Shown piece by piece: positions 1 to 64,000 of a DNA stretch of 64,000 nucleotides. Each line of letters begins with the position of its first letter. Positions within the stretch are counted from its first letter, which is position 1. Where the stretch lies: the NCBI GenBank assembly GCA_040388535.1, contig JAZKBR010000007.1, positions 192,862 to 256,861 on the forward strand, given 5' to 3'. This DNA is from Gemmatimonadota bacterium. Lineage in GTDB: Bacteria; Gemmatimonadota; Gemmatimonadetes; Gemmatimonadales; GWC2-71-9. The notes below the pieces were generated by a model that made no database searches, was not told the DNA's origin, and was given only the letters and a program-made list of their open reading frames with translations. The position numbers and the translations under genes are program-made.

Positions 1-1034
1 TGCGGCAACGGTGCGCGGTTCCACGAACCGTGGAACGCGAGGAAGGCACCGCCATTGAAGCCGGCACCGAACGCGGTTCCGGTGTAGAACGTCAGCGCGA
101 GCGGTGCCCAGTGTCCCGGGAACGCAATCAGCGGCTGGGTCTTCTGGCCGCACTCACCCTGCTTGATGCCATCGCCGCCATACTCGGGCGCCTGCACTTT
201 CTGGTGGGCAATCGGATCGAAGTAGCAGTAGGGCCAGCCGAAGTCGGCTCCCTTCGTGATCATCCCGAATTCTTCCGCCGGCTTCTCGGCATTGTCACTG
301 TCGCTGAAGCCCCAATTGGCCGAGAGCTGATCGCGACCGTGGCTGGCACCGAAGAGGATACCCGTCGTCGGCTGGACCGCGGTGGCCATCATGTTGCGCA
401 TTCCGGTCGCCCAGCGCTCACCGTCGGTCGGCTTCTGGTTCGACTTGCTGGCATCGTAGCGCCAGATGCCGGCACGCACGGCGAGCTCGGCGCAAGGCCG
501 CTGCCCCGGAGACCTTTCCTTGCGGTCTTCGACCTGACATGAGTTGGTGTTGGAGCCGTGATCGACGAAGAGGAAACCATCCTTCCCCATTGCGAGAGTC
601 TTGGCGGTGTGCCCGCCCGTGGGCAGCCCTGAGACAACAACCGTTGCCGGGCCGTCGGGGGCGAGCGAGCCGCTCTTGTAACCGAAGCGCATCACCTGAT
701 CGGCCGGAGCGAAGTAGACCGCGTCCTTGCCGACGGCGACGCCCGTGCCGGAACCGGCCACGAAGGTTGCGGTCGTGTCGGAATGGCCATCCTTGTCCCG
801 ATCACGCAACAGGAAGAGTCCGCCGGCGCGACCCTGCGCGGCGACGAAGAGATCCCCGTTGGGAGCCACGGCGATGTGTCGCGCGCCGGGCACGGTCGCG
901 AAGAGCGTGGCGCAGAAGCCCTTGGCCAGCGTCAGCCCGCCATTATCGGTATCGCACTTCGGCGGAGCGGGATTCCGGAAGGCGAGCAGCGCCAGCGCGG
1001 CGACCGGAAGGACCAGGAAGGAAAAGCGTCGCAT
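1..1034 (-). CDS. Secreted sorbosone-dehydrogenase-like propeller, third tandem copy (3' end beyond window)
   Basis: The minus-strand frame opens at an ATG (1034-1032) and stays open to the window edge, giving about 344 residues without a stop. The start MRRFSFLVLPVAALALL is a signal peptide. Downstream it matches its two neighbours: a Cys-rich N-terminus, a GWPYC motif, FPGHWAP, and AFHGSWNRAPLP at the edge. These belong to the PQQ-dependent sugar/sorbosone dehydrogenase-like family of six-bladed propellers, which act outside the cytoplasm. Substrate and cofactor cannot be read from the sequence. The next gene upstream ends 87 bases away and a perfect TATAAT lies in that gap, so this copy may have its own promoter. 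Truncated by the window, not by mutation. Confidence 0.85.
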   Translation of the reverse strand, partial: MRRFSFLVLPVAALALLAFRNPAPPKCDTDNGGLTLAKGFCATLFATVPGARHIAVAPNGDLFVAAQGRAGGLFLLRDRDKDGHSDTTATFVAGSGTGVAVGKDAVYFAPADQVMRFGYKSGSLAPDGPATVVVSGLPTGGHTAKTLAMGKDGFLFVDHGSNTNSCQVEDRKERSPGQRPCAELAVRAGIWRYDASKSNQKPTDGERWATGMRNMMATAVQPTTGILFGASHGRDQLSANWGFSDSDNAEKPAEEFGMITKGADFGWPYCYFDPIAHQKVQAPEYGGDGIKQGECGQKTQPLIAFPGHWAPLALTFYTGTAFGAGFNGGAFLAFHGSWNRAPLP

Positions 1035-1081
1035 GGGAGCCACGGAGTCGGAGGTTCTGAAACGGGACGACCGAGCTTTCA

Positions 1082-1087
1082 ATTATA
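1082..1087 (-). promoter_or_regulatory. Candidate -10 box (TATAAT) for the third propeller copy
   Basis: A perfect TATAAT on the minus strand in the 87-base gap between the second and third sorbosone-dehydrogenase-like genes, about 48 bases before the ATG at 1034. No good -35 is visible at 16-18 bp spacing. A small GTCGC/GCGAC hairpin lies just upstream (about 1100-1113). Inference from consensus only. Confidence 0.4.
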
Positions 1088-1121
1088 GCGTATCAGGCAG
1101 TCGCGGTAGCGACGGCCGGAA

Positions 1122-2372
1122 TCAGCGCCGGATCGCGAGCCGTGGTTCGATCCGGTAGATCAGGCCGTGATCGTCATCGGCGACGTAGACGATGCCGGCT
1201 GACCCCACTGCCACACCTGAAAGGCGCAGATCGCCGAGGGGACCCGACGACCGGAGCAGGACACGGGGCGTGCCGGCCGGCGCTCCGGTGGCACTGAGGG
1301 GCAGATAAATCAGGTAGTGGCCGTCCTCCGGTAGCGGGGCCCGGCTGCGTGAGCCATGGAAAGCGATCAGCATCCCCTGCCCCCAGGTCGCGGGCCAGGT
1401 GGTGGGCGCGAAGGTGAGGGCCATCGGCGCCCAGTGGCCGGGGAATCCTCCTGCGGGAGCCGTCTTGCTGGCACAGCGTGTTTCGGGCGAGGTGCTGGAT
1501 TGATATTCGGGAGCCGGGATCAGCGTCGTGCCGGTCGCGGTGTAGTTGCCCATGCAATACGGCCAGCCATAGTCCGCGCCGGTGCGAATCTCCACCAGCA
1601 GCTCGGCCGGCTGCATCGCCGACTCCTCCGCCGACCATTTCCAGATCTTGCCGAGAAAATCCCGGCCGTGGGTCACCGCCCAGACGCGTCCATTGGCGGG
1701 GTCGACGCCGATCGCCATGGCGTTGCGGAGTCCAGTCGCCTCACGACTTCGCGCCCACTCGCCGTCACCCGAGGCCGGAGGCGTGAAGCGCCAGATTCCG
1801 GCGCGAGTTCGCAGATCGGGGCAAGGGAAATTCCCCGGCGCGGCGATGTCTTCATCGGGTTGACAGTTGTCGCTCGCCGACCCGAACGAGACATGCAACG
1901 CGCCATCGCGTCCGAAGGCGATCCCCTTGGCGTTGTGGGCATAGCCGTTACCCGATTCCGGCAGATGCGTCGCGATCACCTCCGGCTCCCCGACCGGGGC
2001 GCGCGCATTCGCCGGCCAGCGATAGCGGTAGATCGAGTTGTCGGACGCGAAGTAGAGCCACCCATCACGCCACGCAATGCCGCTCCCGCCCACTCCCGGG
2101 CCGAAGGCAATGGTCGAATCGGCCCGGCCATCGCCGTTCTGATCGACGGCGCGGAGGAGGCCCGGCGCCGTGCGCGTTGCAGCGACCACGGTACCACCGG
2201 GAACCACAGCGAGATGCCGAACCGCGCCGACCCGACTCGCGAAGACCCGAACACAGAAACCAGCAGGTACCGTGAGTTTGGTGAGGTACCCGTCGCAGTC
2301 AACGACTTGCGCGGGGGTGCGGCCGACAATCAGGCAGAGTAGTGCCAGGCCGCGAAGCAAACGGGGGGTCAT
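1122..2372 (-). CDS. Secreted sorbosone-dehydrogenase-like beta-propeller, second tandem copy
   Basis: 416 residues with an N-terminal signal peptide (residues 1-21, ending TPAQ). Family features in order: YLTKLTVPAGFCVRVFAS near the N-terminus, RHLAV, a DQNGDGRAD calcium-like loop, GWPYC, FPGHWAPMAL, IAFHGSRSRAPLP and a final VYVADDDHG blade. The family is the six-bladed PQQ-dependent sugar dehydrogenase-like fold, periplasmic or extracellular. PQQ binding and the substrate are not proven by sequence. The start ATG overlaps the stop of the copy upstream (ATGA at 2369-2372), so the two are probably translated together. It shares whole motifs with both neighbours, so the trio arose by tandem duplication. 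Confidence 0.85.
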   Translation of the reverse strand: MTPRLLRGLALLCLIVGRTPAQVVDCDGYLTKLTVPAGFCVRVFASRVGAVRHLAVVPGGTVVAATRTAPGLLRAVDQNGDGRADSTIAFGPGVGGSGIAWRDGWLYFASDNSIYRYRWPANARAPVGEPEVIATHLPESGNGYAHNAKGIAFGRDGALHVSFGSASDNCQPDEDIAAPGNFPCPDLRTRAGIWRFTPPASGDGEWARSREATGLRNAMAIGVDPANGRVWAVTHGRDFLGKIWKWSAEESAMQPAELLVEIRTGADYGWPYCMGNYTATGTTLIPAPEYQSSTSPETRCASKTAPAGGFPGHWAPMALTFAPTTWPATWGQGMLIAFHGSRSRAPLPEDGHYLIYLPLSATGAPAGTPRVLLRSSGPLGDLRLSGVAVGSAGIVYVADDDHGLIYRIEPRLAIRR

Positions 2373-3610
2373 CGGAGTGCTCCGGTCGGGTGTCGTTCAA
2401 GGCGATAGATCCGGCCGTGGTCGTCATCACTGAGGTAAACCGTGCCACCCGGCGCCACGGCAACCCCTGAGAGACGCAGCAGGCCGGGCCGGCCGGCTGC
2501 GGACACAAACTGCTGGTTCGACCCGCGGAGCTGGCCCCGGGCATTGAACGGCACGAAGAAGACACCGTGCCCCTGCTCGGGAAGCGGCGCGCGACTGCGC
2601 GAGCCATGGAAAGCAATCAGCAATCCATTGCGCCACGGCGCCGGCAGTTCCTTGGTAACGACCGTCATTGCCATCGGTGCCCAGTGGCCCGGGAAACCCA
2701 TCGCCGGCGAATTCCGGGTCGCACAATCGACTTCACGGCGACCGCTGTAATCGGGGGACCGCACCAGGGCGGTGCGACGAGCGGTGTATTCGCCATGACA
2801 ATACGGCCAGCCGAAGTCAGCACCGCGGATGACATCGACGAGGAGTTCGGCCGGCTGATCGGCCGAGGTGGAGTCAGGCCAGCCCCAGACGCGGTTGAGA
2901 AAGTCGCGGCCGTGGGTCGCCGCCCAGAGATGGCCGGTGGTGGCATCACTCGCGATCGCCATGGCGTTGCGGAGTCCGGTTGCGTAGCGCTCGCCGTGCC
3001 ACTCAGCGCGCCCTGCCGTCGGCGTGAATCGCCAGATCCCGGCACGGGTCGCGAGCTCATCGCAGGGCCATTTCCCCGGCGATTCCTTCCCGCGGTCGGC
3101 GACCTGGCAGTTGTCTGAGCCGGAGCCGATCGAGACGTATGCGGCGCCGTCCCGTCCGATGGCAATCCCCTTCATGTAGTGCGCCGATCCCTTCGTTCTG
3201 CCGGGCAGACCGCGCGCGATCCATTCGCCGGAGTCGGCGGGCGCCTTGGCACCAGCGGGCCAGCGGTAGCGAATGACCCCTTCATCAGCCGCGAAATAGA
3301 GCCAGCCCTGCTGCCAGGTCACGCCGGTGCCGCCCAGCCCGGGGCCGAAGGGCACCACCTGATCGGCAACGCCATCGCCGGTCGTGTCCCGGAGTCGGAG
3401 CAACCCCGGCCGAGTCTTCGTCGCCACCACAATGGTCCCGGAGGGGTGGACCAGCAGATGCCGGACCGCGCCGACCCGCGACGCGAAGAGGCGGACGCAG
3501 TAGCCGGCGGGCGCCACGACCGGTGTGGCGGCCCCGGCGCAGTCACGGGGCTGCTGGAGCGCGAGCAGGAGGGGGAGGAGCATTCCGAAAGCTAGGCGGG
3601 CCCGGCGCAC
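2369..3610 (-). CDS. Secreted sorbosone-dehydrogenase-like beta-propeller, first tandem copy
   Basis: 413 residues from a GTG start at 3610; an in-frame ATG at 3583 would remove nine residues, but GTG keeps the positively charged MRRAR n-region of the signal peptide. Motifs match the next two genes: GYCVRLFASRVGAVRHL, GVADQVVPFGPGLGGTG, GWPYCHGEY, FPGHWAPMAM, IAFHGSRSRAPLPEQG and VYLSDDDHGRIYRLE. It is the first gene of a minus-strand set of three paralogues and is divergent from ettA, with only 29 bases between the two starts. Family assignment is firm; enzymatic substrate is unknown. Confidence 0.85.
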   Translation of the reverse strand: MRRARLAFGMLLPLLLALQQPRDCAGAATPVVAPAGYCVRLFASRVGAVRHLLVHPSGTIVVATKTRPGLLRLRDTTGDGVADQVVPFGPGLGGTGVTWQQGWLYFAADEGVIRYRWPAGAKAPADSGEWIARGLPGRTKGSAHYMKGIAIGRDGAAYVSIGSGSDNCQVADRGKESPGKWPCDELATRAGIWRFTPTAGRAEWHGERYATGLRNAMAIASDATTGHLWAATHGRDFLNRVWGWPDSTSADQPAELLVDVIRGADFGWPYCHGEYTARRTALVRSPDYSGRREVDCATRNSPAMGFPGHWAPMAMTVVTKELPAPWRNGLLIAFHGSRSRAPLPEQGHGVFFVPFNARGQLRGSNQQFVSAAGRPGLLRLSGVAVAPGGTVYLSDDDHGRIYRLERHPTGALR

Positions 3611-3627
3611 TTGCTGCCCCGTCCTAG

Positions 3628-3633
3628 TATTTT
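3628..3633 (+). promoter_or_regulatory. Candidate -10 box of ettA (leaderless start)
   Basis: The 29-base space between the GTG at 3610 (minus) and the ATG at 3640 (plus) contains TAGTATTTTGG. The hexamer TATTTT ends six bases before the ettA ATG, which puts the expected transcription start at or next to the ATG. There is no Shine-Dalgarno sequence. A similar TATTTTAG lies before the AguB gene at 26712. Confidence 0.4.
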
Positions 3634-3639
3634 GGCCCC

Positions 3640-5316
<1,677 letters not shown>

Positions 5317-5320
5317 CTAC

Positions 5321-5420
5321 AGAGACTAGAGACTAGAGATTAGAGACTAGAGACTAGAGACTGGAGGGTGTCATCCTGAGTGGAGACCCTCTAGTCTCTG
5401 ATCTCGAGTCTCTAGTCTCT
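5321..5420. repeat. Heptad inverted-repeat element A
   Basis: Left arm 5321-5362 is six back-to-back 7-bp units, AGAGACT (one is AGAGATT). Right arm 5393-5420 carries AGTCTCT three times plus one degenerate unit, the reverse complement of the left arm. The arms can pair through GGAGGG (5362-5367) and CCCTCT (5387-5392). The loop (5368-5386) contains GTCATCCTGAGTGG, a REP-like core also seen in elements C and D. It fills most of the gap between ettA and the response regulator. There is no T-tract, so it is not a typical intrinsic terminator. Confidence 0.85.
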
Positions 5421-5443
5421 ATTGGCTAATCGCTCGTCTCTCC

Positions 5444-5449
5444 AAGGAG
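5444..5449 (+). promoter_or_regulatory. Shine-Dalgarno AAGGAG fixing a TTG start
   Basis: AAGGAG ends seven bases before the TTG at 5457. This decides the TTG as start of the response regulator: translation from it gives MRLLLVEDD, the conserved N-terminus of a receiver domain. Confidence 0.75.
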
Positions 5450-5456
5450 TCCCGCG

Positions 5457-6125
5457 TTGCGCCTGCTCCTCGTCGAAGACGACACCCAGCTTGCGGCCGT
5501 CCTCACGGCCGGCTTCGCGGAGCATGGGATCGCGACGACGAGCGCAGCAACGGTCGCCGAGGGGCGCAGTCGCGCGACACACGGCGGCTACGATGTGCTG
5601 GTGCTCGATGTGATGCTCCCCGGCGGGTCGGGTTTCGATCTCTGCCGGGCGCTTCGCGACGATGGGGTCACCCAGCCGATCCTGATGCTCACCGCGCGGG
5701 ACACCGTGGATGACCGGGTCACCGGACTCGATGTCGGCGCCGACGACTACCTCACCAAACCGTTTGCGTTCCGGGAGTTGCTCGCCCGGGTAAAGGCGCT
5801 CGCGCGACGCGGACCGCGCCTCGCAGGCCTGACCACCACGATTGCCGACCTCACCGTCTCCCTTGCCTCGCATCGCGTCACCCGTGCCGGCCGGAAGATC
5901 GAGCTCACCGCGAAAGAGTTCGCCCTGCTCGAATGCTTCGTCCGGCATACCGGCGAGGTGATCGATCGTGCGGTCATCACGGCGAGTGTCTGGGATGAGA
6001 ATCACGACCCGTTCACCAACGTGCTCGAAGTCCTCATCCGCCGGTTGCGCCGCAAGCTCGACGACGACTTCGAACCCAAGCTGATTCATACCATTCGCGG
6101 TGCCGGCTACCGCTTCGGGACCTGA
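5457..6125 (+). CDS. OmpR/PhoB-family response regulator
   Basis: 222 residues. Receiver domain at about 1-115 with acidic pocket E7-D8-D9, phospho-acceptor D51 (VLVLDVMLPG), T79 and K101 (LTKPF). The C-terminal winged-helix DNA-binding domain (about 125-220) has the family ELTAKEFALLE and the closing VLIRRLRRKLD...IHTIRGAGYRF. TTG start supported by AAGGAG. The histidine kinase gene follows after five bases and the efflux operon follows that, so it most likely controls the pump. OmpR-type proteins bind tandem 11-bp direct repeats, and one such repeat lies at 7419-7440. Confidence 0.93.
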   Translation: MRLLLVEDDTQLAAVLTAGFAEHGIATTSAATVAEGRSRATHGGYDVLVLDVMLPGGSGFDLCRALRDDGVTQPILMLTARDTVDDRVTGLDVGADDYLTKPFAFRELLARVKALARRGPRLAGLTTTIADLTVSLASHRVTRAGRKIELTAKEFALLECFVRHTGEVIDRAVITASVWDENHDPFTNVLEVLIRRLRRKLDDDFEPKLIHTIRGAGYRFGT

Positions 6126-6130
6126 GCCCG

Positions 6131-7414
6131 GTGTCCGATTCCCCGCTCCGCATCCTCCGCCGCCGGCTCACCAGCTGGTACCTCGCCACCTTTGGCGCAA
6201 TCCTGGTGCTGCTGGGCGGTGGCCTCTTCGCAGCCATCCGCCATCAATTCGCGACCGAACTCGACGCGTCGCTGATTCAGGCGACCAGTGAACTCGAGCG
6301 CGCCGCCTCGATCCGCGAACGCGAAGCCGTGCTGGCGGGCCGCGTCGTGGATGCGGTAGATGAACTCCACATCCCCGACCGCTCCCTCTACCTCCTCGAC
6401 ATCGACGGTCGCGTGATCCGCCCCGACAGTGCCCCGGACTGGGTACGCGCCGCGGCACAGAATGCCGGCCGAAGCGGTGCCGTCGCCCTCGACCACCAGC
6501 TCCCGGGAGAACGCACGCTCCGGCTCCACGCCGAGCGCTTCGCACTCGCCGGTAGCGCACCGATGGTGGCCGTTGCTGTCGCCGACAAGATCGAGCTCGA
6601 AGATCGTTATGCCTCCTTGATCGTCGCGTTCGGCGCGGCGGCGCTGGTGGCGCTGGTGCTGGTTGCCGCCGCCGGCTCGCTCCTCGTGGGTCAATCGATC
6701 GGGCCGATCGAGCGATCGCTCGAGCAGATGCGTCGCTTCATGGCCGATGCAGCGCACGAACTGCGGACGCCACTCAGTGTGCTTCGCAGCCGGGCCGAGA
6801 TTGCGCTGCAGCAGCCGCGCGACGGCCCGAGCTACGTCGCCGCGCTCGAAGGGATCGACGCCGAAAGCCAGCGCCTGTCGCGGATTGTCGACGACCTGCT
6901 GACGCTGGCCCGCGCCGAATCGGAACAGCGTCCTATCGAAAGGAGCCGGCTCTTCCTCGATGACGTCGTCGTCGATGCGGTCGAAGCCGCGCGCGCGGTG
7001 GCGGAGCGGAAGGGAGTCACGCTGAGCCTCGCCGAATTCGAGGAGGCCCCGGTCGACGGCGATCCACATCTCCTGCGGCAGCTGGTGATGATCCTGCTCG
7101 ACAACGCCGTGAAGTTCACCCCCACGGGCGGCGCCGTCCGGGTGAAGATCGGCATCGACGCCGGGGCGCCTCAGCTCACGGTGATCGACACCGGCCCCGG
7201 GATCCCGGCCGACCAGCTACCGCACGTCTTCGAACGCTTCTACCGAGGCGACCCTGCCCGCGCTCGACAGTCGGGAAGTGGCAGCGGCCTTGGCCTTTCG
7301 ATCGCTCGCTGGATCGCCGACGCCCACGGTGGCACCCTCACGCTCCATTCCGGGGCGGGCGGCGGCACCACTGCTACGGCGCGGTTCCCCAGAGGGACAC
7401 TCCCGGTCGCCTGA
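6131..7414 (+). CDS. Membrane sensor histidine kinase
   Basis: 427 residues from a GTG start five bases after the regulator stop. Two membrane segments (about 17-38 and 163-187) bracket a periplasmic sensor region of about 125 residues. The phosphorylated His is H209 in AAHELRTPLS. ATPase domain: N box LLDNAVKF, G1 DTGPGIP, F box VFERFYRG, G2 GSGLGLSIA. Only about 21 residues separate the second membrane segment from H209, so the HAMP linker is very short. It should phosphorylate the preceding regulator at D51. The ligand is unknown; coupling to the efflux genes suggests a toxic compound or envelope signal. Confidence 0.92.
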   Translation: MSDSPLRILRRRLTSWYLATFGAILVLLGGGLFAAIRHQFATELDASLIQATSELERAASIREREAVLAGRVVDAVDELHIPDRSLYLLDIDGRVIRPDSAPDWVRAAAQNAGRSGAVALDHQLPGERTLRLHAERFALAGSAPMVAVAVADKIELEDRYASLIVAFGAAALVALVLVAAAGSLLVGQSIGPIERSLEQMRRFMADAAHELRTPLSVLRSRAEIALQQPRDGPSYVAALEGIDAESQRLSRIVDDLLTLARAESEQRPIERSRLFLDDVVVDAVEAARAVAERKGVTLSLAEFEEAPVDGDPHLLRQLVMILLDNAVKFTPTGGAVRVKIGIDAGAPQLTVIDTGPGIPADQLPHVFERFYRGDPARARQSGSGSGLGLSIARWIADAHGGTLTLHSGAGGGTTATARFPRGTLPVA

Positions 7415-7418
7415 CCCG

Positions 7419-7440
7419 CTGTCATCTTGCTGACAGCTTG
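7419..7440 (+). promoter_or_regulatory. Candidate response-regulator box: two 11-bp direct repeats
   Basis: CTGTCAT then CTTG (7419-7429) is followed directly by CTGACAG then CTTG (7430-7440): nine of eleven positions identical, with an 11-bp period. The 7+4 layout and CTGTCA half-site resemble the Pho box bound by PhoB. The same bases also form a CTGTCA/TGACAG dyad with six bases between. It sits between the kinase stop (7414) and the efflux start (7461), where an autoregulated pump operator would be expected. Binding is inference. Confidence 0.5.
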
Positions 7441-7460
7441 CGGGGGGTAGGGTTCCCGGG

Positions 7461-8699
7461 GTGAACCCTCTCTTCGCACGACTTTCCCGCCCGCTGACGC
7501 CGACCCTTGCCCTGCTGCTGGTGGTGTCCGGCGCTGCGGGGCAACAGCCGCGACTGGTTACTCGTGCCGATGCGATCCAGGCGGCCCTCGATCACGCGCC
7601 CCGGTTGCTTGTCGCCGCAAGCGACACCTCGGCGGCGGCCGCTGCGCTCAGGAATGCCCGGCTCCGGCCCGACCCGACCGCCTCGTTCGGCTACTCCAAG
7701 TCCACGCCACGCTACCACGTGGAACTCAGCATCCCACTGGACCTGCCGTGGATCCGGAACGCCCGTGCCGCCGCAGCGCAATCCGGGCGTGCAGGGAGTC
7801 AGTTGCGACTCGCATTCGCGCGAGTCGCCGCACGAATCGATGCCGACACGTCCTACACGGCAGCGCTCGCAGCGCGTGAACTGCTGGCACTGAGTCGTCG
7901 CAACAGCCGTGACGCCGATTCACTCTACCGCATTGCCACACTTCGCCGTGACGCCGGCGATGCCAGCGATCTCGATACCGAACTCGCCAGCATCCTCGCT
8001 GGCCAGCAGGCCAACATCCTGGCAGGCGATTCGCTCTCCGCCGAGTCGGCGCTGCTGACGCTGCAAGCCGCGATGGGCATCGTCGGCAGTGAGATCACCA
8101 TCGCACTCGCTGATTCGCTGACTCGCCCCCGATTCGATAGCACCGTCGTTGCCGGTGGCGGCAACCTCCTGCCGGTCGCTGCGGCCGAGAGCGATGTGCA
8201 CACCGCCGACCTCTCCGTGCGGATGCAGCGGCGGAGCCGGATCATCGAGCCGACGCTGACGGCGGGGTTCGAGACCGGAGACCCGGGCGGCAGCGAGTCT
8301 GGTGTGCTGCCAACCGTGGGCATCGCGCTCCCCTTGCCGCTCTTCAATGGCAACCGTGGCAACATCGCCGTGGCCGAGGCCGAATTGCTACGCGCGCAGG
8401 CAGCCCTTGCTGCAGTCCGCGTCGAAAGCACCGGTGCACTCGGCCGCGCGCGCCGTGCCCTGCGCGCGGGACTCGAACAGCTGGCGCGCGACGAACAGCT
8501 CACCGCCTCGGCAGATCGCGTCAGTGCGATGTCGCTCACGGCCTATCGCGAGGGCGCCGCCACGCTGGCGAGCGTGCTCGAGGCGCAACGGATGGCGCGT
8601 GACGTCCGTTCGCAATACGTCGCCGACCTGGCCAATGCCTGGATCGCCCGGAGCGTCCTGCTCCTTCTTTCGGAAACCACCGCCTCGAGCGCACCGTGA
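7461..8699 (+). CDS. TolC-family outer-membrane efflux protein
   Basis: 412 residues, GTG start. A signal peptide ends near residue 27 (SGAAGQQ), followed by the typical Ala/Leu/Arg-rich coiled-coil repeats of TolC/CusC proteins: RADAIQAALDHAPRL at the first repeat, AAAQSGRAGSQLRLA, and a second half with TVGIALPLPLFNGNRG, a hallmark of the OEP family. It forms the outer-membrane duct of a tripartite pump. First gene of a run of five in which each stop overlaps the next start (GTGA at 8696), so the set is probably co-translated and under the two-component system before it. Confidence 0.9.
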   Translation: MNPLFARLSRPLTPTLALLLVVSGAAGQQPRLVTRADAIQAALDHAPRLLVAASDTSAAAAALRNARLRPDPTASFGYSKSTPRYHVELSIPLDLPWIRNARAAAAQSGRAGSQLRLAFARVAARIDADTSYTAALAARELLALSRRNSRDADSLYRIATLRRDAGDASDLDTELASILAGQQANILAGDSLSAESALLTLQAAMGIVGSEITIALADSLTRPRFDSTVVAGGGNLLPVAAAESDVHTADLSVRMQRRSRIIEPTLTAGFETGDPGGSESGVLPTVGIALPLPLFNGNRGNIAVAEAELLRAQAALAAVRVESTGALGRARRALRAGLEQLARDEQLTASADRVSAMSLTAYREGAATLASVLEAQRMARDVRSQYVADLANAWIARSVLLLLSETTASSAP

Positions 8700-9751
8700 T
8701 GATGCCCCGCTCACGCCCCGCCGCGGGCCTGCTCGCGATCTCCCTGGTGCTGTTCGGCTGCAAGCGCGACAGCGGGGAAGAATCGGCCGCCACCGCTCAG
8801 GCGGCCGTTGCGGCCGAGACGGCCATCGTCGCCCCGCAGCCATTCGCTGAAAATGTCGAAGGGATCGGCACCGTCGTGCCGCGCATCGGGGGCTTTGCGG
8901 CCATCGGGGTGCCGATCGCCGCACGCATTTCCCGCGTGCTGGTCACGGTCGGGCAGCATGTCGCGGTCGGCGAGGCGCTCATCGAGCTCGATCGGACCAG
9001 CATCGATGCTGAAGCGAAGAGCGCCGAGGCCGCAGCAGTGGCCGCGGACGCAGCGGCCGCGCGAGCGGCTCGCCTGCTGGAAGCAGGCGTGGTGCCGCGG
9101 AAGGATGCCGAGCAGGCGACGGCCGAGGCCGCCAAGGCGCGCGCGGCGGTCGCGACCGCGCGCCACACTGCGGCGCTCGCCACGATGCGTTCGACCCTCG
9201 ATGGCGTCGTCACTCGGGTGGCCGCCACGGTCGGCGTGCTGGCCGACCCGGGCGCTCCCCTGGTCGAAGTGGCGAATCCGGCCTCGCTTGACCTGCTGAT
9301 CGCGGCCACCGCCACCGATGCCGGGAGACTGCGACAGGGAATGCGCGTCACGCTGCACGATGGCGCTGACACAGTTGGCGAAGGCGTGGTTGCCGACGTT
9401 GGCGCTGCCGTCGACTCGGTCACTCGCAGCATTGCTGTCCGGATCCACGTCGGTCACACCGAGCGACGGCTGCGGCTGGGCGAGACGATCTCCGGGCGCA
9501 TCGCGCTCGCGAGCGACCCGCAGGCCATCACGGTGCCAATCGCGGCGCTGGTGCCGACAGGAGAAGGCTTCCAGGTGTTCGTGGTCGACAGCACGGGAAT
9601 CGCACACGCCCGGCCAGTGACCGTCGCGGGCAAGGACGCCGCTCGCGCCCACGTCACCTCGGGACTCACCGCGGGTGAGCGAATCGTGACGGCGGGCGCC
9701 TACGGCATGGACGATGGCGCCAAGGTGATGCCGACGGGTCCGCGGCCGTGA
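8696..9751 (+). CDS. RND periplasmic adaptor (membrane fusion) lipoprotein
   Basis: 351 residues; GTG start inside the GTGA overlap with the previous stop (ATG at 8699 and 8702 are alternatives). The N-terminus AISLVLFGCKRDSG has a lipobox with Cys18-19, so it is probably anchored in the inner membrane. Domain order fits HlyD/MFP adaptors: lipoyl half (RVLVTVGQHVAVGEALIELD), an Ala-rich hairpin (about 100-160), second lipoyl half (STLDGVVTRVAATVGVLADPGAPLVEVA), beta-barrel and a membrane-proximal domain ending with SGLTAGERIVTAGA. It links the RND pump to the TolC-like duct. Confidence 0.92.
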   Translation: MMMPRSRPAAGLLAISLVLFGCKRDSGEESAATAQAAVAAETAIVAPQPFAENVEGIGTVVPRIGGFAAIGVPIAARISRVLVTVGQHVAVGEALIELDRTSIDAEAKSAEAAAVAADAAAARAARLLEAGVVPRKDAEQATAEAAKARAAVATARHTAALATMRSTLDGVVTRVAATVGVLADPGAPLVEVANPASLDLLIAATATDAGRLRQGMRVTLHDGADTVGEGVVADVGAAVDSVTRSIAVRIHVGHTERRLRLGETISGRIALASDPQAITVPIAALVPTGEGFQVFVVDSTGIAHARPVTVAGKDAARAHVTSGLTAGERIVTAGAYGMDDGAKVMPTGPRP

Positions 9752-12700
9752 GTGTGCGCGGGCTCTTCCCGTACCTCGCGGCCCAGCGGCGCTTCATCTC
9801 GTTGCTCGTGGTCGTGCTTTCGGTTGGCGGTATCTGGGCGGCGACCCGGTTGCCGTCGGCGATCTATCCTGAGCTGACCTTCTCGCGCATTACCGTGGTC
9901 GTGGAGGGGAGTTCACTCGGGGCACGGCAGGTGCTTTTCAGCATCACGCGGCCGATCGAGGAAGCCGTCGGCGTGGTCCCCGGCGTGGCCCGGGTGCAAT
10001 CGCGTGCCATTCGGGGCGGCAGCGAGATCAACATCACCTTTACGCCCGTCACCGACATGGCGTACGCGCTGCAGCAGGTGCAGGCGCGCGTCAACCAGGT
10101 GCGCACCGATCTCCCCGAGGGGCTCGACATCGAAGTAGAGCGACTGACGCCCTCGCTCTTCCCGGTGCTGTCGTACAATCTCGAGGGTGGCGACCCCGCG
10201 ACGCTGTACGACATCGCCCGGTACCAGTTGCGCCCGCTCTTTTCGCGGGTGCCCGGAGTCGGCCGCGTCGACGTGATGGGGAACGACCAACGCGAGATCG
10301 AAGTGGTTGCGGAGCCGGCGCGTCTCGCGGCCGCAGGGTTGAGCTACGATGATCTCGCTACCGCCATCCGGCAATCGATCACGGTCGAGGCCGTTGGTCG
10401 TACGGCGGCGAACTACCGGCAGTATCTCATCGTCACTGCGACGGAAGCGAAGACGGCGGACGATGTCGCCAATGTGATGATTGCCAACGGGTTGCGGGTC
10501 CGGGATGTCGCGCGCGTCATTCCCGGCACCGAAGATCACGTCCGCATCATTGCGGGCGACGGCCGACCCGCCGCTCACCTCAACGTGACCCGGCAGCCCG
10601 GCGGCAATACCGTCGCCATCGCCGACAGCATCGCCCGGATTGCGGCCTCGGTCGCGCCGACCCTGCCCGCCGGCGTCCACCTGGTTCCGGTTTACGACCA
10701 GACCGCGCTCGTGCGTGACGCGATCTCCTCGGTGCGCGATGCGATGCTGATCGGTGCCGGGCTCGCCATCGTGGTATTGCTGCTCTTTCTGCGCCACGCA
10801 CGGGTGACAGCGATCAGCGCCGCCTCGATCCCGCTGACGATGGTGATCACCGTCTTCGTGATGTGGCTGGTGGGGCAGACCTTCAACCTGATGACGCTGG
10901 GCGCGATGGCAATCGCCATCGGCCTCGTGATCGACGACGCCGTGGTGGTGACCGAGAACATCGTGCGCCACGCCCGCCTCACTCCCGATCGCGCCATCGC
11001 CGTGCGCGATGCAGTTCAGGAATTGATCTGGCCGGTGATCTCGTCCACGCTCACCACGGTGGTGGTCTTCCTGCCACTCGGATTGTTGACCGGTGTCGAG
11101 GGACAATTCTTCACGGCACTCTCGATCACCCTCACCATCGCCGTGCTGGTATCGCTCGGCCTGTCACTCACGCTGATCCCGCTCCTCAGCGCCCAATTCC
11201 TCCAGCCCTCCGATTCGGAGCCGCCCAGCACGACCGGCTTCCTCAATCGGGTGGGCCGAGGCCTCGATTCACTCTCGGAGCGATACGAGCGCGCCCTCGG
11301 GGCGGTGCTTCCGCGAGCACGCTGGATCATCGTGGTGGCGGTGCTGCTCGCGGGATTCGGGATCCTGGCACACGCCTTCGTCGACACCGGCTTCCTCCCC
11401 GAGATGGATGAGGGCGCGTTCGTGCTCGACTACTGGACTCCCGGCGGCACCGCGCTCGCCGAAACCGATCGCCAGCTCAAGATCATCGAGCGCATTCTCG
11501 CGAAGACTCCGGAGATCACGGCGACCTCGCGGCGCACCGGCGCCGAACTCGGACTCTTCGCCACCGAGCAGAACCGGGGCGACATGGTGGTGCGCCTCAA
11601 GGCACCCGGCAAGCGTGACCGCAGCATCTTCGAGGTGATCGACGACGTGCGTGGCAAGCTCGAGGTGGCCGTGCCGCGGGTCCGGATCGAGTTCGTGCAG
11701 ATCCTCAGCGATGTCATCAATGACCTGGCCGGCGTGGCGCGCCCCGTGGAGATCAAGCTCTTCGGCCCCGACCTGGCAGCTCTCGAGGGTTACGCGACCG
11801 CGCTCTCGGCAAAGCTGGAGAAGGTCGACGGCATCGAAGACCTCTACAACGGTGTGAGCGAGCCGACCGCCGAGCTCGCGATGCATATCAATGCCACCGA
11901 GGCGGCGCGCATCGGGCTCACGCCCGGACAGGTCGGCAGTGCCGTGAGTGGTGCGCTGCTCGGCGTGTCGGCTGGCGAGATCCGGCTCGAGGATCGCGCC
12001 ATCGGTGTCCGGGTCCGCGCACCCGATGCCGTCCGCAATTCCCCGACCGCGCTGTCGACGCTCCCGCTGATTTCGCCCACGACCCACGCCAGAACACCGC
12101 TGGGAAGCCTTGCGCGCTTCGAGCCGGGGGAGACGCGGGCCGAGCTCCTGCGCGAGAACCAGCAACAGATGATCACCATTGGCGCCGACATCAGTGGCCG
12201 CGCACTTGGTGCGGTGATGACGGATGTTCGTAGCGCACTCGGCAGCACTCCCCCGCCTGCGAATGTGCGCATCGAGCTGGCCGGGCAGTACGCCTCCCAG
12301 CAAGCGGCCTTCCGCGCGTTGCTGCTGGTGCTCGCCCTCGCTTCGATCAGCGTGGTCGCGGTGATGGTGGTGCAGTTCCAGTCCTTCGTGGAGCCCCTCG
12401 TTGTTCTGCTCGCGGCCCCGCTTTCATTTGGCGGCGCGATGGGGCTGCTGCTACTCACCGGGACACCGCTCAACGTGTCGAGTTTCATGGGGCTTATCCT
12501 GCTGGTCGGACTCATCGTGAAGAACGGAATCATTCTCCTCGATTTCACCCGGCACCGGATGCGTGAGGAGGGGCTCGCGCTCGAGGCCGCCATTCGTGAG
12601 GCTGCGCAGGTCCGCCTTCGCCCGATCCTGATGACCACCCTCTGCACCCTGTTCGGGTTGCTCCCGCTCGCGCTCGGCCTCGGCGCCGGCAGTGAGTTGC

Positions 12701-12831
12701 AGCGGCCACTCGCGCTGGCCGTGATCGGCGGCCTGGCGCTCTCGACCCCGATCACGCTGTTCGTCGTTCCCACCCTGCTGGTCGCGATTCGCGGCCGCGG
12801 ATACACCCTGGACCGGAGTACGCCATCATGA
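9748..12831 (+). CDS. RND-family inner-membrane efflux pump
   Basis: 1027 residues, the normal RND length, GTG start in a GTGA overlap. First membrane helix at about 13-31, large periplasmic loops after helices 1 and 7, and helix pairs around 335-480 and 850-1010. The helix-4 proton-relay motif is GLVIDDAVVVTENI; DD followed by AVVV is the drug/hydrophobe pattern, unlike the DGAVV of CzcA-type metal pumps. ITRPIEEAVGVVPGV is the conserved segment after helix 1. It should export a hydrophobic compound using the proton gradient; the substrate is not predictable. Metal export is less likely but not excluded. Confidence 0.93.
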   Translation: MSVRGLFPYLAAQRRFISLLVVVLSVGGIWAATRLPSAIYPELTFSRITVVVEGSSLGARQVLFSITRPIEEAVGVVPGVARVQSRAIRGGSEINITFTPVTDMAYALQQVQARVNQVRTDLPEGLDIEVERLTPSLFPVLSYNLEGGDPATLYDIARYQLRPLFSRVPGVGRVDVMGNDQREIEVVAEPARLAAAGLSYDDLATAIRQSITVEAVGRTAANYRQYLIVTATEAKTADDVANVMIANGLRVRDVARVIPGTEDHVRIIAGDGRPAAHLNVTRQPGGNTVAIADSIARIAASVAPTLPAGVHLVPVYDQTALVRDAISSVRDAMLIGAGLAIVVLLLFLRHARVTAISAASIPLTMVITVFVMWLVGQTFNLMTLGAMAIAIGLVIDDAVVVTENIVRHARLTPDRAIAVRDAVQELIWPVISSTLTTVVVFLPLGLLTGVEGQFFTALSITLTIAVLVSLGLSLTLIPLLSAQFLQPSDSEPPSTTGFLNRVGRGLDSLSERYERALGAVLPRARWIIVVAVLLAGFGILAHAFVDTGFLPEMDEGAFVLDYWTPGGTALAETDRQLKIIERILAKTPEITATSRRTGAELGLFATEQNRGDMVVRLKAPGKRDRSIFEVIDDVRGKLEVAVPRVRIEFVQILSDVINDLAGVARPVEIKLFGPDLAALEGYATALSAKLEKVDGIEDLYNGVSEPTAELAMHINATEAARIGLTPGQVGSAVSGALLGVSAGEIRLEDRAIGVRVRAPDAVRNSPTALSTLPLISPTTHARTPLGSLARFEPGETRAELLRENQQQMITIGADISGRALGAVMTDVRSALGSTPPPANVRIELAGQYASQQAAFRALLLVLALASISVVAVMVVQFQSFVEPLVVLLAAPLSFGGAMGLLLLTGTPLNVSSFMGLILLVGLIVKNGIILLDFTRHRMREEGLALEAAIREAAQVRLRPILMTTLCTLFGLLPLALGLGAGSELQRPLALAVIGGLALSTPITLFVVPTLLVAIRGRGYTLDRSTPS

Positions 12832-13274
12832 ACCGCCCCACCACGCTCTTCCTCGCCGCGCTGCTGGTTGCGCCGGGGATCGTTGCGGCGCAGCAGCCCG
12901 CGCCGAAGCCGCCGGCCTCAACCGCGAAGATGGCCCCGAAGCCCACCAAGGCCGAGAAGGAAGCGCAGGACGCCAAGGCCGAGGCCGCGCTGATGAAGGA
13001 AGCGAAGGTCACCGAAGCGGCGGCGCGTGCGATCGCGCTGAAGGAAGTGCCCGGTGGCGTCGTCAAGGAGCACGAACTCGAGCGCGAAAAGGGGAAGCTG
13101 ATCTGGTCGTACGACATTGCGGTCGCGGGCAAGAGCGGCATCGAGGAAGTGAATATCGATGCGATGACCGGCAAGATGCTCGCGCACGAGCACGAGACGC
13201 CGAAGGATGAGAAGAAGGAAGCAGCGGAAGACGCAGCGAAGGCGAAGGCCAGGACGGGAGTGAAGAAGCCATGA
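12828..13274 (+). CDS. Periplasmic PepSY-domain protein coupled to the RND pump
   Basis: 148 residues. Signal peptide 1-21 (GIVAAQQ), then a Pro/Lys/Ala-rich linker and one PepSY domain (about 58-125: VTEAAARAIALKEVPGG, KLIWSYDIAV, EEVNIDAMTGKML), then a charged, Lys/Glu/Ala-rich tail. PepSY domains are known as small regulatory or inhibitory modules of exported proteins. Its ATG overlaps the pump stop (ATGA 12828-12831) and the next gene starts in its own stop, so it is made in step with the pump. A role as a periplasmic modulator of the pump or its sensor is inference. Confidence 0.85.
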   Translation: MNRPTTLFLAALLVAPGIVAAQQPAPKPPASTAKMAPKPTKAEKEAQDAKAEAALMKEAKVTEAAARAIALKEVPGGVVKEHELEREKGKLIWSYDIAVAGKSGIEEVNIDAMTGKMLAHEHETPKDEKKEAAEDAAKAKARTGVKKP

Positions 13275-14296
13275 AGCAGATTGCCCTTGCAGCGCTCGCC
13301 CTGGTGGCGGTTGCCACCAGCGTGACTGCCCAGCAGTACCACGTCCTCACCAAGGTGAACATCGGCGGCGATGGTGGCACCGACTACCTCAACGCCGATG
13401 CGGCCACCGGCCGGGTCTTCATCTCGCGCGGGACCCACGTGATGGTCGTGAATGGCAAGACCGGTGCGGTCGTCGGAGATATTGCCGACACCCCGCGCGT
13501 ACACGGCATTGCGTTCGCGCCCAAGGCCAATCACGGCTTCACCACCAATGGTGGTGACTCGACGGTGACAATGTTCGACCTCAAGACGCTGGCGCCGATC
13601 AAGAAGATCGCGACGCACACCGGCGGGCTCGACGGCATCATGTACGACGACGCCTCCGATCAGATCATCCTCACCAACCATTCCCGGCCGGTGGGCACCG
13701 CAACCGCGATCAACCCGACCACGGGCGATATCGTGGGTGTCGCGAACCTCGAAGACACCGCCCCGGAAGGCGCCGCAAGCGATGGCAAGGGGAAGCTCTT
13801 CGTGAACAACGAAGGGAAGAACACCATCCAGGTCATCGAAGCGAAGTCGATGAAGGTGCTCGCCTCGTGGTCGATCGCGCCGTGTGATGGTCCCACCGGG
13901 ATCGCCTACGATCGCAAGACCGACCGGATCTTCTCCGGATGCAGCAAGACCTCGGTGGTGGTCGATGCGAAGAGTGGCAAGGTGGTCGCGCAGATCACCA
14001 ACGGCGACGGCGTCGACGCGCTCGGCTGGGATCCGGCCGAGAAGCTCATCTACATCCCGGGCGGCGACGGGACGCTGACCATCGTGCACCAGGATTCGCC
14101 CGACAAGTACAGCGTCGTTGCGACCGTGGCCACGATGCGGGGCGCCAAGACAGTGACCGTCGACCTCGCCAGCCATATCGCCTACGTCTTCACGCCGGAG
14201 TACGGCCCTGCGCCGGCAGGCACGCCGACCCCGGCCAACGGACGGGCACCGCGCGGGCCAATGATCGGGGCGTGGTTGATTGCCGTAGGGAAATAG
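13271..14296 (+). CDS. Periplasmic YncE-like seven-bladed beta-propeller
   Basis: 341 residues; ATG in an ATGA overlap. Signal peptide to residue 20 (SVTAQQ). Repeating blade motifs such as ATGRVFISRGTHVMVVNGKTG, GVDALGWDPAEKLIYIPGGDG and VTVDLASHIAYVFTPEY are the YVTN/YncE pattern. No catalytic residues recognised. The family is usually described as exported ligand-binding propellers of unclear function. As last gene of the efflux operon it may bind the pump substrate or a breakdown product (inference). The stop TAG (14294-14296) lies partly in the first unit of repeat element B. Confidence 0.85.
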   Translation: MKQIALAALALVAVATSVTAQQYHVLTKVNIGGDGGTDYLNADAATGRVFISRGTHVMVVNGKTGAVVGDIADTPRVHGIAFAPKANHGFTTNGGDSTVTMFDLKTLAPIKKIATHTGGLDGIMYDDASDQIILTNHSRPVGTATAINPTTGDIVGVANLEDTAPEGAASDGKGKLFVNNEGKNTIQVIEAKSMKVLASWSIAPCDGPTGIAYDRKTDRIFSGCSKTSVVVDAKSGKVVAQITNGDGVDALGWDPAEKLIYIPGGDGTLTIVHQDSPDKYSVVATVATMRGAKTVTVDLASHIAYVFTPEYGPAPAGTPTPANGRAPRGPMIGAWLIAVGK

Positions 14297-14391
14297 AGAC
14301 TAGAGACTAGAGACTGGAGACTAGAGGGGGCGATGGTCGGGTGTTTGGCGCAAGACCATCGCTAGTCTCTAGTCTCCAGTCTCTAGTCTCT
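14295..14391. repeat. Heptad inverted-repeat element B
   Basis: Left arm: AGAGACT at 14295, 14302 and 14309, then GGAGACT at 14316. Right arm: AGTCTCT at 14364, AGTCTCC at 14371, AGTCTCT at 14378 and 14385. The GGAGACT variant has its complement AGTCTCC in the other arm. An inner 9-bp perfect stem (GCGATGGTC 14330-14338 with GACCATCGC 14354-14362) closes a 15-base loop. The whole can fold into a hairpin of about 40 bp, the best-paired of the five elements. It lacks the CCTGA core of A, C and D. Confidence 0.88.
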
Positions 14392-14399
14392 CGTTCCGT

Positions 14400-14405
14400 G
14401 TTAAG
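14400..14405 (+). promoter_or_regulatory. Candidate -10 box (GTTAAG) before glgP
   Basis: GTTAAG ends seven bases before the ATG at 14413, directly after repeat element B. No Shine-Dalgarno sequence is visible. GTTAAC stands in the same place after element D at 34385. Weak match to the -10 consensus; supported mainly by position. Confidence 0.25.
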
Positions 14406-14412
14406 TTCCGTG

Positions 14413-16575
14413 ATGATCCCACCCCGCTCCAAGATCCCTGCCCTTCCGCCGCGTCTCGAGGGCCTCGCTGCCCTCGCCCTGAACCTCGCCTGGAGCTGGC
14501 AACGCCAGGCCCGTGGCCTCTTCCGGCGCATCGACCGGGCAAGCTGGCTCGCCTCGCACCACAACCCGATCGTCGTGCTGCAGAACGTCGATCCGGAGCG
14601 GCTCGAGGCGCTGGCTCGCGATCCCGATTTCTGCGTGCACTACGACAAGGTCATGGAGTGGTTCGCGGTCGAGCGCTCGTCGTCGGCCGGGTGGTTCCGT
14701 GATACCTACCCGACCATCGCCACCGAACGCCCGGTCGCCTACTTCTGCGCCGAGTTCGGGATCCATGCGTCGGTGCCGATCTACAGTGGCGGCCTCGGCA
14801 TTCTCGCGGGCGATCATTGCAAGACCGCGTCGGATCTTGCGGTGCCATTTGTCGGCGTCGGACTCTTCTACAAGAAGGGCTACTTCGACCAGCGCATTCG
14901 CCCCGACGGCTGGCAGGAAGATTCGGACGACGAGTTCGATCCCGCGACAACGCCATTGGTGCCAGTGGACGGACCCGGAGGCGCGCCGTGGGTCACGGTG
15001 CTCGAGACCTTCGGTCGTCCGATCCACATTCGCGTCTGGACAATGACCGTCGGGCGCGCGCCGCTCTACTTTCTCGATACTGATCTCGAGATCAACCACC
15101 CCGACGATCGGGCCCTGACCAGCAAGCTCTACGCGGGTGGGCTGCCGATGCGGCTGCGTCAGGAGTGGATTCTCGGCGTCGGCGGCGTCCGGGTGCTCCG
15201 GGCCCTCGGCGTCATGCCCGGCGCCTGGCACGCGAACGAAGGTCACGCCGCGTTCATGATGCTGGAGCGGGTGCGCGAGCTGATCGAGCAAGGCGGTGAC
15301 TACTCGAGCGCACTACCCAGTGTCCGGGCGACCTCCATCTTCACGACGCACACACCGGTTCCTGCCGGGCACGACGCCTTCGAAGTGGCCCAGGTCCTCG
15401 AATGCGCGGGAGCGGAGTACTTCCATGCGTTCGGTGCATCCGCCGAGACCGCACTGCATCTCGGCGTGCATCCGCATCGCGAGCCAACCCAGTTTCACAT
15501 GACGGTGCTCTCGATCCGGCTCGCCGGGCACGTCAATGGCGTGGCCCAGCGTCACGGGATCGTGTCACGAGAGCTCTGGGGCGATCTCTGGAGTCCCCGC
15601 CCGGTGGAGAAGGTACCGATCGGGGCCGTCACCAACGGAGTGCACCTCGCGACGTGGCTGGCGAACCCGATGATGCGGCTCCTCGACAATCACCTCGGAC
15701 AGGACTGGGGCGATCGGCTCGATGATCCGGAGACCTGGGATGCCGTGCTTGGGCTCGAAGCCCGCGAGCTCTGGAACACGCACCAGGAGCTGAAGGATGT
15801 GCTCTTCAGCCATATCCGCGAGGAAGCGAGGCGCCGCTGGACCAGCAAGTGGACCGAAGCGGCCCAGGTCGTCGCCGCCGGCACGCTGCTCGATCCGCAC
15901 GTGTTTACCATCGGCTTCGCCCGCCGCTTCGCCACTTACAAGCGGGCCAACCTGCTCTTCCGTGACCTCGATCGGCTGCGGACGCTCCTCGTGAACCAGC
16001 GTCGGCCGGTGCAGCTGATCATCGCGGGCAAGGCTCACCCGGAAGACACCCCGGGCAAGGAGATCCTGCAGGAACTGCATCACTTCACCCGCGACCCGAT
16101 GTTCGAGGGGCGCGTGGCGATTCTCGAAGATTACGACATGCACCTCGCCCATCTGCTGGTGCAAGGCGTCGATCTCTGGCTCAATGTGCCGCGCGTGCCG
16201 CTTGAAGCGTCAGGGACTAGCGGGATGAAGGCGGCACTCAACGGGGTGCCCCAGCTGAGCACGCTCGACGGCTGGTGGGAGGAAGGCTTCACCGGGAAGA
16301 ACGGCTGGGCGATCCCCAAGGCGGGGCCCGAGGAGGAGGCAGATGAAGCGGACGCAGAGCATCTCTACACCTTGCTGGAGAACGAGATCGTGCCGCTCTG
16401 GTACGAGCGGGATGACCGCGGTTTCCCGCGCAGCTGGGCACAGCGGATGAAGGAGTCGATCCGCGTGGCCGGCAAGCGCTTCACGACGCGGCGAATGCTG
16501 CAGGACTACGTGCGCCAGTACTACGCCCCGATCTTGCGCGGTGATCCCTTTGCCGACGATCCGCCACTCTCGTGA
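14413..16575 (+). CDS. glgP: Alpha-glucan (glycogen/maltodextrin) phosphorylase, short GT35 type
   Basis: 720 residues from the ATG at 14413 (MIPPRSKIPALPPRLEGL); GTG at 14410 is an alternative, and the open frame further upstream only translates the repeat. The N-terminus AALALNLAWSWQRQARGLFRRID is typical of the short alpha-glucan phosphorylase subfamily without the long regulatory N-terminus of classical GlgP. The pyridoxal-phosphate lysine is K606 in GTSGMKAALNG. It releases glucose-1-phosphate from alpha-1,4-glucan in the cytoplasm. First gene of a five-gene glycogen operon; glgA starts four bases after its stop. Confidence 0.93.
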   Translation: MIPPRSKIPALPPRLEGLAALALNLAWSWQRQARGLFRRIDRASWLASHHNPIVVLQNVDPERLEALARDPDFCVHYDKVMEWFAVERSSSAGWFRDTYPTIATERPVAYFCAEFGIHASVPIYSGGLGILAGDHCKTASDLAVPFVGVGLFYKKGYFDQRIRPDGWQEDSDDEFDPATTPLVPVDGPGGAPWVTVLETFGRPIHIRVWTMTVGRAPLYFLDTDLEINHPDDRALTSKLYAGGLPMRLRQEWILGVGGVRVLRALGVMPGAWHANEGHAAFMMLERVRELIEQGGDYSSALPSVRATSIFTTHTPVPAGHDAFEVAQVLECAGAEYFHAFGASAETALHLGVHPHREPTQFHMTVLSIRLAGHVNGVAQRHGIVSRELWGDLWSPRPVEKVPIGAVTNGVHLATWLANPMMRLLDNHLGQDWGDRLDDPETWDAVLGLEARELWNTHQELKDVLFSHIREEARRRWTSKWTEAAQVVAAGTLLDPHVFTIGFARRFATYKRANLLFRDLDRLRTLLVNQRRPVQLIIAGKAHPEDTPGKEILQELHHFTRDPMFEGRVAILEDYDMHLAHLLVQGVDLWLNVPRVPLEASGTSGMKAALNGVPQLSTLDGWWEEGFTGKNGWAIPKAGPEEEADEADAEHLYTLLENEIVPLWYERDDRGFPRSWAQRMKESIRVAGKRFTTRRMLQDYVRQYYAPILRGDPFADDPPLS

Positions 16576-16579
16576 TGCC

Positions 16580-18076
16580 ATGAGCGAGCCGCGGTCCCTC
16601 GCGCTGCCGACCATCCGTGAGGAAGTTCCCACGGTGGTCCACCTGAGTGCGGAATACTTTCCGTACGCCCGCACGGGTGGCCTCGCAGAAGCCGCGTGGG
16701 GATTGCACCGCTTCCAGGATCGCGGTGGTCTGCAGACGATGGCAATCACCCCGCTCTATCGCACCGCTCGCCAGCACCTGCGGCACCTCGAACCCGTCGG
16801 CGAGCCCTACACGCTCTATTTTGGCGACCGCGCCGAGACTTTCCGGCTCTGGCGCGACCTCGACCCAGCTTCCGAAACGCCGACTTGCTTCATCGAGCAC
16901 GACGGCTACTTCGATCGAGCAGGCATCTACGGCGAAGGCGGTCGTGACTACCCCGACAATCACCGCCGCTTCGCCGCGTTTGCGGCCGCTGCCGTCGCCG
17001 CGCTGCCGCGGATCACCTCCGGGCCGGTCCTGCTGCACGCCCACGACTGGCACGCCGCGCTCGCACCGGTCTATCTCCGTACCTGGTGGCGCGGCAATCC
17101 GTTCTTCGATCGCATCCCGGTCGTGATGTCGGTACACAATGGCGGCTACCAGGGCCATTTCGGCCCCGAGGTGATGCCCGAACTCGGCCTGCCGTGGGAC
17201 CTCTACACGCCGGATCGACTCGAGTGGTACGGCAAGACAAACTTCCTCAAGGGCGGACTGATGTATACCGACGTCGCGACGACGGTGAGTCCGTCGCACG
17301 CCGTCGAACTGCGCACTCCCGCCGGCGGTTTCGGTCTGCAGGAGGTGTATCAGTGGATGGGTGAGCGCTTCACCGGCGTGCTCAACGGCATCGACCTCGA
17401 AGTCTGGAATCCGGTGCACGACCGCCACATTGCCGCGAACTACTCGCGCGGTGACCTGCTGGGAAAGGCTGCCTGCAAGTCCGATCTGCAGCGTCGCTTC
17501 GGACTGCCGGATGATCCTGCTACGCCTGTGGTCGCACTGGCTGGCCGCATGGTCACCCAGAAAGGCCTCGACCTGGTGATTCGCAATCACGCGCTCTTCC
17601 ACCTGCCGGCGCAGTTCGTCTTCCTCGGCAGTGGCGAGCAGAAGTTCGAGGAGGCCTTCGCCCAGTTGCGCTCGGCGATGCCGCACCGGATCGCGACCGA
17701 AACAAGGTTCTCCGATGGGCTCGAGCACGTCCTGATGGCGGGAGCCGACCTCTTCCTGATGCCTTCGCAGTACGAACCGTGTGGGCTGACCCAGATGCGC
17801 GCCCAGCATTACGGCACCATCCCCGTCGCACGGCGCGTCGGTGGCCTGGCCGACACGATTGACGACGGCGTCACCGGATTCCTCTTCGACGCGTTCGACG
17901 ACCGCGCACTCCTCGGTGGCATGTGGCGCGCGATGACCGAACATCGGTCGCGCCGCTCCTGGCTCGAGATGCAGGAGGCGGCGATGCTGCGCGACTTCGG
18001 CTGGGATCGCGTCGCCGAGCGCTACAGCGAGCTCTACACGCAGGCGATCGTGCACCGCGCCGGGCGGACCGGGTGA
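16580..18076 (+). CDS. glgA: Glycogen synthase (GT5)
   Basis: 498 residues from the ATG at 16580, four bases past the glgP stop; an upstream ATG at 16541 would overlap glgP without support. GT5 landmarks: VVHLSAEYFPYARTGGLAEA near the N-terminus, HDWHAAL, SVHNGGYQGHF, and the C-terminal donor site EPCGLTQMRAQHYGTIPVARRVGGLADT. It adds glucose from a nucleotide sugar to glycogen. The usual lysine of the KxGGL motif is arginine here (R31), at the phosphate-binding position of the donor site, so donor preference or activity may differ. No ADP-glucose pyrophosphorylase gene is in the window. Confidence 0.92.
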   Translation: MSEPRSLALPTIREEVPTVVHLSAEYFPYARTGGLAEAAWGLHRFQDRGGLQTMAITPLYRTARQHLRHLEPVGEPYTLYFGDRAETFRLWRDLDPASETPTCFIEHDGYFDRAGIYGEGGRDYPDNHRRFAAFAAAAVAALPRITSGPVLLHAHDWHAALAPVYLRTWWRGNPFFDRIPVVMSVHNGGYQGHFGPEVMPELGLPWDLYTPDRLEWYGKTNFLKGGLMYTDVATTVSPSHAVELRTPAGGFGLQEVYQWMGERFTGVLNGIDLEVWNPVHDRHIAANYSRGDLLGKAACKSDLQRRFGLPDDPATPVVALAGRMVTQKGLDLVIRNHALFHLPAQFVFLGSGEQKFEEAFAQLRSAMPHRIATETRFSDGLEHVLMAGADLFLMPSQYEPCGLTQMRAQHYGTIPVARRVGGLADTIDDGVTGFLFDAFDDRALLGGMWRAMTEHRSRRSWLEMQEAAMLRDFGWDRVAERYSELYTQAIVHRAGRTG

Positions 18077-19725
18077 GCCTCCGCTTTGTCCTGACGCTGC
18101 ACAGCCACCTGCCGTGGGTGCTGCATCACGGCCGCTGGCCGCACGGCTCCGACTGGATCTGCGAGGCGGCACTCGACACCTACCTGCCGCTGGTGCAGCT
18201 GCTCGACACGATGGAACGCGAGGGGATCGCAGCGCCGATCACCCTCGGGGTCACGCCGATTCTTGCGGCCCAGCTGGCGCACCCGTCGTTCGTCGAGGAA
18301 CTCGAGGCGTACTTCGCGCATCGGCTCCAGACCCTCGACGAGGCGCCCGATTCGCTGCGCGAGAGTGGCGACCACAACCTGCTGCCGCAGGTCGCGTTCT
18401 GGCGCTCCCATATCGAGGGATTGCAGGCCACCTGGCGACAGATTGACGGCAACCTGATTGCTGCCTTCCGCCATCACGCGGAGGCGGGCCGGATAGAACT
18501 GATCTCCTCGGCCGCGACGCACGGCTTCCTGCCGCTGCTCGCGCGGGATGAGAGCATCCGGCTGCAACTGCTCGCGGGCCGGGCAGAGCATCTGCGCCAG
18601 TTCGGCGAATTGCCGCAGGGCTGCTGGGTGCCCGAGTGTGCCTATCGTCCGCGCGGCCCGTGGCAACCGCTCCCTGCCGCACCGTACCAGCACGATCGCG
18701 CCGGTATCGAAGATCATCTGCGTTATGCCGGCTTCCGCTGGTTCTTCGTCGATGCTCATCTCGCGGAAGCGGGCGAAGCGTTCGAGGTCTATGAGGGAAA
18801 GGTGCGGCGCCGCGCGATGCCCGCGATGCGGCGCTCGCCATATCGCGCATACCAGGTCGGCACGCCACCGAGTGGTCGGCCGATTCACGTCCTGGTACGC
18901 GATCCGCAGACCACCACCCAGGTGTGGAGCCGCCATGGCGGCTATCCCGGCGACGGCAACTATCTCGAGTTCCACAAGATCCGCTACCCTGGCGGCCTCA
19001 AGCTCTGGTCAGTGACCGATACCGCTGCGGACCTCGGCGAAAAGCAGCCGTACCACCCGGAACGAGCCCGCGCGGCAGCGCTGCGCCACGCGGAACATTT
19101 CCGTACCCTGCTGCAAGCGGTGTCGGCAGCAGCACTGCGCGGTGATACTGCGATCGTCGCTCCCTTCGATACCGAACTGTTCGGCCACTGGTGGTTTGAA
19201 GGAGTCGATTTCCTGCACGACCTCTACCAGGAGATCGCGGCCCAGGGTGGTGTGCGTCCCGTCTCGGCCGGTCGTCTGCTACGCGAAGCGCCGCCCACCA
19301 CCGCGCTCCACCTGGGCGAAGGATCGTGGGGAGCGAATGGCGACTTCTCGAAGTGGCTGAATCCCGAGACCGAGTGGACCTGGGAGCGGCTCTGGCCACT
19401 CGAGGAACGCTTCTGGAACGCGGCGCCCGGGGCGCTCGCGCGGCCCGATCTCACGCCGATTCTGGAGCAGGCCGCTCGCGAGCTCTTGCTCCTCCAGTCA
19501 TCCGACTGGCAGTTCATCATCTCGACTGGTGCGGCCGGCGACTACGCCACGAAACGCTTCGTCGAACATTGCGAGGCGCTGGAGAGCCTGTTGCCCACGC
19601 TGGAACAGTTGCCCTGGAACATCGACGGCGCCCTGGCCCACGCGGCGGCGCTCCGACGGATTGACGGACCGTTCCCCGAGTTACTCGGGGCGATCGCAGC
19701 GGCTTCCGACATCACCGTCAGCTGA
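18073..19725 (+). CDS. GH57 1,4-alpha-glucan branching enzyme
   Basis: 550 residues from a GTG overlapping the glgA stop (GTGA). The start MSLRFVLTLHSHLPWVLHHG is the classical GH57 branching-enzyme N-terminus; longer in-frame starts lie inside glgA. Nucleophile E188 in WVPECAYRP and acid/base D366 in FDTELFGHWW match the spacing of thermophilic GH57 branching enzymes. A C-terminal helical domain (about 420-530) follows. It makes alpha-1,6 branches in glycogen, replacing the GH13 GlgB found in most bacteria. It sits between the synthase and two more GH57 enzymes. Confidence 0.92.
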   Translation: MSLRFVLTLHSHLPWVLHHGRWPHGSDWICEAALDTYLPLVQLLDTMEREGIAAPITLGVTPILAAQLAHPSFVEELEAYFAHRLQTLDEAPDSLRESGDHNLLPQVAFWRSHIEGLQATWRQIDGNLIAAFRHHAEAGRIELISSAATHGFLPLLARDESIRLQLLAGRAEHLRQFGELPQGCWVPECAYRPRGPWQPLPAAPYQHDRAGIEDHLRYAGFRWFFVDAHLAEAGEAFEVYEGKVRRRAMPAMRRSPYRAYQVGTPPSGRPIHVLVRDPQTTTQVWSRHGGYPGDGNYLEFHKIRYPGGLKLWSVTDTAADLGEKQPYHPERARAAALRHAEHFRTLLQAVSAAALRGDTAIVAPFDTELFGHWWFEGVDFLHDLYQEIAAQGGVRPVSAGRLLREAPPTTALHLGEGSWGANGDFSKWLNPETEWTWERLWPLEERFWNAAPGALARPDLTPILEQAARELLLLQSSDWQFIISTGAAGDYATKRFVEHCEALESLLPTLEQLPWNIDGALAHAAALRRIDGPFPELLGAIAAASDITVS

Positions 19726-19733
19726 CCTTCTCA

Positions 19734-21710
19734 ATGCGTCACATCGTCATCCACGGGCATTTCTACCAGCCCCCGCGCGAAGAACCATGGCTCGAACTCG
19801 TCCCCCGCGAACCGACTGCCCTCCCCGACCACGACTGGAACGAGCGCATCACCCGTGAGTGCTATGCGCCACTGGCTCACGCCCGAGTGCTGGATGATGC
19901 TGGTCGGCTGCGGCGCGTGCTCAATGCCTATGCGTGGTGCTCATTCAATGTGGGCGCGACGCTCTACCGCTGGTTCGATGAGCACGCGCCAGAAGTAGGC
20001 GCCGCCTTCCAGGCCGGCGATGCCGCGTCACGCCAGCGGGTCGGGTTCGGCAATGCTATCGCGATGCCGTATCACCACATCATCATGCCGCTCGCCTCGC
20101 GTCGCGACAAACTCACCGAAGTCCGCTGGGGCATCCGTGATTTCCGGGCGCGCTTCGGACGCGATCCCGAGGGGATGTGGCTGCCCGAAACCGCCGTCGA
20201 TCACGACACGCTCGACGTCCTCGCGGCCGAAGGAATCCGCTTCACCGTTCTCGCCCCGCACCAGCTGGAGACGCCGCCGCAGCACGGTCGTCCGGGCTTG
20301 TGGCGTGGCGAGAACGGTCGTGAACTCGCGATCTTCAGTTACAACGGGGTAATGGCGCATGAGGTTGCCTTCGGCGACACGTTGAGCAATGCCGAGCGAT
20401 GGGAAGCGGAACTGCACCAGACTCCGCTGGCGGACGATGGCGGCCCTTCGATCACGGCGATCGCAACCGACGGCGAGACCTTCGGACATCATCGACGCTT
20501 CGGTGACCTCGCACTCGCCTCGCTGATTGATCGCCTCGAGCGCGATGCGCCAGGCGAGATGACCAACTATTCGGCGCTTCTCGCAGCGTACCCTCCGCGC
20601 CTCGATGTCACTCTGGTCGAGAACACCTCGTGGAGCTGCCTGCACGGCATCGAACGCTGGCGCATCGATTGTGGCTGCCGGATGGACCCCACCACCAATC
20701 AGGCGTGGCGCGCTCCCTTGCGCGCGGCGCTCGAGGTGCTGGCGCAGGGGGTCCACGCCGTCGCCGAGAGCGCCTGGCCCGCCGATGCCGGCAATCTCTG
20801 GGAGGCACGCGACGCCGCGGGTCCTGACCTTGCTGGCGTCGCACACCTGCCGGTCCTCGCGCGTCGACTCCTCGAGGCCGAGCGACACGCGCTGGCGATG
20901 TTCACCTCCTGCGGCTGGTTCTTCGACGACATCGCGCGGATCGAACCGCGGATCGACTTGCGCCACGCCGCGCGCGCCATCGAATTCCTGCCGCACTCGC
21001 TCCACCAGCCGCTCGAGACCGCGCTTCTCTCAGCCCTCGGGCGCGCCATCAGCAACGACCCCACCAAGGGCGATGGGGTGGCGATCTGGTTCCGTGATGT
21101 GCTCGCCGAGGCAGATGGCCCGGCCCGCCTCGCGGCCGGACTCGCCGCGTTGCGCGATGTCCGCCCGGATGCCCTTGATGACCTCGACCTCCCTTCGCAT
21201 ACCTGGCGACTCGAAGGCGACGAGATCGTGACGCATCATCGCACCACCGGTCGTGAGTATCGCTGGCAGGCCGAGACCGAGACCCTCGGTGTCGTTCCGA
21301 TCCTGGCGCGCGTGCATCCGCTCGATGAGCCATACAAGGACGACCGCACCATTCCGATCAGCGCATACCCTGGTCCGGTGCGCACCCTGCTCCTGCAGGT
21401 GGCGCGGCCGATGGTCTTCGAGGCCACCCTGTCGCCACTACAACGTGACCAGCTGCGCGACGGCATCTTCGACCATGATTCCGCTCGCCTGCTTGCACTC
21501 GCCGGCGCCTGGGCCCTGATCGACCGCGATGGCGTCGAGGACGCCGGCATCGTGCTCCATGCCGTGCTCGATCTCTACGACCTCGACGAAATCTTCATTC
21601 CGGACGATGTTCGCGTCGAGGCGTTCGAACGGCTGAGCGGCCATCCAGCGAGCGCGGCGCGGACCACGCTGGCGACCCGACTCTCGCTCGCGCTGCCGGA
21701 CGCGCCGTGA
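19734..21710 (+). CDS. GH57-family protein with DUF3536 domain
   Basis: 658 residues, ATG eight bases after the branching enzyme stop. The N-terminal half has GH57 signs: IHGHFYQPPRE at the start, the nucleophile-like WLPETAVD, and ITAIATDGETFGHH, which supplies an acid/base-like Asp. The C-terminal half (about 380-640) is the DUF3536 type (VGATLYRWF...EFLPHSLHQPLE...). The family occurs beside glycogen genes, but its exact reaction is not established; an alpha-glucan hydrolase or transferase is likely. It lies between a branching enzyme and a glucanotransferase and its stop overlaps the next start. Confidence 0.85.
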   Translation: MRHIVIHGHFYQPPREEPWLELVPREPTALPDHDWNERITRECYAPLAHARVLDDAGRLRRVLNAYAWCSFNVGATLYRWFDEHAPEVGAAFQAGDAASRQRVGFGNAIAMPYHHIIMPLASRRDKLTEVRWGIRDFRARFGRDPEGMWLPETAVDHDTLDVLAAEGIRFTVLAPHQLETPPQHGRPGLWRGENGRELAIFSYNGVMAHEVAFGDTLSNAERWEAELHQTPLADDGGPSITAIATDGETFGHHRRFGDLALASLIDRLERDAPGEMTNYSALLAAYPPRLDVTLVENTSWSCLHGIERWRIDCGCRMDPTTNQAWRAPLRAALEVLAQGVHAVAESAWPADAGNLWEARDAAGPDLAGVAHLPVLARRLLEAERHALAMFTSCGWFFDDIARIEPRIDLRHAARAIEFLPHSLHQPLETALLSALGRAISNDPTKGDGVAIWFRDVLAEADGPARLAAGLAALRDVRPDALDDLDLPSHTWRLEGDEIVTHHRTTGREYRWQAETETLGVVPILARVHPLDEPYKDDRTIPISAYPGPVRTLLLQVARPMVFEATLSPLQRDQLRDGIFDHDSARLLALAGAWALIDRDGVEDAGIVLHAVLDLYDLDEIFIPDDVRVEAFERLSGHPASAARTTLATRLSLALPDAP

Positions 21711-23653
21711 GCGCGCCGCTCCGCTTCTGCTTCGGCCTGCATCTGCACCAGCCGGTAGGGAATTTCCGGTCGGTGTTCGAACAGCATCTCGATGAGGTGT
21801 ATCGCCCGTTGCTGCGCGCCCTGATGGCCGGGGAAGCGTGGCCGGTCGCCCTGCATCTCTCGGGTCCGCTGCTCGAGTGGTTTGACGACAACGCGCCCGA
21901 GTTCGTCGACGAAATCGGCCGGTACGTGGCCGATGGGCATCTCGAGCTGCTCGCTGCGGGGCACGATGAGCCGATCCTCGCGGTCTTGCCGCGGGCCGAT
22001 CGGATCGAGCAGGTCCTCCGGCATCGCGAACATCTCGTTCGACGCTTCGGCGCCGTGGCGAGCGGCCTCTGGCTCACCGAGCGCGTCTGGGAGCCCACGC
22101 TACCCGAAGAACTCGCTGCCGCCGGCATTCGGTTCGCGATTGTCGACGATCGGCATTTCGTCGTCAGCGGCTTCGCGCGCGAGCAGCTGCATCAGCATTT
22201 TCTGACGGAATCCGGTGGCCACCGGCTGGCACTCTTCCCGATCGACGAGAAGCTCCGCTACCTGGTGCCGTTCCGCCCGCCGGAGGAGCTTGCAGCGTAC
22301 TTGCGCTCGCTCCGCGCCGACGGCCACCAGCTCGCGGTGCTCGCCGACGATGGCGAAAAATTCGGCGGCTGGCCCGGCACTCGGCAGTGGGTCTACGCCG
22401 ATGGCTGGATGGAGCGCTTCCTCGCGACGCTTCGCGAACTGCGAGAAAGTGGCGAGGTCATCCTGTCACGCTTCGAGGATGCGCTCGACGCGACGCCGTC
22501 GGGCGGGCTCGCCTATCTGCCGTCGGCCTCGTACCGCGAGATGGAAGGTTGGTCGCTTCCACCCGTCCCATCGCGTGCATTGCTGCGGCTCGAAGATGAG
22601 TGGGGACCGAGCCGGCTGGCGGGAATCGAAGGCGGCCTGTTGCGCGGCTCGCACTGGCGGAACTTTCTGGTGAAGTACCCCGAGTCCAACCGGATGCACA
22701 AACTGATGCTCGCGCTCTCGGCGCTCTGTCGCGATCGCGGCGAGCCGGTCGAGGCCAGACGTGCCATCGGGAGAGCCCAGTGCAACGACGCCTACTGGCA
22801 TGGCGTCTTTGGTGGCCTCTACCTCGATTTTCTTCGCGGCGCCATCTGGCACCAGTTGGCCACGGCCGAGAGCCTCCTTCGTGTCGGCGAACCACTCGCC
22901 GCCGAATCGTTGGATCTCGATGCCGACGGCCATCCGGAACTCTGGATCCACTCGTCCCGGCTCAGCGCACTCGTGGCACCGCATCGCGGCGGCGCCGTGG
23001 AGTTCCTCCTCGACCTCGATGCCCGCGAGAACCTGCTCAATGCGATGACCCGTCACGAAGAGGCGTATCACGTGACGGTCACGACGGTCACGCACGGGGC
23101 GGTTGAGCCGGTGCTCCACGATGTCGCAGGAGCACCGTCGATCCACGATCTCGAAGCGCTCACCGAGCGACCGCCGATTGATCGCGAGACGCGAGCGATG
23201 TTCGTCGACCGGTTGATCGCCGCCACCTCAACACGTGATGACTTCATTGCCGGCACGGTTCCGGTCCTCCACTCGTGGGCCGTGGCGACGCTCGCCGCGA
23301 GCTGGCAGGTCGACCCGGATGCGGTGTCGGTCGAGCTGACGTGTAATGACCTGGCGAAACGCCTGCGGTTCGACGCCGACGGCACCGTGCATTGCGACTG
23401 GCAATGGCTTGCCCCCGACGAGCATCGCTCGACCGGGGGCTGGTTTGCCACAGAAATCTCCATGTCCGCCCCACTCGAGATCGAGGCGCCCGGCGCGGAA
23501 CGCTGGGAGTACCCGATCGAAACCGTCGCCAAGAGCGAGCGCGGCTTCGACCGGACCGTTCAGGGGACAGCGGTGGTGCTGCGCTGGCCCCTGAGCGCCG
23601 GCCAGGCCAGCGTCACGGCACGACGTCCGGCCGCTTCGGCGCCAGCTTCATGA
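21707..23653 (+). CDS. GH57 4-alpha-glucanotransferase / alpha-amylase
   Basis: 648 residues, GTG start in a GTGA overlap. N-terminus LRFCFGLHLHQPVGNF; nucleophile E125 (WLTERVWEP) and acid/base D214-D215 (LADDGEKFGGWPGTRQWVY) lie at almost the positions known for the Thermococcus litoralis enzyme, which is also about 659 residues. The middle and C-terminal parts resemble the DUF1925/DUF1926 domains of that enzyme. It should disproportionate maltodextrins, feeding the phosphorylase and the branching enzyme. Last gene of the glycogen operon; its final 41 bases overlap the end of the convergent gene. Confidence 0.92.
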   Translation: MSAPLRFCFGLHLHQPVGNFRSVFEQHLDEVYRPLLRALMAGEAWPVALHLSGPLLEWFDDNAPEFVDEIGRYVADGHLELLAAGHDEPILAVLPRADRIEQVLRHREHLVRRFGAVASGLWLTERVWEPTLPEELAAAGIRFAIVDDRHFVVSGFAREQLHQHFLTESGGHRLALFPIDEKLRYLVPFRPPEELAAYLRSLRADGHQLAVLADDGEKFGGWPGTRQWVYADGWMERFLATLRELRESGEVILSRFEDALDATPSGGLAYLPSASYREMEGWSLPPVPSRALLRLEDEWGPSRLAGIEGGLLRGSHWRNFLVKYPESNRMHKLMLALSALCRDRGEPVEARRAIGRAQCNDAYWHGVFGGLYLDFLRGAIWHQLATAESLLRVGEPLAAESLDLDADGHPELWIHSSRLSALVAPHRGGAVEFLLDLDARENLLNAMTRHEEAYHVTVTTVTHGAVEPVLHDVAGAPSIHDLEALTERPPIDRETRAMFVDRLIAATSTRDDFIAGTVPVLHSWAVATLAASWQVDPDAVSVELTCNDLAKRLRFDADGTVHCDWQWLAPDEHRSTGGWFATEISMSAPLEIEAPGAERWEYPIETVAKSERGFDRTVQGTAVVLRWPLSAGQASVTARRPAASAPAS

Positions 23654-25565
23654 TCCAGAGCCCCGTATTGATGTCGGGGACGAAGATCACGCCATTCTTG
23701 ACCACCGCACCCCACGCAAAAGTTGCCCGCGGACGCATGCCAAGCGAGTCCGACGTGAGCATCCACGACATCTCTCGCCCCTGACGCAGCAGGTCGCCCT
23801 TTAGCTCGCCGCTGACATCGAGCACTCGCGCCCCACCCTGATAATTGCCCAGGTAGAGTGAGTCGCCCTCGACCCAGATGTTGTGCACCCCACCATCAGT
23901 CGGCTCGTACCACGCGACCAGCTTCGGCTTCTCGATGTTCGTCACATCGATGACCTGCAGACGTCCGAAGGTGAGATTGTTGCCGTCCTTCAGCCCTTCC
24001 ATCTGCTTCTCGGCGTAGACCTCATCACCAATGAAGACATAGTTCTTGTGACGCCAGGCGGTGTGAGTGCCGCGGGCGCCGAGGCCGTAGAGCTGCTCCA
24101 CCCGCGAGTAGAGCCGGTTCAGGTCGTACTTGAACTGCGACACGAGGACCGGCTTCTCGGGCGATCCGCCCTTGATCCCGTTGCCGACATCGAGAATGAT
24201 CAGGCCGTCGTTCCAGTACGAGAGATAGGCCAGTCCGTCGAGCACCATCACGTCGTGGACATAGCGACCGGCCACGGTCTGCTGCGCTTCCCAGCGACCG
24301 GCCTCCCGGGGATGAAGCGGATCACGAATATCGATGACCCGGATCGACCCGGTCGCGTCGTCAGTGACGTAGGCGTATCCCTTGGCGACATACGACGAGT
24401 GCGCACCACCAGAGAGCGTCGCGGTGTACTCCGAAATCGGCTTCGGGTGGCAGGCGTTCGAGGCATCGAAGACGACAATGCCGTTCTTGCGATCCGACGC
24501 GCCCTCACGCGAGAAGACGCCGTACTTGCCATCCTCCGTCGTCATCACGTCGTTGACGATGCGAGCATTCGTCATCATCGAGTCGACGATCTTCGGCGCG
24601 CCCGGATTCGAGACATCGATGGCGTAGACCCGGTCGGCAATCGTGCTCAGGTAGGCGCACTGCCCGTTCGGATGCACCCAGACTTCGGCGGTCGAGAACT
24701 TCAGCGGCACCCGGCCCAGCACCTGCAAGCCACGCCCGACATCGCGCAGGGAGACCTCGACCAGCGCTTCGGCCTGCTGTCCGGCGGCCGAGGCGATCAC
24801 CGTGTACTGCCCGGGCACTTCGGCGACGAAGTGACCGTCGGTGCCGATCATCGCAGTGCCGGTCGCGCTCTGGGCGCTCCACGAAATCGCCGCGTCGCTG
24901 ATGGCTTTCCCGCTGGCATCCTTGAGCGAGGCGACGAAGCGGATGACATCCCCCGCGCGTACGGCAGAGCGCGCCGGGGTCAGTGCCAGCTTCACCCCTG
25001 CCCCGCTCACGACCTGGATCGGCTGCTCAAGGCGGGCCGGCCCGCTGGTCGCAATCACCGACGCCCGGCCCGGCGCCACGGCACGCGCAAGACCATCGGC
25101 AGAGACGGCGAGCACACCAGGATTGCTTGACGCGAAGGTGACCTTGTCGTAGCGGATGTCGTTCTGTTTCGAGTACGGCGTCGCGGTGAGAGTGAAGCGC
25201 GTGCCCACCACCGCACGAGTCGGCGTCGGCTCCATCACGATGGTCGCTGGCGGCGCCGGCAATACCGTGATCCGCGAGAACGCGGTGACCTGACCGCCAC
25301 CGGCCTTCGGCGTCACCGCAGTGACCGTGATCTTTCCGGCGTACCCCGCGACCACCAGCCCGGTCGAATCCACACTCCCTTCATCGCCGCCGGTGAAGTA
25401 GAAGATCGGCGCGTTCGGCAGCGGCTTCCCCGCGGCATCGAACGCCTTCCCCGACACCTTCACGGTCTGTCCGACCTGCACCTGCGCCGCAGCGGGGGTG
25501 ACTTCGAGTCGAACCGCCTGCGGCGGCGTCTGTTGCATCAAGGCACCCAGTACCAGAAACAGCAT
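23613..25565 (-). CDS. Exported LVIVD-repeat propeller with Ig-like N-terminal domains
   Basis: 650 residues. The ATG at 25565 is chosen because GGAGGA stands just upstream; a TTG at 25583 is open but precedes that site. After a signal peptide come three Ig-like domains (about 20-105, 110-190, 195-275; QVGQTVKVSGKAFDAAGKPLPNAPI is the first Big-type strand set). The C-terminal half carries LVIVD-type blades (VYAIDVSNPGAPKIVDS, IRVIDIRDPLHPREAG, LIILDVGNGIK, LQVIDVTNIEKPKLV). Probably a surface protein that displays a propeller; the ligand is unknown. Follows an outer-membrane barrel gene after 36 bases on the same strand. Confidence 0.85.
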   Translation of the reverse strand: MLFLVLGALMQQTPPQAVRLEVTPAAAQVQVGQTVKVSGKAFDAAGKPLPNAPIFYFTGGDEGSVDSTGLVVAGYAGKITVTAVTPKAGGGQVTAFSRITVLPAPPATIVMEPTPTRAVVGTRFTLTATPYSKQNDIRYDKVTFASSNPGVLAVSADGLARAVAPGRASVIATSGPARLEQPIQVVSGAGVKLALTPARSAVRAGDVIRFVASLKDASGKAISDAAISWSAQSATGTAMIGTDGHFVAEVPGQYTVIASAAGQQAEALVEVSLRDVGRGLQVLGRVPLKFSTAEVWVHPNGQCAYLSTIADRVYAIDVSNPGAPKIVDSMMTNARIVNDVMTTEDGKYGVFSREGASDRKNGIVVFDASNACHPKPISEYTATLSGGAHSSYVAKGYAYVTDDATGSIRVIDIRDPLHPREAGRWEAQQTVAGRYVHDVMVLDGLAYLSYWNDGLIILDVGNGIKGGSPEKPVLVSQFKYDLNRLYSRVEQLYGLGARGTHTAWRHKNYVFIGDEVYAEKQMEGLKDGNNLTFGRLQVIDVTNIEKPKLVAWYEPTDGGVHNIWVEGDSLYLGNYQGGARVLDVSGELKGDLLRQGREMSWMLTSDSLGMRPRATFAWGAVVKNGVIFVPDINTGLWIMKLAPKRPDVVP

Positions 25566-25568
25566 CTT

Positions 25569-25574
25569 TCCTCC
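25569..25574 (-). promoter_or_regulatory. Shine-Dalgarno GGAGGA deciding the start at 25565
   Basis: GGAGGA on the minus strand ends three bases before the ATG at 25565 and lies inside the extended frame that begins with TTG at 25583. This favours the ATG. Confidence 0.65.
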
Positions 25575-25601
25575 AGGGTTCAAGCAGGTGAAGCGGGTAG
25601 A

Positions 25602-26711
25602 TCAACGACGACGGAGCGCCACGTCGATCGGCGCACGAACAACCACTCGGTACGACAGTTCCCACGGCGTGCCGAAGAAGGCGACGCTCTTTTCGTGATC
25701 AATCCGGTGCCAGCGTACTTCGGCATCGAGGGTGACGCCCCCCTCCACCGGGGTGCGATGCAGCACGCCGATCTCGGTATAGGTGCGGTGCGAGCGATAG
25801 AAGTTCGGGTCGTGTCCGGTCGAGTTGTAGTTGTTGTCGCCGGCATCACCGCTGAAGTCCTTGCCGATCCAGTGCAACGCGAAGAGTTCGGTGCGCCGCA
25901 ACGGCGTGACCCCAGCCCGGAGCCAGGTGCCATGGCCGTTTTTCGGTCGGTCGACCGGGTACTCCGGATCAATGTGCCCGTTGCTGAAGAACTGCCACGC
26001 GGCAAGCGACGACTCGCCCAGGTGATCGATCCGGCGATGCAGTGTGGCGCCAAACGCCGTCACCCGGTTGTTGCTGGTCGTCACGCCGGCATTGTAGAGC
26101 TGACCACCACGATGATACCAGAGGTGCTGCCCCTGAAGCGCGAGCCAGTCGGTGGCATCGAGCCGCGCCGTGACCCCGACCTCGAACTGTTCTCGCTGCG
26201 ACGGGGTGTTGAGCTTTTGCCAGTTGACCCAGCTCTCGCCGCGGAAGGCTCCCCGGGTCTCGATGTACTGCAGGCCGTACTCCACCGGCGTGGTGAGCTC
26301 GCGCGTGGTCACCATGATCGGCTCGAGAAGTCCGTGCCGTCGCACCGTCTCGAGGGAGCCGAGGACCGCCTGCGAGTGCCGGGTGGCGTAGCGAAAGGAG
26401 AGCAGCGGCTTCACCGAATCGGTGAACTGCTCCGACCCCCACCGCCGGTCAGCGAAGAGCCCCACCCGCACTTCGGTCCGGCGGCCGGTGGACGCCTCGA
26501 TCCAGCTCGAGAGCTGCCCCCCGAGGATGGTCTCGCCGACCCGATACGAGGTGAAGAATTCGGTGTTGTCTCCGTAGAAGACCGCCCGGGTTCGCCAGTC
26601 GATCCGTTGCGCGGCCAGTGGCACGACGGCAACCAGCGACAGGGTGGCGGCGAGCGGAACGAGTGCCAGGGGACGAATGGAGACCTCACGGCGGGAATGG
26701 GGGCGAGCCAC
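25602..26711 (-). CDS. Exported protein, predicted outer-membrane beta-barrel
   Basis: 369 residues from the GTG at 26711, giving the n-region MARPHSRREVSIRP followed by a hydrophobic stretch and VPLAAQ cleavage. The frame stays open upstream but only antisense to the AguB gene. The mature part is rich in alternating polar/aromatic strands (SWVNWQKL, WLALQGQHLWYH, LAAWQFFSNGH, ELFALHWIGKDF) and ends WELSYRVVVRAPIDVALRRR, as in barrel proteins. I cannot assign a named family. It is the first gene of a pair with the LVIVD protein, so it could anchor or export it (inference). Only 15 bases separate its start from the divergent aguB start. Confidence 0.7.
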   Translation of the reverse strand: MARPHSRREVSIRPLALVPLAATLSLVAVVPLAAQRIDWRTRAVFYGDNTEFFTSYRVGETILGGQLSSWIEASTGRRTEVRVGLFADRRWGSEQFTDSVKPLLSFRYATRHSQAVLGSLETVRRHGLLEPIMVTTRELTTPVEYGLQYIETRGAFRGESWVNWQKLNTPSQREQFEVGVTARLDATDWLALQGQHLWYHRGGQLYNAGVTTSNNRVTAFGATLHRRIDHLGESSLAAWQFFSNGHIDPEYPVDRPKNGHGTWLRAGVTPLRRTELFALHWIGKDFSGDAGDNNYNSTGHDPNFYRSHRTYTEIGVLHRTPVEGGVTLDAEVRWHRIDHEKSVAFFGTPWELSYRVVVRAPIDVALRRR

Positions 26712-26717
26712 TATTTT
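26712..26717. promoter_or_regulatory. Shared -10 box in a 15-base divergent intergenic region
   Basis: TATTTT on the plus strand ends nine bases before the AguB ATG; its complement (TAAAAT, one base further along) ends one or two bases before the minus-strand GTG at 26711. No Shine-Dalgarno sequence fits in the gap. Both genes would be leaderless or nearly so. Confidence 0.4.
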
Positions 26718-26726
26718 AGTGCCCCT

Positions 26727-27623
26727 ATGACTACTTCGCGCATTGTCCGGGTCGGACTGGTCCAGCAGCGGGTCGGCGGCGATCCCGCCGGGAACCTCGA
26801 CCGCGCCATCGCAGGGATCCGCGAGGCGGCCGCCAAGGGCGCCCAGCTCGTCTGCCTGCAGGAACTCTTCGGCTGGTACTACTTCTGCCAGCGCGAGGAC
26901 CACGACTTCTTCAAGCTGGCCGAACCGATCCCTGGCCCCAGCACTGCCAGGCTGTCGGCGGTGGCGAAGGAACTGGGCGTCGTGCTGGTGGCCTCGCTCT
27001 TCGAAAAGCGCGCTGAAGGCCTCTACCACAACACTGCCGCGGTCATTGATGCCGATGGAAGTTACCTCGGCAAGTACCGGAAGATGCACATCCCGGATGA
27101 CCCGCAATTCTACGAGAAGTTCTACTTCACGCCTGGTGATCTCGGCTTCCGGACCTGGCAGACCGCGGTCGGCAAGATCGGCGTCCTGATCTGCTGGGAC
27201 CAGTGGTATCCGGAGGCCGCGCGGCTCACGGCGCTCTCCGGTGCAGAGATTCTGTTCTACCCGACCGCGATCGGCTGGCTCCCGGCCGAGAAGAGCGAGT
27301 ACGGCGAGCGGCAGCAGGGCGCCTGGGAGACGATCCAGCGGAGCCACGCGGTGGCCAATGGGGTCTTCGTCTGCAGCGTCAACCGGACGGGGCACGAAGT
27401 GCTCCCGGGCAGCGAAGCCGGTGCGCAAGGGATCGAGTTCTGGGGCGGCTCCTTCATCGCCGACCCCAACGGCCGGATTCTCGCCAAGGCGGGACAGGAC
27501 GAGGAAGTCCTTGTGGCCGATTGTGATTTCGGGGCAGTCGATGTGGTGCGCACCCACTGGCCGTTCCTGCGCGACCGTCGCATCGACGCCTACAGCGATA
27601 TCACCAAGCGCTACATTGACTGA
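26727..27623 (+). CDS. aguB: N-carbamoylputrescine amidase (nitrilase superfamily)
   Basis: 298 residues from the ATG at 26727. Catalytic triad E46 (LQELFGW), K119 (YRKMHIPDD) and C156 (LICWDQWYPE) in the nitrilase spacing. FYFTPGDLGF and YPTAIGWLPAEK are features of AguB. It hydrolyses N-carbamoylputrescine to putrescine, CO2 and ammonia in the cytoplasm. The next gene is agmatine deiminase, which makes its substrate, and starts inside this gene's end, so the pair forms the two-step agmatine-to-putrescine route. The frame continues far upstream, but that part is antisense to the barrel gene and carries no family sequence. Confidence 0.92.
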   Translation: MTTSRIVRVGLVQQRVGGDPAGNLDRAIAGIREAAAKGAQLVCLQELFGWYYFCQREDHDFFKLAEPIPGPSTARLSAVAKELGVVLVASLFEKRAEGLYHNTAAVIDADGSYLGKYRKMHIPDDPQFYEKFYFTPGDLGFRTWQTAVGKIGVLICWDQWYPEAARLTALSGAEILFYPTAIGWLPAEKSEYGERQQGAWETIQRSHAVANGVFVCSVNRTGHEVLPGSEAGAQGIEFWGGSFIADPNGRILAKAGQDEEVLVADCDFGAVDVVRTHWPFLRDRRIDAYSDITKRYID

Positions 27624-28698
27624 GTCGCTCGCCGCACTCGAATTCCGGATGCCCGCCGAGTGGGCCCGGCATCGCGGCACCTGGCTGTCGTGGCCGCATC
27701 GCGAGTCATCGTGGCCGGGCAACTTCGCGCCGGTGCTGCCGGTCATCGCCCAGATGATCCGTCATCTCACGCCCGGCGAAGAAGTGCACGTCAATGTGAC
27801 CGACGCCGAGATGGAGCGCGACGCACGCGCCGTGCTGGCGGCGGCCAAGGTGGCGACGCACAACGTCTTCTTCCACCACAATCCTACCAACGACGCCTGG
27901 TGTCGCGATCACGGCCCGATCTTCGTGCAACGCGGCAACGAGCAGCGCATCCTCGATTGGGGCTTCAATGCCTGGGGCGGCAAGTACCCGCCGTTTGATC
28001 TCGACGACGTGATCCCCACGCGCATCGGTGCCGAGTTCGGCATTCCGGTGTCGCATCCGGGGATGATCCTGGAAGGTGGCTCGATCGATGTGAACGGGCG
28101 CGGCACCTTGCTTACGACGGAAGCGTGCCTGCTCAACCCCAATCGCAATCCCGACCTCTCTCGCGAGGAGATCGAAACCCGGCTTCGTGACTGGCTGGGG
28201 GTCCGCCACATTCTCTGGCTCGGTGATGGCATCGTGGGCGACGACACCGATGGTCACATCGACGACATCACCCGCTTCACCGATGAGGCGACCGTCGTCA
28301 CCGTGTTAGAAGAGGACCCGCGCGACGAGAACTACGAATTGCTGCAGGACAATCTCCGCCGGCTGCAGTCGATGACCGATCAGGACGGCCACCCGCTCCG
28401 GATCGTGACCCTGCCGATGCCGCGGGCCGTGGTCTACGAGGAGCAGCGCCTCCCCGCTTCCTATGCCAACTTCTATATCGGCAACGACGTGGTCCTGCTG
28501 CCGACCTACGACCCCGCGCGAGATGCGGAGGCTCAGGCCACGCTCCAGGGGCTCTTCCCGACCCGCCGGGTGGTCCCGATCGACTGCACCGAACTGATCT
28601 GGGGCCTCGGGGCGTTTCATTGCCTGACACAGCAGTGGCCTGAGATAAACGAGAAGGGAGAAGCGAGAAGGGAGATGGGCGAGGGCCTGTTGCCCTGA
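27616..28698 (+). CDS. aguA: Agmatine deiminase
   Basis: 360 residues from a TTG at 27616 that overlaps the aguB stop by eight bases; the ATG at 27649 is the alternative, but TTG keeps the N-terminal TESLAALEFRMPAEW. Deiminase landmarks: RMPAEW...TWLSWPH, NDAWCRDHGPIFV, EGGSIDVNGRGTLLTTE, GDDTDGHIDDITRF, and catalytic C336 in GAFHCLTQQWP. It converts agmatine to N-carbamoylputrescine plus ammonia. After the family end (TQQWP) a tail of about 17 residues is encoded by repeat element C, and the TGA stop lies in that repeat's CCCTGAGC core. Confidence 0.93.
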   Translation: MTESLAALEFRMPAEWARHRGTWLSWPHRESSWPGNFAPVLPVIAQMIRHLTPGEEVHVNVTDAEMERDARAVLAAAKVATHNVFFHHNPTNDAWCRDHGPIFVQRGNEQRILDWGFNAWGGKYPPFDLDDVIPTRIGAEFGIPVSHPGMILEGGSIDVNGRGTLLTTEACLLNPNRNPDLSREEIETRLRDWLGVRHILWLGDGIVGDDTDGHIDDITRFTDEATVVTVLEEDPRDENYELLQDNLRRLQSMTDQDGHPLRIVTLPMPRAVVYEEQRLPASYANFYIGNDVVLLPTYDPARDAEAQATLQGLFPTRRVVPIDCTELIWGLGAFHCLTQQWPEINEKGEARREMGEGLLP

Positions 28699-28773
28699 GC
28701 GGAGCCTTCGAAGCGGGCAGAGTCGAGGGAGCCCGAGCTTCTCGCTTCTCCCTTCCCCCTTCACCCTTCTCGT
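28649..28773. repeat. Inverted-repeat element C with REP-like core
   Basis: Left arm 28649-28676 (AACGAGAAGGG, then AGAAGCGAGAAGGGAG) is the imperfect reverse complement of right arm 28735-28773 (CTTCTCGCTTCTCCC, then CACCCTTCTCGTT). The unit is a 6-8 bp AGAAGGG-like word, not AGAGACT. The middle holds GTTGCCCTGAGCGGAGCC and a GC-rich partial palindrome, the same CCTGA core as A and D. The left arm lies inside the 3' end of aguA; the rest fills the gap to the sigma factor gene. Confidence 0.75.
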
Positions 28774-28817
28774 TCCAGACTTGCAACCTTTCCGGTCCCT
28801 GCCCCATCCTAGCTCAC

Positions 28818-29390
28818 GTGACTAGCCACGCGATGACCCTGACCACGCCGCTCGCAGGCACCCCGACACTCGACCTCGAATCGGTCGAGGTTCGCCGTGC
28901 GGCCAGTGGGGATGAGGGGGCCTTCGCACGACTCTATCGCCGCCACGTCGCCAGGATCCATACCCTGGTCCGGCGGATGGCGGGTCCCGATGCGGCGGAT
29001 GACCTGACCCAGGATGTCTTCATCCGGGCCTGGGACAAACTGCCGACCTTCCGGGCCGAGAGTGCCTTCAGCACCTGGCTGCACCGGCTGGCGGTCAACG
29101 TGGTGCTGAGCCGGCGCCGGAGCCAGAAGAGCGAACGGACCTGGTTCATCGATGATGACACCCCGCTCGGATTCGCGGCAAGCAAGAGCCGCCATCCAGG
29201 CACCACGATGGATCTCGAGTCCGCCATCGCCCGGCTCCCTGAGGGGGCCCGGCAAGTCTTTGTTCTGCACGATGTCGAGGGATGGACCCACGAGGAGATT
29301 GCCGTGCAGTTCGGGCTCGTCCCCGGGACCTCGAAGTCACAGCTGTCGCGGGCTCGCGCCGCGTTGAGGAGAATGCTCGATGGCTACTGA
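28818..29390 (+). CDS. ECF-type RNA polymerase sigma factor
   Basis: 190 residues from a GTG at 28818; the ATG at 28833 is equally possible and neither has a Shine-Dalgarno site. Region 2 spans about 35-100 (AFARLYRRHVARIH, DDLTQDVFIRAWDKL) and region 4 about 130-187 (LPEGARQVFVLHDVEGWTHEEIA, then TSKSQLSRARAALRRML, the recognition helix). No region 3, as expected for extracytoplasmic-function sigma factors. It directs RNA polymerase to stress or envelope promoters. The next gene overlaps its end and looks like its anti-sigma factor. Confidence 0.92.
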   Translation: MTSHAMTLTTPLAGTPTLDLESVEVRRAASGDEGAFARLYRRHVARIHTLVRRMAGPDAADDLTQDVFIRAWDKLPTFRAESAFSTWLHRLAVNVVLSRRRSQKSERTWFIDDDTPLGFAASKSRHPGTTMDLESAIARLPEGARQVFVLHDVEGWTHEEIAVQFGLVPGTSKSQLSRARAALRRMLDGY

Positions 29391-29922
29391 ATCCGATGAA
29401 CTCGACCCGCGCCTTGCCGATGCTGTTCGCGGCCTGCGCGATACGCCGCCGGCAGCCGACCTCTGGCCCGAAATCGCCCCGCGCCTTCAGCCACGCGTGC
29501 CTGGCACGGTGCGGCTCCGCTGGCCCACCGCGCTGGCTGCCGGACTCGCCATCGCGGTGGCGTCCGTTGGCGGCACCGTCGCGGTGCTTCGTCGCGCCGA
29601 ACCGCCCGCGCCGCTGGTCACCTTGCCGAAGAACACCGGCTTGCCCGTGATTTCAATCGCTTCACCGGCTGACACCACGCTCGAGAGCGCCATCAAGCAG
29701 CTTGAGGTCACCCTGCTCTCACTACAGGACAAGCTCGACCCCGCATCGCGTGCGTCACTCGACCGTTCCCTCAGTGTGCTCGACAAGGCTATCGGAGATG
29801 CAGCGGCGCAACGTCAGGCGGAGCCGAACGACCCGCGTGCTGCCCGTTACCTGACCGCCACGCTGCGCAAGAAGCTCGACGTCTTGCGCACCGTGACCGT
29901 ACTCGCCTCGGCGCGCAGCTGA
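29380..29922 (+). CDS. Single-pass membrane protein, candidate anti-sigma factor
   Basis: 180 residues; the ATG overlaps the sigma gene by 11 bases. An acidic cytoplasmic N-terminus (about 1-45, LDPRLADAVRGLRDTPPAADLWPEIAPRL) is followed by one membrane helix at about 49-70 and a periplasmic helical region that is probably a coiled coil (about 100-170). The zinc-binding HxxxCxxC motif of common anti-sigma factors is absent. The assignment rests on layout and gene order; the conserved DLWPEI start occurs in other proteins coded after sigma factors. Confidence 0.7.
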   Translation: MATESDELDPRLADAVRGLRDTPPAADLWPEIAPRLQPRVPGTVRLRWPTALAAGLAIAVASVGGTVAVLRRAEPPAPLVTLPKNTGLPVISIASPADTTLESAIKQLEVTLLSLQDKLDPASRASLDRSLSVLDKAIGDAAAQRQAEPNDPRAARYLTATLRKKLDVLRTVTVLASARS

Positions 29923-29937
29923 GCGGGAGAAGCACCC

Positions 29938-30777
29938 ATGCTCGCGTCTCTGCTCCTCTCGGTTGCCCTGATCTCGGGCACGTCGGAACCCGATACCAGC
30001 GCGCGCCTGCCGCGTGGCGGCTCGGTGGAAATCGACGCGCATGCTCGCAACGTGAATATCCGCACCGGCACGACGGACGCCGTCACGGTGCGGAACGGCA
30101 CGCTGGACACCGACGGCAAGACGATTTCGATCAGCGCCGATGACCTGCTCCGCACCCAGGGCGGCACGATGGAAGTGCTGCTGCCCGCGTGGGCGCGCGT
30201 CTCGGTCAGCACCTATACGGGGAACGTGACCGTCGATGGCGCACCAGTGCGACTGGAGGTCGAGTCCTTCCAGGGCTCGATCCGTGTCAGCGGTGGCAGC
30301 GGCGCACTGGAGTTGGCCAGCGTGGCGGGAACGATCAGCGTCAGCGACTTCAAGGGAACGCAGCTGAGCATTGATGCCACCGGGGGGGACGTCACGGTCA
30401 CCAATGCTACAGGCCGGATGGAGGTCTCGAGCATCAACGGCGCGGTGCGGATGCGCGGCATTCGTTCTCCGCACGTCGAGGCGTCGAGCGTGAGCGACGG
30501 GCTGGAGTTCGAGGGTCCGCTCGCGGCCGATGGGCACTACGAATTCAGCAGCCATGCCGGCGGCGTCGTGCTGACGCTTCCTGCGGATGTCAGCGCGCGG
30601 TTCACCGTCGAGCTGTTCAGCGGCAAATTCCTGACCCAGATTCCGGCAACGCGTCCTGGTGACCGAAACGACGACGACGGAAATGATTTCACGGCGGTGT
30701 TCGGCAAGGGTGCTGCGCACGTTGAAGTCTCCTCCTTCAGCGGCGACATCCGCGTGCTGAAGGCCGGCGGCCGCTGA
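29938..30777 (+). CDS. Exported DUF4097 beta-helix protein (third family member)
   Basis: 279 residues, ATG 15 bases after the anti-sigma candidate. A short signal peptide (about 1-20) precedes a domain made of short beta-strand rungs: SVSTYTGNVTVDG, RLEVESFQGSIRVSG, ELASVAGTISVSDF, DATGGDVTVTNA, EVSSINGAVRMRG, EVSSFSGDIRVLK. This fits the DUF4097 right-handed beta-helix family. Function is not known; such proteins are often coded next to sigma or anti-sigma genes. Co-transcription with the sigma pair suggests it is an envelope target or partner of that system. The convergent amidase ends three bases away. Confidence 0.8.
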   Translation: MLASLLLSVALISGTSEPDTSARLPRGGSVEIDAHARNVNIRTGTTDAVTVRNGTLDTDGKTISISADDLLRTQGGTMEVLLPAWARVSVSTYTGNVTVDGAPVRLEVESFQGSIRVSGGSGALELASVAGTISVSDFKGTQLSIDATGGDVTVTNATGRMEVSSINGAVRMRGIRSPHVEASSVSDGLEFEGPLAADGHYEFSSHAGGVVLTLPADVSARFTVELFSGKFLTQIPATRPGDRNDDDGNDFTAVFGKGAAHVEVSSFSGDIRVLKAGGR

Positions 30778-30780
30778 CCC

Positions 30781-32508
30781 TCAGCTGAATTTCGGCGGGC
30801 GCTTCGTGTGCACGTCGCTGGCGACCTGCCACGCGTGCGCGAGCCGCAACGCCAGATCTTCCCGCCACAATCCCGCCACAAAAGTCACCGCTCGTGGCTG
30901 TCCCGTCTCGCTGAATCCGCTCGGCACCACGGCCGTCGGATGCCCCGACAGATTGGTCGCTGTCAGCACCGATCCGGCATTGGTCGGCGCAATCACCACA
31001 TCGACGTCCTGATAGAGCTTGTCGAGCGACTCGATCACGCGACTGCGCACCCGATTGGCCTGGATGTACTCCACTGCCGGCACCAGTTGCCCGCCACGAA
31101 AGGTGTTGGGCCAGGCCCCGGCAGTTTGCTGCACCATTCGGTCATCCTGATTGGTGCGAGTCAATTCATCGAACACCGCCGCCCCCTCGACACTGATGAT
31201 GAGCGAGAGCGCCGACGCCGGCAGTTCTTCGGGCCAGGTCACTGGCACGAGCGTCGCCCCTTGCTTGACCATCCCGTCAAGCACAGCCTGGTTGAGCACC
31301 AGTGCGGCAGCCGCAGCGGCGTTCCCGGCCGGCGCAGGCTGGGTCATCGCCGGATGGACGCCAATGCGAATCTGCTTGAGCGGCAGCGCCGGGTCGAAGT
31401 CGAACGGCAGGGTTCGCGACGAAGGATCACGCGGATCCGCCCCGTGAATCGCTGCAAAGACGAGCGCGAGATCTTCTGCGCTTCTCGCGATCGGGCCGAT
31501 CTTGTCCATCGTCCACGAGAGCGTCATCGCGCCGAATCGCGAAACGCGACCGTAGGTGGGGCGCAAACCGCTTACTCCGCAACGGCTGCACGGAGAGACG
31601 ATCGAGCCGAGGGTCTCGGTGCCGATCGCGAACGGGAAGAGTCCAGCCGAGACGCCGCTGGCGGACCCCGCGCTGGACCCACTCGACCCGACCTCGGTGT
31701 TCCACGGATTCCGCGTCATCCCGCCAAACCAGACATCGCCCTGCGCGAACTCGCCCAGTGATGTCTTGGCCACCAGTACGGCGCCCGCTGCATCCAGCCG
31801 CTCGACGACGGCGGCGGTCTGTTCCAGCATCTGGTTCTGATAGATCGGCGAGCCCCAGGTCGTGGGGTAGCCGGGTACGGCGAAGAGGTCCTTGGCCCCG
31901 TACGGGATGCCGTGCAGCGGTCCGCGAAACTTGCCCGCCTTTGCCTCGGCATCCAGGAGGTCGGCCTGCTTCAGCGCGCGGTCGGAGGTGAGGTTGATGA
32001 CGCAGTGCAAATCCGGTCCATACTGCGTGAGCCGGGCGAGCGAGCGCTCGACCAGCTGTCGCGAGGTGACCTGACGAGCGTGGATGCGCTGGCTGAGCGT
32101 CGCGACGCCGGCATAGGCCCAGTCCGGCTCGGAACCGGGAGGGGCGACAGGGGCACGCCGGACCGGCCGCCTGGTGGCTGTCGGTTTCGGCTGCGGTCGG
32201 GGAGCGCCCCCCACCGGGACCGGCTCGAATCGGAAGGCCGGCGGAACGCCGTTCTCGAGCGGCACCTTCCGGATCGCGTCATAGTTGCGGAGGAAATTCT
32301 CGAGATTCCGGAGGACCATCTCGCGCTCGGCGTCGGTGTATTCGAGCCCGAAGAGCGCCTCGGCCGCCGCGACCTGCTCTTTGGTGATTGGCGAGGCGCC
32401 TGCCCCGGCCAGAGCTTCGTCCGGAGCCTCCCGGGTGAGGCCCGGAAGCGGAACCCCAAGCGCGGCGGCCAGGGCGAGAAAGGCTCGGCGATCGACGGAT
32501 GCGGACAT
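30781..32508 (-). CDS. Exported amidase-signature hydrolase (Tat signal)
   Basis: 575 residues from the ATG at 32508, which has GGAG eight bases upstream; the open frame to 32607 lacks this. The N-terminus VDRRAFLALAAALG is a twin-arginine signal, so the enzyme is exported folded. An extra 90-residue helical and Pro-rich segment (about 40-125) precedes the amidase domain. Catalytic triad of the amidase-signature family: K206 (YGAKDLF), the Ser-rich loop near 275-283 (GSSGSSAGS) and S302 (TETLGSIVSP). It hydrolyses amide bonds; the substrate is unknown, and a role in GatCAB is unlikely because it is secreted. Lies between the DUF4097 genes on the opposite strand. Confidence 0.88.
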   Translation of the reverse strand: MSASVDRRAFLALAAALGVPLPGLTREAPDEALAGAGASPITKEQVAAAEALFGLEYTDAEREMVLRNLENFLRNYDAIRKVPLENGVPPAFRFEPVPVGGAPRPQPKPTATRRPVRRAPVAPPGSEPDWAYAGVATLSQRIHARQVTSRQLVERSLARLTQYGPDLHCVINLTSDRALKQADLLDAEAKAGKFRGPLHGIPYGAKDLFAVPGYPTTWGSPIYQNQMLEQTAAVVERLDAAGAVLVAKTSLGEFAQGDVWFGGMTRNPWNTEVGSSGSSAGSASGVSAGLFPFAIGTETLGSIVSPCSRCGVSGLRPTYGRVSRFGAMTLSWTMDKIGPIARSAEDLALVFAAIHGADPRDPSSRTLPFDFDPALPLKQIRIGVHPAMTQPAPAGNAAAAAALVLNQAVLDGMVKQGATLVPVTWPEELPASALSLIISVEGAAVFDELTRTNQDDRMVQQTAGAWPNTFRGGQLVPAVEYIQANRVRSRVIESLDKLYQDVDVVIAPTNAGSVLTATNLSGHPTAVVPSGFSETGQPRAVTFVAGLWREDLALRLAHAWQVASDVHTKRPPKFS

Positions 32509-32618
32509 CGGCTGGGCTCCGGGTTGGCGGCGGGCGGGGCGGCTGCAACCCTTGTCAGGGCTGAAGACGTCAGACCGGAAGATCAGTACAGTGCCACTCT
32601 CAGCCAAGGACGCGCTGC

Positions 32619-33413
32619 ATGCGGACAGCTCTCGTCACTACCCTCGCTCTCGCGCTGGCCACCCTCGCGGCCGGTCGCGCCCTCCCGGCCCAGGAGACCC
32701 GATTCTCGCCCACGCTTCGGGCCGGGCAGCACCTCGACATCTCGACCATCGATGGCGACGTTTCGGTTACCCGGGGCGAGGGCCGCACGGCGGAAATCAT
32801 CGCGACCAAGCACGTCCGTCGTGGCGATGCCTCTCGGGTGAAGGCGGTCATGGAGCAGACCAGCGACGGCTACAAGGTCTGCACCATCTACCTGCATCGG
32901 GACGAGCCCGATCGCGACACCTGCAATGGTGGTGAGCGTCGTCGAAATAGCTGGCGCGACAATGACAACTATGACATCGAAATGAGCTATGTCGTGCGAC
33001 TCCCCGCCGGCGCAGTCCTCGGGGTGCACACGGTAGACGGCAACGTGGATGTCCGCGGAGTGGACGTGGCGGCGACGATCAACACGGTCGATGGCGACAT
33101 TACCTACGAAGGCGTCGCGCCGTACAAGCTCAACACGGTCGACGGCGATATCCGGGCGACCATCAGCAGCGGGGCCTGGAATGCCGACGCCGCGATGAAT
33201 ACCGTGGATGGCTCGATCGAAGTGTCGCTCCCGGCGGATATCGCACTCGAGATTCGCGGCTCGACCGTGGATGGTTCGTTCCGGAGCGACTTCCCGTTGA
33301 CGATCAAGGACAAGTGGGGGCCGCGCTCCATCCAGGGCACCATTGGCAGCGGCGCCACTCGCGCACTTCGACTCGGCAGCGTTGATGGCGACATCACGCT
33401 CCGCCGCCGGTAA
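32619..33413 (+). CDS. Exported DUF4097 protein with seven DG repeats
   Basis: 264 residues, ATG with AAGGA nine bases upstream. Signal peptide 1-24 (GRALPAQ). A Cys pair lies in the middle (KVCTIYL, DTCNGG). The core repeats a short rung motif: TIDGD near the start, five copies of TVDG and a final SVDGD. Family: DUF4097 beta-helix. It is a tandem duplicate of the next gene, with the same order of motifs (ETRF, GRTAEII, VCTIYL, KWGP, GTIGSG). All seven rung turns are Asp-Gly here and Asn-Gly in the paralogue. No function known. Confidence 0.82.
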   Translation: MRTALVTTLALALATLAAGRALPAQETRFSPTLRAGQHLDISTIDGDVSVTRGEGRTAEIIATKHVRRGDASRVKAVMEQTSDGYKVCTIYLHRDEPDRDTCNGGERRRNSWRDNDNYDIEMSYVVRLPAGAVLGVHTVDGNVDVRGVDVAATINTVDGDITYEGVAPYKLNTVDGDIRATISSGAWNADAAMNTVDGSIEVSLPADIALEIRGSTVDGSFRSDFPLTIKDKWGPRSIQGTIGSGATRALRLGSVDGDITLRRR

Positions 33414-33444
33414 GACCTACTCCATCACCCGAGGAATCTGCACG

Positions 33445-34221
33445 ATGCGCAATCTGACGTTGGCCCTGGGCCTGCTGGTCGCGGCCGCTCCGCTCGCCGC
33501 CCAGGAGACCCGATTCACCAAGGAGATGTCGACCGGTTCCCGGCTCGTCATCGAGAACATCAACGGCGAAGTTCGGGCGACCCAGGGAACCGGCCGCACC
33601 GCCGAGATCATCGTGACCAAGACCGTGAAGCGCGGCGACGGTGACCTGGTCAAGGCAGTGATGGAGGAGAGCGGTGGCGAGGTGCGTGTCTGCACCATCT
33701 ACCTCAATCGCAACCCGAACCGGACTGGCTGCAAGGACAATGGCCACAACGACGACAACTGGCGTGGCAAGGACCGCCTCGAAGTGACGATGCAATACGA
33801 GGTGCGCGTCCCCGCCGGCGTCCGGCTCAATGTCGAGACCGTCAATGGCGGCATCGTGATCACCGGTGTCGAATCGGAAGTCCGTGCCGAAACCGTGAAT
33901 GGCTCCCTCGAATTCGATGGTGCCAATGCGACGTCACTGAGCACCGTGAATGGTCAGGTCCGGGCCACCTTCTCCCGCGCCAACTGGGAGGGGACACTCA
34001 ATGTCGAGACCGTGAATGGCGGCGTCGACCTCACCTTCCCCGCCAACTTCGCCGCGGAGATCAGCGGTGAGACGGTGAATGGTGGCGTGACCACGGCCTT
34101 TCCGATCACCATCGAGGGGAAGTGGGGTCCGAAGTCGTTCCGCGGGACGATTGGCAGCGGTGGCGGCCGGTCGCTGAAGATCGAGACGGTGAACGGCGGG
34201 ATCACGCTGCGGAAGCGGTAG
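33445..34221 (+). CDS. Exported DUF4097 protein with seven NG repeats
   Basis: 258 residues from the ATG at 33445 (GAGGA nine bases upstream); the frame open from 33343 covers the previous gene's end. Signal peptide 1-21 (APLAAQ), Cys pair in VCTIYL and TGCKDN. Rung turns: INGE near the start, then six TVNG copies. Aligns along its length with the gene before it. Probably co-transcribed with it (31 bases apart). It could be a periplasmic or outer-membrane beta-helix. Repeat element D starts right after its stop. Confidence 0.82.
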   Translation: MRNLTLALGLLVAAAPLAAQETRFTKEMSTGSRLVIENINGEVRATQGTGRTAEIIVTKTVKRGDGDLVKAVMEESGGEVRVCTIYLNRNPNRTGCKDNGHNDDNWRGKDRLEVTMQYEVRVPAGVRLNVETVNGGIVITGVESEVRAETVNGSLEFDGANATSLSTVNGQVRATFSRANWEGTLNVETVNGGVDLTFPANFAAEISGETVNGGVTTAFPITIEGKWGPKSFRGTIGSGGGRSLKIETVNGGITLRKR

Positions 34222-34224
34222 CAG

Positions 34225-34386
34225 AGAGACTGGAGTCTGGATCAGGGGTTGTCACCCTGAACGAAGTGAGGGGGCGGAGCTTTCGGGTGGTACGAAGGCC
34301 ACGCCCCCTCGCTGCGCTCAGGGCGACAATCGTCTCTAGTCTCTAGTCTCTAGTCTCTAGTCTCTAGTCTCTAGTCTCTAGTCTGT
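34225..34386. repeat. Heptad inverted-repeat element D with REP-like core
   Basis: Left arm is short: AGAGACT at 34225 and one degenerate unit. Right arm is long: CGTCTCT at 34331, then six exact AGTCTCT units (34338-34379) and a partial one. Between them, two 28-base arms (34249-34276 and 34302-34329, 24 of 28 pairing) form a REP-like palindrome with GTCACCCTGAACG on one side and its complement on the other. Strongly unequal arms suggest recent slippage or unequal repair. Fills the gap to the SCP2-like gene. Confidence 0.88.
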
Positions 34387-34390
34387 TAAC
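34385..34390 (+). promoter_or_regulatory. Candidate -10 box (GTTAAC) before the SCP2-like gene
   Basis: GTTAAC ends eight bases before the ATG at 34399, at the edge of repeat element D. GTTAAG stands in the same position after element B. The consensus match is weak, so this is a positional inference. Confidence 0.25.
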
Positions 34391-34398
34391 CTTCCCGC

Positions 34399-34803
34399 AT
34401 GGCTACTGACCTCTTCTCCGTCGCAGGCGCCGCGCGCTGGCAATCACTCCTCAACAGCTCCACTCGCTTTGCGGATGCCGCGGCCGACTGGTCGGGATCG
34501 TTGCTGCTCGTCGAGGAGGAGGGGGCCGAATCGCTTCGGCGAACCTGGGTTCGCATCGCAGGCGGCAAGTGCCTCGAGGCCCGGCCCGGCGACGCCACCG
34601 ATTTCGAGCCCGCCGAGTTCGTGCTGACTGCCGCGCCGCGCGTCTGGCAGGCACTCGTGAGCGCCGAAACGACGCCGGCGATGGCGGCAATGACTGGCAA
34701 GCTCAAGCTCACCAAGGGTGAGGTCTTTGCACTGATCCCGCACGCGCGCGCGGCCGCCGAATTGCTGGCGGCCGCGGCTGCGGGGGAAGAGACGGCGGGC
34801 TAG
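34399..34803 (+). CDS. SCP2 sterol-carrier-like domain protein
   Basis: 134 residues, no signal peptide. The pattern fits the SCP2/sterol-binding fold: an N-terminal LNSSTRFADAAADWSGSLLL, a central hydrophobic strand region with PAEFVLTAAPRVW, and the closing AAMTGKLKLTKGEVFALIPHARAAAELL, where MTGKLK(L/V)KGD is the family's best-known motif. It probably binds a lipid or acyl chain in the cytoplasm. It stands alone after repeat D and overlaps the convergent propeller gene by four bases. The acyl-CoA oxidase-like gene close by, on the other strand, makes a lipid role plausible. Confidence 0.7.
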   Translation: MATDLFSVAGAARWQSLLNSSTRFADAAADWSGSLLLVEEEGAESLRRTWVRIAGGKCLEARPGDATDFEPAEFVLTAAPRVWQALVSAETTPAMAAMTGKLKLTKGEVFALIPHARAAAELLAAAAAGEETAG

Positions 34804-35894
34804 CGAACGCGGTAGCGGACGATTCCCTGCATCCCTTCGCGATCGCCGGCGAGCCACTCCACGACTCCGACCATCTGATCGCCCTGCACGAGCAAGCCGG
34901 TGACATTACCAGGAATCCGGCGGGTCCCGAGGAATTTCCCCGCACCGCTGAAGACATCGACTTCAGTGCTGTCGGAGCGAATCCGCGGCGTCGCTAGCCA
35001 CAGTCGCCCTGCCCCATCCTCGGCAATCGCTGTCACCGTGATCTGGGCCTTCGGCCTCTTGAGCAGCGGGTCGATGATTGCGTGCGCGGCCTTCAATTGC
35101 TCCGCTGTCGCGCCCTTGAGTTGAGTAGCCAGCTGCTCCTCCACCCGGGCCTTCTCCGCCTTGGTCATGAACTCTGGCGGCATCCCTGGGCGGCTCATCG
35201 TCAGCCGCTTGATCCCCTTGGCATCGAGCACGAAGACCATATGGTCGCGTGGCGCCGGCAAGTACCAGCCGCCAGCACGACGAGGCAGCACCGCGGTGGC
35301 GAACGGCGTAACCATCTTGAGATTCGGGTCAACGAAATGGCCGGCCGAGTCGGCAGCGATCGGCGCAAAGTGCGCGACACTCTTGCCGCTCGTCAACGAT
35401 ACCGCGACGAGCGACTGGCCCTGCGTCGCAGGCTTGCCGGCCACCGGGGCATCGTTGGAATTCGTCGGGACGCCCAGCCCGTAGATCGAATCACCCACGA
35501 CCTGATAGACGCCGAGCATAATGCCCGGTACCGACACTGAGCGCTCGATCTTCCAGGCCGACGAGATGAGCGACATCCGTGCATTGGCCTGATCGTAGGC
35601 GACCACGCCGCCCCCGGGCCGGGCGACGATCGGGCCCGCCAGCCGGAACTCGCCGGGTCCGCTTCCCTTGTGGCCGACCGAGCGCGTCGTTCCGGTCGCC
35701 ATGTCCGCGCAGAGCACCACTGCATCGTCGGCATTGAACATTGCCAGGCAACCAGACTTCTCGAGTGCAATGCGTGGATCGATGCGGAAATCGAGCTCCT
35801 GCAACGAGGCCGCCACCGGCAAGGGTGTCAGGGTCGGTAGCGCCTGCGCCTGCATCGGCAGCGGAAGGAACGCGAGCAACAGGAGGCGTTTCAC
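34800..35894 (-). CDS. Exported six-bladed beta-propeller of unknown function
   Basis: 364 residues from a GTG that overlaps the acyl-CoA oxidase stop (GTGA at 35891-35894). Signal peptide 1-18 (PMQAQA). The motif SVGHKGSGPGEFRLAGPIVARPGGGVVAYD is the hallmark of a family of exported six-bladed propellers common in these bacteria; later blades include QITVTAIAEDGAGRLWLATP. A charged helical insert (about 245-295, MTKAEKARVEEQLATQLKGATAEQLKAA) interrupts the blades. No catalytic site recognised. Likely last gene of the minus-strand operon with the GT and oxidase. Confidence 0.75.
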   Translation of the reverse strand: MKRLLLLAFLPLPMQAQALPTLTPLPVAASLQELDFRIDPRIALEKSGCLAMFNADDAVVLCADMATGTTRSVGHKGSGPGEFRLAGPIVARPGGGVVAYDQANARMSLISSAWKIERSVSVPGIMLGVYQVVGDSIYGLGVPTNSNDAPVAGKPATQGQSLVAVSLTSGKSVAHFAPIAADSAGHFVDPNLKMVTPFATAVLPRRAGGWYLPAPRDHMVFVLDAKGIKRLTMSRPGMPPEFMTKAEKARVEEQLATQLKGATAEQLKAAHAIIDPLLKRPKAQITVTAIAEDGAGRLWLATPRIRSDSTEVDVFSGAGKFLGTRRIPGNVTGLLVQGDQMVGVVEWLAGDREGMQGIVRYRVR

Positions 35895-37813
35895 GAGTGT
35901 GCCGTGGGAAGAGGATCAAAGGCAATCGGTGCGGCGAGTACCGCATCGGGAATGGCAAAGGACTGGGTGATCTGTTCCGCGACCGGTCGCATCTCCTGCA
36001 TGCAGTTGTTCACCAGATACCGGATCGCCTTGGCCTTGGGAGTCTCGACCACGCCGTTCATCAGGAACCAGCCGAGATCGCGTTCGACGCGCGTGGCCCA
36101 GAAGGTGTCACGGACCAGCGCCAGCACCGGTCGCAGCGAACGATTGGCCCGCTGGACCTCCTGCTGGACCGCTTCGAATGCCACCCGTTCAACATGCGCG
36201 GTCGCGAGGTGCATCAGGTGGTCCTGCACGTCCTGCATCGTGGCTCCCGGATCACCCTTCTTCATTCCCGCGCGAATCCGTCGGGCGGCACCATCGAGCA
36301 GCCGTTCCTCGCGGTAGCGGAGCAGGTCGAGCTGCTGCTCGGGGTCGCGGAGGTGATCTTCATCATCGCGCCGGGCACTGACCGGGTTCATCGATTTGAG
36401 CACGGCACGTGCGCGGCGAGTCATCAGGCGGATGACGCCGAGTTCGGCGAACTCCTCTTTGTACCCAGTGAGCAGCGCCTTCGCGAGCAGTTGCATCAGG
36501 ACGGTGTTGTCGCCCTCGAACGTCGTCCAGACATCGATATCGCCCCGCAGCACCGCGATCCGGTTGATGGCGAGATATCCCTGGCCGCCGCAGCACTCGC
36601 GCGCATCAGTGATCGCCTCCTGCGCCGCCCACGAGGCATACGCCTTGAGACCGGCCGCGAGCCCTTCGAGTTCCCTGCTCTCGCTCTCCTTCCGTGTCAC
36701 AAAGCGATCGACGAGTCGTGACAGTGCGAGATCGAGCACGACTGCCGTCGCGAGAGCCGGCAGCAAGCGACGCTGATGGGTGCGATAGTCGAGCAGCAAC
36801 GTCTCCGGACGCCCTTCCTCGCCGAACTGGCGCCGGCGATTGCCATAGCGTACGGCAATGGTGAGCGCGCTCTTGGCGGCCGACAGTGCCGACAGCGCAA
36901 TGGTGATGCGGCCACCGACCAGCGTACCGATCATCGTGAAGAAGCGTCGTGCGGGATTCGCAATTGGCGACGAATAGATCCCGTCGGGCGAGACATCGCC
37001 GAAACGATTCAGCAGATGCTCGCGCGGCACGCGCACCTGATCGAACCAGATTCGCCCGTTGTCGACCCCGTTGAGGCCTTCCTTGATGCCGGTGTCGCCG
37101 ATCCGCACCCCGGCGCAGACGGTGCCGTCGGCCTCGCGAATCGGTACCAGCAGCGCGTGAACGCCGTGCCGCTGATCACCGACGTGCAGCTGGGCAAAGA
37201 CCGTCGCCATCCGCCCGTGCACTGCGGCATTGCCGAGCCACTCCTTGTGCCCGCTCCCTGAGGGAGTATGGATGACGAATTCCTGGGTGGTCGGATCGTA
37301 CGTCGCCGTTGTCTCGAGATCGCGCACGTTCGAGCCGTGCCCGAGCTCCGACATCGCGAAGACGCCGAGGAGTTCGCCTCGCGCGATGCGCGGGAGGAAG
37401 TGCTCGTGGTGCCAGCGGGTGCCCAGCAGCTGGACACTCCCCTGAAAGAGGCCGAACTGCACGCCGAACTTGATGGTGAGCGAGAGATCGTGAAAACCGA
37501 GCGTCTCCATCGCCGCCATGAACCCGCGGATGTCTCCCTTCCCGCCGAACTCCGGCTCCACCGATAGCGCGCCGAGGCCATCCTTGGCGAGTTCACGAAG
37601 CCACTCCAGCACCACTTCGCGATACTCGTGATGGGAGATGCCGTAGCGGTAGGCGAAGCGGGGATCGGCGAGCCGGGCGCGCAGGAAGTCGCGGATCCCG
37701 ACCGATTCACCATCGAACAGCGCCTTGAGTCCGGCGACGTCGACGAAAGGCGCCGGCCGTGGCGGAACCGGATCGGGACGTGACGGCGTGCGGCGAGCAG
37801 ATGGAGGCGTCAT
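35891..37813 (-). CDS. Acyl-CoA oxidase/dehydrogenase-like flavoprotein
   Basis: 640 residues from the ATG at 37813, with AGGA five bases upstream; the frame open to 37927 overlaps the glycosyltransferase and lacks homology. Domain order of peroxisomal-type acyl-CoA oxidases: N-terminal helical domain (YGISHHEYREVVLEWLRELAKDGLGAL), beta domain (FAMSELGHGSNVRDLETTATYD, GIKEGLNGVDNGRIWFDQVRVPRE), helical FAD domain (FTMIGTLVGGRI, NRRRQFG, CCGGQGYLAINRI, TTFEGDNTVLMQLLAKALL) and a long C-terminal helical domain. The catalytic base is probably the Glu of TTFEGDN. Expected chemistry: trans-2-enoyl-CoA formation. Whether electrons go to oxygen or an ETF cannot be read. Confidence 0.85.
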   Translation of the reverse strand: MTPPSARRTPSRPDPVPPRPAPFVDVAGLKALFDGESVGIRDFLRARLADPRFAYRYGISHHEYREVVLEWLRELAKDGLGALSVEPEFGGKGDIRGFMAAMETLGFHDLSLTIKFGVQFGLFQGSVQLLGTRWHHEHFLPRIARGELLGVFAMSELGHGSNVRDLETTATYDPTTQEFVIHTPSGSGHKEWLGNAAVHGRMATVFAQLHVGDQRHGVHALLVPIREADGTVCAGVRIGDTGIKEGLNGVDNGRIWFDQVRVPREHLLNRFGDVSPDGIYSSPIANPARRFFTMIGTLVGGRITIALSALSAAKSALTIAVRYGNRRRQFGEEGRPETLLLDYRTHQRRLLPALATAVVLDLALSRLVDRFVTRKESESRELEGLAAGLKAYASWAAQEAITDARECCGGQGYLAINRIAVLRGDIDVWTTFEGDNTVLMQLLAKALLTGYKEEFAELGVIRLMTRRARAVLKSMNPVSARRDDEDHLRDPEQQLDLLRYREERLLDGAARRIRAGMKKGDPGATMQDVQDHLMHLATAHVERVAFEAVQQEVQRANRSLRPVLALVRDTFWATRVERDLGWFLMNGVVETPKAKAIRYLVNNCMQEMRPVAEQITQSFAIPDAVLAAPIAFDPLPTAHS

Positions 37814-37844
37814 CGGATCCTGTGAGCGTCGAGAAACATGTCGG

Positions 37845-40800
37845 TCATGGCGCGGTGGCGCGCGCGGCCACGGTGGCCTTGCGGTCGAGCTTGCCCCAGC
37901 CGACGAGGCCCCCGCGCAGTGCGGCAACGACCGAACGCACCACCACCCAGTACATCACTTGACGATACGCGAATCGCTGCAGAAAGACGAGCCAGGTCAG
38001 CCGCCGATCCTCGCCCGGTTCCATCAGGAACGCGAGCACTGACGCGAGCCAGTCGACCAGCAGGAAGAGCGCGTACCAGGAGACCACCTGTTCCAGCGAC
38101 GCGAGCGCGTAGGTACTGCCGTGCGAACGCTGCGTCAGGGCGATCGAGAGCAGGCTCCAGACGAAGAGCAGGTCGGCCAGCGGAGCGATCACGGCAAAGA
38201 GCAGCTGAAAGATCCAGACATTTGGCAGCGCCACGAATCCGAGCGTGCCGGCGCTCGGCCGGAAGAGGAGGTCGCGATGCTTCCAGGCACACTGCAGGGT
38301 ACCAAATGCCCAGCGGAATCGCTGCTTCGCCAGCGTCCGCAACGTGTCGGGCGCTTCCGTCCACGCCACGGCGTCGCCCGCGTACGCCACCCGATGGCCA
38401 CGACGGCCAATCGCCAGCGTCAGGTCCTGGTCCTCGGCGAGGGTGTCGCTACTGAAGCCGCCGGCTTCGAGCACCAGCGATTTCCGCCAGGCGCCGACCG
38501 CACCAGGAACCACGGTGATGCAGTCGAGCAGGGCGAACGCCCGTCGATCGAGATTCTGTGAAGTGATGTATTCGAGCGCCTGCCACCGGGTGACCAGGTT
38601 GATGCGATTGCCCACCTTGGCATTCCCCGCCACGGCGCCGACCTTGGGGTCGACCAGCGGCGCCACCAGGTGCGCCACAGTACCGGGCTCGAACAGCGTG
38701 TCGGCATCAAGACCCACGACGATTTCACCTTGCGCCCGCGCGATGCCGAAATTCAACGCGCTCGCCTTGCCGCCATTCTCCTTGCGATACACCGTCACGC
38801 GCGCGTCGTCTGCGAACCCCTGCTCGACGATGGCGCCGGTTCCGTCAGGCGAGCCGTCGTCGACCACTACGATCTCGAATGCGCCGAGGTACTCCTGGGC
38901 GAGCAGGGACCGCACCGTCTGCGGAATCACCTTGGCTTCGTTGTAGGCCGGCACAATCACCGAGACGGACGGGTGGTAGTCCATCGATGCGCGCGACCGC
39001 CGGAAGCGCTGGATCGCCGCCAGCACGAGGATGAAACCGAGGCGCCCCATGCCGAGCACGATGGCGATGAAGAAGATCGTGTAGACGCCGCGCTCGACCA
39101 GCGAGATGCTCCCGAAGGCCATCAGTTCCATCGCCCGGAGCCAGGCGCCACGGGGCGGTATCGGCGGCATGGTCACCGATGGTGGCAACCCGGCGAGATC
39201 GCCGAGCGACACGAATGTGTCGCCCGCAGCGCGCAGCGAGTCGATCAGCGGACCGAGCGCCGCCACGGTCTGCGAGCGGTCGCCCCCACCGTCGTGGAGC
39301 AGCACCACTTCGCCCCGCGGCAACGCATCCATCACGTTTTCGACGATCCTCTCGGCGCCCGGGTTGGTCCAGTCCTCCGCGTCGACACGAGTGCCCACGT
39401 TGATGTATCCGAGATCTGTCGCAATCGAGACCGGCACCAGTTCGTCGGCAGTCGTCGGCTCGGCATCGCCGAAATACGGTGGCCGGAAGAGAATCGTCCG
39501 GCGATCAAGTACCGCTTCGATCAGGCGCTCGTTGGCGTCGATTTCGAGTCGGGTAACCCAGTCGGAGGTGAGCGCGAGGTTGGGGTGGGTGAAGGTGTGG
39601 TTGCCGATCTCGTGCCCTTCGGCGAGGACACGACGTGCCAGCGCCGGCGATGCCTCGATGTGCGTCCCGATCATGAAGAAGGCCCCGTGCACCCCGCGCG
39701 AGCGCAGGGTATCGAGAATCATCGGGGTCCAGCGACGATCGGGGCCGTCGTCGAAGGTCAGCGCCACTCGGCCGGGGTGTCGGCCGGTGCGATTGACCAC
39801 CCACGGCGACGGAACACGCTCCATCGTCTCGCGGGCGATCGCACCGGTGGCATCCACCGCAACAGTGCGCGACCCGGTGCGTGGGTGCGAGCCGATCGCC
39901 AGCAGCTCGCCACCGCCCCGGAACTCCACGTCGGAGCCCGGCTCGATCAGCCGAAGTGAATCGGGTGACTGCAATTCGCCGCGACGGTTGATAGCTCGCC
40001 AGAGCGACTGATCTTCTTCACCCAGCCGCCAGACCGCATGACTGGTGATCCCGAGCGCACGCGCACTGCGCATCTGATCGAGCGCTGTCACGGCGTCCTG
40101 GTACCAGATCACATGGTCGGTTGAATCCGGTGCGGTCCAGGCGAGATACGGATTCCGCGACAAGGTATCGAACTGGGGCAGGACGTTATTCTCGCGCGAG
40201 AAGCGCCAGACATCCTGGCTCGTGACGGCATCGCCCGACCCGCTGCCGGCATCGTTCCAGTCGTAGCCGTAAGCGGAGAAGGCCGCGATCGCCTTGGCCG
40301 CTGGCACCGCCTCGAGCAGATGTCGCGTGCGTTCGGCGTACCAGGCCCGGCTCGCCACCGGCCCGGCTTCAGCGCCGGGGCCACTGCCGTAGTGCTCATC
40401 GTAGAGCATCAGCAGGACACGATCACAGCGGGCAGTGAAACGTCGTACCCACGAGAGGTCGAGCGAGGGTTCGATTGCCATCGTCAGCAAGGGGCCCTGG
40501 CCGAGCGCCTTCCGCAACTCGTCGAGGAATCGCTCGATATCCGGCAGCGAACCCTCGGGCATGCTTTCGAAATCCACCGTGATGCCGGCGAGCCCGAGAC
40601 GTCTGACCGCACTGACGGCCTGGCGCACGGCACGCTGCCGCCGGGTCGCATCGGCGAGCAGGCGCGGGCCACTGCTGCCACCAAACTCGCCGACTCCCTG
40701 CGTGACATTGCTGAGCATCAGCAGTACGCGCGGTCGTGCCGAATCCGGCAGCGACTGGATCAGGAAGAGCAGCTTCGGGTCGATTTTCAGCTGCAGCGAA

Positions 40801-41258
40801 TCGCCACCGGGCGTCACGAAACCCCACTCGGCAATCACCCAGTCGAGCTGGTCAACATGCGCCTTGAGCGATGCAAAGGAGTTGTCGTCCCAGTTGACAT
40901 AGAAACCGGCGAAGATCGAGTCAGGACTGCCACGGCGCTCCCTGACGGGGTGGAGCGGCAACCGGCCCGGGCGAACCGCTGGCGGCTGGCCTTGATGCCG
41001 CAACGCGCGGTAGAGACGTTCCCGGGCACTCTCTCGGAGCCGGGCGGCGCGGGAGCCGACCACGGCGGGCGCGTGGCGGCGGGTGGCCGGAGTAAAAGCG
41101 TCAAACTGAGGGAGCGCCGGCGGCAGCAAGGCAGCAACGATTAACCCGAAGACGCCGACCGTGCTGAGTGCCCCCAGGAGGTAGGCTCCTGCCCGGACGC
41201 GCTGCCAGCGGCGCCCAGTGGGCTCCGAGAAGACATGCGCCGAACGGTCTGCCGACAA
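37845..41258 (-). CDS. GH18-like / polysaccharide deacetylase / GT2 glycosyltransferase fusion
   Basis: 1137 residues from a TTG with GAGGTG just upstream. Layout: membrane helix 25-47; GH18-like domain about 113-425 (FAGFYVNWDD; GITVDFE keeps D229 and E231 but not the first Asp residues of the usual motif); NodB deacetylase about 495-690 (LTFDDGPDRRW with D503-D504, HTFTHPN with H554/H558); membrane helices about 715-750; GT2 domain about 762-1000 (VIVPAYNE, VVDDGSPDGT D800-D801, DAD 851, EDQD 942-945, QRFRW 979-983); further C-terminal helices. Resembles a PgaB-plus-PgaC-like system for a beta-linked amino-sugar polymer in one chain. Polymer identity is inference. Confidence 0.9.
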   Translation of the reverse strand: MSADRSAHVFSEPTGRRWQRVRAGAYLLGALSTVGVFGLIVAALLPPALPQFDAFTPATRRHAPAVVGSRAARLRESARERLYRALRHQGQPPAVRPGRLPLHPVRERRGSPDSIFAGFYVNWDDNSFASLKAHVDQLDWVIAEWGFVTPGGDSLQLKIDPKLLFLIQSLPDSARPRVLLMLSNVTQGVGEFGGSSGPRLLADATRRQRAVRQAVSAVRRLGLAGITVDFESMPEGSLPDIERFLDELRKALGQGPLLTMAIEPSLDLSWVRRFTARCDRVLLMLYDEHYGSGPGAEAGPVASRAWYAERTRHLLEAVPAAKAIAAFSAYGYDWNDAGSGSGDAVTSQDVWRFSRENNVLPQFDTLSRNPYLAWTAPDSTDHVIWYQDAVTALDQMRSARALGITSHAVWRLGEEDQSLWRAINRRGELQSPDSLRLIEPGSDVEFRGGGELLAIGSHPRTGSRTVAVDATGAIARETMERVPSPWVVNRTGRHPGRVALTFDDGPDRRWTPMILDTLRSRGVHGAFFMIGTHIEASPALARRVLAEGHEIGNHTFTHPNLALTSDWVTRLEIDANERLIEAVLDRRTILFRPPYFGDAEPTTADELVPVSIATDLGYINVGTRVDAEDWTNPGAERIVENVMDALPRGEVVLLHDGGGDRSQTVAALGPLIDSLRAAGDTFVSLGDLAGLPPSVTMPPIPPRGAWLRAMELMAFGSISLVERGVYTIFFIAIVLGMGRLGFILVLAAIQRFRRSRASMDYHPSVSVIVPAYNEAKVIPQTVRSLLAQEYLGAFEIVVVDDGSPDGTGAIVEQGFADDARVTVYRKENGGKASALNFGIARAQGEIVVGLDADTLFEPGTVAHLVAPLVDPKVGAVAGNAKVGNRINLVTRWQALEYITSQNLDRRAFALLDCITVVPGAVGAWRKSLVLEAGGFSSDTLAEDQDLTLAIGRRGHRVAYAGDAVAWTEAPDTLRTLAKQRFRWAFGTLQCAWKHRDLLFRPSAGTLGFVALPNVWIFQLLFAVIAPLADLLFVWSLLSIALTQRSHGSTYALASLEQVVSWYALFLLVDWLASVLAFLMEPGEDRRLTWLVFLQRFAYRQVMYWVVVRSVVAALRGGLVGWGKLDRKATVAARATAP

Positions 41259-41312
41259 TCACACCTCGCTAAGCGGTGAAACAGAGAGGGGTCACGACCC
41301 GGGATGCGATAG

Positions 41313-41318
41313 ATTCTA
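41313..41318 (-). promoter_or_regulatory. Candidate -10 box (TAGAAT) for the triple-fusion operon
   Basis: TAGAAT on the minus strand, about 55 bases before the TTG start at 41258, in the 141-base divergent region to 41400. Five of six bases match TATAAT; no convincing -35. The rest of this region shows no gene or repeat. Confidence 0.35.
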
Positions 41319-41399
41319 AGGGTTCGCCTCCCCCGATGTATTCCCTGTGAGCCCCGGAGTCCCTGTGCCACACGTCCGCCCGCGCCTGCAGGGGCGCTG

Positions 41400-42638
41400 A
41401 TGCCGGAGATCGCCGTCATTGGCGCGGGGGCTGCTGGCCTGATGGCAGCAATTCACGCGGCCGGACCTGGTCGACGGGTCCGCCTCTACGAATCCACCGC
41501 CGACGGTGGCCGGAAGATCCTCATCTCCGGTGGCGGGCGTTGCAACGTGCTGCCGTCGGTCCTGGAGCCGCGCGACTATGTCACGGCGTCATCTCCGAAC
41601 ACGATGCGCAATATCCTGCGCAGCTGGCCGCTGGCCGAGCAACAGCAATTCTTTGAGGAAGAGGTCGGCCTCCCGCTGGTGCTCGAACCGGAAACCGGCA
41701 AACTGTTCCCGGTGGCGAACAAGGCACGCGCGGTGCGCGACTCGCTCCTCCATCTCGCCGAACGACGTGGCGTGGAGTTTGTCCCTGAGACCCGACTCGT
41801 CGACCTCATGCCAGACGCGGGGCGCTGGAAACTGATCTTCGCGCAGGCCGCAGCCAGGACCGCCGACGCGGTCATCCTGGCGACCGGCGGACTCTCGGTC
41901 CCGCAGACCGGATCCGATGGCGCCGGCCTCTCCCTCCTCGCCCGGCTCGGCCACACCGTCCACCCGACGTATCCCGCGCTCACCCCGCTCACACTCGAGC
42001 CCGCGCACTACACCGACCTCGCGGGCATTTCCCTCACCGTCACGATCACCGCGACAAGTGCGACCGAGAAGCGGATCGCAACAGGGGGCTTCCTCTTCAC
42101 GCATCGCGGGTTCAGCGGCCCGGCAGCGCTCGACGTCTCTCACGTGGCGGTGCGAGGTCGGCTTGCTGGCGACGCACCGGCTCGGCTCTCGGTCCACTGG
42201 GGAACCCGCACCCAGGCGCAGTGGGAGTTCTCGTTAGCACCGGGTGCGCAATCGGTGGCGAACGCAGTGCGACAGTGGCTCCCCGCTCGACTTGCCGATC
42301 GGCTGCTGGCTCATGCCGACGTACCGGGTGCGACTGTGCTGGCGCAGTTGACCCGCGGCGCCCGACTGAAGGTGCTCGATGCCGTGCTACGGTATCCCCT
42401 GCCCTGGACTTCCGACGAAGGCTACAAGAAGGCTGAAGTGACTGGCGGCGGCGTTGCGCTCGCCGAAGTCCAACCACGTACCCTCGAAAGCCGAATCCTC
42501 CCCGGACTCTTTCTCGCCGGTGAATTGCTCGACGCATTCGGCCCGATTGGGGGCTACAATTTCGTCTGGGCCTGGACCACCGGTCGGCTTGCCGGCCTCG
42601 GCGCAACGCAGCACGAGGTCACCGTTCCGGGCCTCTGA
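41400..42638 (+). CDS. HI0933/YhiN-family FAD-dependent oxidoreductase
   Basis: 412 residues, ATG with GGGG upstream. N-terminal Rossmann FAD site VIGAGAAGLMAAIHAA, then GGRKILISGGGRCNV, ATGGLSVPQTGSDGAGL, FTHRGFSGPAALDVS, and the C-terminal TGGGVALAEVQPRTLESRILPGLFLAGELLDAFGPIGGYNF, all characteristic of the HI0933/YhiN family of NAD(P)/FAD flavoproteins. The reaction of this family has not been settled. It is cytoplasmic. It may be co-transcribed with the M14 peptidase gene 26 bases downstream. Confidence 0.9.
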   Translation: MPEIAVIGAGAAGLMAAIHAAGPGRRVRLYESTADGGRKILISGGGRCNVLPSVLEPRDYVTASSPNTMRNILRSWPLAEQQQFFEEEVGLPLVLEPETGKLFPVANKARAVRDSLLHLAERRGVEFVPETRLVDLMPDAGRWKLIFAQAAARTADAVILATGGLSVPQTGSDGAGLSLLARLGHTVHPTYPALTPLTLEPAHYTDLAGISLTVTITATSATEKRIATGGFLFTHRGFSGPAALDVSHVAVRGRLAGDAPARLSVHWGTRTQAQWEFSLAPGAQSVANAVRQWLPARLADRLLAHADVPGATVLAQLTRGARLKVLDAVLRYPLPWTSDEGYKKAEVTGGGVALAEVQPRTLESRILPGLFLAGELLDAFGPIGGYNFVWAWTTGRLAGLGATQHEVTVPGL

Positions 42639-42664
42639 TCCACTCCTTCAACCCACCACTACCT

Positions 42665-45361
42665 ATGCCACTACCGCGCCTGCTCGCCGCCTTGTTGCTC
42701 GGCCTGAGCGTCTCCGCAACAGCCCAGGCACCAGCCCACCTCACCACCCCGCAGGAAGCGCTCGGGCACGCGATCGGTGCCGACTATCGGCTGCCGAACT
42801 ACACCCTGCTGCAGCGGTGGTGGGAGCAACTGGCGAAGCAGTCGCCCCGGATGCGGCTCGACACGATCGGTCGCACCGCCGAAGGACGGCCGCAGCTGAT
42901 GGCGGTGATTTCCTCGCCGGCGAATCTCGCGAAACTCGAGGAATACCGTCGCACGAGTGAGTCGCTGGCGCGCGGGCGCATCGATGAGGCCACGGCACGC
43001 AAGTTGGCGGCGAGCGGCAAGGCCGTGGTCTGGATCGATGGCGGACTCCACGCCGACGAGGTGCTCGGCGCCAATCAGCTGCTCGAACTGGTCTGGCAGT
43101 TCGTCTCGATGAACGACCCCGAAACACTGCGGATTCTCGATGATGTGATCATCCTCGCGGTGCAGGTGAACCCCGATGGCATGGAGCTGGTGGCCGACTG
43201 GTACATGCGCAGCGCCGACTCGCTCAAGCGCTCGACCGGCGGGCTGCCGCGGCTCTACGAGAAGTACGCGGGGCACGACGACAACCGCGATTTCTATCGC
43301 AACGCACTCCCCGAGTCACGCAATGACTCGCGGATCCAGTATCGTACCTGGTACCCGCAGATCATCTACAATCACCATCAGACCGGTCCGGCCGGCTCGG
43401 TGATGTTCGTCCCGCCGTTCCGAGATCCGTTCAACTACTTCTTCGATCCGCTCATCCCCACTTCGCTCGACTGGGTCGGGATGGCGATGCAGCGACGCTT
43501 CGCCGCCGAAGGCAAGGGCGGCATTGTCGACGAGAACTCCACCTCGTATTCCACCTGGTGGAACGGCGGACTCCGCACTGCCGGGTACTTCCACAACATG
43601 ATCGGCATTCTCACCGAGTCGATCGGCAACCCTACCCCGCAGACCATCCCGCTGCGCCTCGACCGCCAGCTGCCGAGCGGCGACGGCGTCTTCCCGGTGC
43701 AGTGGGGACCCTGGCGGTTCCGCCAGTCGATCGACTATTCGATGACCGCCAATCGCGCCATCCTCGATCTCGCGTCACGCTATCGCGAAGACCTGCTCTT
43801 CAATTTCTGGCGGATGGGCCGCAACTCCGTGGAGCGCGGGATGCGCGACAGCTGGACCGCCGAGCCGAACATCATTGATGCGGCGGCCAAGGCGAGCGTC
43901 GGGATGCAGGGCGCCGCCGCACAGCAGGCCCAGGCCGCCGTGCTGCGGGAGCCTGCTCGTCGCGATCCGCGCGCGTACGTGATTCCCGCGGGGCAGGCCG
44001 AGATGGGCAACGCGCTCGATTTCCTGCAGGCGCTGTCGACGTCGGGGATCGAGATTCACAAGGCCACGGCACCCTTCACCGTGAAGGGCGTGACCTACCC
44101 CAAGGGTTCCTTCGTGGTCCGTGGCGACCAGGCCTTCCGCCCCCACGTGCTCGACATGTTCGAGCCACAGCACCATCCGACCGACCTGCAGTACCCGGGT
44201 GGGCCGCCGAAGCGACCGTACGACAACGCCGGCTACACTCTCGCCTTTCAGATGGGCGTGCAGTTCGATCGCCTGCTCGATGCGTTTGATGCGCCACTCG
44301 CACCAGTCGTGACCGAAGAGATTCAACCCGATGCCGCACCGTTCGACAGCAAGGCGAAAGCGTGGCGAATTGCGGCGGGCTCGACCGATGGCTTCCTCGC
44401 GGTGAATCGCCTCGTCAAGGCGGCCCAGAAGGTTGATCGCCTCGCCAACGGTGATTTCCTCGTGCCGGCGAGCAAACTCAGCAGCCAGATCCTCGGCGAG
44501 CTGGCTCGCGAGCGCGGCCTGCCGACTTTCGCAGTCGCGAAGAGCAGCGGCGGCACTCCCGTGAAGCCGTTGCGTGTCGGACTCTGGGATCGCTACGGTG
44601 GCTCGATGCCGGCAGGCTGGACCCGCTGGATTCTCGAGAAGTACGAAATGCCCTTCGAACTGGTGTATGCTCCGCGACTCGATGCCGGTGACCTGCGCAA
44701 GCAGTTTGACGTGCTGATCTTCGTCGACGGCGCCATCCCTGGTGCACCGCGCGGTGGTGGGCCCGGCGGCGGTGGCCCTGGCGGTCGCGGCATCGATACC
44801 GCCACGATCCCGGTGGAATACCGCAACCAGGTCGGCAATGTGACACTCGCGACCACGGTGCCGCAGCTCAAGGCCTTCCTCGAACAGGGTGGCAAGGTGG
44901 TCGCCATTGGCTCTTCGGCCCTCAACCTTGCCAGCGGGCTGGTGCTGCCGATCGAGAGCCAGCTGGTCGAGAAGCAGGCGGATGGTTCAGCGCGACCGAT
45001 CTCGCTCGACAGGTACTACATCCCTGGCTCGGTCCTGCGTGTGGCGGTCGACACCGCGCAATCCGCGGCGCTCGGCGCGCATCCGGTGACCGATGTCTTC
45101 TTCGACAACTCGCCGGTATTCCGGTTCCTGCCAGGTGCCGAGGCGAAGGGACTGAAGCGCATCGCCTGGTTCGCCGAGCCGGAGCCACTCAAGTCCGGCT
45201 GGGCCATCGGCCAGAACTATCTGCGCGACGGCATTGCAATGGCTTCGGCGCCGGTGGGACAGGGCACCGTCTACCTCTACGGGCCCGAGATTCTTTTCCG
45301 GGCACAGCCGCAGGGGACGTTCCGATTCCTGTTTAATGTGATGTACGGGACGACGCGATGA
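42665..45361 (+). CDS. Secreted M14-family zinc carboxypeptidase
   Basis: 898 residues. Signal peptide 1-20 (SATAQA). Peptidase_M14 domain at about 38-330: zinc ligands in GGLHADE (His, Glu) and the later NHHQ His, and the catalytic Glu in ILTESIGNP. RDFYRNALPESRN and YNHHQTGPAGS are further family motifs. The C-terminal half (about 380-890) is a non-peptidase extension containing a GPGGGGPGGRG linker and a class-I glutamine-amidotransferase-like fold (YGGSMPAGW, DVLIFVDGAI, KVVAIGSSALNLA). It should cleave C-terminal or cell-wall peptides outside the cell. Its stop codon TGA lies in the first unit of repeat E. Confidence 0.88.
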   Translation: MPLPRLLAALLLGLSVSATAQAPAHLTTPQEALGHAIGADYRLPNYTLLQRWWEQLAKQSPRMRLDTIGRTAEGRPQLMAVISSPANLAKLEEYRRTSESLARGRIDEATARKLAASGKAVVWIDGGLHADEVLGANQLLELVWQFVSMNDPETLRILDDVIILAVQVNPDGMELVADWYMRSADSLKRSTGGLPRLYEKYAGHDDNRDFYRNALPESRNDSRIQYRTWYPQIIYNHHQTGPAGSVMFVPPFRDPFNYFFDPLIPTSLDWVGMAMQRRFAAEGKGGIVDENSTSYSTWWNGGLRTAGYFHNMIGILTESIGNPTPQTIPLRLDRQLPSGDGVFPVQWGPWRFRQSIDYSMTANRAILDLASRYREDLLFNFWRMGRNSVERGMRDSWTAEPNIIDAAAKASVGMQGAAAQQAQAAVLREPARRDPRAYVIPAGQAEMGNALDFLQALSTSGIEIHKATAPFTVKGVTYPKGSFVVRGDQAFRPHVLDMFEPQHHPTDLQYPGGPPKRPYDNAGYTLAFQMGVQFDRLLDAFDAPLAPVVTEEIQPDAAPFDSKAKAWRIAAGSTDGFLAVNRLVKAAQKVDRLANGDFLVPASKLSSQILGELARERGLPTFAVAKSSGGTPVKPLRVGLWDRYGGSMPAGWTRWILEKYEMPFELVYAPRLDAGDLRKQFDVLIFVDGAIPGAPRGGGPGGGGPGGRGIDTATIPVEYRNQVGNVTLATTVPQLKAFLEQGGKVVAIGSSALNLASGLVLPIESQLVEKQADGSARPISLDRYYIPGSVLRVAVDTAQSAALGAHPVTDVFFDNSPVFRFLPGAEAKGLKRIAWFAEPEPLKSGWAIGQNYLRDGIAMASAPVGQGTVYLYGPEILFRAQPQGTFRFLFNVMYGTTR

Positions 45362-45384
45362 CAGATGACAGATGACAGATGACA
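45357..45384 (+). repeat. Heptad repeat E, left arm
   Basis: Four exact tandem units of GATGACA, starting two bases before the M14 gene stop, then degenerate GATGACG and GACGACG units and a GGA triplet run (45404-45423) that supplies the ribosome-binding site of the next gene. Its inverted partner TGTCATC is at 45829-45849, on the far side of the cupredoxin gene. Confidence 0.85.
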
Positions 45385-45425
45385 GCCGATAGATGACGGA
45401 CGACGGAGGAGGAGGAGGAGGACGG

Positions 45426-45776
45426 ATGGATCGAAACATTGCTTGCGTCGCGATCGCGCTGGTACTCGCGGCCAGCGGCTGCGCTGAAAACCCGGCATTG
45501 TACGGGCCCGGCGAAGGGAAGGTACAGGCGACCAACGCGCTGGTCTTCACACCGGCGACGGTGTTGACCACGGCAAACCATGACGTGACCTTCTCATTCG
45601 GCAGCACGGCGCATTCCATCATGTTCGATCCGAAATCTGGCGTGCCCGAGGATGTTCCACCGTCAAGTAACACCAGCGTCACCCGGAGATTTTCCGGACA
45701 GGGCCCGTTCAGCTATCACTGCGGGATTCACCCCAGCATGACCGGGACCGTCAACGTGTACTTCGCACCAGACTAA
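45426..45776 (+). CDS. Cupredoxin lipoprotein A
   Basis: 116 residues from the ATG at 45426, preceded by a run of GGA triplets that acts as Shine-Dalgarno site; an ATG 33 bases earlier lies in the repeat tract. Lipobox ASGC with Cys19. Type-1 copper ligands are all present: H63 (STAHSIMF), C99, H102 and M105 (YHCGIHPSM). So a small plastocyanin-like electron carrier anchored in a membrane. It is a paralogue of the convergent cupredoxin at 45856. The gene is flanked by inverted heptad repeats and followed by a terminator. Confidence 0.88.
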   Translation: MDRNIACVAIALVLAASGCAENPALYGPGEGKVQATNALVFTPATVLTTANHDVTFSFGSTAHSIMFDPKSGVPEDVPPSSNTSVTRRFSGQGPFSYHCGIHPSMTGTVNVYFAPD

Positions 45777-45783
45777 GGCAAGA

Positions 45784-45828
45784 GAAAGCGAAGACCGGTC
45801 TCCCAAACGGGAAGCCGGCCTTCGCTTC
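45784..45828. terminator. Bidirectional terminator-like hairpin between two cupredoxin genes
   Basis: A stem of about 20 bp (AAAGCGAAGACCGGTCTCCC with its complement after a four-base AAAC loop, a few wobble pairs) lies midway between the convergent stops at 45776 and 45856. Runs of A on one side and TTCGCTTCT on the other could serve both directions. Confidence 0.6.
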
Positions 45829-45849
45829 TGTCATCTGTCATCCGTCATC
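45829..45849 (-). repeat. Heptad repeat E, right arm
   Basis: TGTCATC twice and CGTCATC once, the reverse complement of the GATGACA units at 45357-45384. It begins where the terminator hairpin ends and stops a few bases before the end of the convergent cupredoxin gene. Confidence 0.8.
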
Positions 45850-45855
45850 CCTGCT

Positions 45856-46230
45856 TCAGTACGTCCCCGTCACCGGCGCCGCCGTCACGTGCACGGTCCC
45901 CGTCATGGTCGGGTGGATGCCGCAATGATACGGGAAATCTCCCGGGGTATTGAAGGTGCGGGTCACCGACTTGCTGCTTGAAGGGGTCGCAATATCCTCC
46001 GGCTTGCCGTCGGCGGCAGCGAAGATCACCGTATGCGCGGTGCTGCCGAAGACAAATCGCATCGGCTCACCGGTGTTCACGTTGAGTACGGCCGGGGTGA
46101 AGGCAAGCGCGTTCGAGGCCTGGACGGCTGGGCCGATCCCGTTCCCGTTGGTCCCCGAGTCGCCGCTGCAGGCAGACAATCCGACCGTGGCGGCCAGGGC
46201 GAAGAGTGCTGCGAAACGTGATGCGGTCAT
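45856..46230 (-). CDS. Cupredoxin lipoprotein B
   Basis: 124 residues. Lipobox LSAC with Cys21. Copper ligands H66 (STAHTVIF), C103, H106 and M109 (YHCGIHPTM). It shares NAL.FTPA, FGSTAH, PED and HCGIHP.MTGTV with cupredoxin A, so one is a duplicate of the other in opposite orientation. The ATG overlaps the YceI stop (ATGA), making it the last gene of a four-gene minus-strand operon. Probable role: periplasmic one-electron carrier; partner enzyme unknown. Confidence 0.88.
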   Translation of the reverse strand: MTASRFAALFALAATVGLSACSGDSGTNGNGIGPAVQASNALAFTPAVLNVNTGEPMRFVFGSTAHTVIFAAADGKPEDIATPSSSKSVTRTFNTPGDFPYHCGIHPTMTGTVHVTAAPVTGTY

Positions 46231-46811
46231 GATGTTCCTCCGGTGCCGAACGTGACGTCGACACGCACGATGATGTTCTCGTTCATCCGGAGCATTCCGA
46301 GCGCCTTGGTGAGACCGCCAATGCCGTAGTCCTTCACATTGACTGGTGTCGCGCCCTTGAAGCGGATGATACTCCCCTGTCGCCAGACCCAGCCGGGGAG
46401 CCGTGCAGAGCGGGTCTGTCCATGAAGCGTGAAATGCCCCATCAACACGACAGACGTTGAATCACCGTGCAGTTCACCGGGCGCAACCGAGTCGAGCTGA
46501 AAGCGCAACGCGGGATACTTCTCGACTTCAAGGGAGGACCAGGTATCGCGATCGCGCTTGCCGTTCTGGCTGCTCAGCGTTTTCGCCGGCGCCTCGACCC
46601 AGCCGCGAACCCGGGCGAGTCCATCGGTGCTCGACATCTCGCCCTTCAACGTGGTCGTGGTGCCGGTGAACGCGCCGAGCGTGGCCTTGGCATCAAAAGA
46701 GAGCGAGCCACGCAGTGCGGTCGCGGCGGGGTAGCCCTGCGCGATGGCCGACGACTGAGGCACCCCGCCGATCACCAGCACGCTGCAGAGCGCCAGCCAG
46801 CGCGTGTGCAT
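46227..46811 (-). CDS. Exported YceI-family lipocalin-like protein
   Basis: 194 residues from the ATG at 46811, which overlaps the previous gene's stop (TGATG). Signal peptide to about residue 25 (SSAIAQ). YceI features: SLSFDAKATLGAFTGTTTTLKGEM, RVRGWVEAPAKTLSSQNGKRDRDTWSSLEVEKYPALRFQLDSV, and the VVLMGHFTLHGQTRSARLP ending. The family folds as an extended lipocalin barrel that binds isoprenoid quinones or other long amphiphiles in the periplasm. Next to cupredoxins, quinone binding and electron transfer is an attractive but unproven idea. Confidence 0.87.
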   Translation of the reverse strand: MHTRWLALCSVLVIGGVPQSSAIAQGYPAATALRGSLSFDAKATLGAFTGTTTTLKGEMSSTDGLARVRGWVEAPAKTLSSQNGKRDRDTWSSLEVEKYPALRFQLDSVAPGELHGDSTSVVLMGHFTLHGQTRSARLPGWVWRQGSIIRFKGATPVNVKDYGIGGLTKALGMLRMNENIIVRVDVTFGTGGTS

Positions 46812-47644
46812 CAACGCACCAGCGGCGCGCGAACTACCAGGCGTCCGACCACGGCGTCACCCACCGTGCCATATCCTTCGGCCGTCACCCGCAACACACC
46901 GACGGGAAATGTCACGCCGCCAAAGAGTGACGCACGCTCCAGATTCACCTCGACCTTGCGCCGGTCGGTCTCGCCCTGTGCATTGGTGAAGTCCACCTGG
47001 AAGCGCGGACGCAATACGCTGTAGCCCACGCCGAGGTGCGGCCGGACCCTTCCCTTGCCGCCGCCGACGACCGCCTCGACCCCGAACACGCCCGGCGCCC
47101 AGCGATCGTCCGAGATGGTGCCACCAGAGCACTCGCTCGCGGGGTCTCGGATGGCGGCCTTGTCGCAGACAATCGGTGCGTGCAATGCGCCGAGAACACC
47201 TTCGGCCCGCAGGCCCAGTGCCCAGCCGTTCGAGAGCGCAAAGGGGTGCGCGATCGCGAGTGACACCAGATTCGCCTTCACCCCACGCACGCGCACGGGT
47301 GGAATCCAGGCCGCCTCGAGCAGGAAGCCGCCGACCACCGCACTCAGGCGCGGACGCACCACCACCGGAATCGGATCGGTGTTTTCCGGACCCTTGCCCG
47401 GACGGCAAGTCGTCGGCGTCGCCGTGGCGTCGTTTACCTTCGGCAGGTTCGCGACTTCGACGCCGATACTCACCCCGCGCGGCTTGCCCACCGGGGCACG
47501 CGCACCGGTGAACGCCATCGGCACCGAGAGGATCGCGAAGCTCTTCGCCTCGTTCGATTCCTTGCCAGGGAAGCAATCGCCCTGCGCACGGAGCACCATC
47601 GGCGCGAGCATCAGCGCCGCCACAATTCTCGAAGTCTTCCTCAC
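46811..47644 (-). CDS. Exported protein, possible outer-membrane barrel
   Basis: 277 residues, ATG in the ATGA overlap with the lipoprotein stop. Signal peptide 1-20 (VLRAQG). Regular alternating hydrophobic strands (RLSAVVGGFLLEAAWIPPV, NLVSLAIAHPFALSNGWALGLRAEGVLGALH, RPHLGVGYSVLRPRFQVDF, GGVTFPVGVLRVTAEGYG) and glycine-rich turns suggest an outer-membrane beta-barrel. Two Cys pairs (DCFPG/TTCRP and VCDKA/SECSG) could form disulfides. I do not recognise the family. It is coded between the Ig/cupredoxin lipoprotein and YceI. Confidence 0.65.
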   Translation of the reverse strand: MRKTSRIVAALMLAPMVLRAQGDCFPGKESNEAKSFAILSVPMAFTGARAPVGKPRGVSIGVEVANLPKVNDATATPTTCRPGKGPENTDPIPVVVRPRLSAVVGGFLLEAAWIPPVRVRGVKANLVSLAIAHPFALSNGWALGLRAEGVLGALHAPIVCDKAAIRDPASECSGGTISDDRWAPGVFGVEAVVGGGKGRVRPHLGVGYSVLRPRFQVDFTNAQGETDRRKVEVNLERASLFGGVTFPVGVLRVTAEGYGTVGDAVVGRLVVRAPLVR

Positions 47645-48636
47645 TGGACGATCACCGTACCGCGCATGCCGCTGGTCGTGGAGCCGTGCACGCTGCAGTA
47701 ATACTTGTACGTGCCCGGCGCCGTGAACTTGACCTGATAGGTCTTTGGAGGATCGAATCCCCCGCCTTGGCCAGGGAAGGACGGATTGCCGTAGGGCACC
47801 AGATCGTGGAACCCATCCTGCCAGACGAAGCTCACCGTCGTCCCCGCTGCGATCACGAGAGTCGCGGGCTCGAAGCGGGCACCGCCAGCGGTGAAGAGCT
47901 TCACGGTGGCCGTACCTGGCGGCAACGCGACGCTCGTCGCGGCGAAGCCAAGGCTCGGCCCTGCGAGCGTGCCGGCAAATGCCGTTGCGGTCTGCGCGCC
48001 GATCGCCGTACCGAGCGTCCAGAACGAAGTCGCGATACCGTCCACGCCGGAGGTCGTCTGGGCCGGCTCGAAGAACGCGTTGGCACCGTCGGCCTGCCAG
48101 ATGACGAGCTCACCACCAGCCGGTACGCCACCACGAGTCACCATGACCCGCAATTCGTTGCCGAGCTGGGATCCGGCGTTGCCCGTCTGCCCGTTCCCGG
48201 CGCTCCCGGGGAAGGCCAGACCGAGTACGCCAGGAGTCGCAGTGAGTACCGTCGCGGCGAACTGCGTTGACGCGGTCCCCACCGTGGCGTTTGCCGTTTG
48301 TGGTCCCGCGATGTTGCCGACGGTCCAGGCCGCGGTGGCGACTCCGTCGGCATTGGTGGCACCGCTGCCGATGATGGTCCCTCCGCTCGCGGTCCAGGTG
48401 ACGTCCTGGCCTGTAACGGCCGCGCCCGAACGCGACACCTTGACGCGCAGGGGAACGGCAATGGCCTGACCGGTAATCACGGTCTGCGCATCGCCGCTGG
48501 GTGACCCCTTTTCCACCAGGATGGGTGCGGGCGGCGGCGGCGGAGGAGGGGCAGTGCCGCCGTCGCCACCGCAGGCACTGACCAGCAGCATCGCGAGCAC
48601 GGGAAATGACGCCCGTGACGAACAGTTGCGTGACAT
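47641..48636 (-). CDS. Lipoprotein with two Ig-like domains and a C-terminal cupredoxin
   Basis: 331 residues from the ATG at 48636 with GAGGAG four bases upstream; a TTG at 48663 lies before that site. Lipobox LVSAC, then a proline tract, two Ig-like (Big_1-type) domains at about 40-135 and 140-235 (VKVSRSGAAVTGQDVTWTAS, VMVTRGGVPAGGELVIWQA), and a plastocyanin-like domain (FTAGGARFEPATLVIAAGTTVSFVWQD). Copper ligands: His in DGFHDLV, Cys and His in YYCSVHG, Met in SGM. First gene of the copper/YceI operon. It may hold the copper site away from the membrane, near a surface partner. Confidence 0.87.
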   Translation of the reverse strand: MSRNCSSRASFPVLAMLLVSACGGDGGTAPPPPPPPAPILVEKGSPSGDAQTVITGQAIAVPLRVKVSRSGAAVTGQDVTWTASGGTIIGSGATNADGVATAAWTVGNIAGPQTANATVGTASTQFAATVLTATPGVLGLAFPGSAGNGQTGNAGSQLGNELRVMVTRGGVPAGGELVIWQADGANAFFEPAQTTSGVDGIATSFWTLGTAIGAQTATAFAGTLAGPSLGFAATSVALPPGTATVKLFTAGGARFEPATLVIAAGTTVSFVWQDGFHDLVPYGNPSFPGQGGGFDPPKTYQVKFTAPGTYKYYCSVHGSTTSGMRGTVIVQ

Positions 48637-48829
48637 ACATCTCCTCGGCGGTGAACAGCGCAAGCACTGAGAAGCTAGTATCAGCCGCCCGGCTGTGAAT
48701 CAGTAGCAATCCGGACCGGCGAAGAAGCCGACGGGGAGGGGCCCGGCGTGCGAGCAGACGGCGGGGCCTCTGCTGGAGATGCGCGGCGCGCCGGGAATCC
48801 CGACATGGAGGAGACGTTTGTACGCGCGG
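48637..48829. other. Intergenic region without a gene
   Basis: 193 bases between the lipoprotein start and the S9 peptidase stop. It holds GAGGAG (48641-48646, minus) as ribosome-binding site and GATACT on the minus strand at about 48673-48678 as a possible -10. The remainder is GC-rich with no recognisable terminator, repeat or RNA. Confidence 0.4.
48641..48646 (-). promoter_or_regulatory. Shine-Dalgarno GAGGAG deciding the start at 48636
   Basis: GAGGAG on the minus strand ends four bases before the ATG at 48636, and lies downstream of the alternative TTG at 48663, so the ATG is the likely start of the Ig/cupredoxin lipoprotein. Confidence 0.65.
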
Positions 48830-51259
48830 TCAGGGCACCAACGCCTTCGGTCCCTTCAAATGCTTGTCCAGCCACCCCGTCATTTCGGCGAGGGTCTGAC
48901 CAATCGATTCGCGTGCCGCGTAGCCGTGACGCTCTCCCGGTAGCATCACCAGTCGCGCCGTGCCGCCATTCCCCTTCACCGCCGCATACATCCGCTCGGA
49001 CTGGATCGGGAAGGTGCCCTGATTGTCGTCGTCGGTGCCGTGGATGAAGAGAATCGGATCCTTCAGCTTGTCGGCGTAGTTGAATGGCGCCATCCGGTTG
49101 TAGACATCTTCCGCTTCCCAGTACGTGCGCTGCTCATTCTGGAAACCGAACGGCGTCAACGACCGGTTATAGGCGCCACTGCGCGCGATCCCCGCCTTGA
49201 ACAGTCGGGTATGCGCGAGCAGGTTCGCCGTGGTAAAGGCGCCGTATGAATGTCCGCCGACAGCCATCCGGTCGCGATCGCCAACGCCCATTGCCACCAG
49301 CGTGTCGATGGCGGCCTTCGCTGACATTTCGAGCTGCTCGACATAGGTGTCATTCGGCTCCTTGCCGTTGACACCGACAATCGGGAAGGTCGGGTTGTCG
49401 AGCACACCGTAGCCCTGCGTCAGCAGGAAGAGCTGCGAGGCTCCGGAGGGCCGCACGAAGCGATACGGCGAGCCGCTCACTTGCGAGGCCGCGTCAGCGG
49501 ATCCGAACTCGGCCGGATATACCCAGAGCAGGAACGGCAGCCGACCATCGCGCGATGCGTTGTAACCCGGTGGCAGATAGAGTGTGCCGGAGAGCTTGAC
49601 ACCGTCGGCGCGCGTGTAGGTGATAAGCTGCGACGTGACCCCCGCGAACTCGGGCGCGGGATCCTTCACATCCGTGAGTGCCAGCGGCGCGCGCCGCAGG
49701 ATCACGTCACGCTGGAAGTAGTTCGCCGGCTCGGCCTTCGATTCGCGACGGGTCAGAAAGGTTCCGGCGTCGGCATCGAGTGCCGCGACCACACTCTCGT
49801 AGTAGGGAGCCTGCGACCGGAAGAGGCGAGTGGTCTTGAGCGTGGCGAGGTCGATCTTGTCGAGAAACGGGCGATCGCCTTCCGACGAGGCGCCGGCGCC
49901 AGTGAGCCAGAGCGCCTTGCCATCGCGGGAGAACTGCAGCAGCGATCGACCATCCGGCGTCTGCATCATCAGTGGCGTCCCGGGGTCGTTGTAGCGATCG
50001 TCGCTCGATCGCTCCCAGAGCAACCGCGGGGTACTCCCGGGGTGCGATGGATCCAGGATCCAGGTGCGCGACTTCCGCTCCTTGGCATTCGATTCACTCA
50101 GGAGGGCGAAATTCCCGCGTCCCCAGGTGATCCCCCCGGCGCGCCATTCGGTTTCGGCGAGCGTGGCAGCGGTTCCGGTGAACGGCGCGTCGAGGGCAAG
50201 AATCCGGTCGCGCTTTGGCGCAGCAACCCGCGGATCGCCACCGTCGAGCGCTTCGGTCCAGAGTAGCGTCGCCATGGCATCGGCGCGCCAGCGATAGCCA
50301 CGCGGCCCCGGCAGGACGGCGCCCCGCACGTTGGGTGCGCTCTCGATTCTGGTACGATCCTCGAGCACCTTCGCCACGGTGCCATCACGGCGCCACAGTT
50401 CCGTGCGTGCCGGGAAGCGGCTCCACGGGAAGAGATAGGAGAACGGCCGGTGCACCGTCGTCACGAGGAACCACTGGTCGTCAGGCGATGCGTTCACCGA
50501 TGTCACCAGGCCTGCCTTGCCGAACGGGGCCATCTTCCCGTCGAGCTCGACGACCAGGTACTGCGTCGCGAAGTAGTACTCGAACATCGACTCGTCGGTC
50601 GGATCCTTGAGCAGGTCCTCATAGGTCGGGGCTGGCACCCCCTTCCCTTCGGTCTCCTGCGTGATCGCCGACGTCGGCGTGTTCGGCCGAACAGGTGGTG
50701 CACCTCGCCCGGCCGGAATCGTGGCGCAGAGCAGCCGGGCTCCACCATCGAGCCAGTCACAGGCGGCGCCGTGGGCAAGATTCAGTACCGGACCGGTGAG
50801 TCGCCGCACCTGCCCCGTCGTGTCGCCGAGGAAAAGCGAGATGCCCTGGTCGCTCGTCTGCGTGAAGGTGAACTTCGCCCCGTCGGGCGCCCAGTCGGCG
50901 CCGCTGAGTCGACCGCCTTCCGGCACCCGCACCGTGACCTGCGTGCGATCACGGGCGCGCTGCAACGTCAGGGCGATGTATCCCGTGGCATTGGCCGGAC
51001 CGTTGGTTCGCGGATCGATGCGACTGCCGGCAAGCTTGAGATGCGGTGCGGCGACCTCGGTGATCGGCGCCAGCTGCCCCTTCCGCTCCGCCAGCACGAA
51101 GAAGTTTCGTCGCGGCGAGAGTGAAAGCACGGGAGTCGGTCGGGCGTCGAGCATCCGGGCAATGGCGGCGGGTGCGTCGCGATAGCCACCCTGCGCCGGG
51201 AGCGATGTGGCGGAGGCGGCAACAATGAAGAGCAGCGTGGCAGGGACGCGACGAAACAT
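48830..51259 (-). CDS. Secreted S9-family prolyl-oligopeptidase-like serine peptidase
   Basis: 809 residues, ATG with GGAGA upstream. Signal peptide 1-22 (TSLPAQ). The N-terminal two thirds form the beta-propeller gate; the C-terminal about 260 residues are the alpha/beta hydrolase: nucleophile Ser in VGGHSYGAF, Asp in IHGTDDDNQG, His in LPGERHGYAARE. The length and HSYGAF/RHGYAA details resemble the glutamyl-endopeptidase-like S9 subfamily more than classical DPP4. It should degrade peptides outside the cytoplasm. A single gene, divergent from the UPF0173 operon. Confidence 0.9.
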   Translation of the reverse strand: MFRRVPATLLFIVAASATSLPAQGGYRDAPAAIARMLDARPTPVLSLSPRRNFFVLAERKGQLAPITEVAAPHLKLAGSRIDPRTNGPANATGYIALTLQRARDRTQVTVRVPEGGRLSGADWAPDGAKFTFTQTSDQGISLFLGDTTGQVRRLTGPVLNLAHGAACDWLDGGARLLCATIPAGRGAPPVRPNTPTSAITQETEGKGVPAPTYEDLLKDPTDESMFEYYFATQYLVVELDGKMAPFGKAGLVTSVNASPDDQWFLVTTVHRPFSYLFPWSRFPARTELWRRDGTVAKVLEDRTRIESAPNVRGAVLPGPRGYRWRADAMATLLWTEALDGGDPRVAAPKRDRILALDAPFTGTAATLAETEWRAGGITWGRGNFALLSESNAKERKSRTWILDPSHPGSTPRLLWERSSDDRYNDPGTPLMMQTPDGRSLLQFSRDGKALWLTGAGASSEGDRPFLDKIDLATLKTTRLFRSQAPYYESVVAALDADAGTFLTRRESKAEPANYFQRDVILRRAPLALTDVKDPAPEFAGVTSQLITYTRADGVKLSGTLYLPPGYNASRDGRLPFLLWVYPAEFGSADAASQVSGSPYRFVRPSGASQLFLLTQGYGVLDNPTFPIVGVNGKEPNDTYVEQLEMSAKAAIDTLVAMGVGDRDRMAVGGHSYGAFTTANLLAHTRLFKAGIARSGAYNRSLTPFGFQNEQRTYWEAEDVYNRMAPFNYADKLKDPILFIHGTDDDNQGTFPIQSERMYAAVKGNGGTARLVMLPGERHGYAARESIGQTLAEMTGWLDKHLKGPKALVP

Positions 51260-51283
51260 GAATTCTCCGGGAGGGTTGCGACC

Positions 51284-51296
51284 CTAGGTATCCTAG
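51284..51296. promoter_or_regulatory. Palindrome CTAGG-TAT-CCTAG in a divergent promoter region
   Basis: A 13-base dyad in the 85-base space between the S9 peptidase (start 51259, minus) and the UPF0173 gene (start 51345, plus). Each strand reads a -10-like word (TAGGAT or TAGGTAT). Could be an operator or two overlapping -10 boxes. Confidence 0.35.
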
Positions 51297-51344
51297 TGGT
51301 CAGCCGCCACCCCGCAACCCGCACACCCCCGTGGAGCCCTCCCA

Positions 51345-52067
51345 ATGTCCCGACTCGGATGCGCCCTTACCTGGCTTGGTCACAGCGCCTTTCACCTTCA
51401 GGGGGAACCGGCCGGGCCTGGGATACTGATCGACCCCTGGCTCGAGAATCCGAAAGCGCCCGCGAACGCCACGGCGCTCGCCGAAGCCGCCTCGCTGATT
51501 CTCCTCACCCATGGTCATTTCGACCACCTCGCCGGTGTCGCGGCGCTCGCCATCCGGACCGGCGCGACCATCGCGACCAATTATGAACTGGCGTTTGAAC
51601 TCGGCGCCGAAGGTGTCCCCGATGCGCAGCTCATAGGCTTCAATAAGGGCGGTGCGGCAACAGTCCAGGGCATCACTGTCACACTGACGCAGGCATTCCA
51701 TTCTTCCTCGCTCAGGATGGAGGACGGCCGGGCGCGATCGGTGGGTGACCCTTGCGGCATGGTGATCGAACTGCCCAGCGGCACCGTCATCTACAACACC
51801 GGCGATACCTGCGTATTCGGTGACATGGCCCTCATCGCGGAACTCTACCGACCGGGCGTGCTGATGCTGCCGATCGGAGATTTCTACACCATGGGCCCGC
51901 GACAGGCAGCCAAGGCCTGTGAACTCGTCTCGCCGCAGTGGATCATCCCGCAGCACTACGGCACCTTCCCCGGGCTGCCCGGGACTCCCGACGCATTGCG
52001 CGCCCTGCTGCCGACCTCCCTGCGCGATCGGGTGCTCACGCCCCCGCCCGGCGAAACAATCAGGTAA
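51345..52067 (+). CDS. UPF0173 metal-dependent hydrolase (metallo-beta-lactamase fold)
   Basis: 240 residues, no signal peptide. WLGHSAFHL at the N-terminus, metal motif LLTHGHFDHLAG (HxHxDH), AFHSSS, GDPCGMVIELPSGTVIYNTGDTCVFGDM, and PIGDFYTMGPRQAAKA are diagnostic of the UPF0173 family (L-ascorbate-6-phosphate-lactonase-like fold). It binds two metals and hydrolyses an unknown substrate. The arginase gene starts eight bases after its stop. Confidence 0.9.
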   Translation: MSRLGCALTWLGHSAFHLQGEPAGPGILIDPWLENPKAPANATALAEAASLILLTHGHFDHLAGVAALAIRTGATIATNYELAFELGAEGVPDAQLIGFNKGGAATVQGITVTLTQAFHSSSLRMEDGRARSVGDPCGMVIELPSGTVIYNTGDTCVFGDMALIAELYRPGVLMLPIGDFYTMGPRQAAKACELVSPQWIIPQHYGTFPGLPGTPDALRALLPTSLRDRVLTPPPGETIR

Positions 52068-52075
52068 GTTCGAGT

Positions 52076-52981
52076 ATGGCATCCATCTCGTTGCTCGGAG
52101 TTCCGCTCGACCTCGGTGCGTCCCGGCGCGGCGTGGAAATGGGCCCCTCGGCGGTCCGGCTGGCGCAGCTGGCGACGCGACTCGAATCGCTTGGCCACCA
52201 GGTCACCGACACCGGCGACGTGGTAGTTCCCACGCGAGAGACGCTCGGTTTCGAAGCCGGCATCGATTATCTGCAGACCATCACCACCGTCTGCCGCGAA
52301 GTCGCCCTGCGCACCGCGGCCCTCGTGCGCAGCGGCAGCATTCCGCTGGTGCTCGGCGGTGACCACTCCGTCGCGGCAGGCTCGGTCGCTGGCGTGGCCA
52401 CGGCGCTGGCGGAGCGCGGGGGCAAACTCGGCCTCATCTGGCTTGATGCCCACGCCGATCTCAACACGCCGCAGAGCACCCTCAGCGGCAACGTGCACGG
52501 TATGCCCGTCGCGCACCTCCTCGGTCACGGCGACGCGAACATGGCGCGCCTGGCATCGCCAGCACCAGCGGTCAGTGCCGAGCACACCGTCATCATCGGC
52601 GCACGCGATCTCGACCAGGCCGAGCGCAGCAATGCGCGCGATTTCGGCGTGACGATCTACACCATGCGCGATCTCGATGAACGCGGGCTACGCACGGTGC
52701 TGGTCGAGGCGATCGAAAAGGTGAGCCGGGGAACCGCGGGTATTCACGTGTCGCTCGATCTCGACTTCGTCGATCCCCAGGAGGCACCGGGAGTCGGCAC
52801 GCCAGTGCGCGGCGGGGCGACCTATCGCGAAGCCCATCTGGCGATGGAGACGCTCTGGGACACGGGACGAATCGTCTCGATGGATCTGGTCGAGGTGAAC
52901 CCGGTACTCGACCGCTTCAATCAGACGGCCGAACTCGCCGTGGGCCTGATGGCCAGCGCGTTCGGGCAACGCATCCTGTAG
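52076..52981 (+). CDS. rocF: Arginase
   Basis: 301 residues from the ATG at 52076, eight bases after the UPF0173 stop; the frame extending upstream overlaps that gene. Manganese ligands: His in LGGDHSVAAGS, DAHADLN (DxHxD) and DLDFVDP. The start SISLLGVPLDLGASRRGVEMGPSAVR and GNVHGMPVAHLLG mark true arginases rather than agmatinases. It yields ornithine and urea from arginine. No urease or ornithine transaminase gene is in the window. With aguA/aguB at 26.7-28.7 kb the cell has two arginine-related routes to polyamine precursors. Confidence 0.92.
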   Translation: MASISLLGVPLDLGASRRGVEMGPSAVRLAQLATRLESLGHQVTDTGDVVVPTRETLGFEAGIDYLQTITTVCREVALRTAALVRSGSIPLVLGGDHSVAAGSVAGVATALAERGGKLGLIWLDAHADLNTPQSTLSGNVHGMPVAHLLGHGDANMARLASPAPAVSAEHTVIIGARDLDQAERSNARDFGVTIYTMRDLDERGLRTVLVEAIEKVSRGTAGIHVSLDLDFVDPQEAPGVGTPVRGGATYREAHLAMETLWDTGRIVSMDLVEVNPVLDRFNQTAELAVGLMASAFGQRIL

Positions 52982-52991
52982 CGAGGTTCGG

Positions 52992-53717
52992 ATGGCAGAC
53001 CAGGGTTCGTCACGCGGCTCACTCATTATCGGAATTGCGGTCGTGCTGGCCGCGCTCATCGGCGCGGGTGCGGTCTCATCGCTCAAGCGTGCCGGCGATG
53101 ACATCACCGTAACCGGCTCGGCGAAGCGTGCCGTGCAGGCCGACCTCGCCGTCTGGCAACTCGACGTGAACGGGCAGGCGAGCACTCAGCTCGATGCGGC
53201 GCGCGTGGCGCGCGATGGCTCGGTACGCACCCGCGCCTTCCTCGCGAAACAGGGCTTTCCCGATAGCGCCATCACGGTGCGCGCCCCGACCACCTTCGCG
53301 GTCAATGAATTCGTCAACGGGAGTGAGACCGGACGCATTCTCGGCTACCGCGTGATGGTACAAGTCGAGTTGCGGACCCCCGATGTGGCCAAAGTGGCGG
53401 CGCTGGCCGGCGATGTCGCGGCGCTCCTCGGCGAGAACATTCCAGTTGTCGCCCAGGCTCCCCAGTATCTCTATGCCAAGCTCCCCGAACTCCGCGGGCC
53501 ATTGCTCGCCGACGCGACCCGCGACGCCAAGGCACGAGCCGAGGAGATCCTCAAGGCGGTGGGCTCCGAGGTCGGCCGCATCAAGGCGGTCCGGGTGGGG
53601 GTATTTCAGGTCACCAAACGGAATTCCACCGAGGTCAATGACTACGGCATGTACGACACCAGCGACCGGGAGAAGGAGGTCACCGCCGTGGTCCGGGTCA
53701 CCTTCGCGCTCCAGTAG
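52992..53717 (+). CDS. SIMPL-domain (DUF541) membrane-anchored protein
   Basis: 241 residues, ATG with GAGG seven bases upstream. One N-terminal membrane helix at about 10-30 (uncleaved signal anchor), then the SIMPL/DUF541 domain (DDITVTGSAKRAVQADLAVWQLDVNGQAS, GYRVMVQVELRT, PQYLYAKLPELRGPLLADATRDAKARAEEIL, VTAVVRVTFAL). The family is implicated in envelope or oxidative-stress functions, without a defined biochemical role. Ten bases after arginase, so probably the last gene of that operon. Confidence 0.88.
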   Translation: MADQGSSRGSLIIGIAVVLAALIGAGAVSSLKRAGDDITVTGSAKRAVQADLAVWQLDVNGQASTQLDAARVARDGSVRTRAFLAKQGFPDSAITVRAPTTFAVNEFVNGSETGRILGYRVMVQVELRTPDVAKVAALAGDVAALLGENIPVVAQAPQYLYAKLPELRGPLLADATRDAKARAEEILKAVGSEVGRIKAVRVGVFQVTKRNSTEVNDYGMYDTSDREKEVTAVVRVTFALQ

Positions 53718-53794
53718 CCGCCCGGGATTGGCTGCGATTTCTCCATCGAATGGCGGAGCGGCGGGACGGTAGCAGAGTGAAACGCTGTCTAAGG

Positions 53795-53823
53795 TGGACG
53801 GTGCGGCGACCCGATGCTACAAT
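53795..53823 (+). promoter_or_regulatory. Promoter of the NlpC/P60 gene (extended -10)
   Basis: TGGACG (53795-53800), 17 bases, then TACAAT (53818-53823) preceded by TG and one base (extended -10). Transcription would start near 53830, some 20-25 bases before the ATG at 53853. The best sigma-70-like promoter in the window. The rest of the 135-base gap shows nothing else. Confidence 0.6.
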
Positions 53824-53852
53824 CGTGAGTTGCCGATCGACCGCCCTTTGCG

Positions 53853-54461
53853 ATGCGAGTGCCCGTGACCCTGCTGCGCCACACCCGGAAGACCACCCTG
53901 CTCGCCGCCATCCTGGTCGCGAGTGTTGCGGGCTCCCTCTCGGCGCAGTCGTCCACCTTCTCGAAGTCCGAGAAGCCGTTCGCGACCATCTCCCGGATGT
54001 TCTCCAAGGCGCCAAACCAGGATTCCCTGGTCCAGGTGGCGCGTGAACAGGTCGGTCTTCGCTACAAGATGGGCGCCAAGGCCCCAGGCAAGGCCTTCGA
54101 TTGCAGCGGCCTGGTGCAGTGGGTGATGGCCCGCTTCAACCTCGATGTCCCCCGGACCTCACGTGAGCAGTCGAAGCTCGGACTCGAGATCCCCAAGGAT
54201 CCGGCTCAGCTTCTGCCGGGCGACTTGCTCTACTTCGGCAAGGGAAAGAAGGTCGACCATATCGGCATCTACGTCGGCGACGGTCGCTTCGTCCACGCCG
54301 CAAACCGTCGCAAGGGCGTGATCGAATCCTCGCTGCCGACTGGTCGCTGGGCGACCAACTGGTGGAAGGGCGTTCGCCGCATCTTCGAGCCGGGGACCGG
54401 CGCCGATTCGCTCAACGGTGCAACCGTGGATTCGATTCTCGGGGCGCACACGATCAGCTGA
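53853..54461 (+). CDS. Secreted NlpC/P60 peptidoglycan endopeptidase
   Basis: 202 residues. Signal peptide to about residue 31 (GSLSAQ), a short linker and an NlpC/P60 domain at about 57-185: catalytic Cys in FDCSGLVQWV, His in VDHIGIYVGDGRFVHAA, and the supporting polar residue in that second motif. PRTSREQSKLG and LLPGDLLYFGKGKK are standard. It cleaves peptide cross-links of the cell wall (usually D-Glu to mDAP). It has its own promoter and is followed by a strong terminator. Confidence 0.93.
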   Translation: MRVPVTLLRHTRKTTLLAAILVASVAGSLSAQSSTFSKSEKPFATISRMFSKAPNQDSLVQVAREQVGLRYKMGAKAPGKAFDCSGLVQWVMARFNLDVPRTSREQSKLGLEIPKDPAQLLPGDLLYFGKGKKVDHIGIYVGDGRFVHAANRRKGVIESSLPTGRWATNWWKGVRRIFEPGTGADSLNGATVDSILGAHTIS

Positions 54462-54483
54462 CGGCATCGCTCGAGGAAGAGAA

Positions 54484-54514
54484 GAGGGGGACTCCACGCG
54501 GAGTCCCCCTTCTT
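54484..54514. terminator. Rho-independent terminator after the NlpC/P60 gene
   Basis: GAGGGGGACTCC (54484-54495), loop ACGC, then GGAGTCCCCCTT (54500-54511), followed by TCTTATTTCC. A stem of about 12 bp and a T-rich tail in the plus direction, 23 bases after the stop; it may also end transcription from the convergent permease gene. Confidence 0.8.
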
Positions 54515-54535
54515 ATTTCCATCACCAAGCCGGTT

Positions 54536-55852
54536 TCACGGCGATGGATCGTCCGCGGGACGCTCGGTCACGAGCCACGTCAGCAGCGCGGCAACACCTA
54601 AAGTCACCGCACCACCCACGGCCTCCATCGGCCGGTCCCGGATCACCACCAGCAACGTCCAGAGGGAGAAACCCGCGAAGAAGAGTGGAATCCACGGGTA
54701 CGCCCAGACGCGGTATGGCCGCGGCAGGTCGGGCTCGCGGCGGCGCAGGATGATGACACCGAGTACGGCCAGAAACGTGAAGAGCGTGAGCGTGAAGCCG
54801 GCGTAGGTCAGGATCCCGTCGAATGAATCGGTGAGCACGAAGGCCAGCGCCAGCGCACCCTGCAGCAGCACGGCCCTCGCGGGCGAACCAATGGCAGTGC
54901 GCTGCGCCAGCGGTCGTAGTGGCGGCAGGTCTTCGGCCATCGCTTCGATCACGCGAGGCCCTGCCAGTGTCATGGCACTGATCGAGGAGACGAGCAACAG
55001 CGCGATCACCGCGCGCATCAATCGCCCCCCCGCCGCGCCGAAGATCTGTTCGCCGGCAATCGCGCCCACATCGATCTGACCGGCGAGATTCTCGATCAGT
55101 GTGGTGCGGAGGAAGATCCAGTTGAGCCCCACGTAGAGCGCCGTGACGAGCAGCGTGCCCAGCGCGAGGGCGCGTGGCACGTTGCGCTCGGCGTTGACGA
55201 CTTCCGCCTGGAAGTATGCCGCGGCATTGAAGCCGGAATACGCGTAGGAAACGAAGACCAGCGAGAGCGCGAACGAACCGCTCGCGATGTTGCCCAGCGA
55301 ACTCGCCGCCGGCGCGAACGTCATCCCCGAATCGGGACCCCGGATCCAGCCGACACCGATGAATGCGAGAATGAGCAACACCTTGATGGCCGTGACGACA
55401 ACCTGCACTCGGCCGCCGACCTGCGGCGCCAGCAGATGGACACCTGTGGCTGCGAGGATCGCGAGGATGCCGAGCGTGCGCGCCGGGATGCCAAGCAACG
55501 GCCCGGCGTATTGACCCAGCGCCATCGCCGCGAGTGCCACCGGTGCCGCGAACCCCACCGCAACGGAGACCCAGCCGGCCACGGTGCCGAGGCCAGGGTG
55601 ATAGATCCGGCCGAGGAACCGGTACTCGCCCCCCGAGCCACGGATCGCGGCGGAGAGTTCGCCGTAAGTGAGCGCGCCGGCCAACGCGATCAGCCCGCCG
55701 ACGAACCAGAGCGCGAGCAGGGTGAAGCCGTCGGTGGTCTCCTGCACTTGCAGCCCCAGCGTCACGAACACCCCGGTGCCAACGATGTTGGCCACCACGG
55801 TGGCGAGTGCGGCCGAGAAGCCGAGGGGACGAGGCGAAGGCGGTGTGGTCAT
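54536..55852 (-). CDS. APC-superfamily amino-acid permease
   Basis: 438 residues from the ATG at 55852; ATG at 55867 and a still longer frame are open, but the family starts near PRPLGFSAALATVVANIVGTGVF. About 12 membrane helices. Helix 1 carries the substrate motif NIVGTGVFVTLG; GELSAAIRGSGGEYRFLGRIYHPGLG and AYSGFNAAAYFQAEVVNAERNVPRAL are the second and helix-6-7 region motifs. Similar to LAT-type and cationic amino-acid permeases. Substrate not predictable. Divergent from the GH109-like operon. Confidence 0.9.
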   Translation of the reverse strand: MTTPPSPRPLGFSAALATVVANIVGTGVFVTLGLQVQETTDGFTLLALWFVGGLIALAGALTYGELSAAIRGSGGEYRFLGRIYHPGLGTVAGWVSVAVGFAAPVALAAMALGQYAGPLLGIPARTLGILAILAATGVHLLAPQVGGRVQVVVTAIKVLLILAFIGVGWIRGPDSGMTFAPAASSLGNIASGSFALSLVFVSYAYSGFNAAAYFQAEVVNAERNVPRALALGTLLVTALYVGLNWIFLRTTLIENLAGQIDVGAIAGEQIFGAAGGRLMRAVIALLLVSSISAMTLAGPRVIEAMAEDLPPLRPLAQRTAIGSPARAVLLQGALALAFVLTDSFDGILTYAGFTLTLFTFLAVLGVIILRRREPDLPRPYRVWAYPWIPLFFAGFSLWTLLVVIRDRPMEAVGGAVTLGVAALLTWLVTERPADDPSP

Positions 55853-55938
55853 GGCGAGGTTGTACATCGAAGATAGCGTCGCGCGGTGTGCCGGCGCGTC
55901 ACACGACCGACAGGTGCCTCGCGCCAGCGCCGGCGACC

Positions 55939-55947
55939 TGCTAGAAT
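55939..55947 (+). promoter_or_regulatory. Extended -10 promoter of the GH109-like operon
   Basis: TG, one base, TAGAAT (55942-55947): an extended -10 like the one at 53815. It ends six bases before a GTG (55954) that is in frame with the GH109-like gene, and about 57 before the ATG at 56005. No -35 visible. Confidence 0.45.
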
Positions 55948-56004
55948 CCGGCCGTGGCCACTGTCCCCCGGTCCACGCCGACCCACCCCACACGGATCCC
56001 GCTC

Positions 56005-57372
56005 ATGTCGCACGGTTCTCCCGACGCGTCGCTCTCGCGCCGCGACCTGCTCAAGGTGGCCGGTGCCACCGGTGCGGCGTTTGCGCTCTCCCCCGAACTC
56101 GCGGACGCTGCCGCGCCTCCGGTCTCCCCCCTCGCGCGCGCCGCCACGATGATGGATGTGCCGTTCGAGAAGCACGCCAAGGTTCGCATCGCGATCGTCG
56201 GGACCGGCTTGCGAGGCAAGTCAGTGCTGGGTGAACTGCTCGCCGTCGACGGTGTCCAGATCACCGCCCTCTGTGACATCGTCCCCGAAAAGGCGCAGCG
56301 TGCGGCGAAGATGGTAACCGACGCGGGCCAGCCGGCGCCTACGCTCTACACCAGCGGCGAGCGTGCCTTCGAGCAACTGGTGGAGCGCGACGACATCGAC
56401 ATTGTCTACACGGCGACGCCATGGCCCTGGCATACACCGGTCTGTCTCGCCGCCCTGAAGGCCGGCAAGCACGCGGCGACCGAAGTGCCGGCGGCGACCT
56501 CGCTCGAGGAGGCCTGGGCCCTGGTCGACGCGTCCGAGAAGTCGCGCAAGCACTGCCTGATGATGGAGAACTGCTGCTACGACTTCAACGAGATGCTCGT
56601 CGATACCATGGTCAAGCAGGGCCTGTTCGGCGAGGTCCTCTATGCCGAGGCGGCGTACATCCACGACCTCAGGGCGCTGCTGTTCGAGGACCGGGACGAG
56701 GGACTCTGGCGTCGGCTGCCGCATACCAACCGACAGGGCAACTTCTACCCGACCCATGGGCTCGGGCCCGTGGCGTGGTATCTCGACATCCACAAGGGCG
56801 ACCGGTTCGACTACCTCGTCTCGATGTCGACCGCAGAGCGGGGCCTGTCGCTCTGGCGTGAAGCACATGTCCTGAAGGAGAGTCCGAAGTGGCGCGAGAC
56901 CTACGTCGAGGGTGACCTCAACACCTCGCTCATCAAGACAATGCTCGGCAAGACCATCCTGCTACAGCATACCGTGAGTTCTCCCACGCCGTACGACCGA
57001 CTCAACTCCATCCGCGGCACGAAAGGCGTCTTCAAGGACTACCCCGCGCGCTTCTTCCTCGATGGGCAGCAGGGCGGCGAGCAGTTCAAGCCGATCGACG
57101 AGTTCAAGGCGCAGTATACCCATCCCCTCTGGCAGCGCGTGGGCGAGATCGCGCGCGCCAAGGGCGGCCACGGCGGCATGGACTACATCATGGCATACCG
57201 GCTGGTGGAGTGCATGCGGGAAGGATTGCCGCCCGACTTCAACGTCTATGACGCCGCAGCGTGGAGCGCACCATGGCCGCTCAGCGAAGCCTCACTCAAG
57301 AAGGGGAGTGCCCCGATGAAGTTCCCTGATTTCACCCGCGGTGTCTGGCAGCAGCAGCGGAAGGGCGCATGA
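56005..57372 (+). CDS. Exported Gfo/Idh/MocA oxidoreductase, GH109-like
   Basis: 455 residues from the ATG at 56005; the GTG at 55954 (adding 17 residues) would be a leaderless start and cannot be excluded. Tat signal with R12-R13 (LSRRDLLKVAGATGAAF). NAD-binding site IAIVGTGLRGKS (66-72), then TPWPWHTPVCLAALKAGKHAATEVPAATS and the striking MMENCCYDFNE, PYDRL and KGGHGGMDYIMAYRLV, which match the GH109 alpha-N-acetylgalactosaminidase-type branch. These use NAD in a redox-assisted hydrolysis of a sugar bond. Three more genes follow, all overlapping, so it probably releases the sugar that the symporter imports. Confidence 0.85.
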   Translation: MSHGSPDASLSRRDLLKVAGATGAAFALSPELADAAAPPVSPLARAATMMDVPFEKHAKVRIAIVGTGLRGKSVLGELLAVDGVQITALCDIVPEKAQRAAKMVTDAGQPAPTLYTSGERAFEQLVERDDIDIVYTATPWPWHTPVCLAALKAGKHAATEVPAATSLEEAWALVDASEKSRKHCLMMENCCYDFNEMLVDTMVKQGLFGEVLYAEAAYIHDLRALLFEDRDEGLWRRLPHTNRQGNFYPTHGLGPVAWYLDIHKGDRFDYLVSMSTAERGLSLWREAHVLKESPKWRETYVEGDLNTSLIKTMLGKTILLQHTVSSPTPYDRLNSIRGTKGVFKDYPARFFLDGQQGGEQFKPIDEFKAQYTHPLWQRVGEIARAKGGHGGMDYIMAYRLVECMREGLPPDFNVYDAAAWSAPWPLSEASLKKGSAPMKFPDFTRGVWQQQRKGA

Positions 57373-59141
57373 ACCCGACAACGCTGGACTGGGGCATTGT
57401 CATCGCTTCAATCGTCATCTGCTTTATCCCGCCCGTGCTGCTTGCGCGAAAAGCCGGCAGCAGCACGGCGGAGTTCTTCACCTCGGGCCAGGCGGCGCCA
57501 TGGTGGCTCATCGGCGTCTCGATGGTGGCGACCACCTTCAGCACCGATACGCCGAACCTCGTCACCAACTTTGTCCGGACCGGCGGCGTCGCGAGCAACT
57601 GGCAATGGTGGGCCTTCCTCCTCACCGGGATGGCAACGGTCTTCTTCTTCGCGCGACTCTGGCGGCGCAGCGGCGTCCTCACCGATCTCGAGTTCTATGA
57701 GCTGCGCTACAGTGGTCGCGCTGCGACGCTGGTGCGCGGCTTCCGGGCCGTCTATCTCGGCTTCTTCTTCAACTGCTTCATCATGGCCTCGGTCAATCTC
57801 GCGGCCGCGAAGATTGCCAACGTGGTGCTCGGCTGGCCGATCGGCAAGACCTTGCTCATCTGTGCCATCCTGAACGTCGTCTTCGCCGCAACGTCCGGGC
57901 TCTGGGGCGTGCTGGTCGTCGACTTCATCCAGTTCGGCATCGCCATGAGCGGCGCGTTCGCGGCCGCCTACTTCGCACTCCATCAGCCCGAAGTGGGTGG
58001 CATGGCCGGCATTGTCGCCAAGCTGCCGGCCAACACGCTCAATCTCGTCCCCGACTTCAGCGACTGGGGACTCACGTTGTCACTCTTCGTGATTCCGCTG
58101 ACGGTACAATGGTGGTCGGTCTGGTATCCCGGTGCCGAACCGGGTGGCGGCAGCTACATCGCCCAGCGGATGCTCGCGGCAAAGTCGGAGCGCGACGCCC
58201 TCGCCGGCACGCTCTTCTTCAACGTGGCGCATTACGCCCTGCGGTCGTGGCCCTGGATCATCGTCGCCCTCGCCTCGATCATCGTCTTCCCGACGCTCGA
58301 CTCGATTCGCGTCGCCTTCCCCAACGTCGATCCTTCGCTCGTGGGGCACGACATGGCCTATCCGGCGATGCTCAAGTTCCTGCCGCACGGTTGGCTTGGC
58401 GTGATGATCGCCGGTATGCTCGCGGCGTATGTCTCCACCATTGTGACGCACCTGAATTGGGGATCGTCCTACCTCGTGCATGACTTCTGGCGCCGGTTCG
58501 TCAAACCCGACGCGAGCGAAAAGCACTATGTCCTCATGGGCCGCGTCATGACCCTGCTGCTGATGGTGGCTGGTGTCGGCTTCACGTACATGCTCGACAA
58601 CGCGAAACAGGCGTTCTCGCTACTCCTCTCGGTTGGCGCGGGGACGGGCCTCCTCTATCTGCTTCGCTGGTTCTGGTGGCGCATCAATGCCTGGTGTGAA
58701 ATCGCGGCCATGGTCTCGTCGTTCGGCATGGCGGTCGGCTTCTTCATCGCCGAAAAGCAGGGCTTCGTCATCCCGGCCTCGCTCCCGCTCCTGGGAACGA
58801 TTGCGGTCACCACGCTGGTCTGGGTCACCACCGCATTCCTCACCGCACCGACCGAACATGGGACGCTCCTCGCCTTCTATCGCCAGGTTCGACCGGCCGG
58901 GCCGGGATGGCGCGCCATTCGTGAGGAGTCCGGCCTCGGCGCCTCACCCGATTCCCTCCCGCAGGCCTTCCTCGCCTGGATGCTCGGCGTCATGATGGTC
59001 TATGGGGCGCTTTTCGGAACTGGCTCACTCCTGTACGGCCGTACCGGCCCTGCCCTCTTCTGGATCACCACTTTCGTGATCAGCGCGGCGTGGCTGATCC
59101 GGCTGGTCCCGCGCCTCTGGAGTGGTGCCTCCACCGGATGA
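57369..59141 (+). CDS. Sodium:solute symporter (SSS family)
   Basis: 590 residues, ATG in an ATGA overlap with the previous stop. About 13-14 membrane helices. FTSGQAAPWWLIGVSMVATTFSTDTPN is the helix-1/2 region with the sodium-site pattern; LGFFFNCFIMASVNLA, TSGLWGVLVVDFIQFG and AGMLAAYVSTIVTHLNWGSSYLVHDFWRRF are family segments. It resembles SGLT-type sugar transporters with W-rich C-terminus. Expected to import the product of the GH109-like enzyme with sodium. The next gene starts in its stop codon. Confidence 0.9.
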   Translation: MNPTTLDWGIVIASIVICFIPPVLLARKAGSSTAEFFTSGQAAPWWLIGVSMVATTFSTDTPNLVTNFVRTGGVASNWQWWAFLLTGMATVFFFARLWRRSGVLTDLEFYELRYSGRAATLVRGFRAVYLGFFFNCFIMASVNLAAAKIANVVLGWPIGKTLLICAILNVVFAATSGLWGVLVVDFIQFGIAMSGAFAAAYFALHQPEVGGMAGIVAKLPANTLNLVPDFSDWGLTLSLFVIPLTVQWWSVWYPGAEPGGGSYIAQRMLAAKSERDALAGTLFFNVAHYALRSWPWIIVALASIIVFPTLDSIRVAFPNVDPSLVGHDMAYPAMLKFLPHGWLGVMIAGMLAAYVSTIVTHLNWGSSYLVHDFWRRFVKPDASEKHYVLMGRVMTLLLMVAGVGFTYMLDNAKQAFSLLLSVGAGTGLLYLLRWFWWRINAWCEIAAMVSSFGMAVGFFIAEKQGFVIPASLPLLGTIAVTTLVWVTTAFLTAPTEHGTLLAFYRQVRPAGPGWRAIREESGLGASPDSLPQAFLAWMLGVMMVYGALFGTGSLLYGRTGPALFWITTFVISAAWLIRLVPRLWSGASTG

Positions 59142-59959
59142 ACCACCCCGCCACCAGCGCGATCGTGCTCGCGCGCGGCCTCGGGACGCGGATGCGTCGC
59201 GAGGCCGTCGGGGTCGTGATCGATCCGGTGCAGGCCGCCGCCGCCGATCGCGGCCTTAAGATGATGATTCCGGACGCGCGCGGACGACCGTTTCTGCTGC
59301 ATCTGCTGTCGAGCCTCGCCGACGCCGGCATCAGTGACGTCTGCCTCGTGGTTGCTCCGGACCACGACATCCTGCTCGACTACTTCGCTCAGCATCCCGC
59401 GCAACGCTTGCGCATCAGTTTCGCCATCCAGGCTGAGCCACTCGGCACCGCGAACGCGGTCCTGGCGGCCGAGTCATGGCGAGCAGACCGCGACGCCCTC
59501 GTGCTCAATGCCGACAATCTCTATCCAGTCGAGGCCATCAGGGCGATGGTGGCACTCGACGGGCCCGGGCTCGCCGCGTTCGATTTCGCTGCCCTCGTGC
59601 GCGAGGGAAACATCGATGCAGCCCGTCTCGCCGCGTTTGCGATTCTCGAGATTCGTCCCGATCACATGCTCGCGCGCATCATCGAGAAACCCGACCCGGC
59701 CCAGCTCGCTGCGGCCGGGCCCGCGCCGTGGGTGTCGATGAACCTGTGGCGCCTCGACTCCGCGACGATCGCAGCATGCCGTGACGTTCCGAAGTCGGCG
59801 CGCGGTGAGTTCGAGCTGCCCGAAGCGATCGCACTGGCGATCAGCCGGGGCGTCGCAGTTCACACGGTCCGCATCCGTGCCGGCGTACTCGACCTGTCGG
59901 CACGTGGCGATATCGCGTCAGTGGCGACCCGACTCGCAACCCGGGAACCGACAGCGTGA
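59138..59959 (+). CDS. Sugar-phosphate nucleotidyltransferase-like protein
   Basis: 273 residues from the ATG in an ATGA overlap at 59138. The N-terminal Rossmann motif LARGLGTRM (residues 11-19) is GxGTR with the first Gly of the usual GGxGTR replaced by Arg; K41 can be the second phosphate-binding residue. LVLNADNLYP supplies a metal-binding Asp and ARIIEKPDP the sugar-side EKP motif. It fits NTP_transferase enzymes that make NDP-sugars, with a shortened C-terminus (no hexapeptide acyltransferase repeats). Coupled to a GHMP kinase (GTGA overlap), so it probably activates the phosphorylated sugar. The sugar is unknown. Confidence 0.82.
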   Translation: MNHPATSAIVLARGLGTRMRREAVGVVIDPVQAAAADRGLKMMIPDARGRPFLLHLLSSLADAGISDVCLVVAPDHDILLDYFAQHPAQRLRISFAIQAEPLGTANAVLAAESWRADRDALVLNADNLYPVEAIRAMVALDGPGLAAFDFAALVREGNIDAARLAAFAILEIRPDHMLARIIEKPDPAQLAAAGPAPWVSMNLWRLDSATIAACRDVPKSARGEFELPEAIALAISRGVAVHTVRIRAGVLDLSARGDIASVATRLATREPTA

Positions 59960-61281
59960 CGCGCACCTGGGCCGATCGGGTTGCGGCCCTGGGTCTGCAG
60001 GGTCGCAGCGCGCTCCTTGCCACGGAGCGCTTTGCGGAGGTCGAGCGCCGCTTCGCCGAGCGCTTCGGGAATACTGCCACGGCGCGCGCGTGGTGGGTGC
60101 CGGGTCGCATCGAGGTCCTCGGCAAGCACACCGATTACGGCGGAGGTCGCTCGCTGCTGGCGGCGGTCGAGCGCGGCTTCCATGTCGTCGCACGACCGCG
60201 GACCGATGGCCTGATTCGCCTGCTCGACGCTTCCTCCAACGCGATGCTGTCGGTGCCGCTCGCTGCCGAGGTCGAGCCGCGCCCAGGACACTGGACCGAC
60301 TATCCGATTTCCGTGATCCGACGCGTCGCGCGCGACTTCCCCCGTGCCACGACCGGTCTCGACATGGTGATTCGTTCGTCGTTGCCGGCCGCGTCCGGAT
60401 TGTCGTCCTCGAGCGCCCTCGTGATCGCCACCTTCCTGCCGCTCGCGAGCGTCAACAACCTGCGACAGACGGCCGAGTGGCAAGCAGCATTTGCCAATGA
60501 CGATGCCCTCGCGGGCTATCTCGGGGCCGTCGAGAACGGTCGCGTCTTCGGCAGCTTCCCCGCTGATCGCGGCGTCGGCACGCACGGCGGCAGTGAAGAC
60601 CACACCGCGATCCTCCGCTGCCGCGCGGGAAGGCTGTCGCAATACCATTTCCTGCCGGTGACCCCCGAGGCCGACTTCGCGCTCCCCACAGGCTGGACCT
60701 TCGTTGTGGGAGTCTCAGGCGTCCACGCGGCGAAGGCGGGACGGGTTCAGGCACACTACAACGCGCTCTCGGGGGAACTCTCGACGCTCCTCGCACGCTG
60801 GTGCGAGGCGACCGGTCGCAGCGATCCCTCGCTCTTCGCCGCCCTGCGCAGTGCGCCGGACGCCCCGCCACGGCTCGCTGCGATCGCAGAAGCAACATCG
60901 GCCGCACTCGCCGCCCGGCTGGCGCAGTTCCGCGATGAAGTCGAGGTGATCATTCCGGGCGTGGTGGCAGCATTGGCGAATGGTGATCTCGGACGCGCCG
61001 GAGAACTCGTGGCGCGATCGCAGTCCCACGCCGAGCGGACCCTTGCGAATCAGGTGCCCGAAACTGTTTACCTCGTCCACAGCGCCCTCGCGCACGGAGC
61101 CGCAGCCGCGTCAGCGTTCGGAGCGGGATTTGGGGGGAGCGTCTGGGCACTGGTGCCCGAAGCATCGGCGGCGCAGTTCCGCGCCGCCTGGCTCGAAGAC
61201 TATATCGAGCATTTTCCGGAGCATCGGCAGCGCGCCGACGCCTTCCTCTCGGCGGCTGGCCCCGCCGCGACCGAGATCTGA
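59956..61281 (+). CDS. GHMP sugar kinase related to galactokinase
   Basis: 441 residues, GTG start in a GTGA overlap. Motif 1 is VPGRIEVLGKHTDYGGG (48-64), motif 2 LPAASGLSSSSAL (143-155), the catalytic segment GTHGGSEDHTAIL keeps Asp215, and motif 3 is GAGFGGSVWAL. In galactokinases motif 1 is GRxNxIGEHTDY; here Asn and Glu are Glu and Lys (K57), near the sugar hydroxyls, so the substrate is probably not plain galactose. Anomeric (C-1) phosphorylation is expected. Together with the nucleotidyltransferase it would give an NDP-sugar. Confidence 0.85.
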   Translation: MTRTWADRVAALGLQGRSALLATERFAEVERRFAERFGNTATARAWWVPGRIEVLGKHTDYGGGRSLLAAVERGFHVVARPRTDGLIRLLDASSNAMLSVPLAAEVEPRPGHWTDYPISVIRRVARDFPRATTGLDMVIRSSLPAASGLSSSSALVIATFLPLASVNNLRQTAEWQAAFANDDALAGYLGAVENGRVFGSFPADRGVGTHGGSEDHTAILRCRAGRLSQYHFLPVTPEADFALPTGWTFVVGVSGVHAAKAGRVQAHYNALSGELSTLLARWCEATGRSDPSLFAALRSAPDAPPRLAAIAEATSAALAARLAQFRDEVEVIIPGVVAALANGDLGRAGELVARSQSHAERTLANQVPETVYLVHSALAHGAAAASAFGAGFGGSVWALVPEASAAQFRAAWLEDYIEHFPEHRQRADAFLSAAGPAATEI

Positions 61282-62934
61282 TCAGGGCGCCGTCGCGCTC
61301 ACATCCTTGGTCTTGACGTAGAAGTTGCGGTCGACCGCGAACGCCGCTGGTGCCGACAGCTTCACCGGGATCGTCTGCCACTCTGCCGTCGGGTGGACCA
61401 CCACATAACTCGAATCCGCGGTCGTGACCGGCAGCGGCATATCGAAGCCGTTGACCACGTTGGTCCAGCGATACGAGAGCGTGGTACCGGCGATGCGGTA
61501 CTCGAGCACCGGGATCTTGATCGTGGTGAGATACTGTTCGAAGACCTTGCTCAGGTTGATGCCGGATTGGGCACTGATGTAATCCTCGATCTGCGCGCCA
61601 CTCACCGTCTGGTGCCAGAACGTGCGATTGAGCCCGCGCAGGATCGCGAGCCACTTGTCATCGTTGTTGATGATGTGACGGATCGTGTGCAGCATGTTGC
61701 CGCCCTTCGGGTACATGTCACCCGAACCCTGATTCTGGACCCCGAAGGTCCCCTGGATCGGCGAGTCGTTCCGGATGCCGCGCCGATTGCCGATGTTGTA
61801 GTCCTCGCCCGCCTTCTTGCCGAACTTGCACTCGGTGAAGAGCCCCTCGGCATAGTTCGCAAAGCTTTCGTGCACCCACATGTCGGCCACGTCCCTGGAC
61901 GTGATGTTGTTGCCGAACCATTCGTGGGCGCTCTCGTGCACGATGATGAAGTCCCATTTCATCCCGTACCCGGTGCCGGAGGCGTCGCGCCCCTTGTAGC
62001 CATTGGCGTAGTCGTTGCCGTACGCGACTGCACTCTGATGTTCCATCCCGTTGTGCGGTGATTCGATCAGCTTGTAGCCGTCCTCATACCACGGATACGG
62101 GCCGAACCAGTGTTCGAAGCACTGCAGCATCTCCCTGGCCTGCGGAAAGGTCCGCTGTGCCGCGGCGAGGTGATAATCGAGCGGATAGAAGTCCATCGTG
62201 AGCGGACCATTCTCGCCCTGATACTGATCGCTGTAGTGGGCGTAGTTGCCCGCGGACACGGCGATGTCGTAGTTGTTGATCGGGTTGCGGACGAACCATT
62301 CCCACGTGCTGGTGCCGTTGGCGTGATGGGTCACCCGACGCAGCCGGCCGTTCGAGACATTCATCAGCGGATCGGGCACCGTGATCGCTACCCGCTGGCT
62401 GTCAGGTTCGTCCGTCTGCGAGTCCTTGTTCGGCCACCAGACCGACGCGCCGAGCCCCTGGTTCGAGGTCACGATCCAGGGCCGCGAGAGCGAATCCTTG
62501 ACCCAGGTGAAGCCGCCATCCCAGGGCGGGCGCTTGGCGGGTCGAGGCTTGCCGTGGTAGTACACGGTGATCGCCTTCTCACTGCCGACCCGCTGAGGCG
62601 ACACCAGCATCGCGAAGAAGGCATTGCCGTCGCGACGGAACCGGACGCGGCGACCTTCCTGCACCATGCTGTCGACTTCGAGCGGCGTCTGGAGATCGAG
62701 CTGCATTTCCTTCGCCGCGCTCCTGACGCGATAGCGAATGATGTTCACACCGGTGATGCTGCTGTCGGCTGGACGAATGGTGACGTCGAGGTCGTAGAAG
62801 GCCACATCCCACCAGGCTCGCTGGGGGGTCACGGTCCCCCGGAGCGTATCGGCGTGGGTGAACACCTTTGGCTGCTGGGCGGCGAGCGAGCCGGCCAGCA
62901 CGGGAACCAGGGCAACGAGACACCAGCGACGCAT
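61282..62934 (-). CDS. Secreted M1-family zinc aminopeptidase
   Basis: 550 residues. Signal peptide 1-19 (GSLAAQ). An N-terminal beta domain (about 30-210) is followed by the thermolysin-like domain: substrate motif GMEHQSAVAYGN (the GxMEN equivalent), zinc motif VHESAHEWFGN with the third ligand Glu 18 residues later (WVHESFANYAE). It resembles the M1 family without the long C-terminal helical domain of classical PepN, as in other short secreted forms. It removes N-terminal residues from peptides outside the cell. Its stop abuts the kinase gene's stop with no gap. Confidence 0.92.
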   Translation of the reverse strand: MRRWCLVALVPVLAGSLAAQQPKVFTHADTLRGTVTPQRAWWDVAFYDLDVTIRPADSSITGVNIIRYRVRSAAKEMQLDLQTPLEVDSMVQEGRRVRFRRDGNAFFAMLVSPQRVGSEKAITVYYHGKPRPAKRPPWDGGFTWVKDSLSRPWIVTSNQGLGASVWWPNKDSQTDEPDSQRVAITVPDPLMNVSNGRLRRVTHHANGTSTWEWFVRNPINNYDIAVSAGNYAHYSDQYQGENGPLTMDFYPLDYHLAAAQRTFPQAREMLQCFEHWFGPYPWYEDGYKLIESPHNGMEHQSAVAYGNDYANGYKGRDASGTGYGMKWDFIIVHESAHEWFGNNITSRDVADMWVHESFANYAEGLFTECKFGKKAGEDYNIGNRRGIRNDSPIQGTFGVQNQGSGDMYPKGGNMLHTIRHIINNDDKWLAILRGLNRTFWHQTVSGAQIEDYISAQSGINLSKVFEQYLTTIKIPVLEYRIAGTTLSYRWTNVVNGFDMPLPVTTADSSYVVVHPTAEWQTIPVKLSAPAAFAVDRNFYVKTKDVSATAP

Positions 62935-63089
62935 CTGGGCCAGTCCGGGATTGGAAGGAGAAGCGTCAAGTATGGCACCTCCGGGGTAACGGGTCCATTC
63001 CCGGGTGGGGGCAGCCTACAAAACCGCTCCCCTGCGGTCGATACGATGGGATTGTCCACGCTCAATCGACCCCCCGAAAGGAGCCCACG
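62935..63089. other. Divergent intergenic region before the M1 and lipoprotein genes
   Basis: 155 bases. It includes AAAGGAG (63077-63083) before the lipoprotein ATG. Weak -10-like words (ATACTT on the minus strand near 62967-62972, TACGAT on the plus strand near 63042) have no good -35 partners. No repeat or RNA seen. Confidence 0.35.
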
Positions 63090-64000
63090 ATGCGCCCCCG
63101 TTCTCTCTTCCTCAGCCTGACACTGACACTGGCCGCCATCGCCGGCTGCAGCAGCGACAATGGCACCGGCGACCCCACGTGCAGCATCAGTGCCGTCGCG
63201 ATCACCGGCGCCCCGGCGACCATGCTTGTTGGCGGCTCGACGACACTCGGCGCCAACGTCACCCAGACCAATTGCACCGCGACCACGGTCGCCTGGACGA
63301 CCGACAATGCCTCGGTCGCCACGGTGTCCGGAGCAGGTGTGGTCACCGCTGTCGGAGCCGGCACGGTAACGATCACCGCCACCAGCGGCGGCAAGAGTGG
63401 CACCGCAACAATCACCGTCTCCATCCCCCCGGTCGCAAGCGTACTGATGGTGCCCGACTCGGTCGTGGTGGCCCCGGGCGGAGCATTTCTCTTCGCCGCC
63501 ACTCCGAGAGACGCCGGCGGCATCGCGCTGACCGGTCGGACCATCGCGTGGAGTTCGACCAATGTGGCCTCAGCCACCGTCTCGGGGAGCGGCCTCCTTG
63601 CGGCCCTCGCACCGAGCACCACGACGACCGTGACCGCGACGAGCGAGGGTCAGGTCGGATCGGCAAAGGTCTGGGTGGTCCGCCCGCGCCTCGCCTATTT
63701 CTGGAACAATGACCAGAACCCCGCCGCCGTCTACGAGCCGACGACGGGCTACTCCTTTGCGTCATTCGCCGGCGCCTTCAGCGTCAACAAGGCGGGCACC
63801 GGGAACTACACCGTCGGCTATCCGCAGATTGGCCGCGCCACGCGGGAGACCGAGGCGCTCTTCGTGACGGCCTACGGCACACCCGATGGCTACTTCTGCC
63901 GCGTCGGCGGATGGAATGATGTCGCGGCGAACCTGAGCTGCTTCGATGCGGCCGGCACGCCTGCCGATGCGCGCTTCGATTTCACGGTACTCGGTTCGGC
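63090..64000 (+). CDS. Lipoprotein with two Ig-like (Big_2) domains (3' end beyond window)
   Basis: ATG at 63090 with AAAGGAG six bases upstream; the frame runs open to the window end (at least 303 residues). Lipobox AIAGC with Cys20 and a Ser/Asp-rich tether. Two Big_2-type Ig domains at about 34-112 and 114-200 (VGGSTTLGANVTQTNCTATTVAWTT, ATVSGAGVVTAVGAGTVTITATS; second ATVSGSGLLAALAPSTTTTVTATS). A different region follows (from about 205, LAYFWNNDQNPAAVYEP), with SFNVNKAGTGNYTV-like repeats possible. Likely a surface-exposed protein; function unknown. Confidence 0.85.
   Translation, partial: MRPRSLFLSLTLTLAAIAGCSSDNGTGDPTCSISAVAITGAPATMLVGGSTTLGANVTQTNCTATTVAWTTDNASVATVSGAGVVTAVGAGTVTITATSGGKSGTATITVSIPPVASVLMVPDSVVVAPGGAFLFAATPRDAGGIALTGRTIAWSSTNVASATVSGSGLLAALAPSTTTTVTATSEGQVGSAKVWVVRPRLAYFWNNDQNPAAVYEPTTGYSFASFAGAFSVNKAGTGNYTVGYPQIGRATRETEALFVTAYGTPDGYFCRVGGWNDVAANLSCFDAAGTPADARFDFTVLGS

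Follow-up and report, generated by a model that had tools for sequence, protein, structure and literature searches.

A four-gene operon of a Gemmatimonadota bacterium (GCA_040388535.1, contig JAZKBR010000007.1, contig C7 here) encodes a cupredoxin lipoprotein (E), a predicted outer-membrane beta barrel (D), a secreted YceI lipocalin (C) and a small cupredoxin lipoprotein (B), and the gene set centred on D is, with high probability, a conserved redox module. As an overall explanation, E-D-C-B would be an envelope electron-transfer module of the Gemmatimonadales, a reading for which we put the chances at about even.

Organization of the cluster

The window is the whole 64,000-nt stretch analysed, and all positions count within it. 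The cluster comprises the following features:

45426..45776, + strand: A, small cupredoxin lipoprotein of 116 aa with lipobox ASGC and H/C/H/M ligands, a paralogue of B, convergent to the operon
45777..45855, no strand assigned: hairpin between the convergent A and B, likely a shared terminator, from folding energy
45856..46230, - strand: B, small cupredoxin lipoprotein of 124 aa, last gene of the operon (Copper-bind, Cupredoxin_1)
46227..46811, - strand: C, secreted YceI lipocalin of 194 aa (PF04264)
46811..47644, - strand: D, predicted 10-stranded outer-membrane beta barrel of 277 aa (AF2 model and fold matches)
47641..48636, - strand: E, lipoprotein of 331 aa, two Ig-like domains followed by a cupredoxin domain at the C-terminus, first gene of the operon (Copper-bind; Big_1 below cut-off)

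The start of A at 45426 was also picked by a codon-usage gene caller, and E begins with the ATG at 48636 on the minus strand. The first-pass annotation had proposed that four of the genes form an overlapping operon, which the DNA, read directly, bears out with start-to-stop overlaps at all three E-D-C-B junctions, namely GTGA (E/D), TGATG (D/C, where a further in-frame ATG lies 3 bases upstream) and ATGA (C/B). The two small cupredoxin lipoproteins it described in opposite orientation were likewise found, A (+) converging on B (-), both with a lipobox. The hairpin between them has an MFE of -33.2 kcal/mol (z -4.1) on the + strand and -35.9 (z -3.2) on the - strand, and is absent from the list produced by a simple terminator scan.

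The cupredoxin lipoproteins

In Pfam, E matches Copper-bind above its cut-off (34.1 bits) and B passes both Copper-bind (24.1 bits against 21.2) and Cupredoxin_1 (27.4 against 27), while A, which is 50% identical to B, stays under both cut-offs (19.1 against 27 and 13.1 against 21.2). All three carry a lipoprotein signal sequence with a lipobox, as read from the sequence, and the earlier claim that all copper ligands are present stands, since the type-1 ligands H, C, H and M are intact in A, B and E and invariant in all 27 aligned D-linked cupredoxins, these three among them. E had been described as an Ig/cupredoxin lipoprotein, of which the cupredoxin and lipoprotein parts are secure and the Ig part corresponds to Big_1 similarity in two stretches, at 27.3 bits below the cut-off of 34.9.

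The H/C/H/M site is shared with plastocyanin, amicyanin and pseudoazurin, and profile comparisons matched E to the plastocyanin family TIGR02656 (E 7e-10) and B to plastocyanin 1pcs (E 3e-6). The window cupredoxins differ in being lipid-anchored and in falling under every NCBIfam equivalog cut-off, and E differs further in that two Ig-like domains precede the cupredoxin domain in the same chain. Of the four PF00127 matches in the whole 3.72 Mb genome, two lie in this cluster, and 40 control stretches contained a single cupredoxin among 708 genes; the copper-protein cluster is not a product of chance.

The barrel family

The barrel candidate of the first-pass annotation is borne out by structure prediction, which gives a confident 10-stranded outer-membrane barrel with an N-terminal helix at residues 31-43 (AF2 pLDDT 92.7, pTM 0.85). 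The model matches Legionella porin I (Z 15.0), OpcA (Z 14.2) and pOmpT (Z 13.7) among the highest-ranked Foldseek chains of the PDB, a set in which the absence of a family carries no meaning. Its likeness to OpcA and OmpT/Pla (Z ~13-14 over ~180-210 residues, 3.3-3.9 A) is one of fold, whereas identity is 8-12% with no sequence family match, so that function is not implied. No Pfam or NCBIfam profile matched D at E <= 1. The assignments of D as a known copper or fatty-acid barrel were discarded, as Pfam, NCBIfam and PDB returned generic barrels and no sequence family; kinship with FadL was also dropped, FadL appearing just among the weak fold rows (Z 8.9). The conserved cysteines of D appear paired, C24 and C80 being both present in 33, both absent in three and mixed in one of 37 sequences, and C160 and C172 both present in 36 of 37, so D probably carries two disulphides. 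On the predicted structure, D represents a previously unnamed, conserved outer-membrane barrel family of Gemmatimonadota.

Conservation of the neighbourhood of D

D is present in 81 of the 288 genomes of the order Gemmatimonadales. From 87 D rows, two fragment matches were left out (G438 and the second piece in G048), giving 85 D places, at two of which the D gene was not callable; the tree comprises 80 rows after the omission of three more (<200 residues). Within 3 kb of these 85 places, our own HMMs detected a cupredoxin at 35, YceI at 32 and any redox protein at 43, compared with 4, 13 and 14, respectively, at 1080 control positions, the counts at D places being six-frame and the HMMs having been trained partly on these loci. 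Because of that training, a separate Pfam test was run on 25 D-bearing genomes with 26 D places. Nine of 118 PF00127 matches lay within 3 kb of D against 0.21 expected (~43-fold), and nine of 60 PF04264 matches against 0.11 expected (~85-fold), where the near-D counts come from D-carrying contigs and the denominators are full totals.

The arrangement, which bears on the proposed check of gene-order conservation, is fixed in geometry. Directly upstream of D, and in the same orientation, lies a cupredoxin in 22 loci and a Rieske protein in three, and just downstream lies YceI in 16 loci and a cytochrome-c-like lipoprotein in 10. Redox neighbours of D occur in 22 of 29 genera.

No redox family was detected within 3 kb at 42 of the 85 D places and no YceI at 53; about half of the places are devoid of a redox neighbour, so D functions in other settings as well. 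Three of the six D loci in the genus of the window (L033, L034 and L036) have no cupredoxin nearby, and A and B were not seen at the other five. These three loci and L054 are examples of D-YceI pairs without any redox neighbour and, together with the half of D loci free of redox genes, they speak for D as a barrel for lipids or hydrophobic compounds with YceI as its periplasmic carrier, the redox proteins being frequent but functionally loose neighbours. We consider this unlikely in view of the 43-fold Pfam cupredoxin enrichment near D and the consistent upstream placement on the same strand.

Replacement of the copper carrier

In one lineage (three loci, one change on the tree), a Rieske [2Fe-2S] lipoprotein takes the place of the cupredoxin upstream of D. 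The three proteins match PF00355 with E values of 2.7e-14, 1.7e-13 and 3.8e-12, and, as read from the sequence, all possess a lipobox, preceded in two of them by a Tat-type RR motif. Moreover, five of the 10 loci with a cytochrome-c-like lipoprotein after D have no cupredoxin nearby. A non-standard C-X4/5-CH motif and a Met are invariant in all 10 of these lipoproteins, which gave no Pfam match over cut-off and, for the four proteins compared with NCBIfam, nothing near cut-off. In the PDB, their profile matched hydrazine synthase alpha (E 2.1e-4) and gave a weak match to FoxE, and the same two proteins were returned, again as weak matches, by a fold search with the AF2 model (pLDDT 80.8; Z 6.0 and 6.2, best E 0.35). 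The assignment of these lipoproteins as cytochromes is suggestive, not proven.

The replacement of copper by iron-sulphur or haem argues for electron transfer and against copper handling, in which the lipoproteins would bind or scavenge copper, D would pass copper and YceI would be incidental or a stress protein. Three type-1 copper sites lie together here, no redox family is found beside D more often than cupredoxin, and CopC, SCO and cupredoxin genes occur elsewhere in the genome, all of which would suit such a role. It is nevertheless improbable, as three loci have a Rieske carrier and five a cytochrome-like one with no cupredoxin nearby, the conserved cysteines of D appear paired, and D, having no Pfam match at E <= 1, has no PcoB/CopB profile match.

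An extracellular conduit, in which D and a redox lipoprotein would carry electrons through the outer membrane in the manner of small porin-cytochrome systems, would explain an outer-membrane barrel and redox lipoproteins in fixed order, and FoxE, listed in the PDB as a putative iron oxidase, is among the nearest solved relatives of the cytochrome-like family. The joining of a barrel with a redox carrier also recalls the MtrCAB, MtoAB and Cyc2 conduits, from which the present system differs in its single-centre lipoproteins, its YceI and a barrel with no haem motif; with 10 strands, D is also small by comparison with their barrels. To our knowledge, YceI has no role in known porin-cytochrome conduits. 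No cytochrome is fused to D or contained in the window operon, the most that related loci have is a cytochrome-like lipoprotein with a single centre, and the neighbourhood showed no multihaem cytochrome. Such a conduit, through so narrow a barrel, is thus quite unlikely.

Candidate terminal acceptors

The earlier observation that the window holds no terminal oxidase agrees with the genome-wide search, as COX1 homologues are absent from contig C7 and all four matches in the genome (two long, two short) lie on contig C2. A further candidate acceptor outside the window is a Sec-type NosZ (TIGR04246, 919 bits against a cut-off of 625), and the genome also has an NrfD/cytochrome-c cluster ~4 kb from a cupredoxin. 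These features would fit a respiratory branch in which the lipoproteins take electrons from the quinone pool, as in alternative complex III, to NosZ or an oxidase, with D and YceI as accessories. However, those complexes are already accompanied by cupredoxins of their own (L240, L241). Inspection of the maps by eye, together with the HMMs used, revealed neither an oxidase nor a reductase in the neighbourhoods of D, and it is not obvious what part an outer-membrane barrel would play in such a path. This branch is an unlikely account of the operon.

YceI and the proposed electron transfer

The YceI protein noted in the cluster was recovered with 56.3 bits against a cut-off of 23.7 (C, PF04264), and the profile of its family matches the solved YceI structures 1y0g (E 2e-19) and 1wub. 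The second YceI of the genome adjoins a PepSY_TM protein and an ApbE flavin transferase, again in redox company. According to PMC9113575, isoprenoid or ubiquinone-8 is bound in most solved YceI structures, and the Burkholderia BcnA-LcoA system pairs a YceI lipocalin with a cytochrome b561 in antioxidant detoxification of peroxyl radicals. Common to that system and to the window is a secreted YceI encoded with a one-electron redox partner, with quinone as the proposed ligand. The window differs in that no cytochrome b561 lies beside C, the sole PF01292 match of the genome being on contig C2, ~1.6 kb from a COX1 match; here, a lipoprotein of the cupredoxin, Rieske or cytochrome-like type serves as the partner, and the unit also includes an outer-membrane barrel. 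E-D-C-B is thus a new variation on the theme of YceI plus redox partner.

In the electron-transfer reading, C would hold an isoprenoid quinone in the periplasm, and the carrier lipoprotein would dock near D and exchange single electrons with the YceI-held quinone, a cupredoxin, Rieske protein or cytochrome standing where BcnA-LcoA has cytochrome b561. That YceI-bound quinone is the partner in the module has slightly less than an even chance. The most likely purpose would be to keep the quinone redox-active so that envelope lipids are protected, as PMC9113575 proposes for BcnA-LcoA, the main alternative being the passage of electrons onward to a respiratory acceptor; lipid protection in particular is a speculative assignment. 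With somewhat more likelihood, though still tentatively, D could offer a common docking site for blue copper, Rieske and cytochrome-c-like carriers, each with a quinone-binding YceI, which would constitute an outer-membrane quinone:carrier oxidoreductase module. No description of such a module, and no paper joining YceI with cupredoxin or blue copper, was found in the open-licence PMC literature. Papers there that mention YceI together with Rieske proteins, or Gemmatimonads together with cupredoxins or plastocyanin, did not deal with the subject, judging by their titles and the openings of their abstracts.

The first-pass annotation had suggested a periplasmic electron path from quinone to copper carriers. 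A redox function of the cluster is well supported by the conserved neighbourhood and the Rieske or cytochrome-like replacement, whereas a purely periplasmic path is opposed by the YceI proteins of the LytS-LytTR-cupredoxin-D-cytochrome-like-YceI loci, four of five of which have no evident signal peptide, the fifth being cut by a contig end. The YceI of genus g36 also has no evident signal. The quinone-to-copper idea is plausible, its quinone step being drawn from what PMC9113575 reports for the YceI family.

Significance

These loci bear on the role of the isoprenoid that YceI lipocalins bind; in the single pairing studied so far, that with cytochrome b561, electron transfer is a hypothesis. 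As the copper, iron-sulphur or cytochrome-like partners described here have soluble domains that are purifiable and give strong spectra, transfer from quinol to carrier is testable in vitro. The analysis further draws attention to a conserved family of outer-membrane barrels in the Gemmatimonadota and suggests that redox work takes place at their outer membrane.

Gene organization and copper proteins

The positions of all five genes agree with those in the first-pass annotation, and the cluster comprises:
45426..45776 (+), cupredoxin lipoprotein (A)
45856..46230 (-), cupredoxin lipoprotein (B)
46227..46811 (-), YceI lipocalin (C)
46811..47644 (-), predicted outer-membrane barrel (D)
47641..48636 (-), Ig-like and cupredoxin lipoprotein (E)

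The four minus-strand genes overlap start-to-stop as claimed, in the order E-D-C-B. A and B converge, and the gap separating them contains a hairpin. The copper ligands His, Cys, His and Met are kept in A, B and E alike, and the YceI identity of C was borne out by Pfam. Of the three proposed cupredoxins, B and E lie above the Pfam cupredoxin cut-off; A falls below it, yet is 50% identical to B.

An inverted pair of heptamer tandem arrays brackets A (45357-45397 and 45827-45849). Further inverted pairs, tens of bases apart, lie in the window at 5321-5421, 14294-14391 and 28651-28771, the array types being GATGACA, AGAGACT and GAGAAGG; comparable arrays occur elsewhere in the same genome (L237, L241).

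Predicted fold and distribution of D

D gave no match at E <= 1 in Pfam or NCBIfam. The AlphaFold2 model, based on 37 aligned family members, shows 10 strands plus a helix spanning 31-43 (pLDDT 92.7, pTM 0.85). The suggestion that D is a barrel gained support from a fold search of this model, which pointed to outer-membrane barrels, namely Legionella porin I (Z 15.0; 200 residues, 4.2 A), OpcA (Z 14.2; 192 residues, 3.7 A) and pOmpT (Z 13.7; 208 residues, 3.7 A), with a designed barrel at the top of the list (Z 17.1); soluble nitrobindin barrels also match (Z 13-14 over ~135 residues). Of the 37 members, 33 carry both Cys 24 and Cys 80, 3 carry neither and 1 is mixed, while 36 carry both Cys 160 and Cys 172; this co-occurrence points to two disulphides and against a free metal site.

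Judged by D, this Gemmatimonadota genome has Gemmatimonadales bacterium isolate MGR_bin293 as its closest named relative, at 64% identity. The 21 D loci in the named genome collection all come from records titled as Gemmatimonadota. Among 394 genomes from the class, 55 carry D, as do 81 of the 288 genomes covered for the order; YceI relatives occur in 59 of 151 genomes of the order, and by tblastn D adjoins YceI in 8 of 29 fetched YceI-centred loci.

Genes associated with D

The neighbourhood set covered 85 genomic occurrences of D (places) in 80 genomes, with 2 fragment rows excluded, and 83 of the 85 had a usable D gene after gene calling.

Table. Genes within three genes of D (n = 83)
YceI: 31
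Cupredoxin: 30
LytTR regulator: 28
LytS kinase: 26
Cytochrome-like lipoprotein: 10
DoxX: 8
Rieske: 3
Any redox carrier: 38

Six-frame searching of the 3 kb around each of the 85 places detected cupredoxin at 35, YceI at 32, any redox gene at 43 and redox plus YceI at 19. The figures for 1080 control positions on 40 stretches were 4, 13, 14 and 0, and a single gene each for cupredoxin, YceI and Rieske accounts for all of these control matches. Because the search profiles were partly trained on these same loci, the test was repeated with Pfam models on 25 D-bearing genomes selected for low contig number. Near their 26 D places lay 9/118 PF00127 matches (43-fold over expectation; 8/26 places) and 9/60 PF04264 matches (85-fold; 9/26 places), the Poisson probabilities being too small as the genomes are related. 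A redox neighbour of D occurs in 22 of 29 genera. Redox genes are absent from the vicinity of D in about half of its loci. The LytTR link is weaker, since such regulators are widespread in these genomes (33/468 control genes have one close by, vs 28/83 D genes).

In another genome group (L107, L108, L119, L166, L168, L173, L175), D precedes a large protein, which in L107 and L119 looks beta-propeller-like by eye, and in most of the loci also a ~660 aa lipoprotein. Here the barrel occurs in another setting, with no redox neighbour.

Gene order and exchange of carriers

A cupredoxin stands immediately upstream of D on the same strand in 22 loci and a Rieske lipoprotein, firmly identified from sequence, in three; YceI follows immediately downstream in 16 and a cytochrome-like lipoprotein in 10. 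Within the window's genus, A and B were seen in the window's genome only, and 3/6 D loci of this genus lack a cupredoxin near D.

The cytochrome-like lipoproteins (L135, L138, L140, L169, L174, L192, L194, L195, L196, L198) gave nothing above the Pfam cut-off, and are so labelled because Met and a haem motif of non-standard form (C-X4-CH or C-X5-CH) are invariant in 10/10, their profile matches hydrazine synthase alpha (E 2.1e-4), and weak fold matches fall on hydrazine synthase alpha and FoxE. The order LytS-LytTR-cupredoxin-D-cytochrome-like-YceI recurs in five loci (L140, L169, L174, L195, L198).

In a tree built from D, the Rieske loci form one clade and the cytochrome-only group requires 2 changes. 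Together, the carrier states require 19 changes, a count inflated by missed genes, against a shuffled mean of 32.6; the carriers beside D are therefore partly inherited and partly exchanged. A DoxX-like membrane protein lies immediately downstream of D in 8 loci (L109, L110, L116, L120, L126, L127, L164, L172), 0/8 of which have YceI within three genes of D, as if one replaced the other.

Proposed function

As one-electron transfer is common to cupredoxin, Rieske and cytochrome, copper chemistry itself is unlikely to be the purpose of the cluster. Outside the window's contig, the genome encodes a Sec-type NosZ with SCO, CopC and a cupredoxin, and a NrfD/cytochrome-c cluster with a cupredoxin ~4 kb off, which we take to resemble alternative complex III.

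YceI is the sole partner at D with a known ligand class. No evident YceI signal peptide was seen by eye in 4/5 of the loci with the LytS-to-YceI order and in genus g36, a crude script scoring two of the four as signal-like. The second YceI of the genome (L062:6475-9285, on contig C2) adjoins a PepSY_TM protein and an ApbE-DUF2271 protein, possibly another pairing of YceI with extracytoplasmic flavin redox.

According to PMC9113575, the majority of YceI structures contain either an isoprenoid or ubiquinone-8, a Neisseria YceI binds ubiquinone-8, and cytochrome b561 is proposed to re-reduce the YceI-bound quinone so that lipid peroxyl radicals are quenched. For the module delineated here by gene content, ligands, predicted fold and association, the carrier lipoprotein would, by analogy, take the role of cytochrome b561, docking near D and exchanging electrons with a quinone held in C, and the module's purpose may be protective.

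Follow-up and report, generated by a model that had tools for sequence, protein, structure and literature searches.

The window analysed here, a stretch of 64,000 nucleotides from a soil-type Gemmatimonadota bacterium, carries at positions 56005-61281 four open reading frames on the + strand, chained by the four-base overlaps that a preliminary description of the sequence had reported. The GH109 gene (56005-57372, +; product P0001, 455 aa) shares ATGA at 57369-57372 with the SSS symporter gene (57369-59141, +, 590 aa), which in turn shares ATGA at 59138-59141 with the nucleotidyltransferase gene (59138-59959, +; P0003, 273 aa), and this is joined by GTGA at 59956-59959 to the kinase gene (59956-61281, +; P0004, 441 aa), which has a GTG start.

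According to the gene calls, an intergenic space at 55868-56004 separates the operon from a divergent gene for an APC-type permease (54536-55867, -), and the gene layout makes this space the probable site of the operon promoter. The downstream neighbour of the kinase gene is convergent and ends at 61282. Flanked in this way by genes of the opposite strand, the four genes stand as a unit of their own. All gene calls were made by a simple codon-score script, which missed some genes (e.g., the GH109 gene of locus L096, recovered by genome search). At the other end of the window, at 3-3583 on the - strand, the same calls place three adjacent genes in one similarity cluster, as tandem paralogues.

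Families and motifs of the four proteins

The identities given in the preliminary description, i.e., a Tat-exported GH109-like enzyme, a sodium symporter, a nucleotidyltransferase and a GHMP kinase, agree with profile matches above the respective cut-offs. P0001 has the Rossmann domain of the Gfo/Idh/MocA family (PF01408, 56.7 bits against a cut-off of 24), followed by the GH109 C-terminal domain (PF21252, 160 against 27), and it aligns with the solved GH109 enzyme of A. muciniphila (6T2B) at 353.8 bits and E=1.2e-104. The catalytic residues of AmGH109A are Tyr226, His259 and His404, as quoted in PMC10755693, and by motif and spacing their equivalents in P0001 are Tyr218 (in YIHD), His251 (in YPTHG) and His389 (in GGHGG), all three invariant across 12 aligned sequences. 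For orientation, the NAD+-dependent sulfoquinovosidase SqgA of family GH188 and AmGH109A are 15% identical (PMC10755693).

A twin-arginine motif, SRRDLLK, occurs at residue 11 of P0001, with the RR invariant in the 12 aligned sequences, and the Tat signal scores 21.1 bits with the NCBIfam model, above its cut-off of 16.7, and 22.2 with the Pfam model, slightly below its cut-off of 22.7. P0001 is, from these features, predicted to be a Tat-exported, NAD-dependent GH109 glycosidase, namely an alpha-N-acetylgalactosaminidase. If the enzyme keeps its NAD bound, export by the Tat route would make sense; glucose-fructose oxidoreductase, which is found among the matches of P0001, provides a case for comparison.

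The symporter belongs to the SSS family (PF00474, 90.2 bits against 22.8), its nearest solved structure is the sodium/glucose cotransporter 2xq2 (E=1.6e-25), and its homologues in linked loci across the class are 54-78% identical; it is predicted to be a sugar importer. P0003 belongs to the NTP_transferase superfamily (PF00483, 44.9 against 21.2), with a G-x-G-T-R-M motif and an invariant Lys that are kept in 23 relatives, and it is predicted to be a sugar-1-phosphate nucleotidyltransferase. Its top NCBIfam matches, AglF and Arch_glmU, are both far under their cut-offs, and P0003 and P0004 alike fall far short of the cut-offs for all characterised NCBIfam equivalogs.

In P0004 the galactokinase signature, GHMP N (PF00288) and GHMP C (PF08544) all score above cut-off, which places the protein in the GHMP superfamily. 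Its AlphaFold model (pLDDT 93.8) matches galactokinase 2dei with a VIA Z of 44 and the human GalNAc kinase 2a2c with a Z of 41, and P0004 is accordingly modelled, and predicted, as a galactokinase-fold GHMP sugar 1-kinase. With the galactokinase equivalog TIGR00131 it scores 95.8 against a cut-off of 226.65, so that it is not filed as a galactokinase. The signature reads PGRIEVLGKHTDY in P0004 and PGRVNLIGEHTDY in galactokinases; this means that GKHTDY stands in place of the galactokinase sugar-site signature GEH[TI]DY. The lysine, Lys57, is invariant in 22 aligned sequences, and GKH[TV]DY is present in 34 of 34 kinases of linked loci. Of the GHMP_N matches in the genome, P0004 alone is of galactokinase type, and the remaining two are read as IspE and ThrB.

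Conserved linkage and exchanged enzymes

The nucleotidyltransferase was found in 47 and the kinase in 44 of 198 Gemmatimonadota genomes, with both in 43. Close GH109 homologues (at least 60% identity) occur in 29 genomes, and the kinase lies within 6 kb of them in 28 and at 6.2 kb in the 29th. If the four genes are numbered in the order of the window, the arrangements 1-2-3-4, 1-3-4 and 2-3-4 are all seen in the class. Because the linkage recurs in this way it is more than chance, and the arrangement, which had earlier been called unusual, is common within the class; the search of other genomes, proposed at the outset as a check on whether the genes cluster elsewhere, thus upheld the clustering. 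In some loci symporter and nucleotidyltransferase are fused into a single open reading frame of 871-873 aa (L072:6605-9220; L117:5377-7992, for L075/L117; L136:5371-7992; L164:5258-7879), and such a fusion ties transport to activation.

The few exceptions to direct adjacency are L079 (genome G166) and L095 (G069), where nucleotidyltransferase and kinase are several kilobases apart though still near one another. In genome G063 (contig C7:9447-13734) the GH109 gene has an internal stop codon, the nucleotidyltransferase was not found and the kinase match is in two pieces, apparently a decaying copy of the cluster. Genes for ATP synthase subunits, a cupin and an RmlA-like protein that are conserved upstream in family f2 were taken to reflect location, not function.

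In a wider scan of species-level genomes, at least 456 kinase relatives were confirmed. In the best 80 of these loci, which come from Planctomycetota, Acidobacteriota, Gemmatimonadota and Actinomycetota records, the nucleotidyltransferase is directly upstream of the kinase in 63. The scan was seeded with GKH[TV]DY, and it therefore says nothing on the universality of the lysine. In Planctomycetota and Actinomycetota the pair frequently occurs without GH109 or SSS, from which it follows that kinase and nucleotidyltransferase are not tied to release by GH109. In Arachnia and Dermabacteraceae, the genes around the pair offered no clue to the sugar. At L121:4881-6809 and in the Phycisphaerales loci L140, L145 and L149 a NagB/PIG-L fusion adjoins the nucleotidyltransferase-kinase pair, again without GH109; these loci are an amino-sugar context.

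Several clusters without GH109 encode instead a protein of about 690 residues with a twin-arginine N-terminus (genes at L118:1982-4054, L147:8882-11038, L151:9240-11306 and L072:4259-6448, alignment A3). Sequence and profile searches gave no Pfam, NCBIfam or significant PDB match for this protein, and its profile has one borderline match to an alpha-galactosidase (E=0.019). Its structure could be modelled with modest confidence (pLDDT 68), and Foldseek pairs the model with FpGalactosaminidase and with alpha-galactosidases of GH36 at an E of about 1e-17 (prob 1.00). Against 8x1b the VIA Z is 17.1 with an overall rmsd of about 18 A, a distance so large that the domain placement in the model is unreliable. 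The GH36-like protein, first noticed in this analysis, is possibly a new glycoside hydrolase family.

The GH36-like enzyme occurs in 8 of the 198 genomes, none of which has GH109. When the 44 kinase genomes are sorted by release enzyme, 35 have GH109 only, 6 the GH36-like enzyme only, none both and 3 neither (Fisher p = 1.2e-5, a value that ignores shared descent). On the kinase tree the GH36-like label requires about 3 changes, at least 2 of them forced by starred branches, and one switch falls within the window's own genus (G072). In G072 and some other genomes the GH36-like gene and the kinase gene are on different contigs. The counts suggest that an exported GH36-like enzyme replaces GH109 as the release enzyme.

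This distribution also bears on the role of P0001. As a member of Gfo/Idh/MocA it could instead be a soluble dehydrogenase that acts on sugars in a 3-keto-glycoside route and merely shares an operon with transporter and kinase, and genes resembling TIM-barrel sugar isomerases and GMC oxidoreductases do occur close to some relatives of the cluster. We consider this highly improbable: P0001 keeps the C-terminal domain of GH109 together with the three catalytic residues of that family, and among the kinase genomes an exported GH36-like glycosidase is encoded in the majority of those without GH109 and in none of those with it.

A second exchange concerns the activating enzymes. In other Gemmatimonadota families, homologues of GH109 (37-53% identity) and of the symporter (52-57%) are accompanied by a different kinase and a different nucleotidyltransferase; in loci L184-L203 GH109 lies with a galactokinase, and divergently from these the symporter lies with a nucleotidyltransferase related to 3pnn. 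A BLAST match of 37 residues is all that the two nucleotidyltransferase types share. The kinases of this second set pass the galactokinase equivalog (241-272 against 226.65 in the four cases scanned). More distant GH109 homologues occur in 89 genomes, with a kinase match within 6 kb in 27 of the 89. That the plan is conserved though its enzymes are exchanged is the strongest argument for reading the operon as a pathway.

The second-set kinases keep Glu or Asp where P0004 and its relatives have the invariant Lys57. The Glu of galactokinase is, we assume, placed near C6 of the sugar, and Lys57 in its stead could bind a sugar that is acidic at C6, such as galacturonate or N-acetylgalactosaminuronate. 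Such a substrate we regard as unlikely, even with a lysine so constant in one set and an acidic residue retained in the other, since the GH109 enzymes in the literature examined act on neutral GalNAc and since Lys57 is accompanied by a change from Asn to Glu four residues earlier (PGRVNLIGEH to PGRIEVLGKH). Together with this Glu, Lys57 may form a compensating salt bridge. A bolder version is distinctly unlikely. In it, the GKHTDY kinase and its nucleotidyltransferase would form a new and widespread pair for the anomeric salvage of a galacto-sugar charged at C6 (e.g., N-acetylgalactosaminuronate), and the sugar would be supplied by two exported glycosidases that are unrelated to each other, one of them founding a new GH36-related family.

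Predicted pathway, sugar and fate

Computation shows the order and the families of the genes, the catalytic residues and export signal of P0001, a conserved linkage and an exchange of enzymes between lineages, and from these we infer every reaction of the following scheme, together with its sugar, nucleotide and fate. P0001 would fold with NAD+ in the cytoplasm and then be exported by the Tat route, and outside the inner membrane it would cleave from glycans a sugar of D-galacto configuration in alpha linkage, most probably GalNAc. The free sugar would be brought in by the SSS protein together with sodium, the galactokinase-fold kinase would add a phosphate at C1, and the nucleotidyltransferase would convert the sugar-1-phosphate to an NDP-sugar, probably UDP-GalNAc, which could serve as a donor without further change or, after epimerisation to UDP-GlcNAc, enter cell-wall synthesis or catabolism. 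We hold it to be fairly probable that the operon is such a unit of sugar acquisition and activation. The same order of release, import, C-1 phosphorylation and NDP activation had been proposed from the window, and it gains support from the conserved clusters, the symporter-nucleotidyltransferase fusions, the mutually exclusive release enzymes and the second set, in that a plan conserved while its enzymes are exchanged speaks for just these steps acting on an alpha-linked galacto-configured sugar.

With respect to the sugar, the GH109 enzymes characterised in the literature examined act on alpha-GalNAc (including PMC10755693 and PMC11992087), and GH36 spans both alpha-GalNAcases and alpha-galactosidases, as seen in the literature and the Foldseek matches. 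These activities, combined with a kinase fold common to galactokinase and GalNAc kinase, point to the D-galacto configuration with GalNAc as first candidate, and GalNAc is our best guess. Consider instead that the GH109 enzyme has drifted to alpha-galactosides, so that the operon would be a bypass of the Leloir route through Gal, Gal-1-P and UDP-Gal. The GH36-like replacement resembles alpha-galactosidases and galactosaminidases equally, the sister kinases score above the galactokinase cut-off, and P0004 has no other galactokinase-type kinase beside it in the genome; still, the catalytic and neighbouring GH109 motifs of P0001 are intact and the substrate of the characterised GH109 enzymes examined is GalNAc, which leaves galactose rather unlikely. 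Of the proposal that a GalNAc-type sugar is turned into a UDP-GalNAc-like donor, the comparative evidence thus sustains a galacto-configured sugar such as GalNAc, not UDP as the nucleotide.

As to fate, the preliminary description took the lack of an isomerase or aldolase in the operon to favour reuse over degradation. This does not follow, because a B. thetaiotaomicron locus of similar logic, PUL BT4240-50, serves growth on GalNAc, with the GalNAc 1-kinase BT4240 of this GH109 locus being required (PMC11992087). Furthermore, the genome of the window encodes a GalE-like SDR, whose nearest solved structures are UDP-glucose 4-epimerases (E=2.5e-72), and a NagB/PIG-L fusion above the nagB cut-off, a fusion of the kind that in Phycisphaerales adjoins the kinase-nucleotidyltransferase pair. 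A mainly catabolic operon, leading from GalNAc-1-P over UDP-GalNAc and UDP-GlcNAc to GlcN6P and allowing growth on GalNAc-bearing glycans, is therefore a real possibility, with a chance somewhat below even: no NagA above cut-off was found in the genome, the genes for the GalE-like SDR and the NagB/PIG-L fusion both lie outside the operon, and the NDP-sugar step would be an energy cost if degradation were the goal. Between reuse and catabolism, about equally plausible, we favour neither.

If the acquisition-and-activation reading is true, rarely cultured bacteria possess a line from the outside to an NDP-sugar with its own transporter, and a function is at hand for a kinase-nucleotidyltransferase pair of several phyla and for an exported GH36-like family that has no Pfam or NCBIfam model. 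The swaps, i.e., GH109 or GH36-like enzyme and two types each of kinase and nucleotidyltransferase, open the substrate to a direct test, since all versions should share one sugar.

Relation to known systems

The closest parallel is PUL BT4240-50, with the GalNAc kinase BT4240, the MFS protein BT4242 and the GH109 enzyme BT4243 (PMC11992087). As predicted for the operon, this PUL unites in a single locus the release of GalNAc by GH109 outside the cytoplasm, a transporter of the inner membrane and a kinase that acts on GalNAc at the anomeric position. The B. thetaiotaomicron locus is linked to mucin degradation with GH2, an M60 peptidase and SusCD, and PMC11992087 mentions no nucleotidyltransferase, which the present operon has. 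Its kinase has the APH fold and its transporter is of MFS type, whereas here the kinase has the GHMP/galactokinase fold and the transporter belongs to SSS.

With its GHMP domains and galactokinase-like model, P0004 in fact falls outside the APH-fold kinases of the AmgK, NahK and BT4240 types. AmgK lacks the GHMP fold. In the AmgK/MurU salvage of MurNAc in Pseudomonas (PMC5371407, PMC12346966) an anomeric kinase and a dedicated nucleotidyltransferase likewise turn a recovered sugar into an NDP-sugar; the sugar there comes from the cell's own peptidoglycan, unlike what is proposed for the present operon. Salvage of cell-wall MurNAc had come to mind through an upstream NlpC/P60-like gene and a match of P0003 to MurU, and it was rejected: P0003 scores 24.7 with the MurU model NF045761 against a cut-off of 250, there is no APH kinase, and no peptidoglycan genes were seen in the conserved neighbourhoods.

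Fkp is a single fused protein that makes GDP-fucose, and we know of no GH109 or SSS gene linked to it. This L-fucokinase/GDP-fucose pyrophosphorylase of B. fragilis (PMC11982464, PMC6468028) shares with the predicted pathway the use of a GHMP kinase and a pyrophosphorylase to salvage an imported free sugar. The P0004 model matches Fkp at Z 27, well below the Z of 44 that it reaches with galactokinase.

NahK acts downstream of a phosphorylase-type pathway, one that to our knowledge contains neither GH109 nor SSS. As an N-acetylhexosamine 1-kinase it phosphorylates GalNAc or GlcNAc at C1 on the way to a UDP-sugar (PMC6264712), as is proposed here, with the APH fold and thus unlike P0004. No described precedent for the whole combination was found in the literature searched, which covers only part of the field.

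Human GALK2 (2a2c), an N-acetylgalactosamine 1-kinase with the galactokinase fold, matches the P0004 model at Z 41, with 23% identity; P0004 has Lys57 at the Glu position of the GEH motif, where GALK2 presumably carries the Glu. The parts of the operon are thus of known kinds, and their combination is widely conserved and seemingly undescribed.
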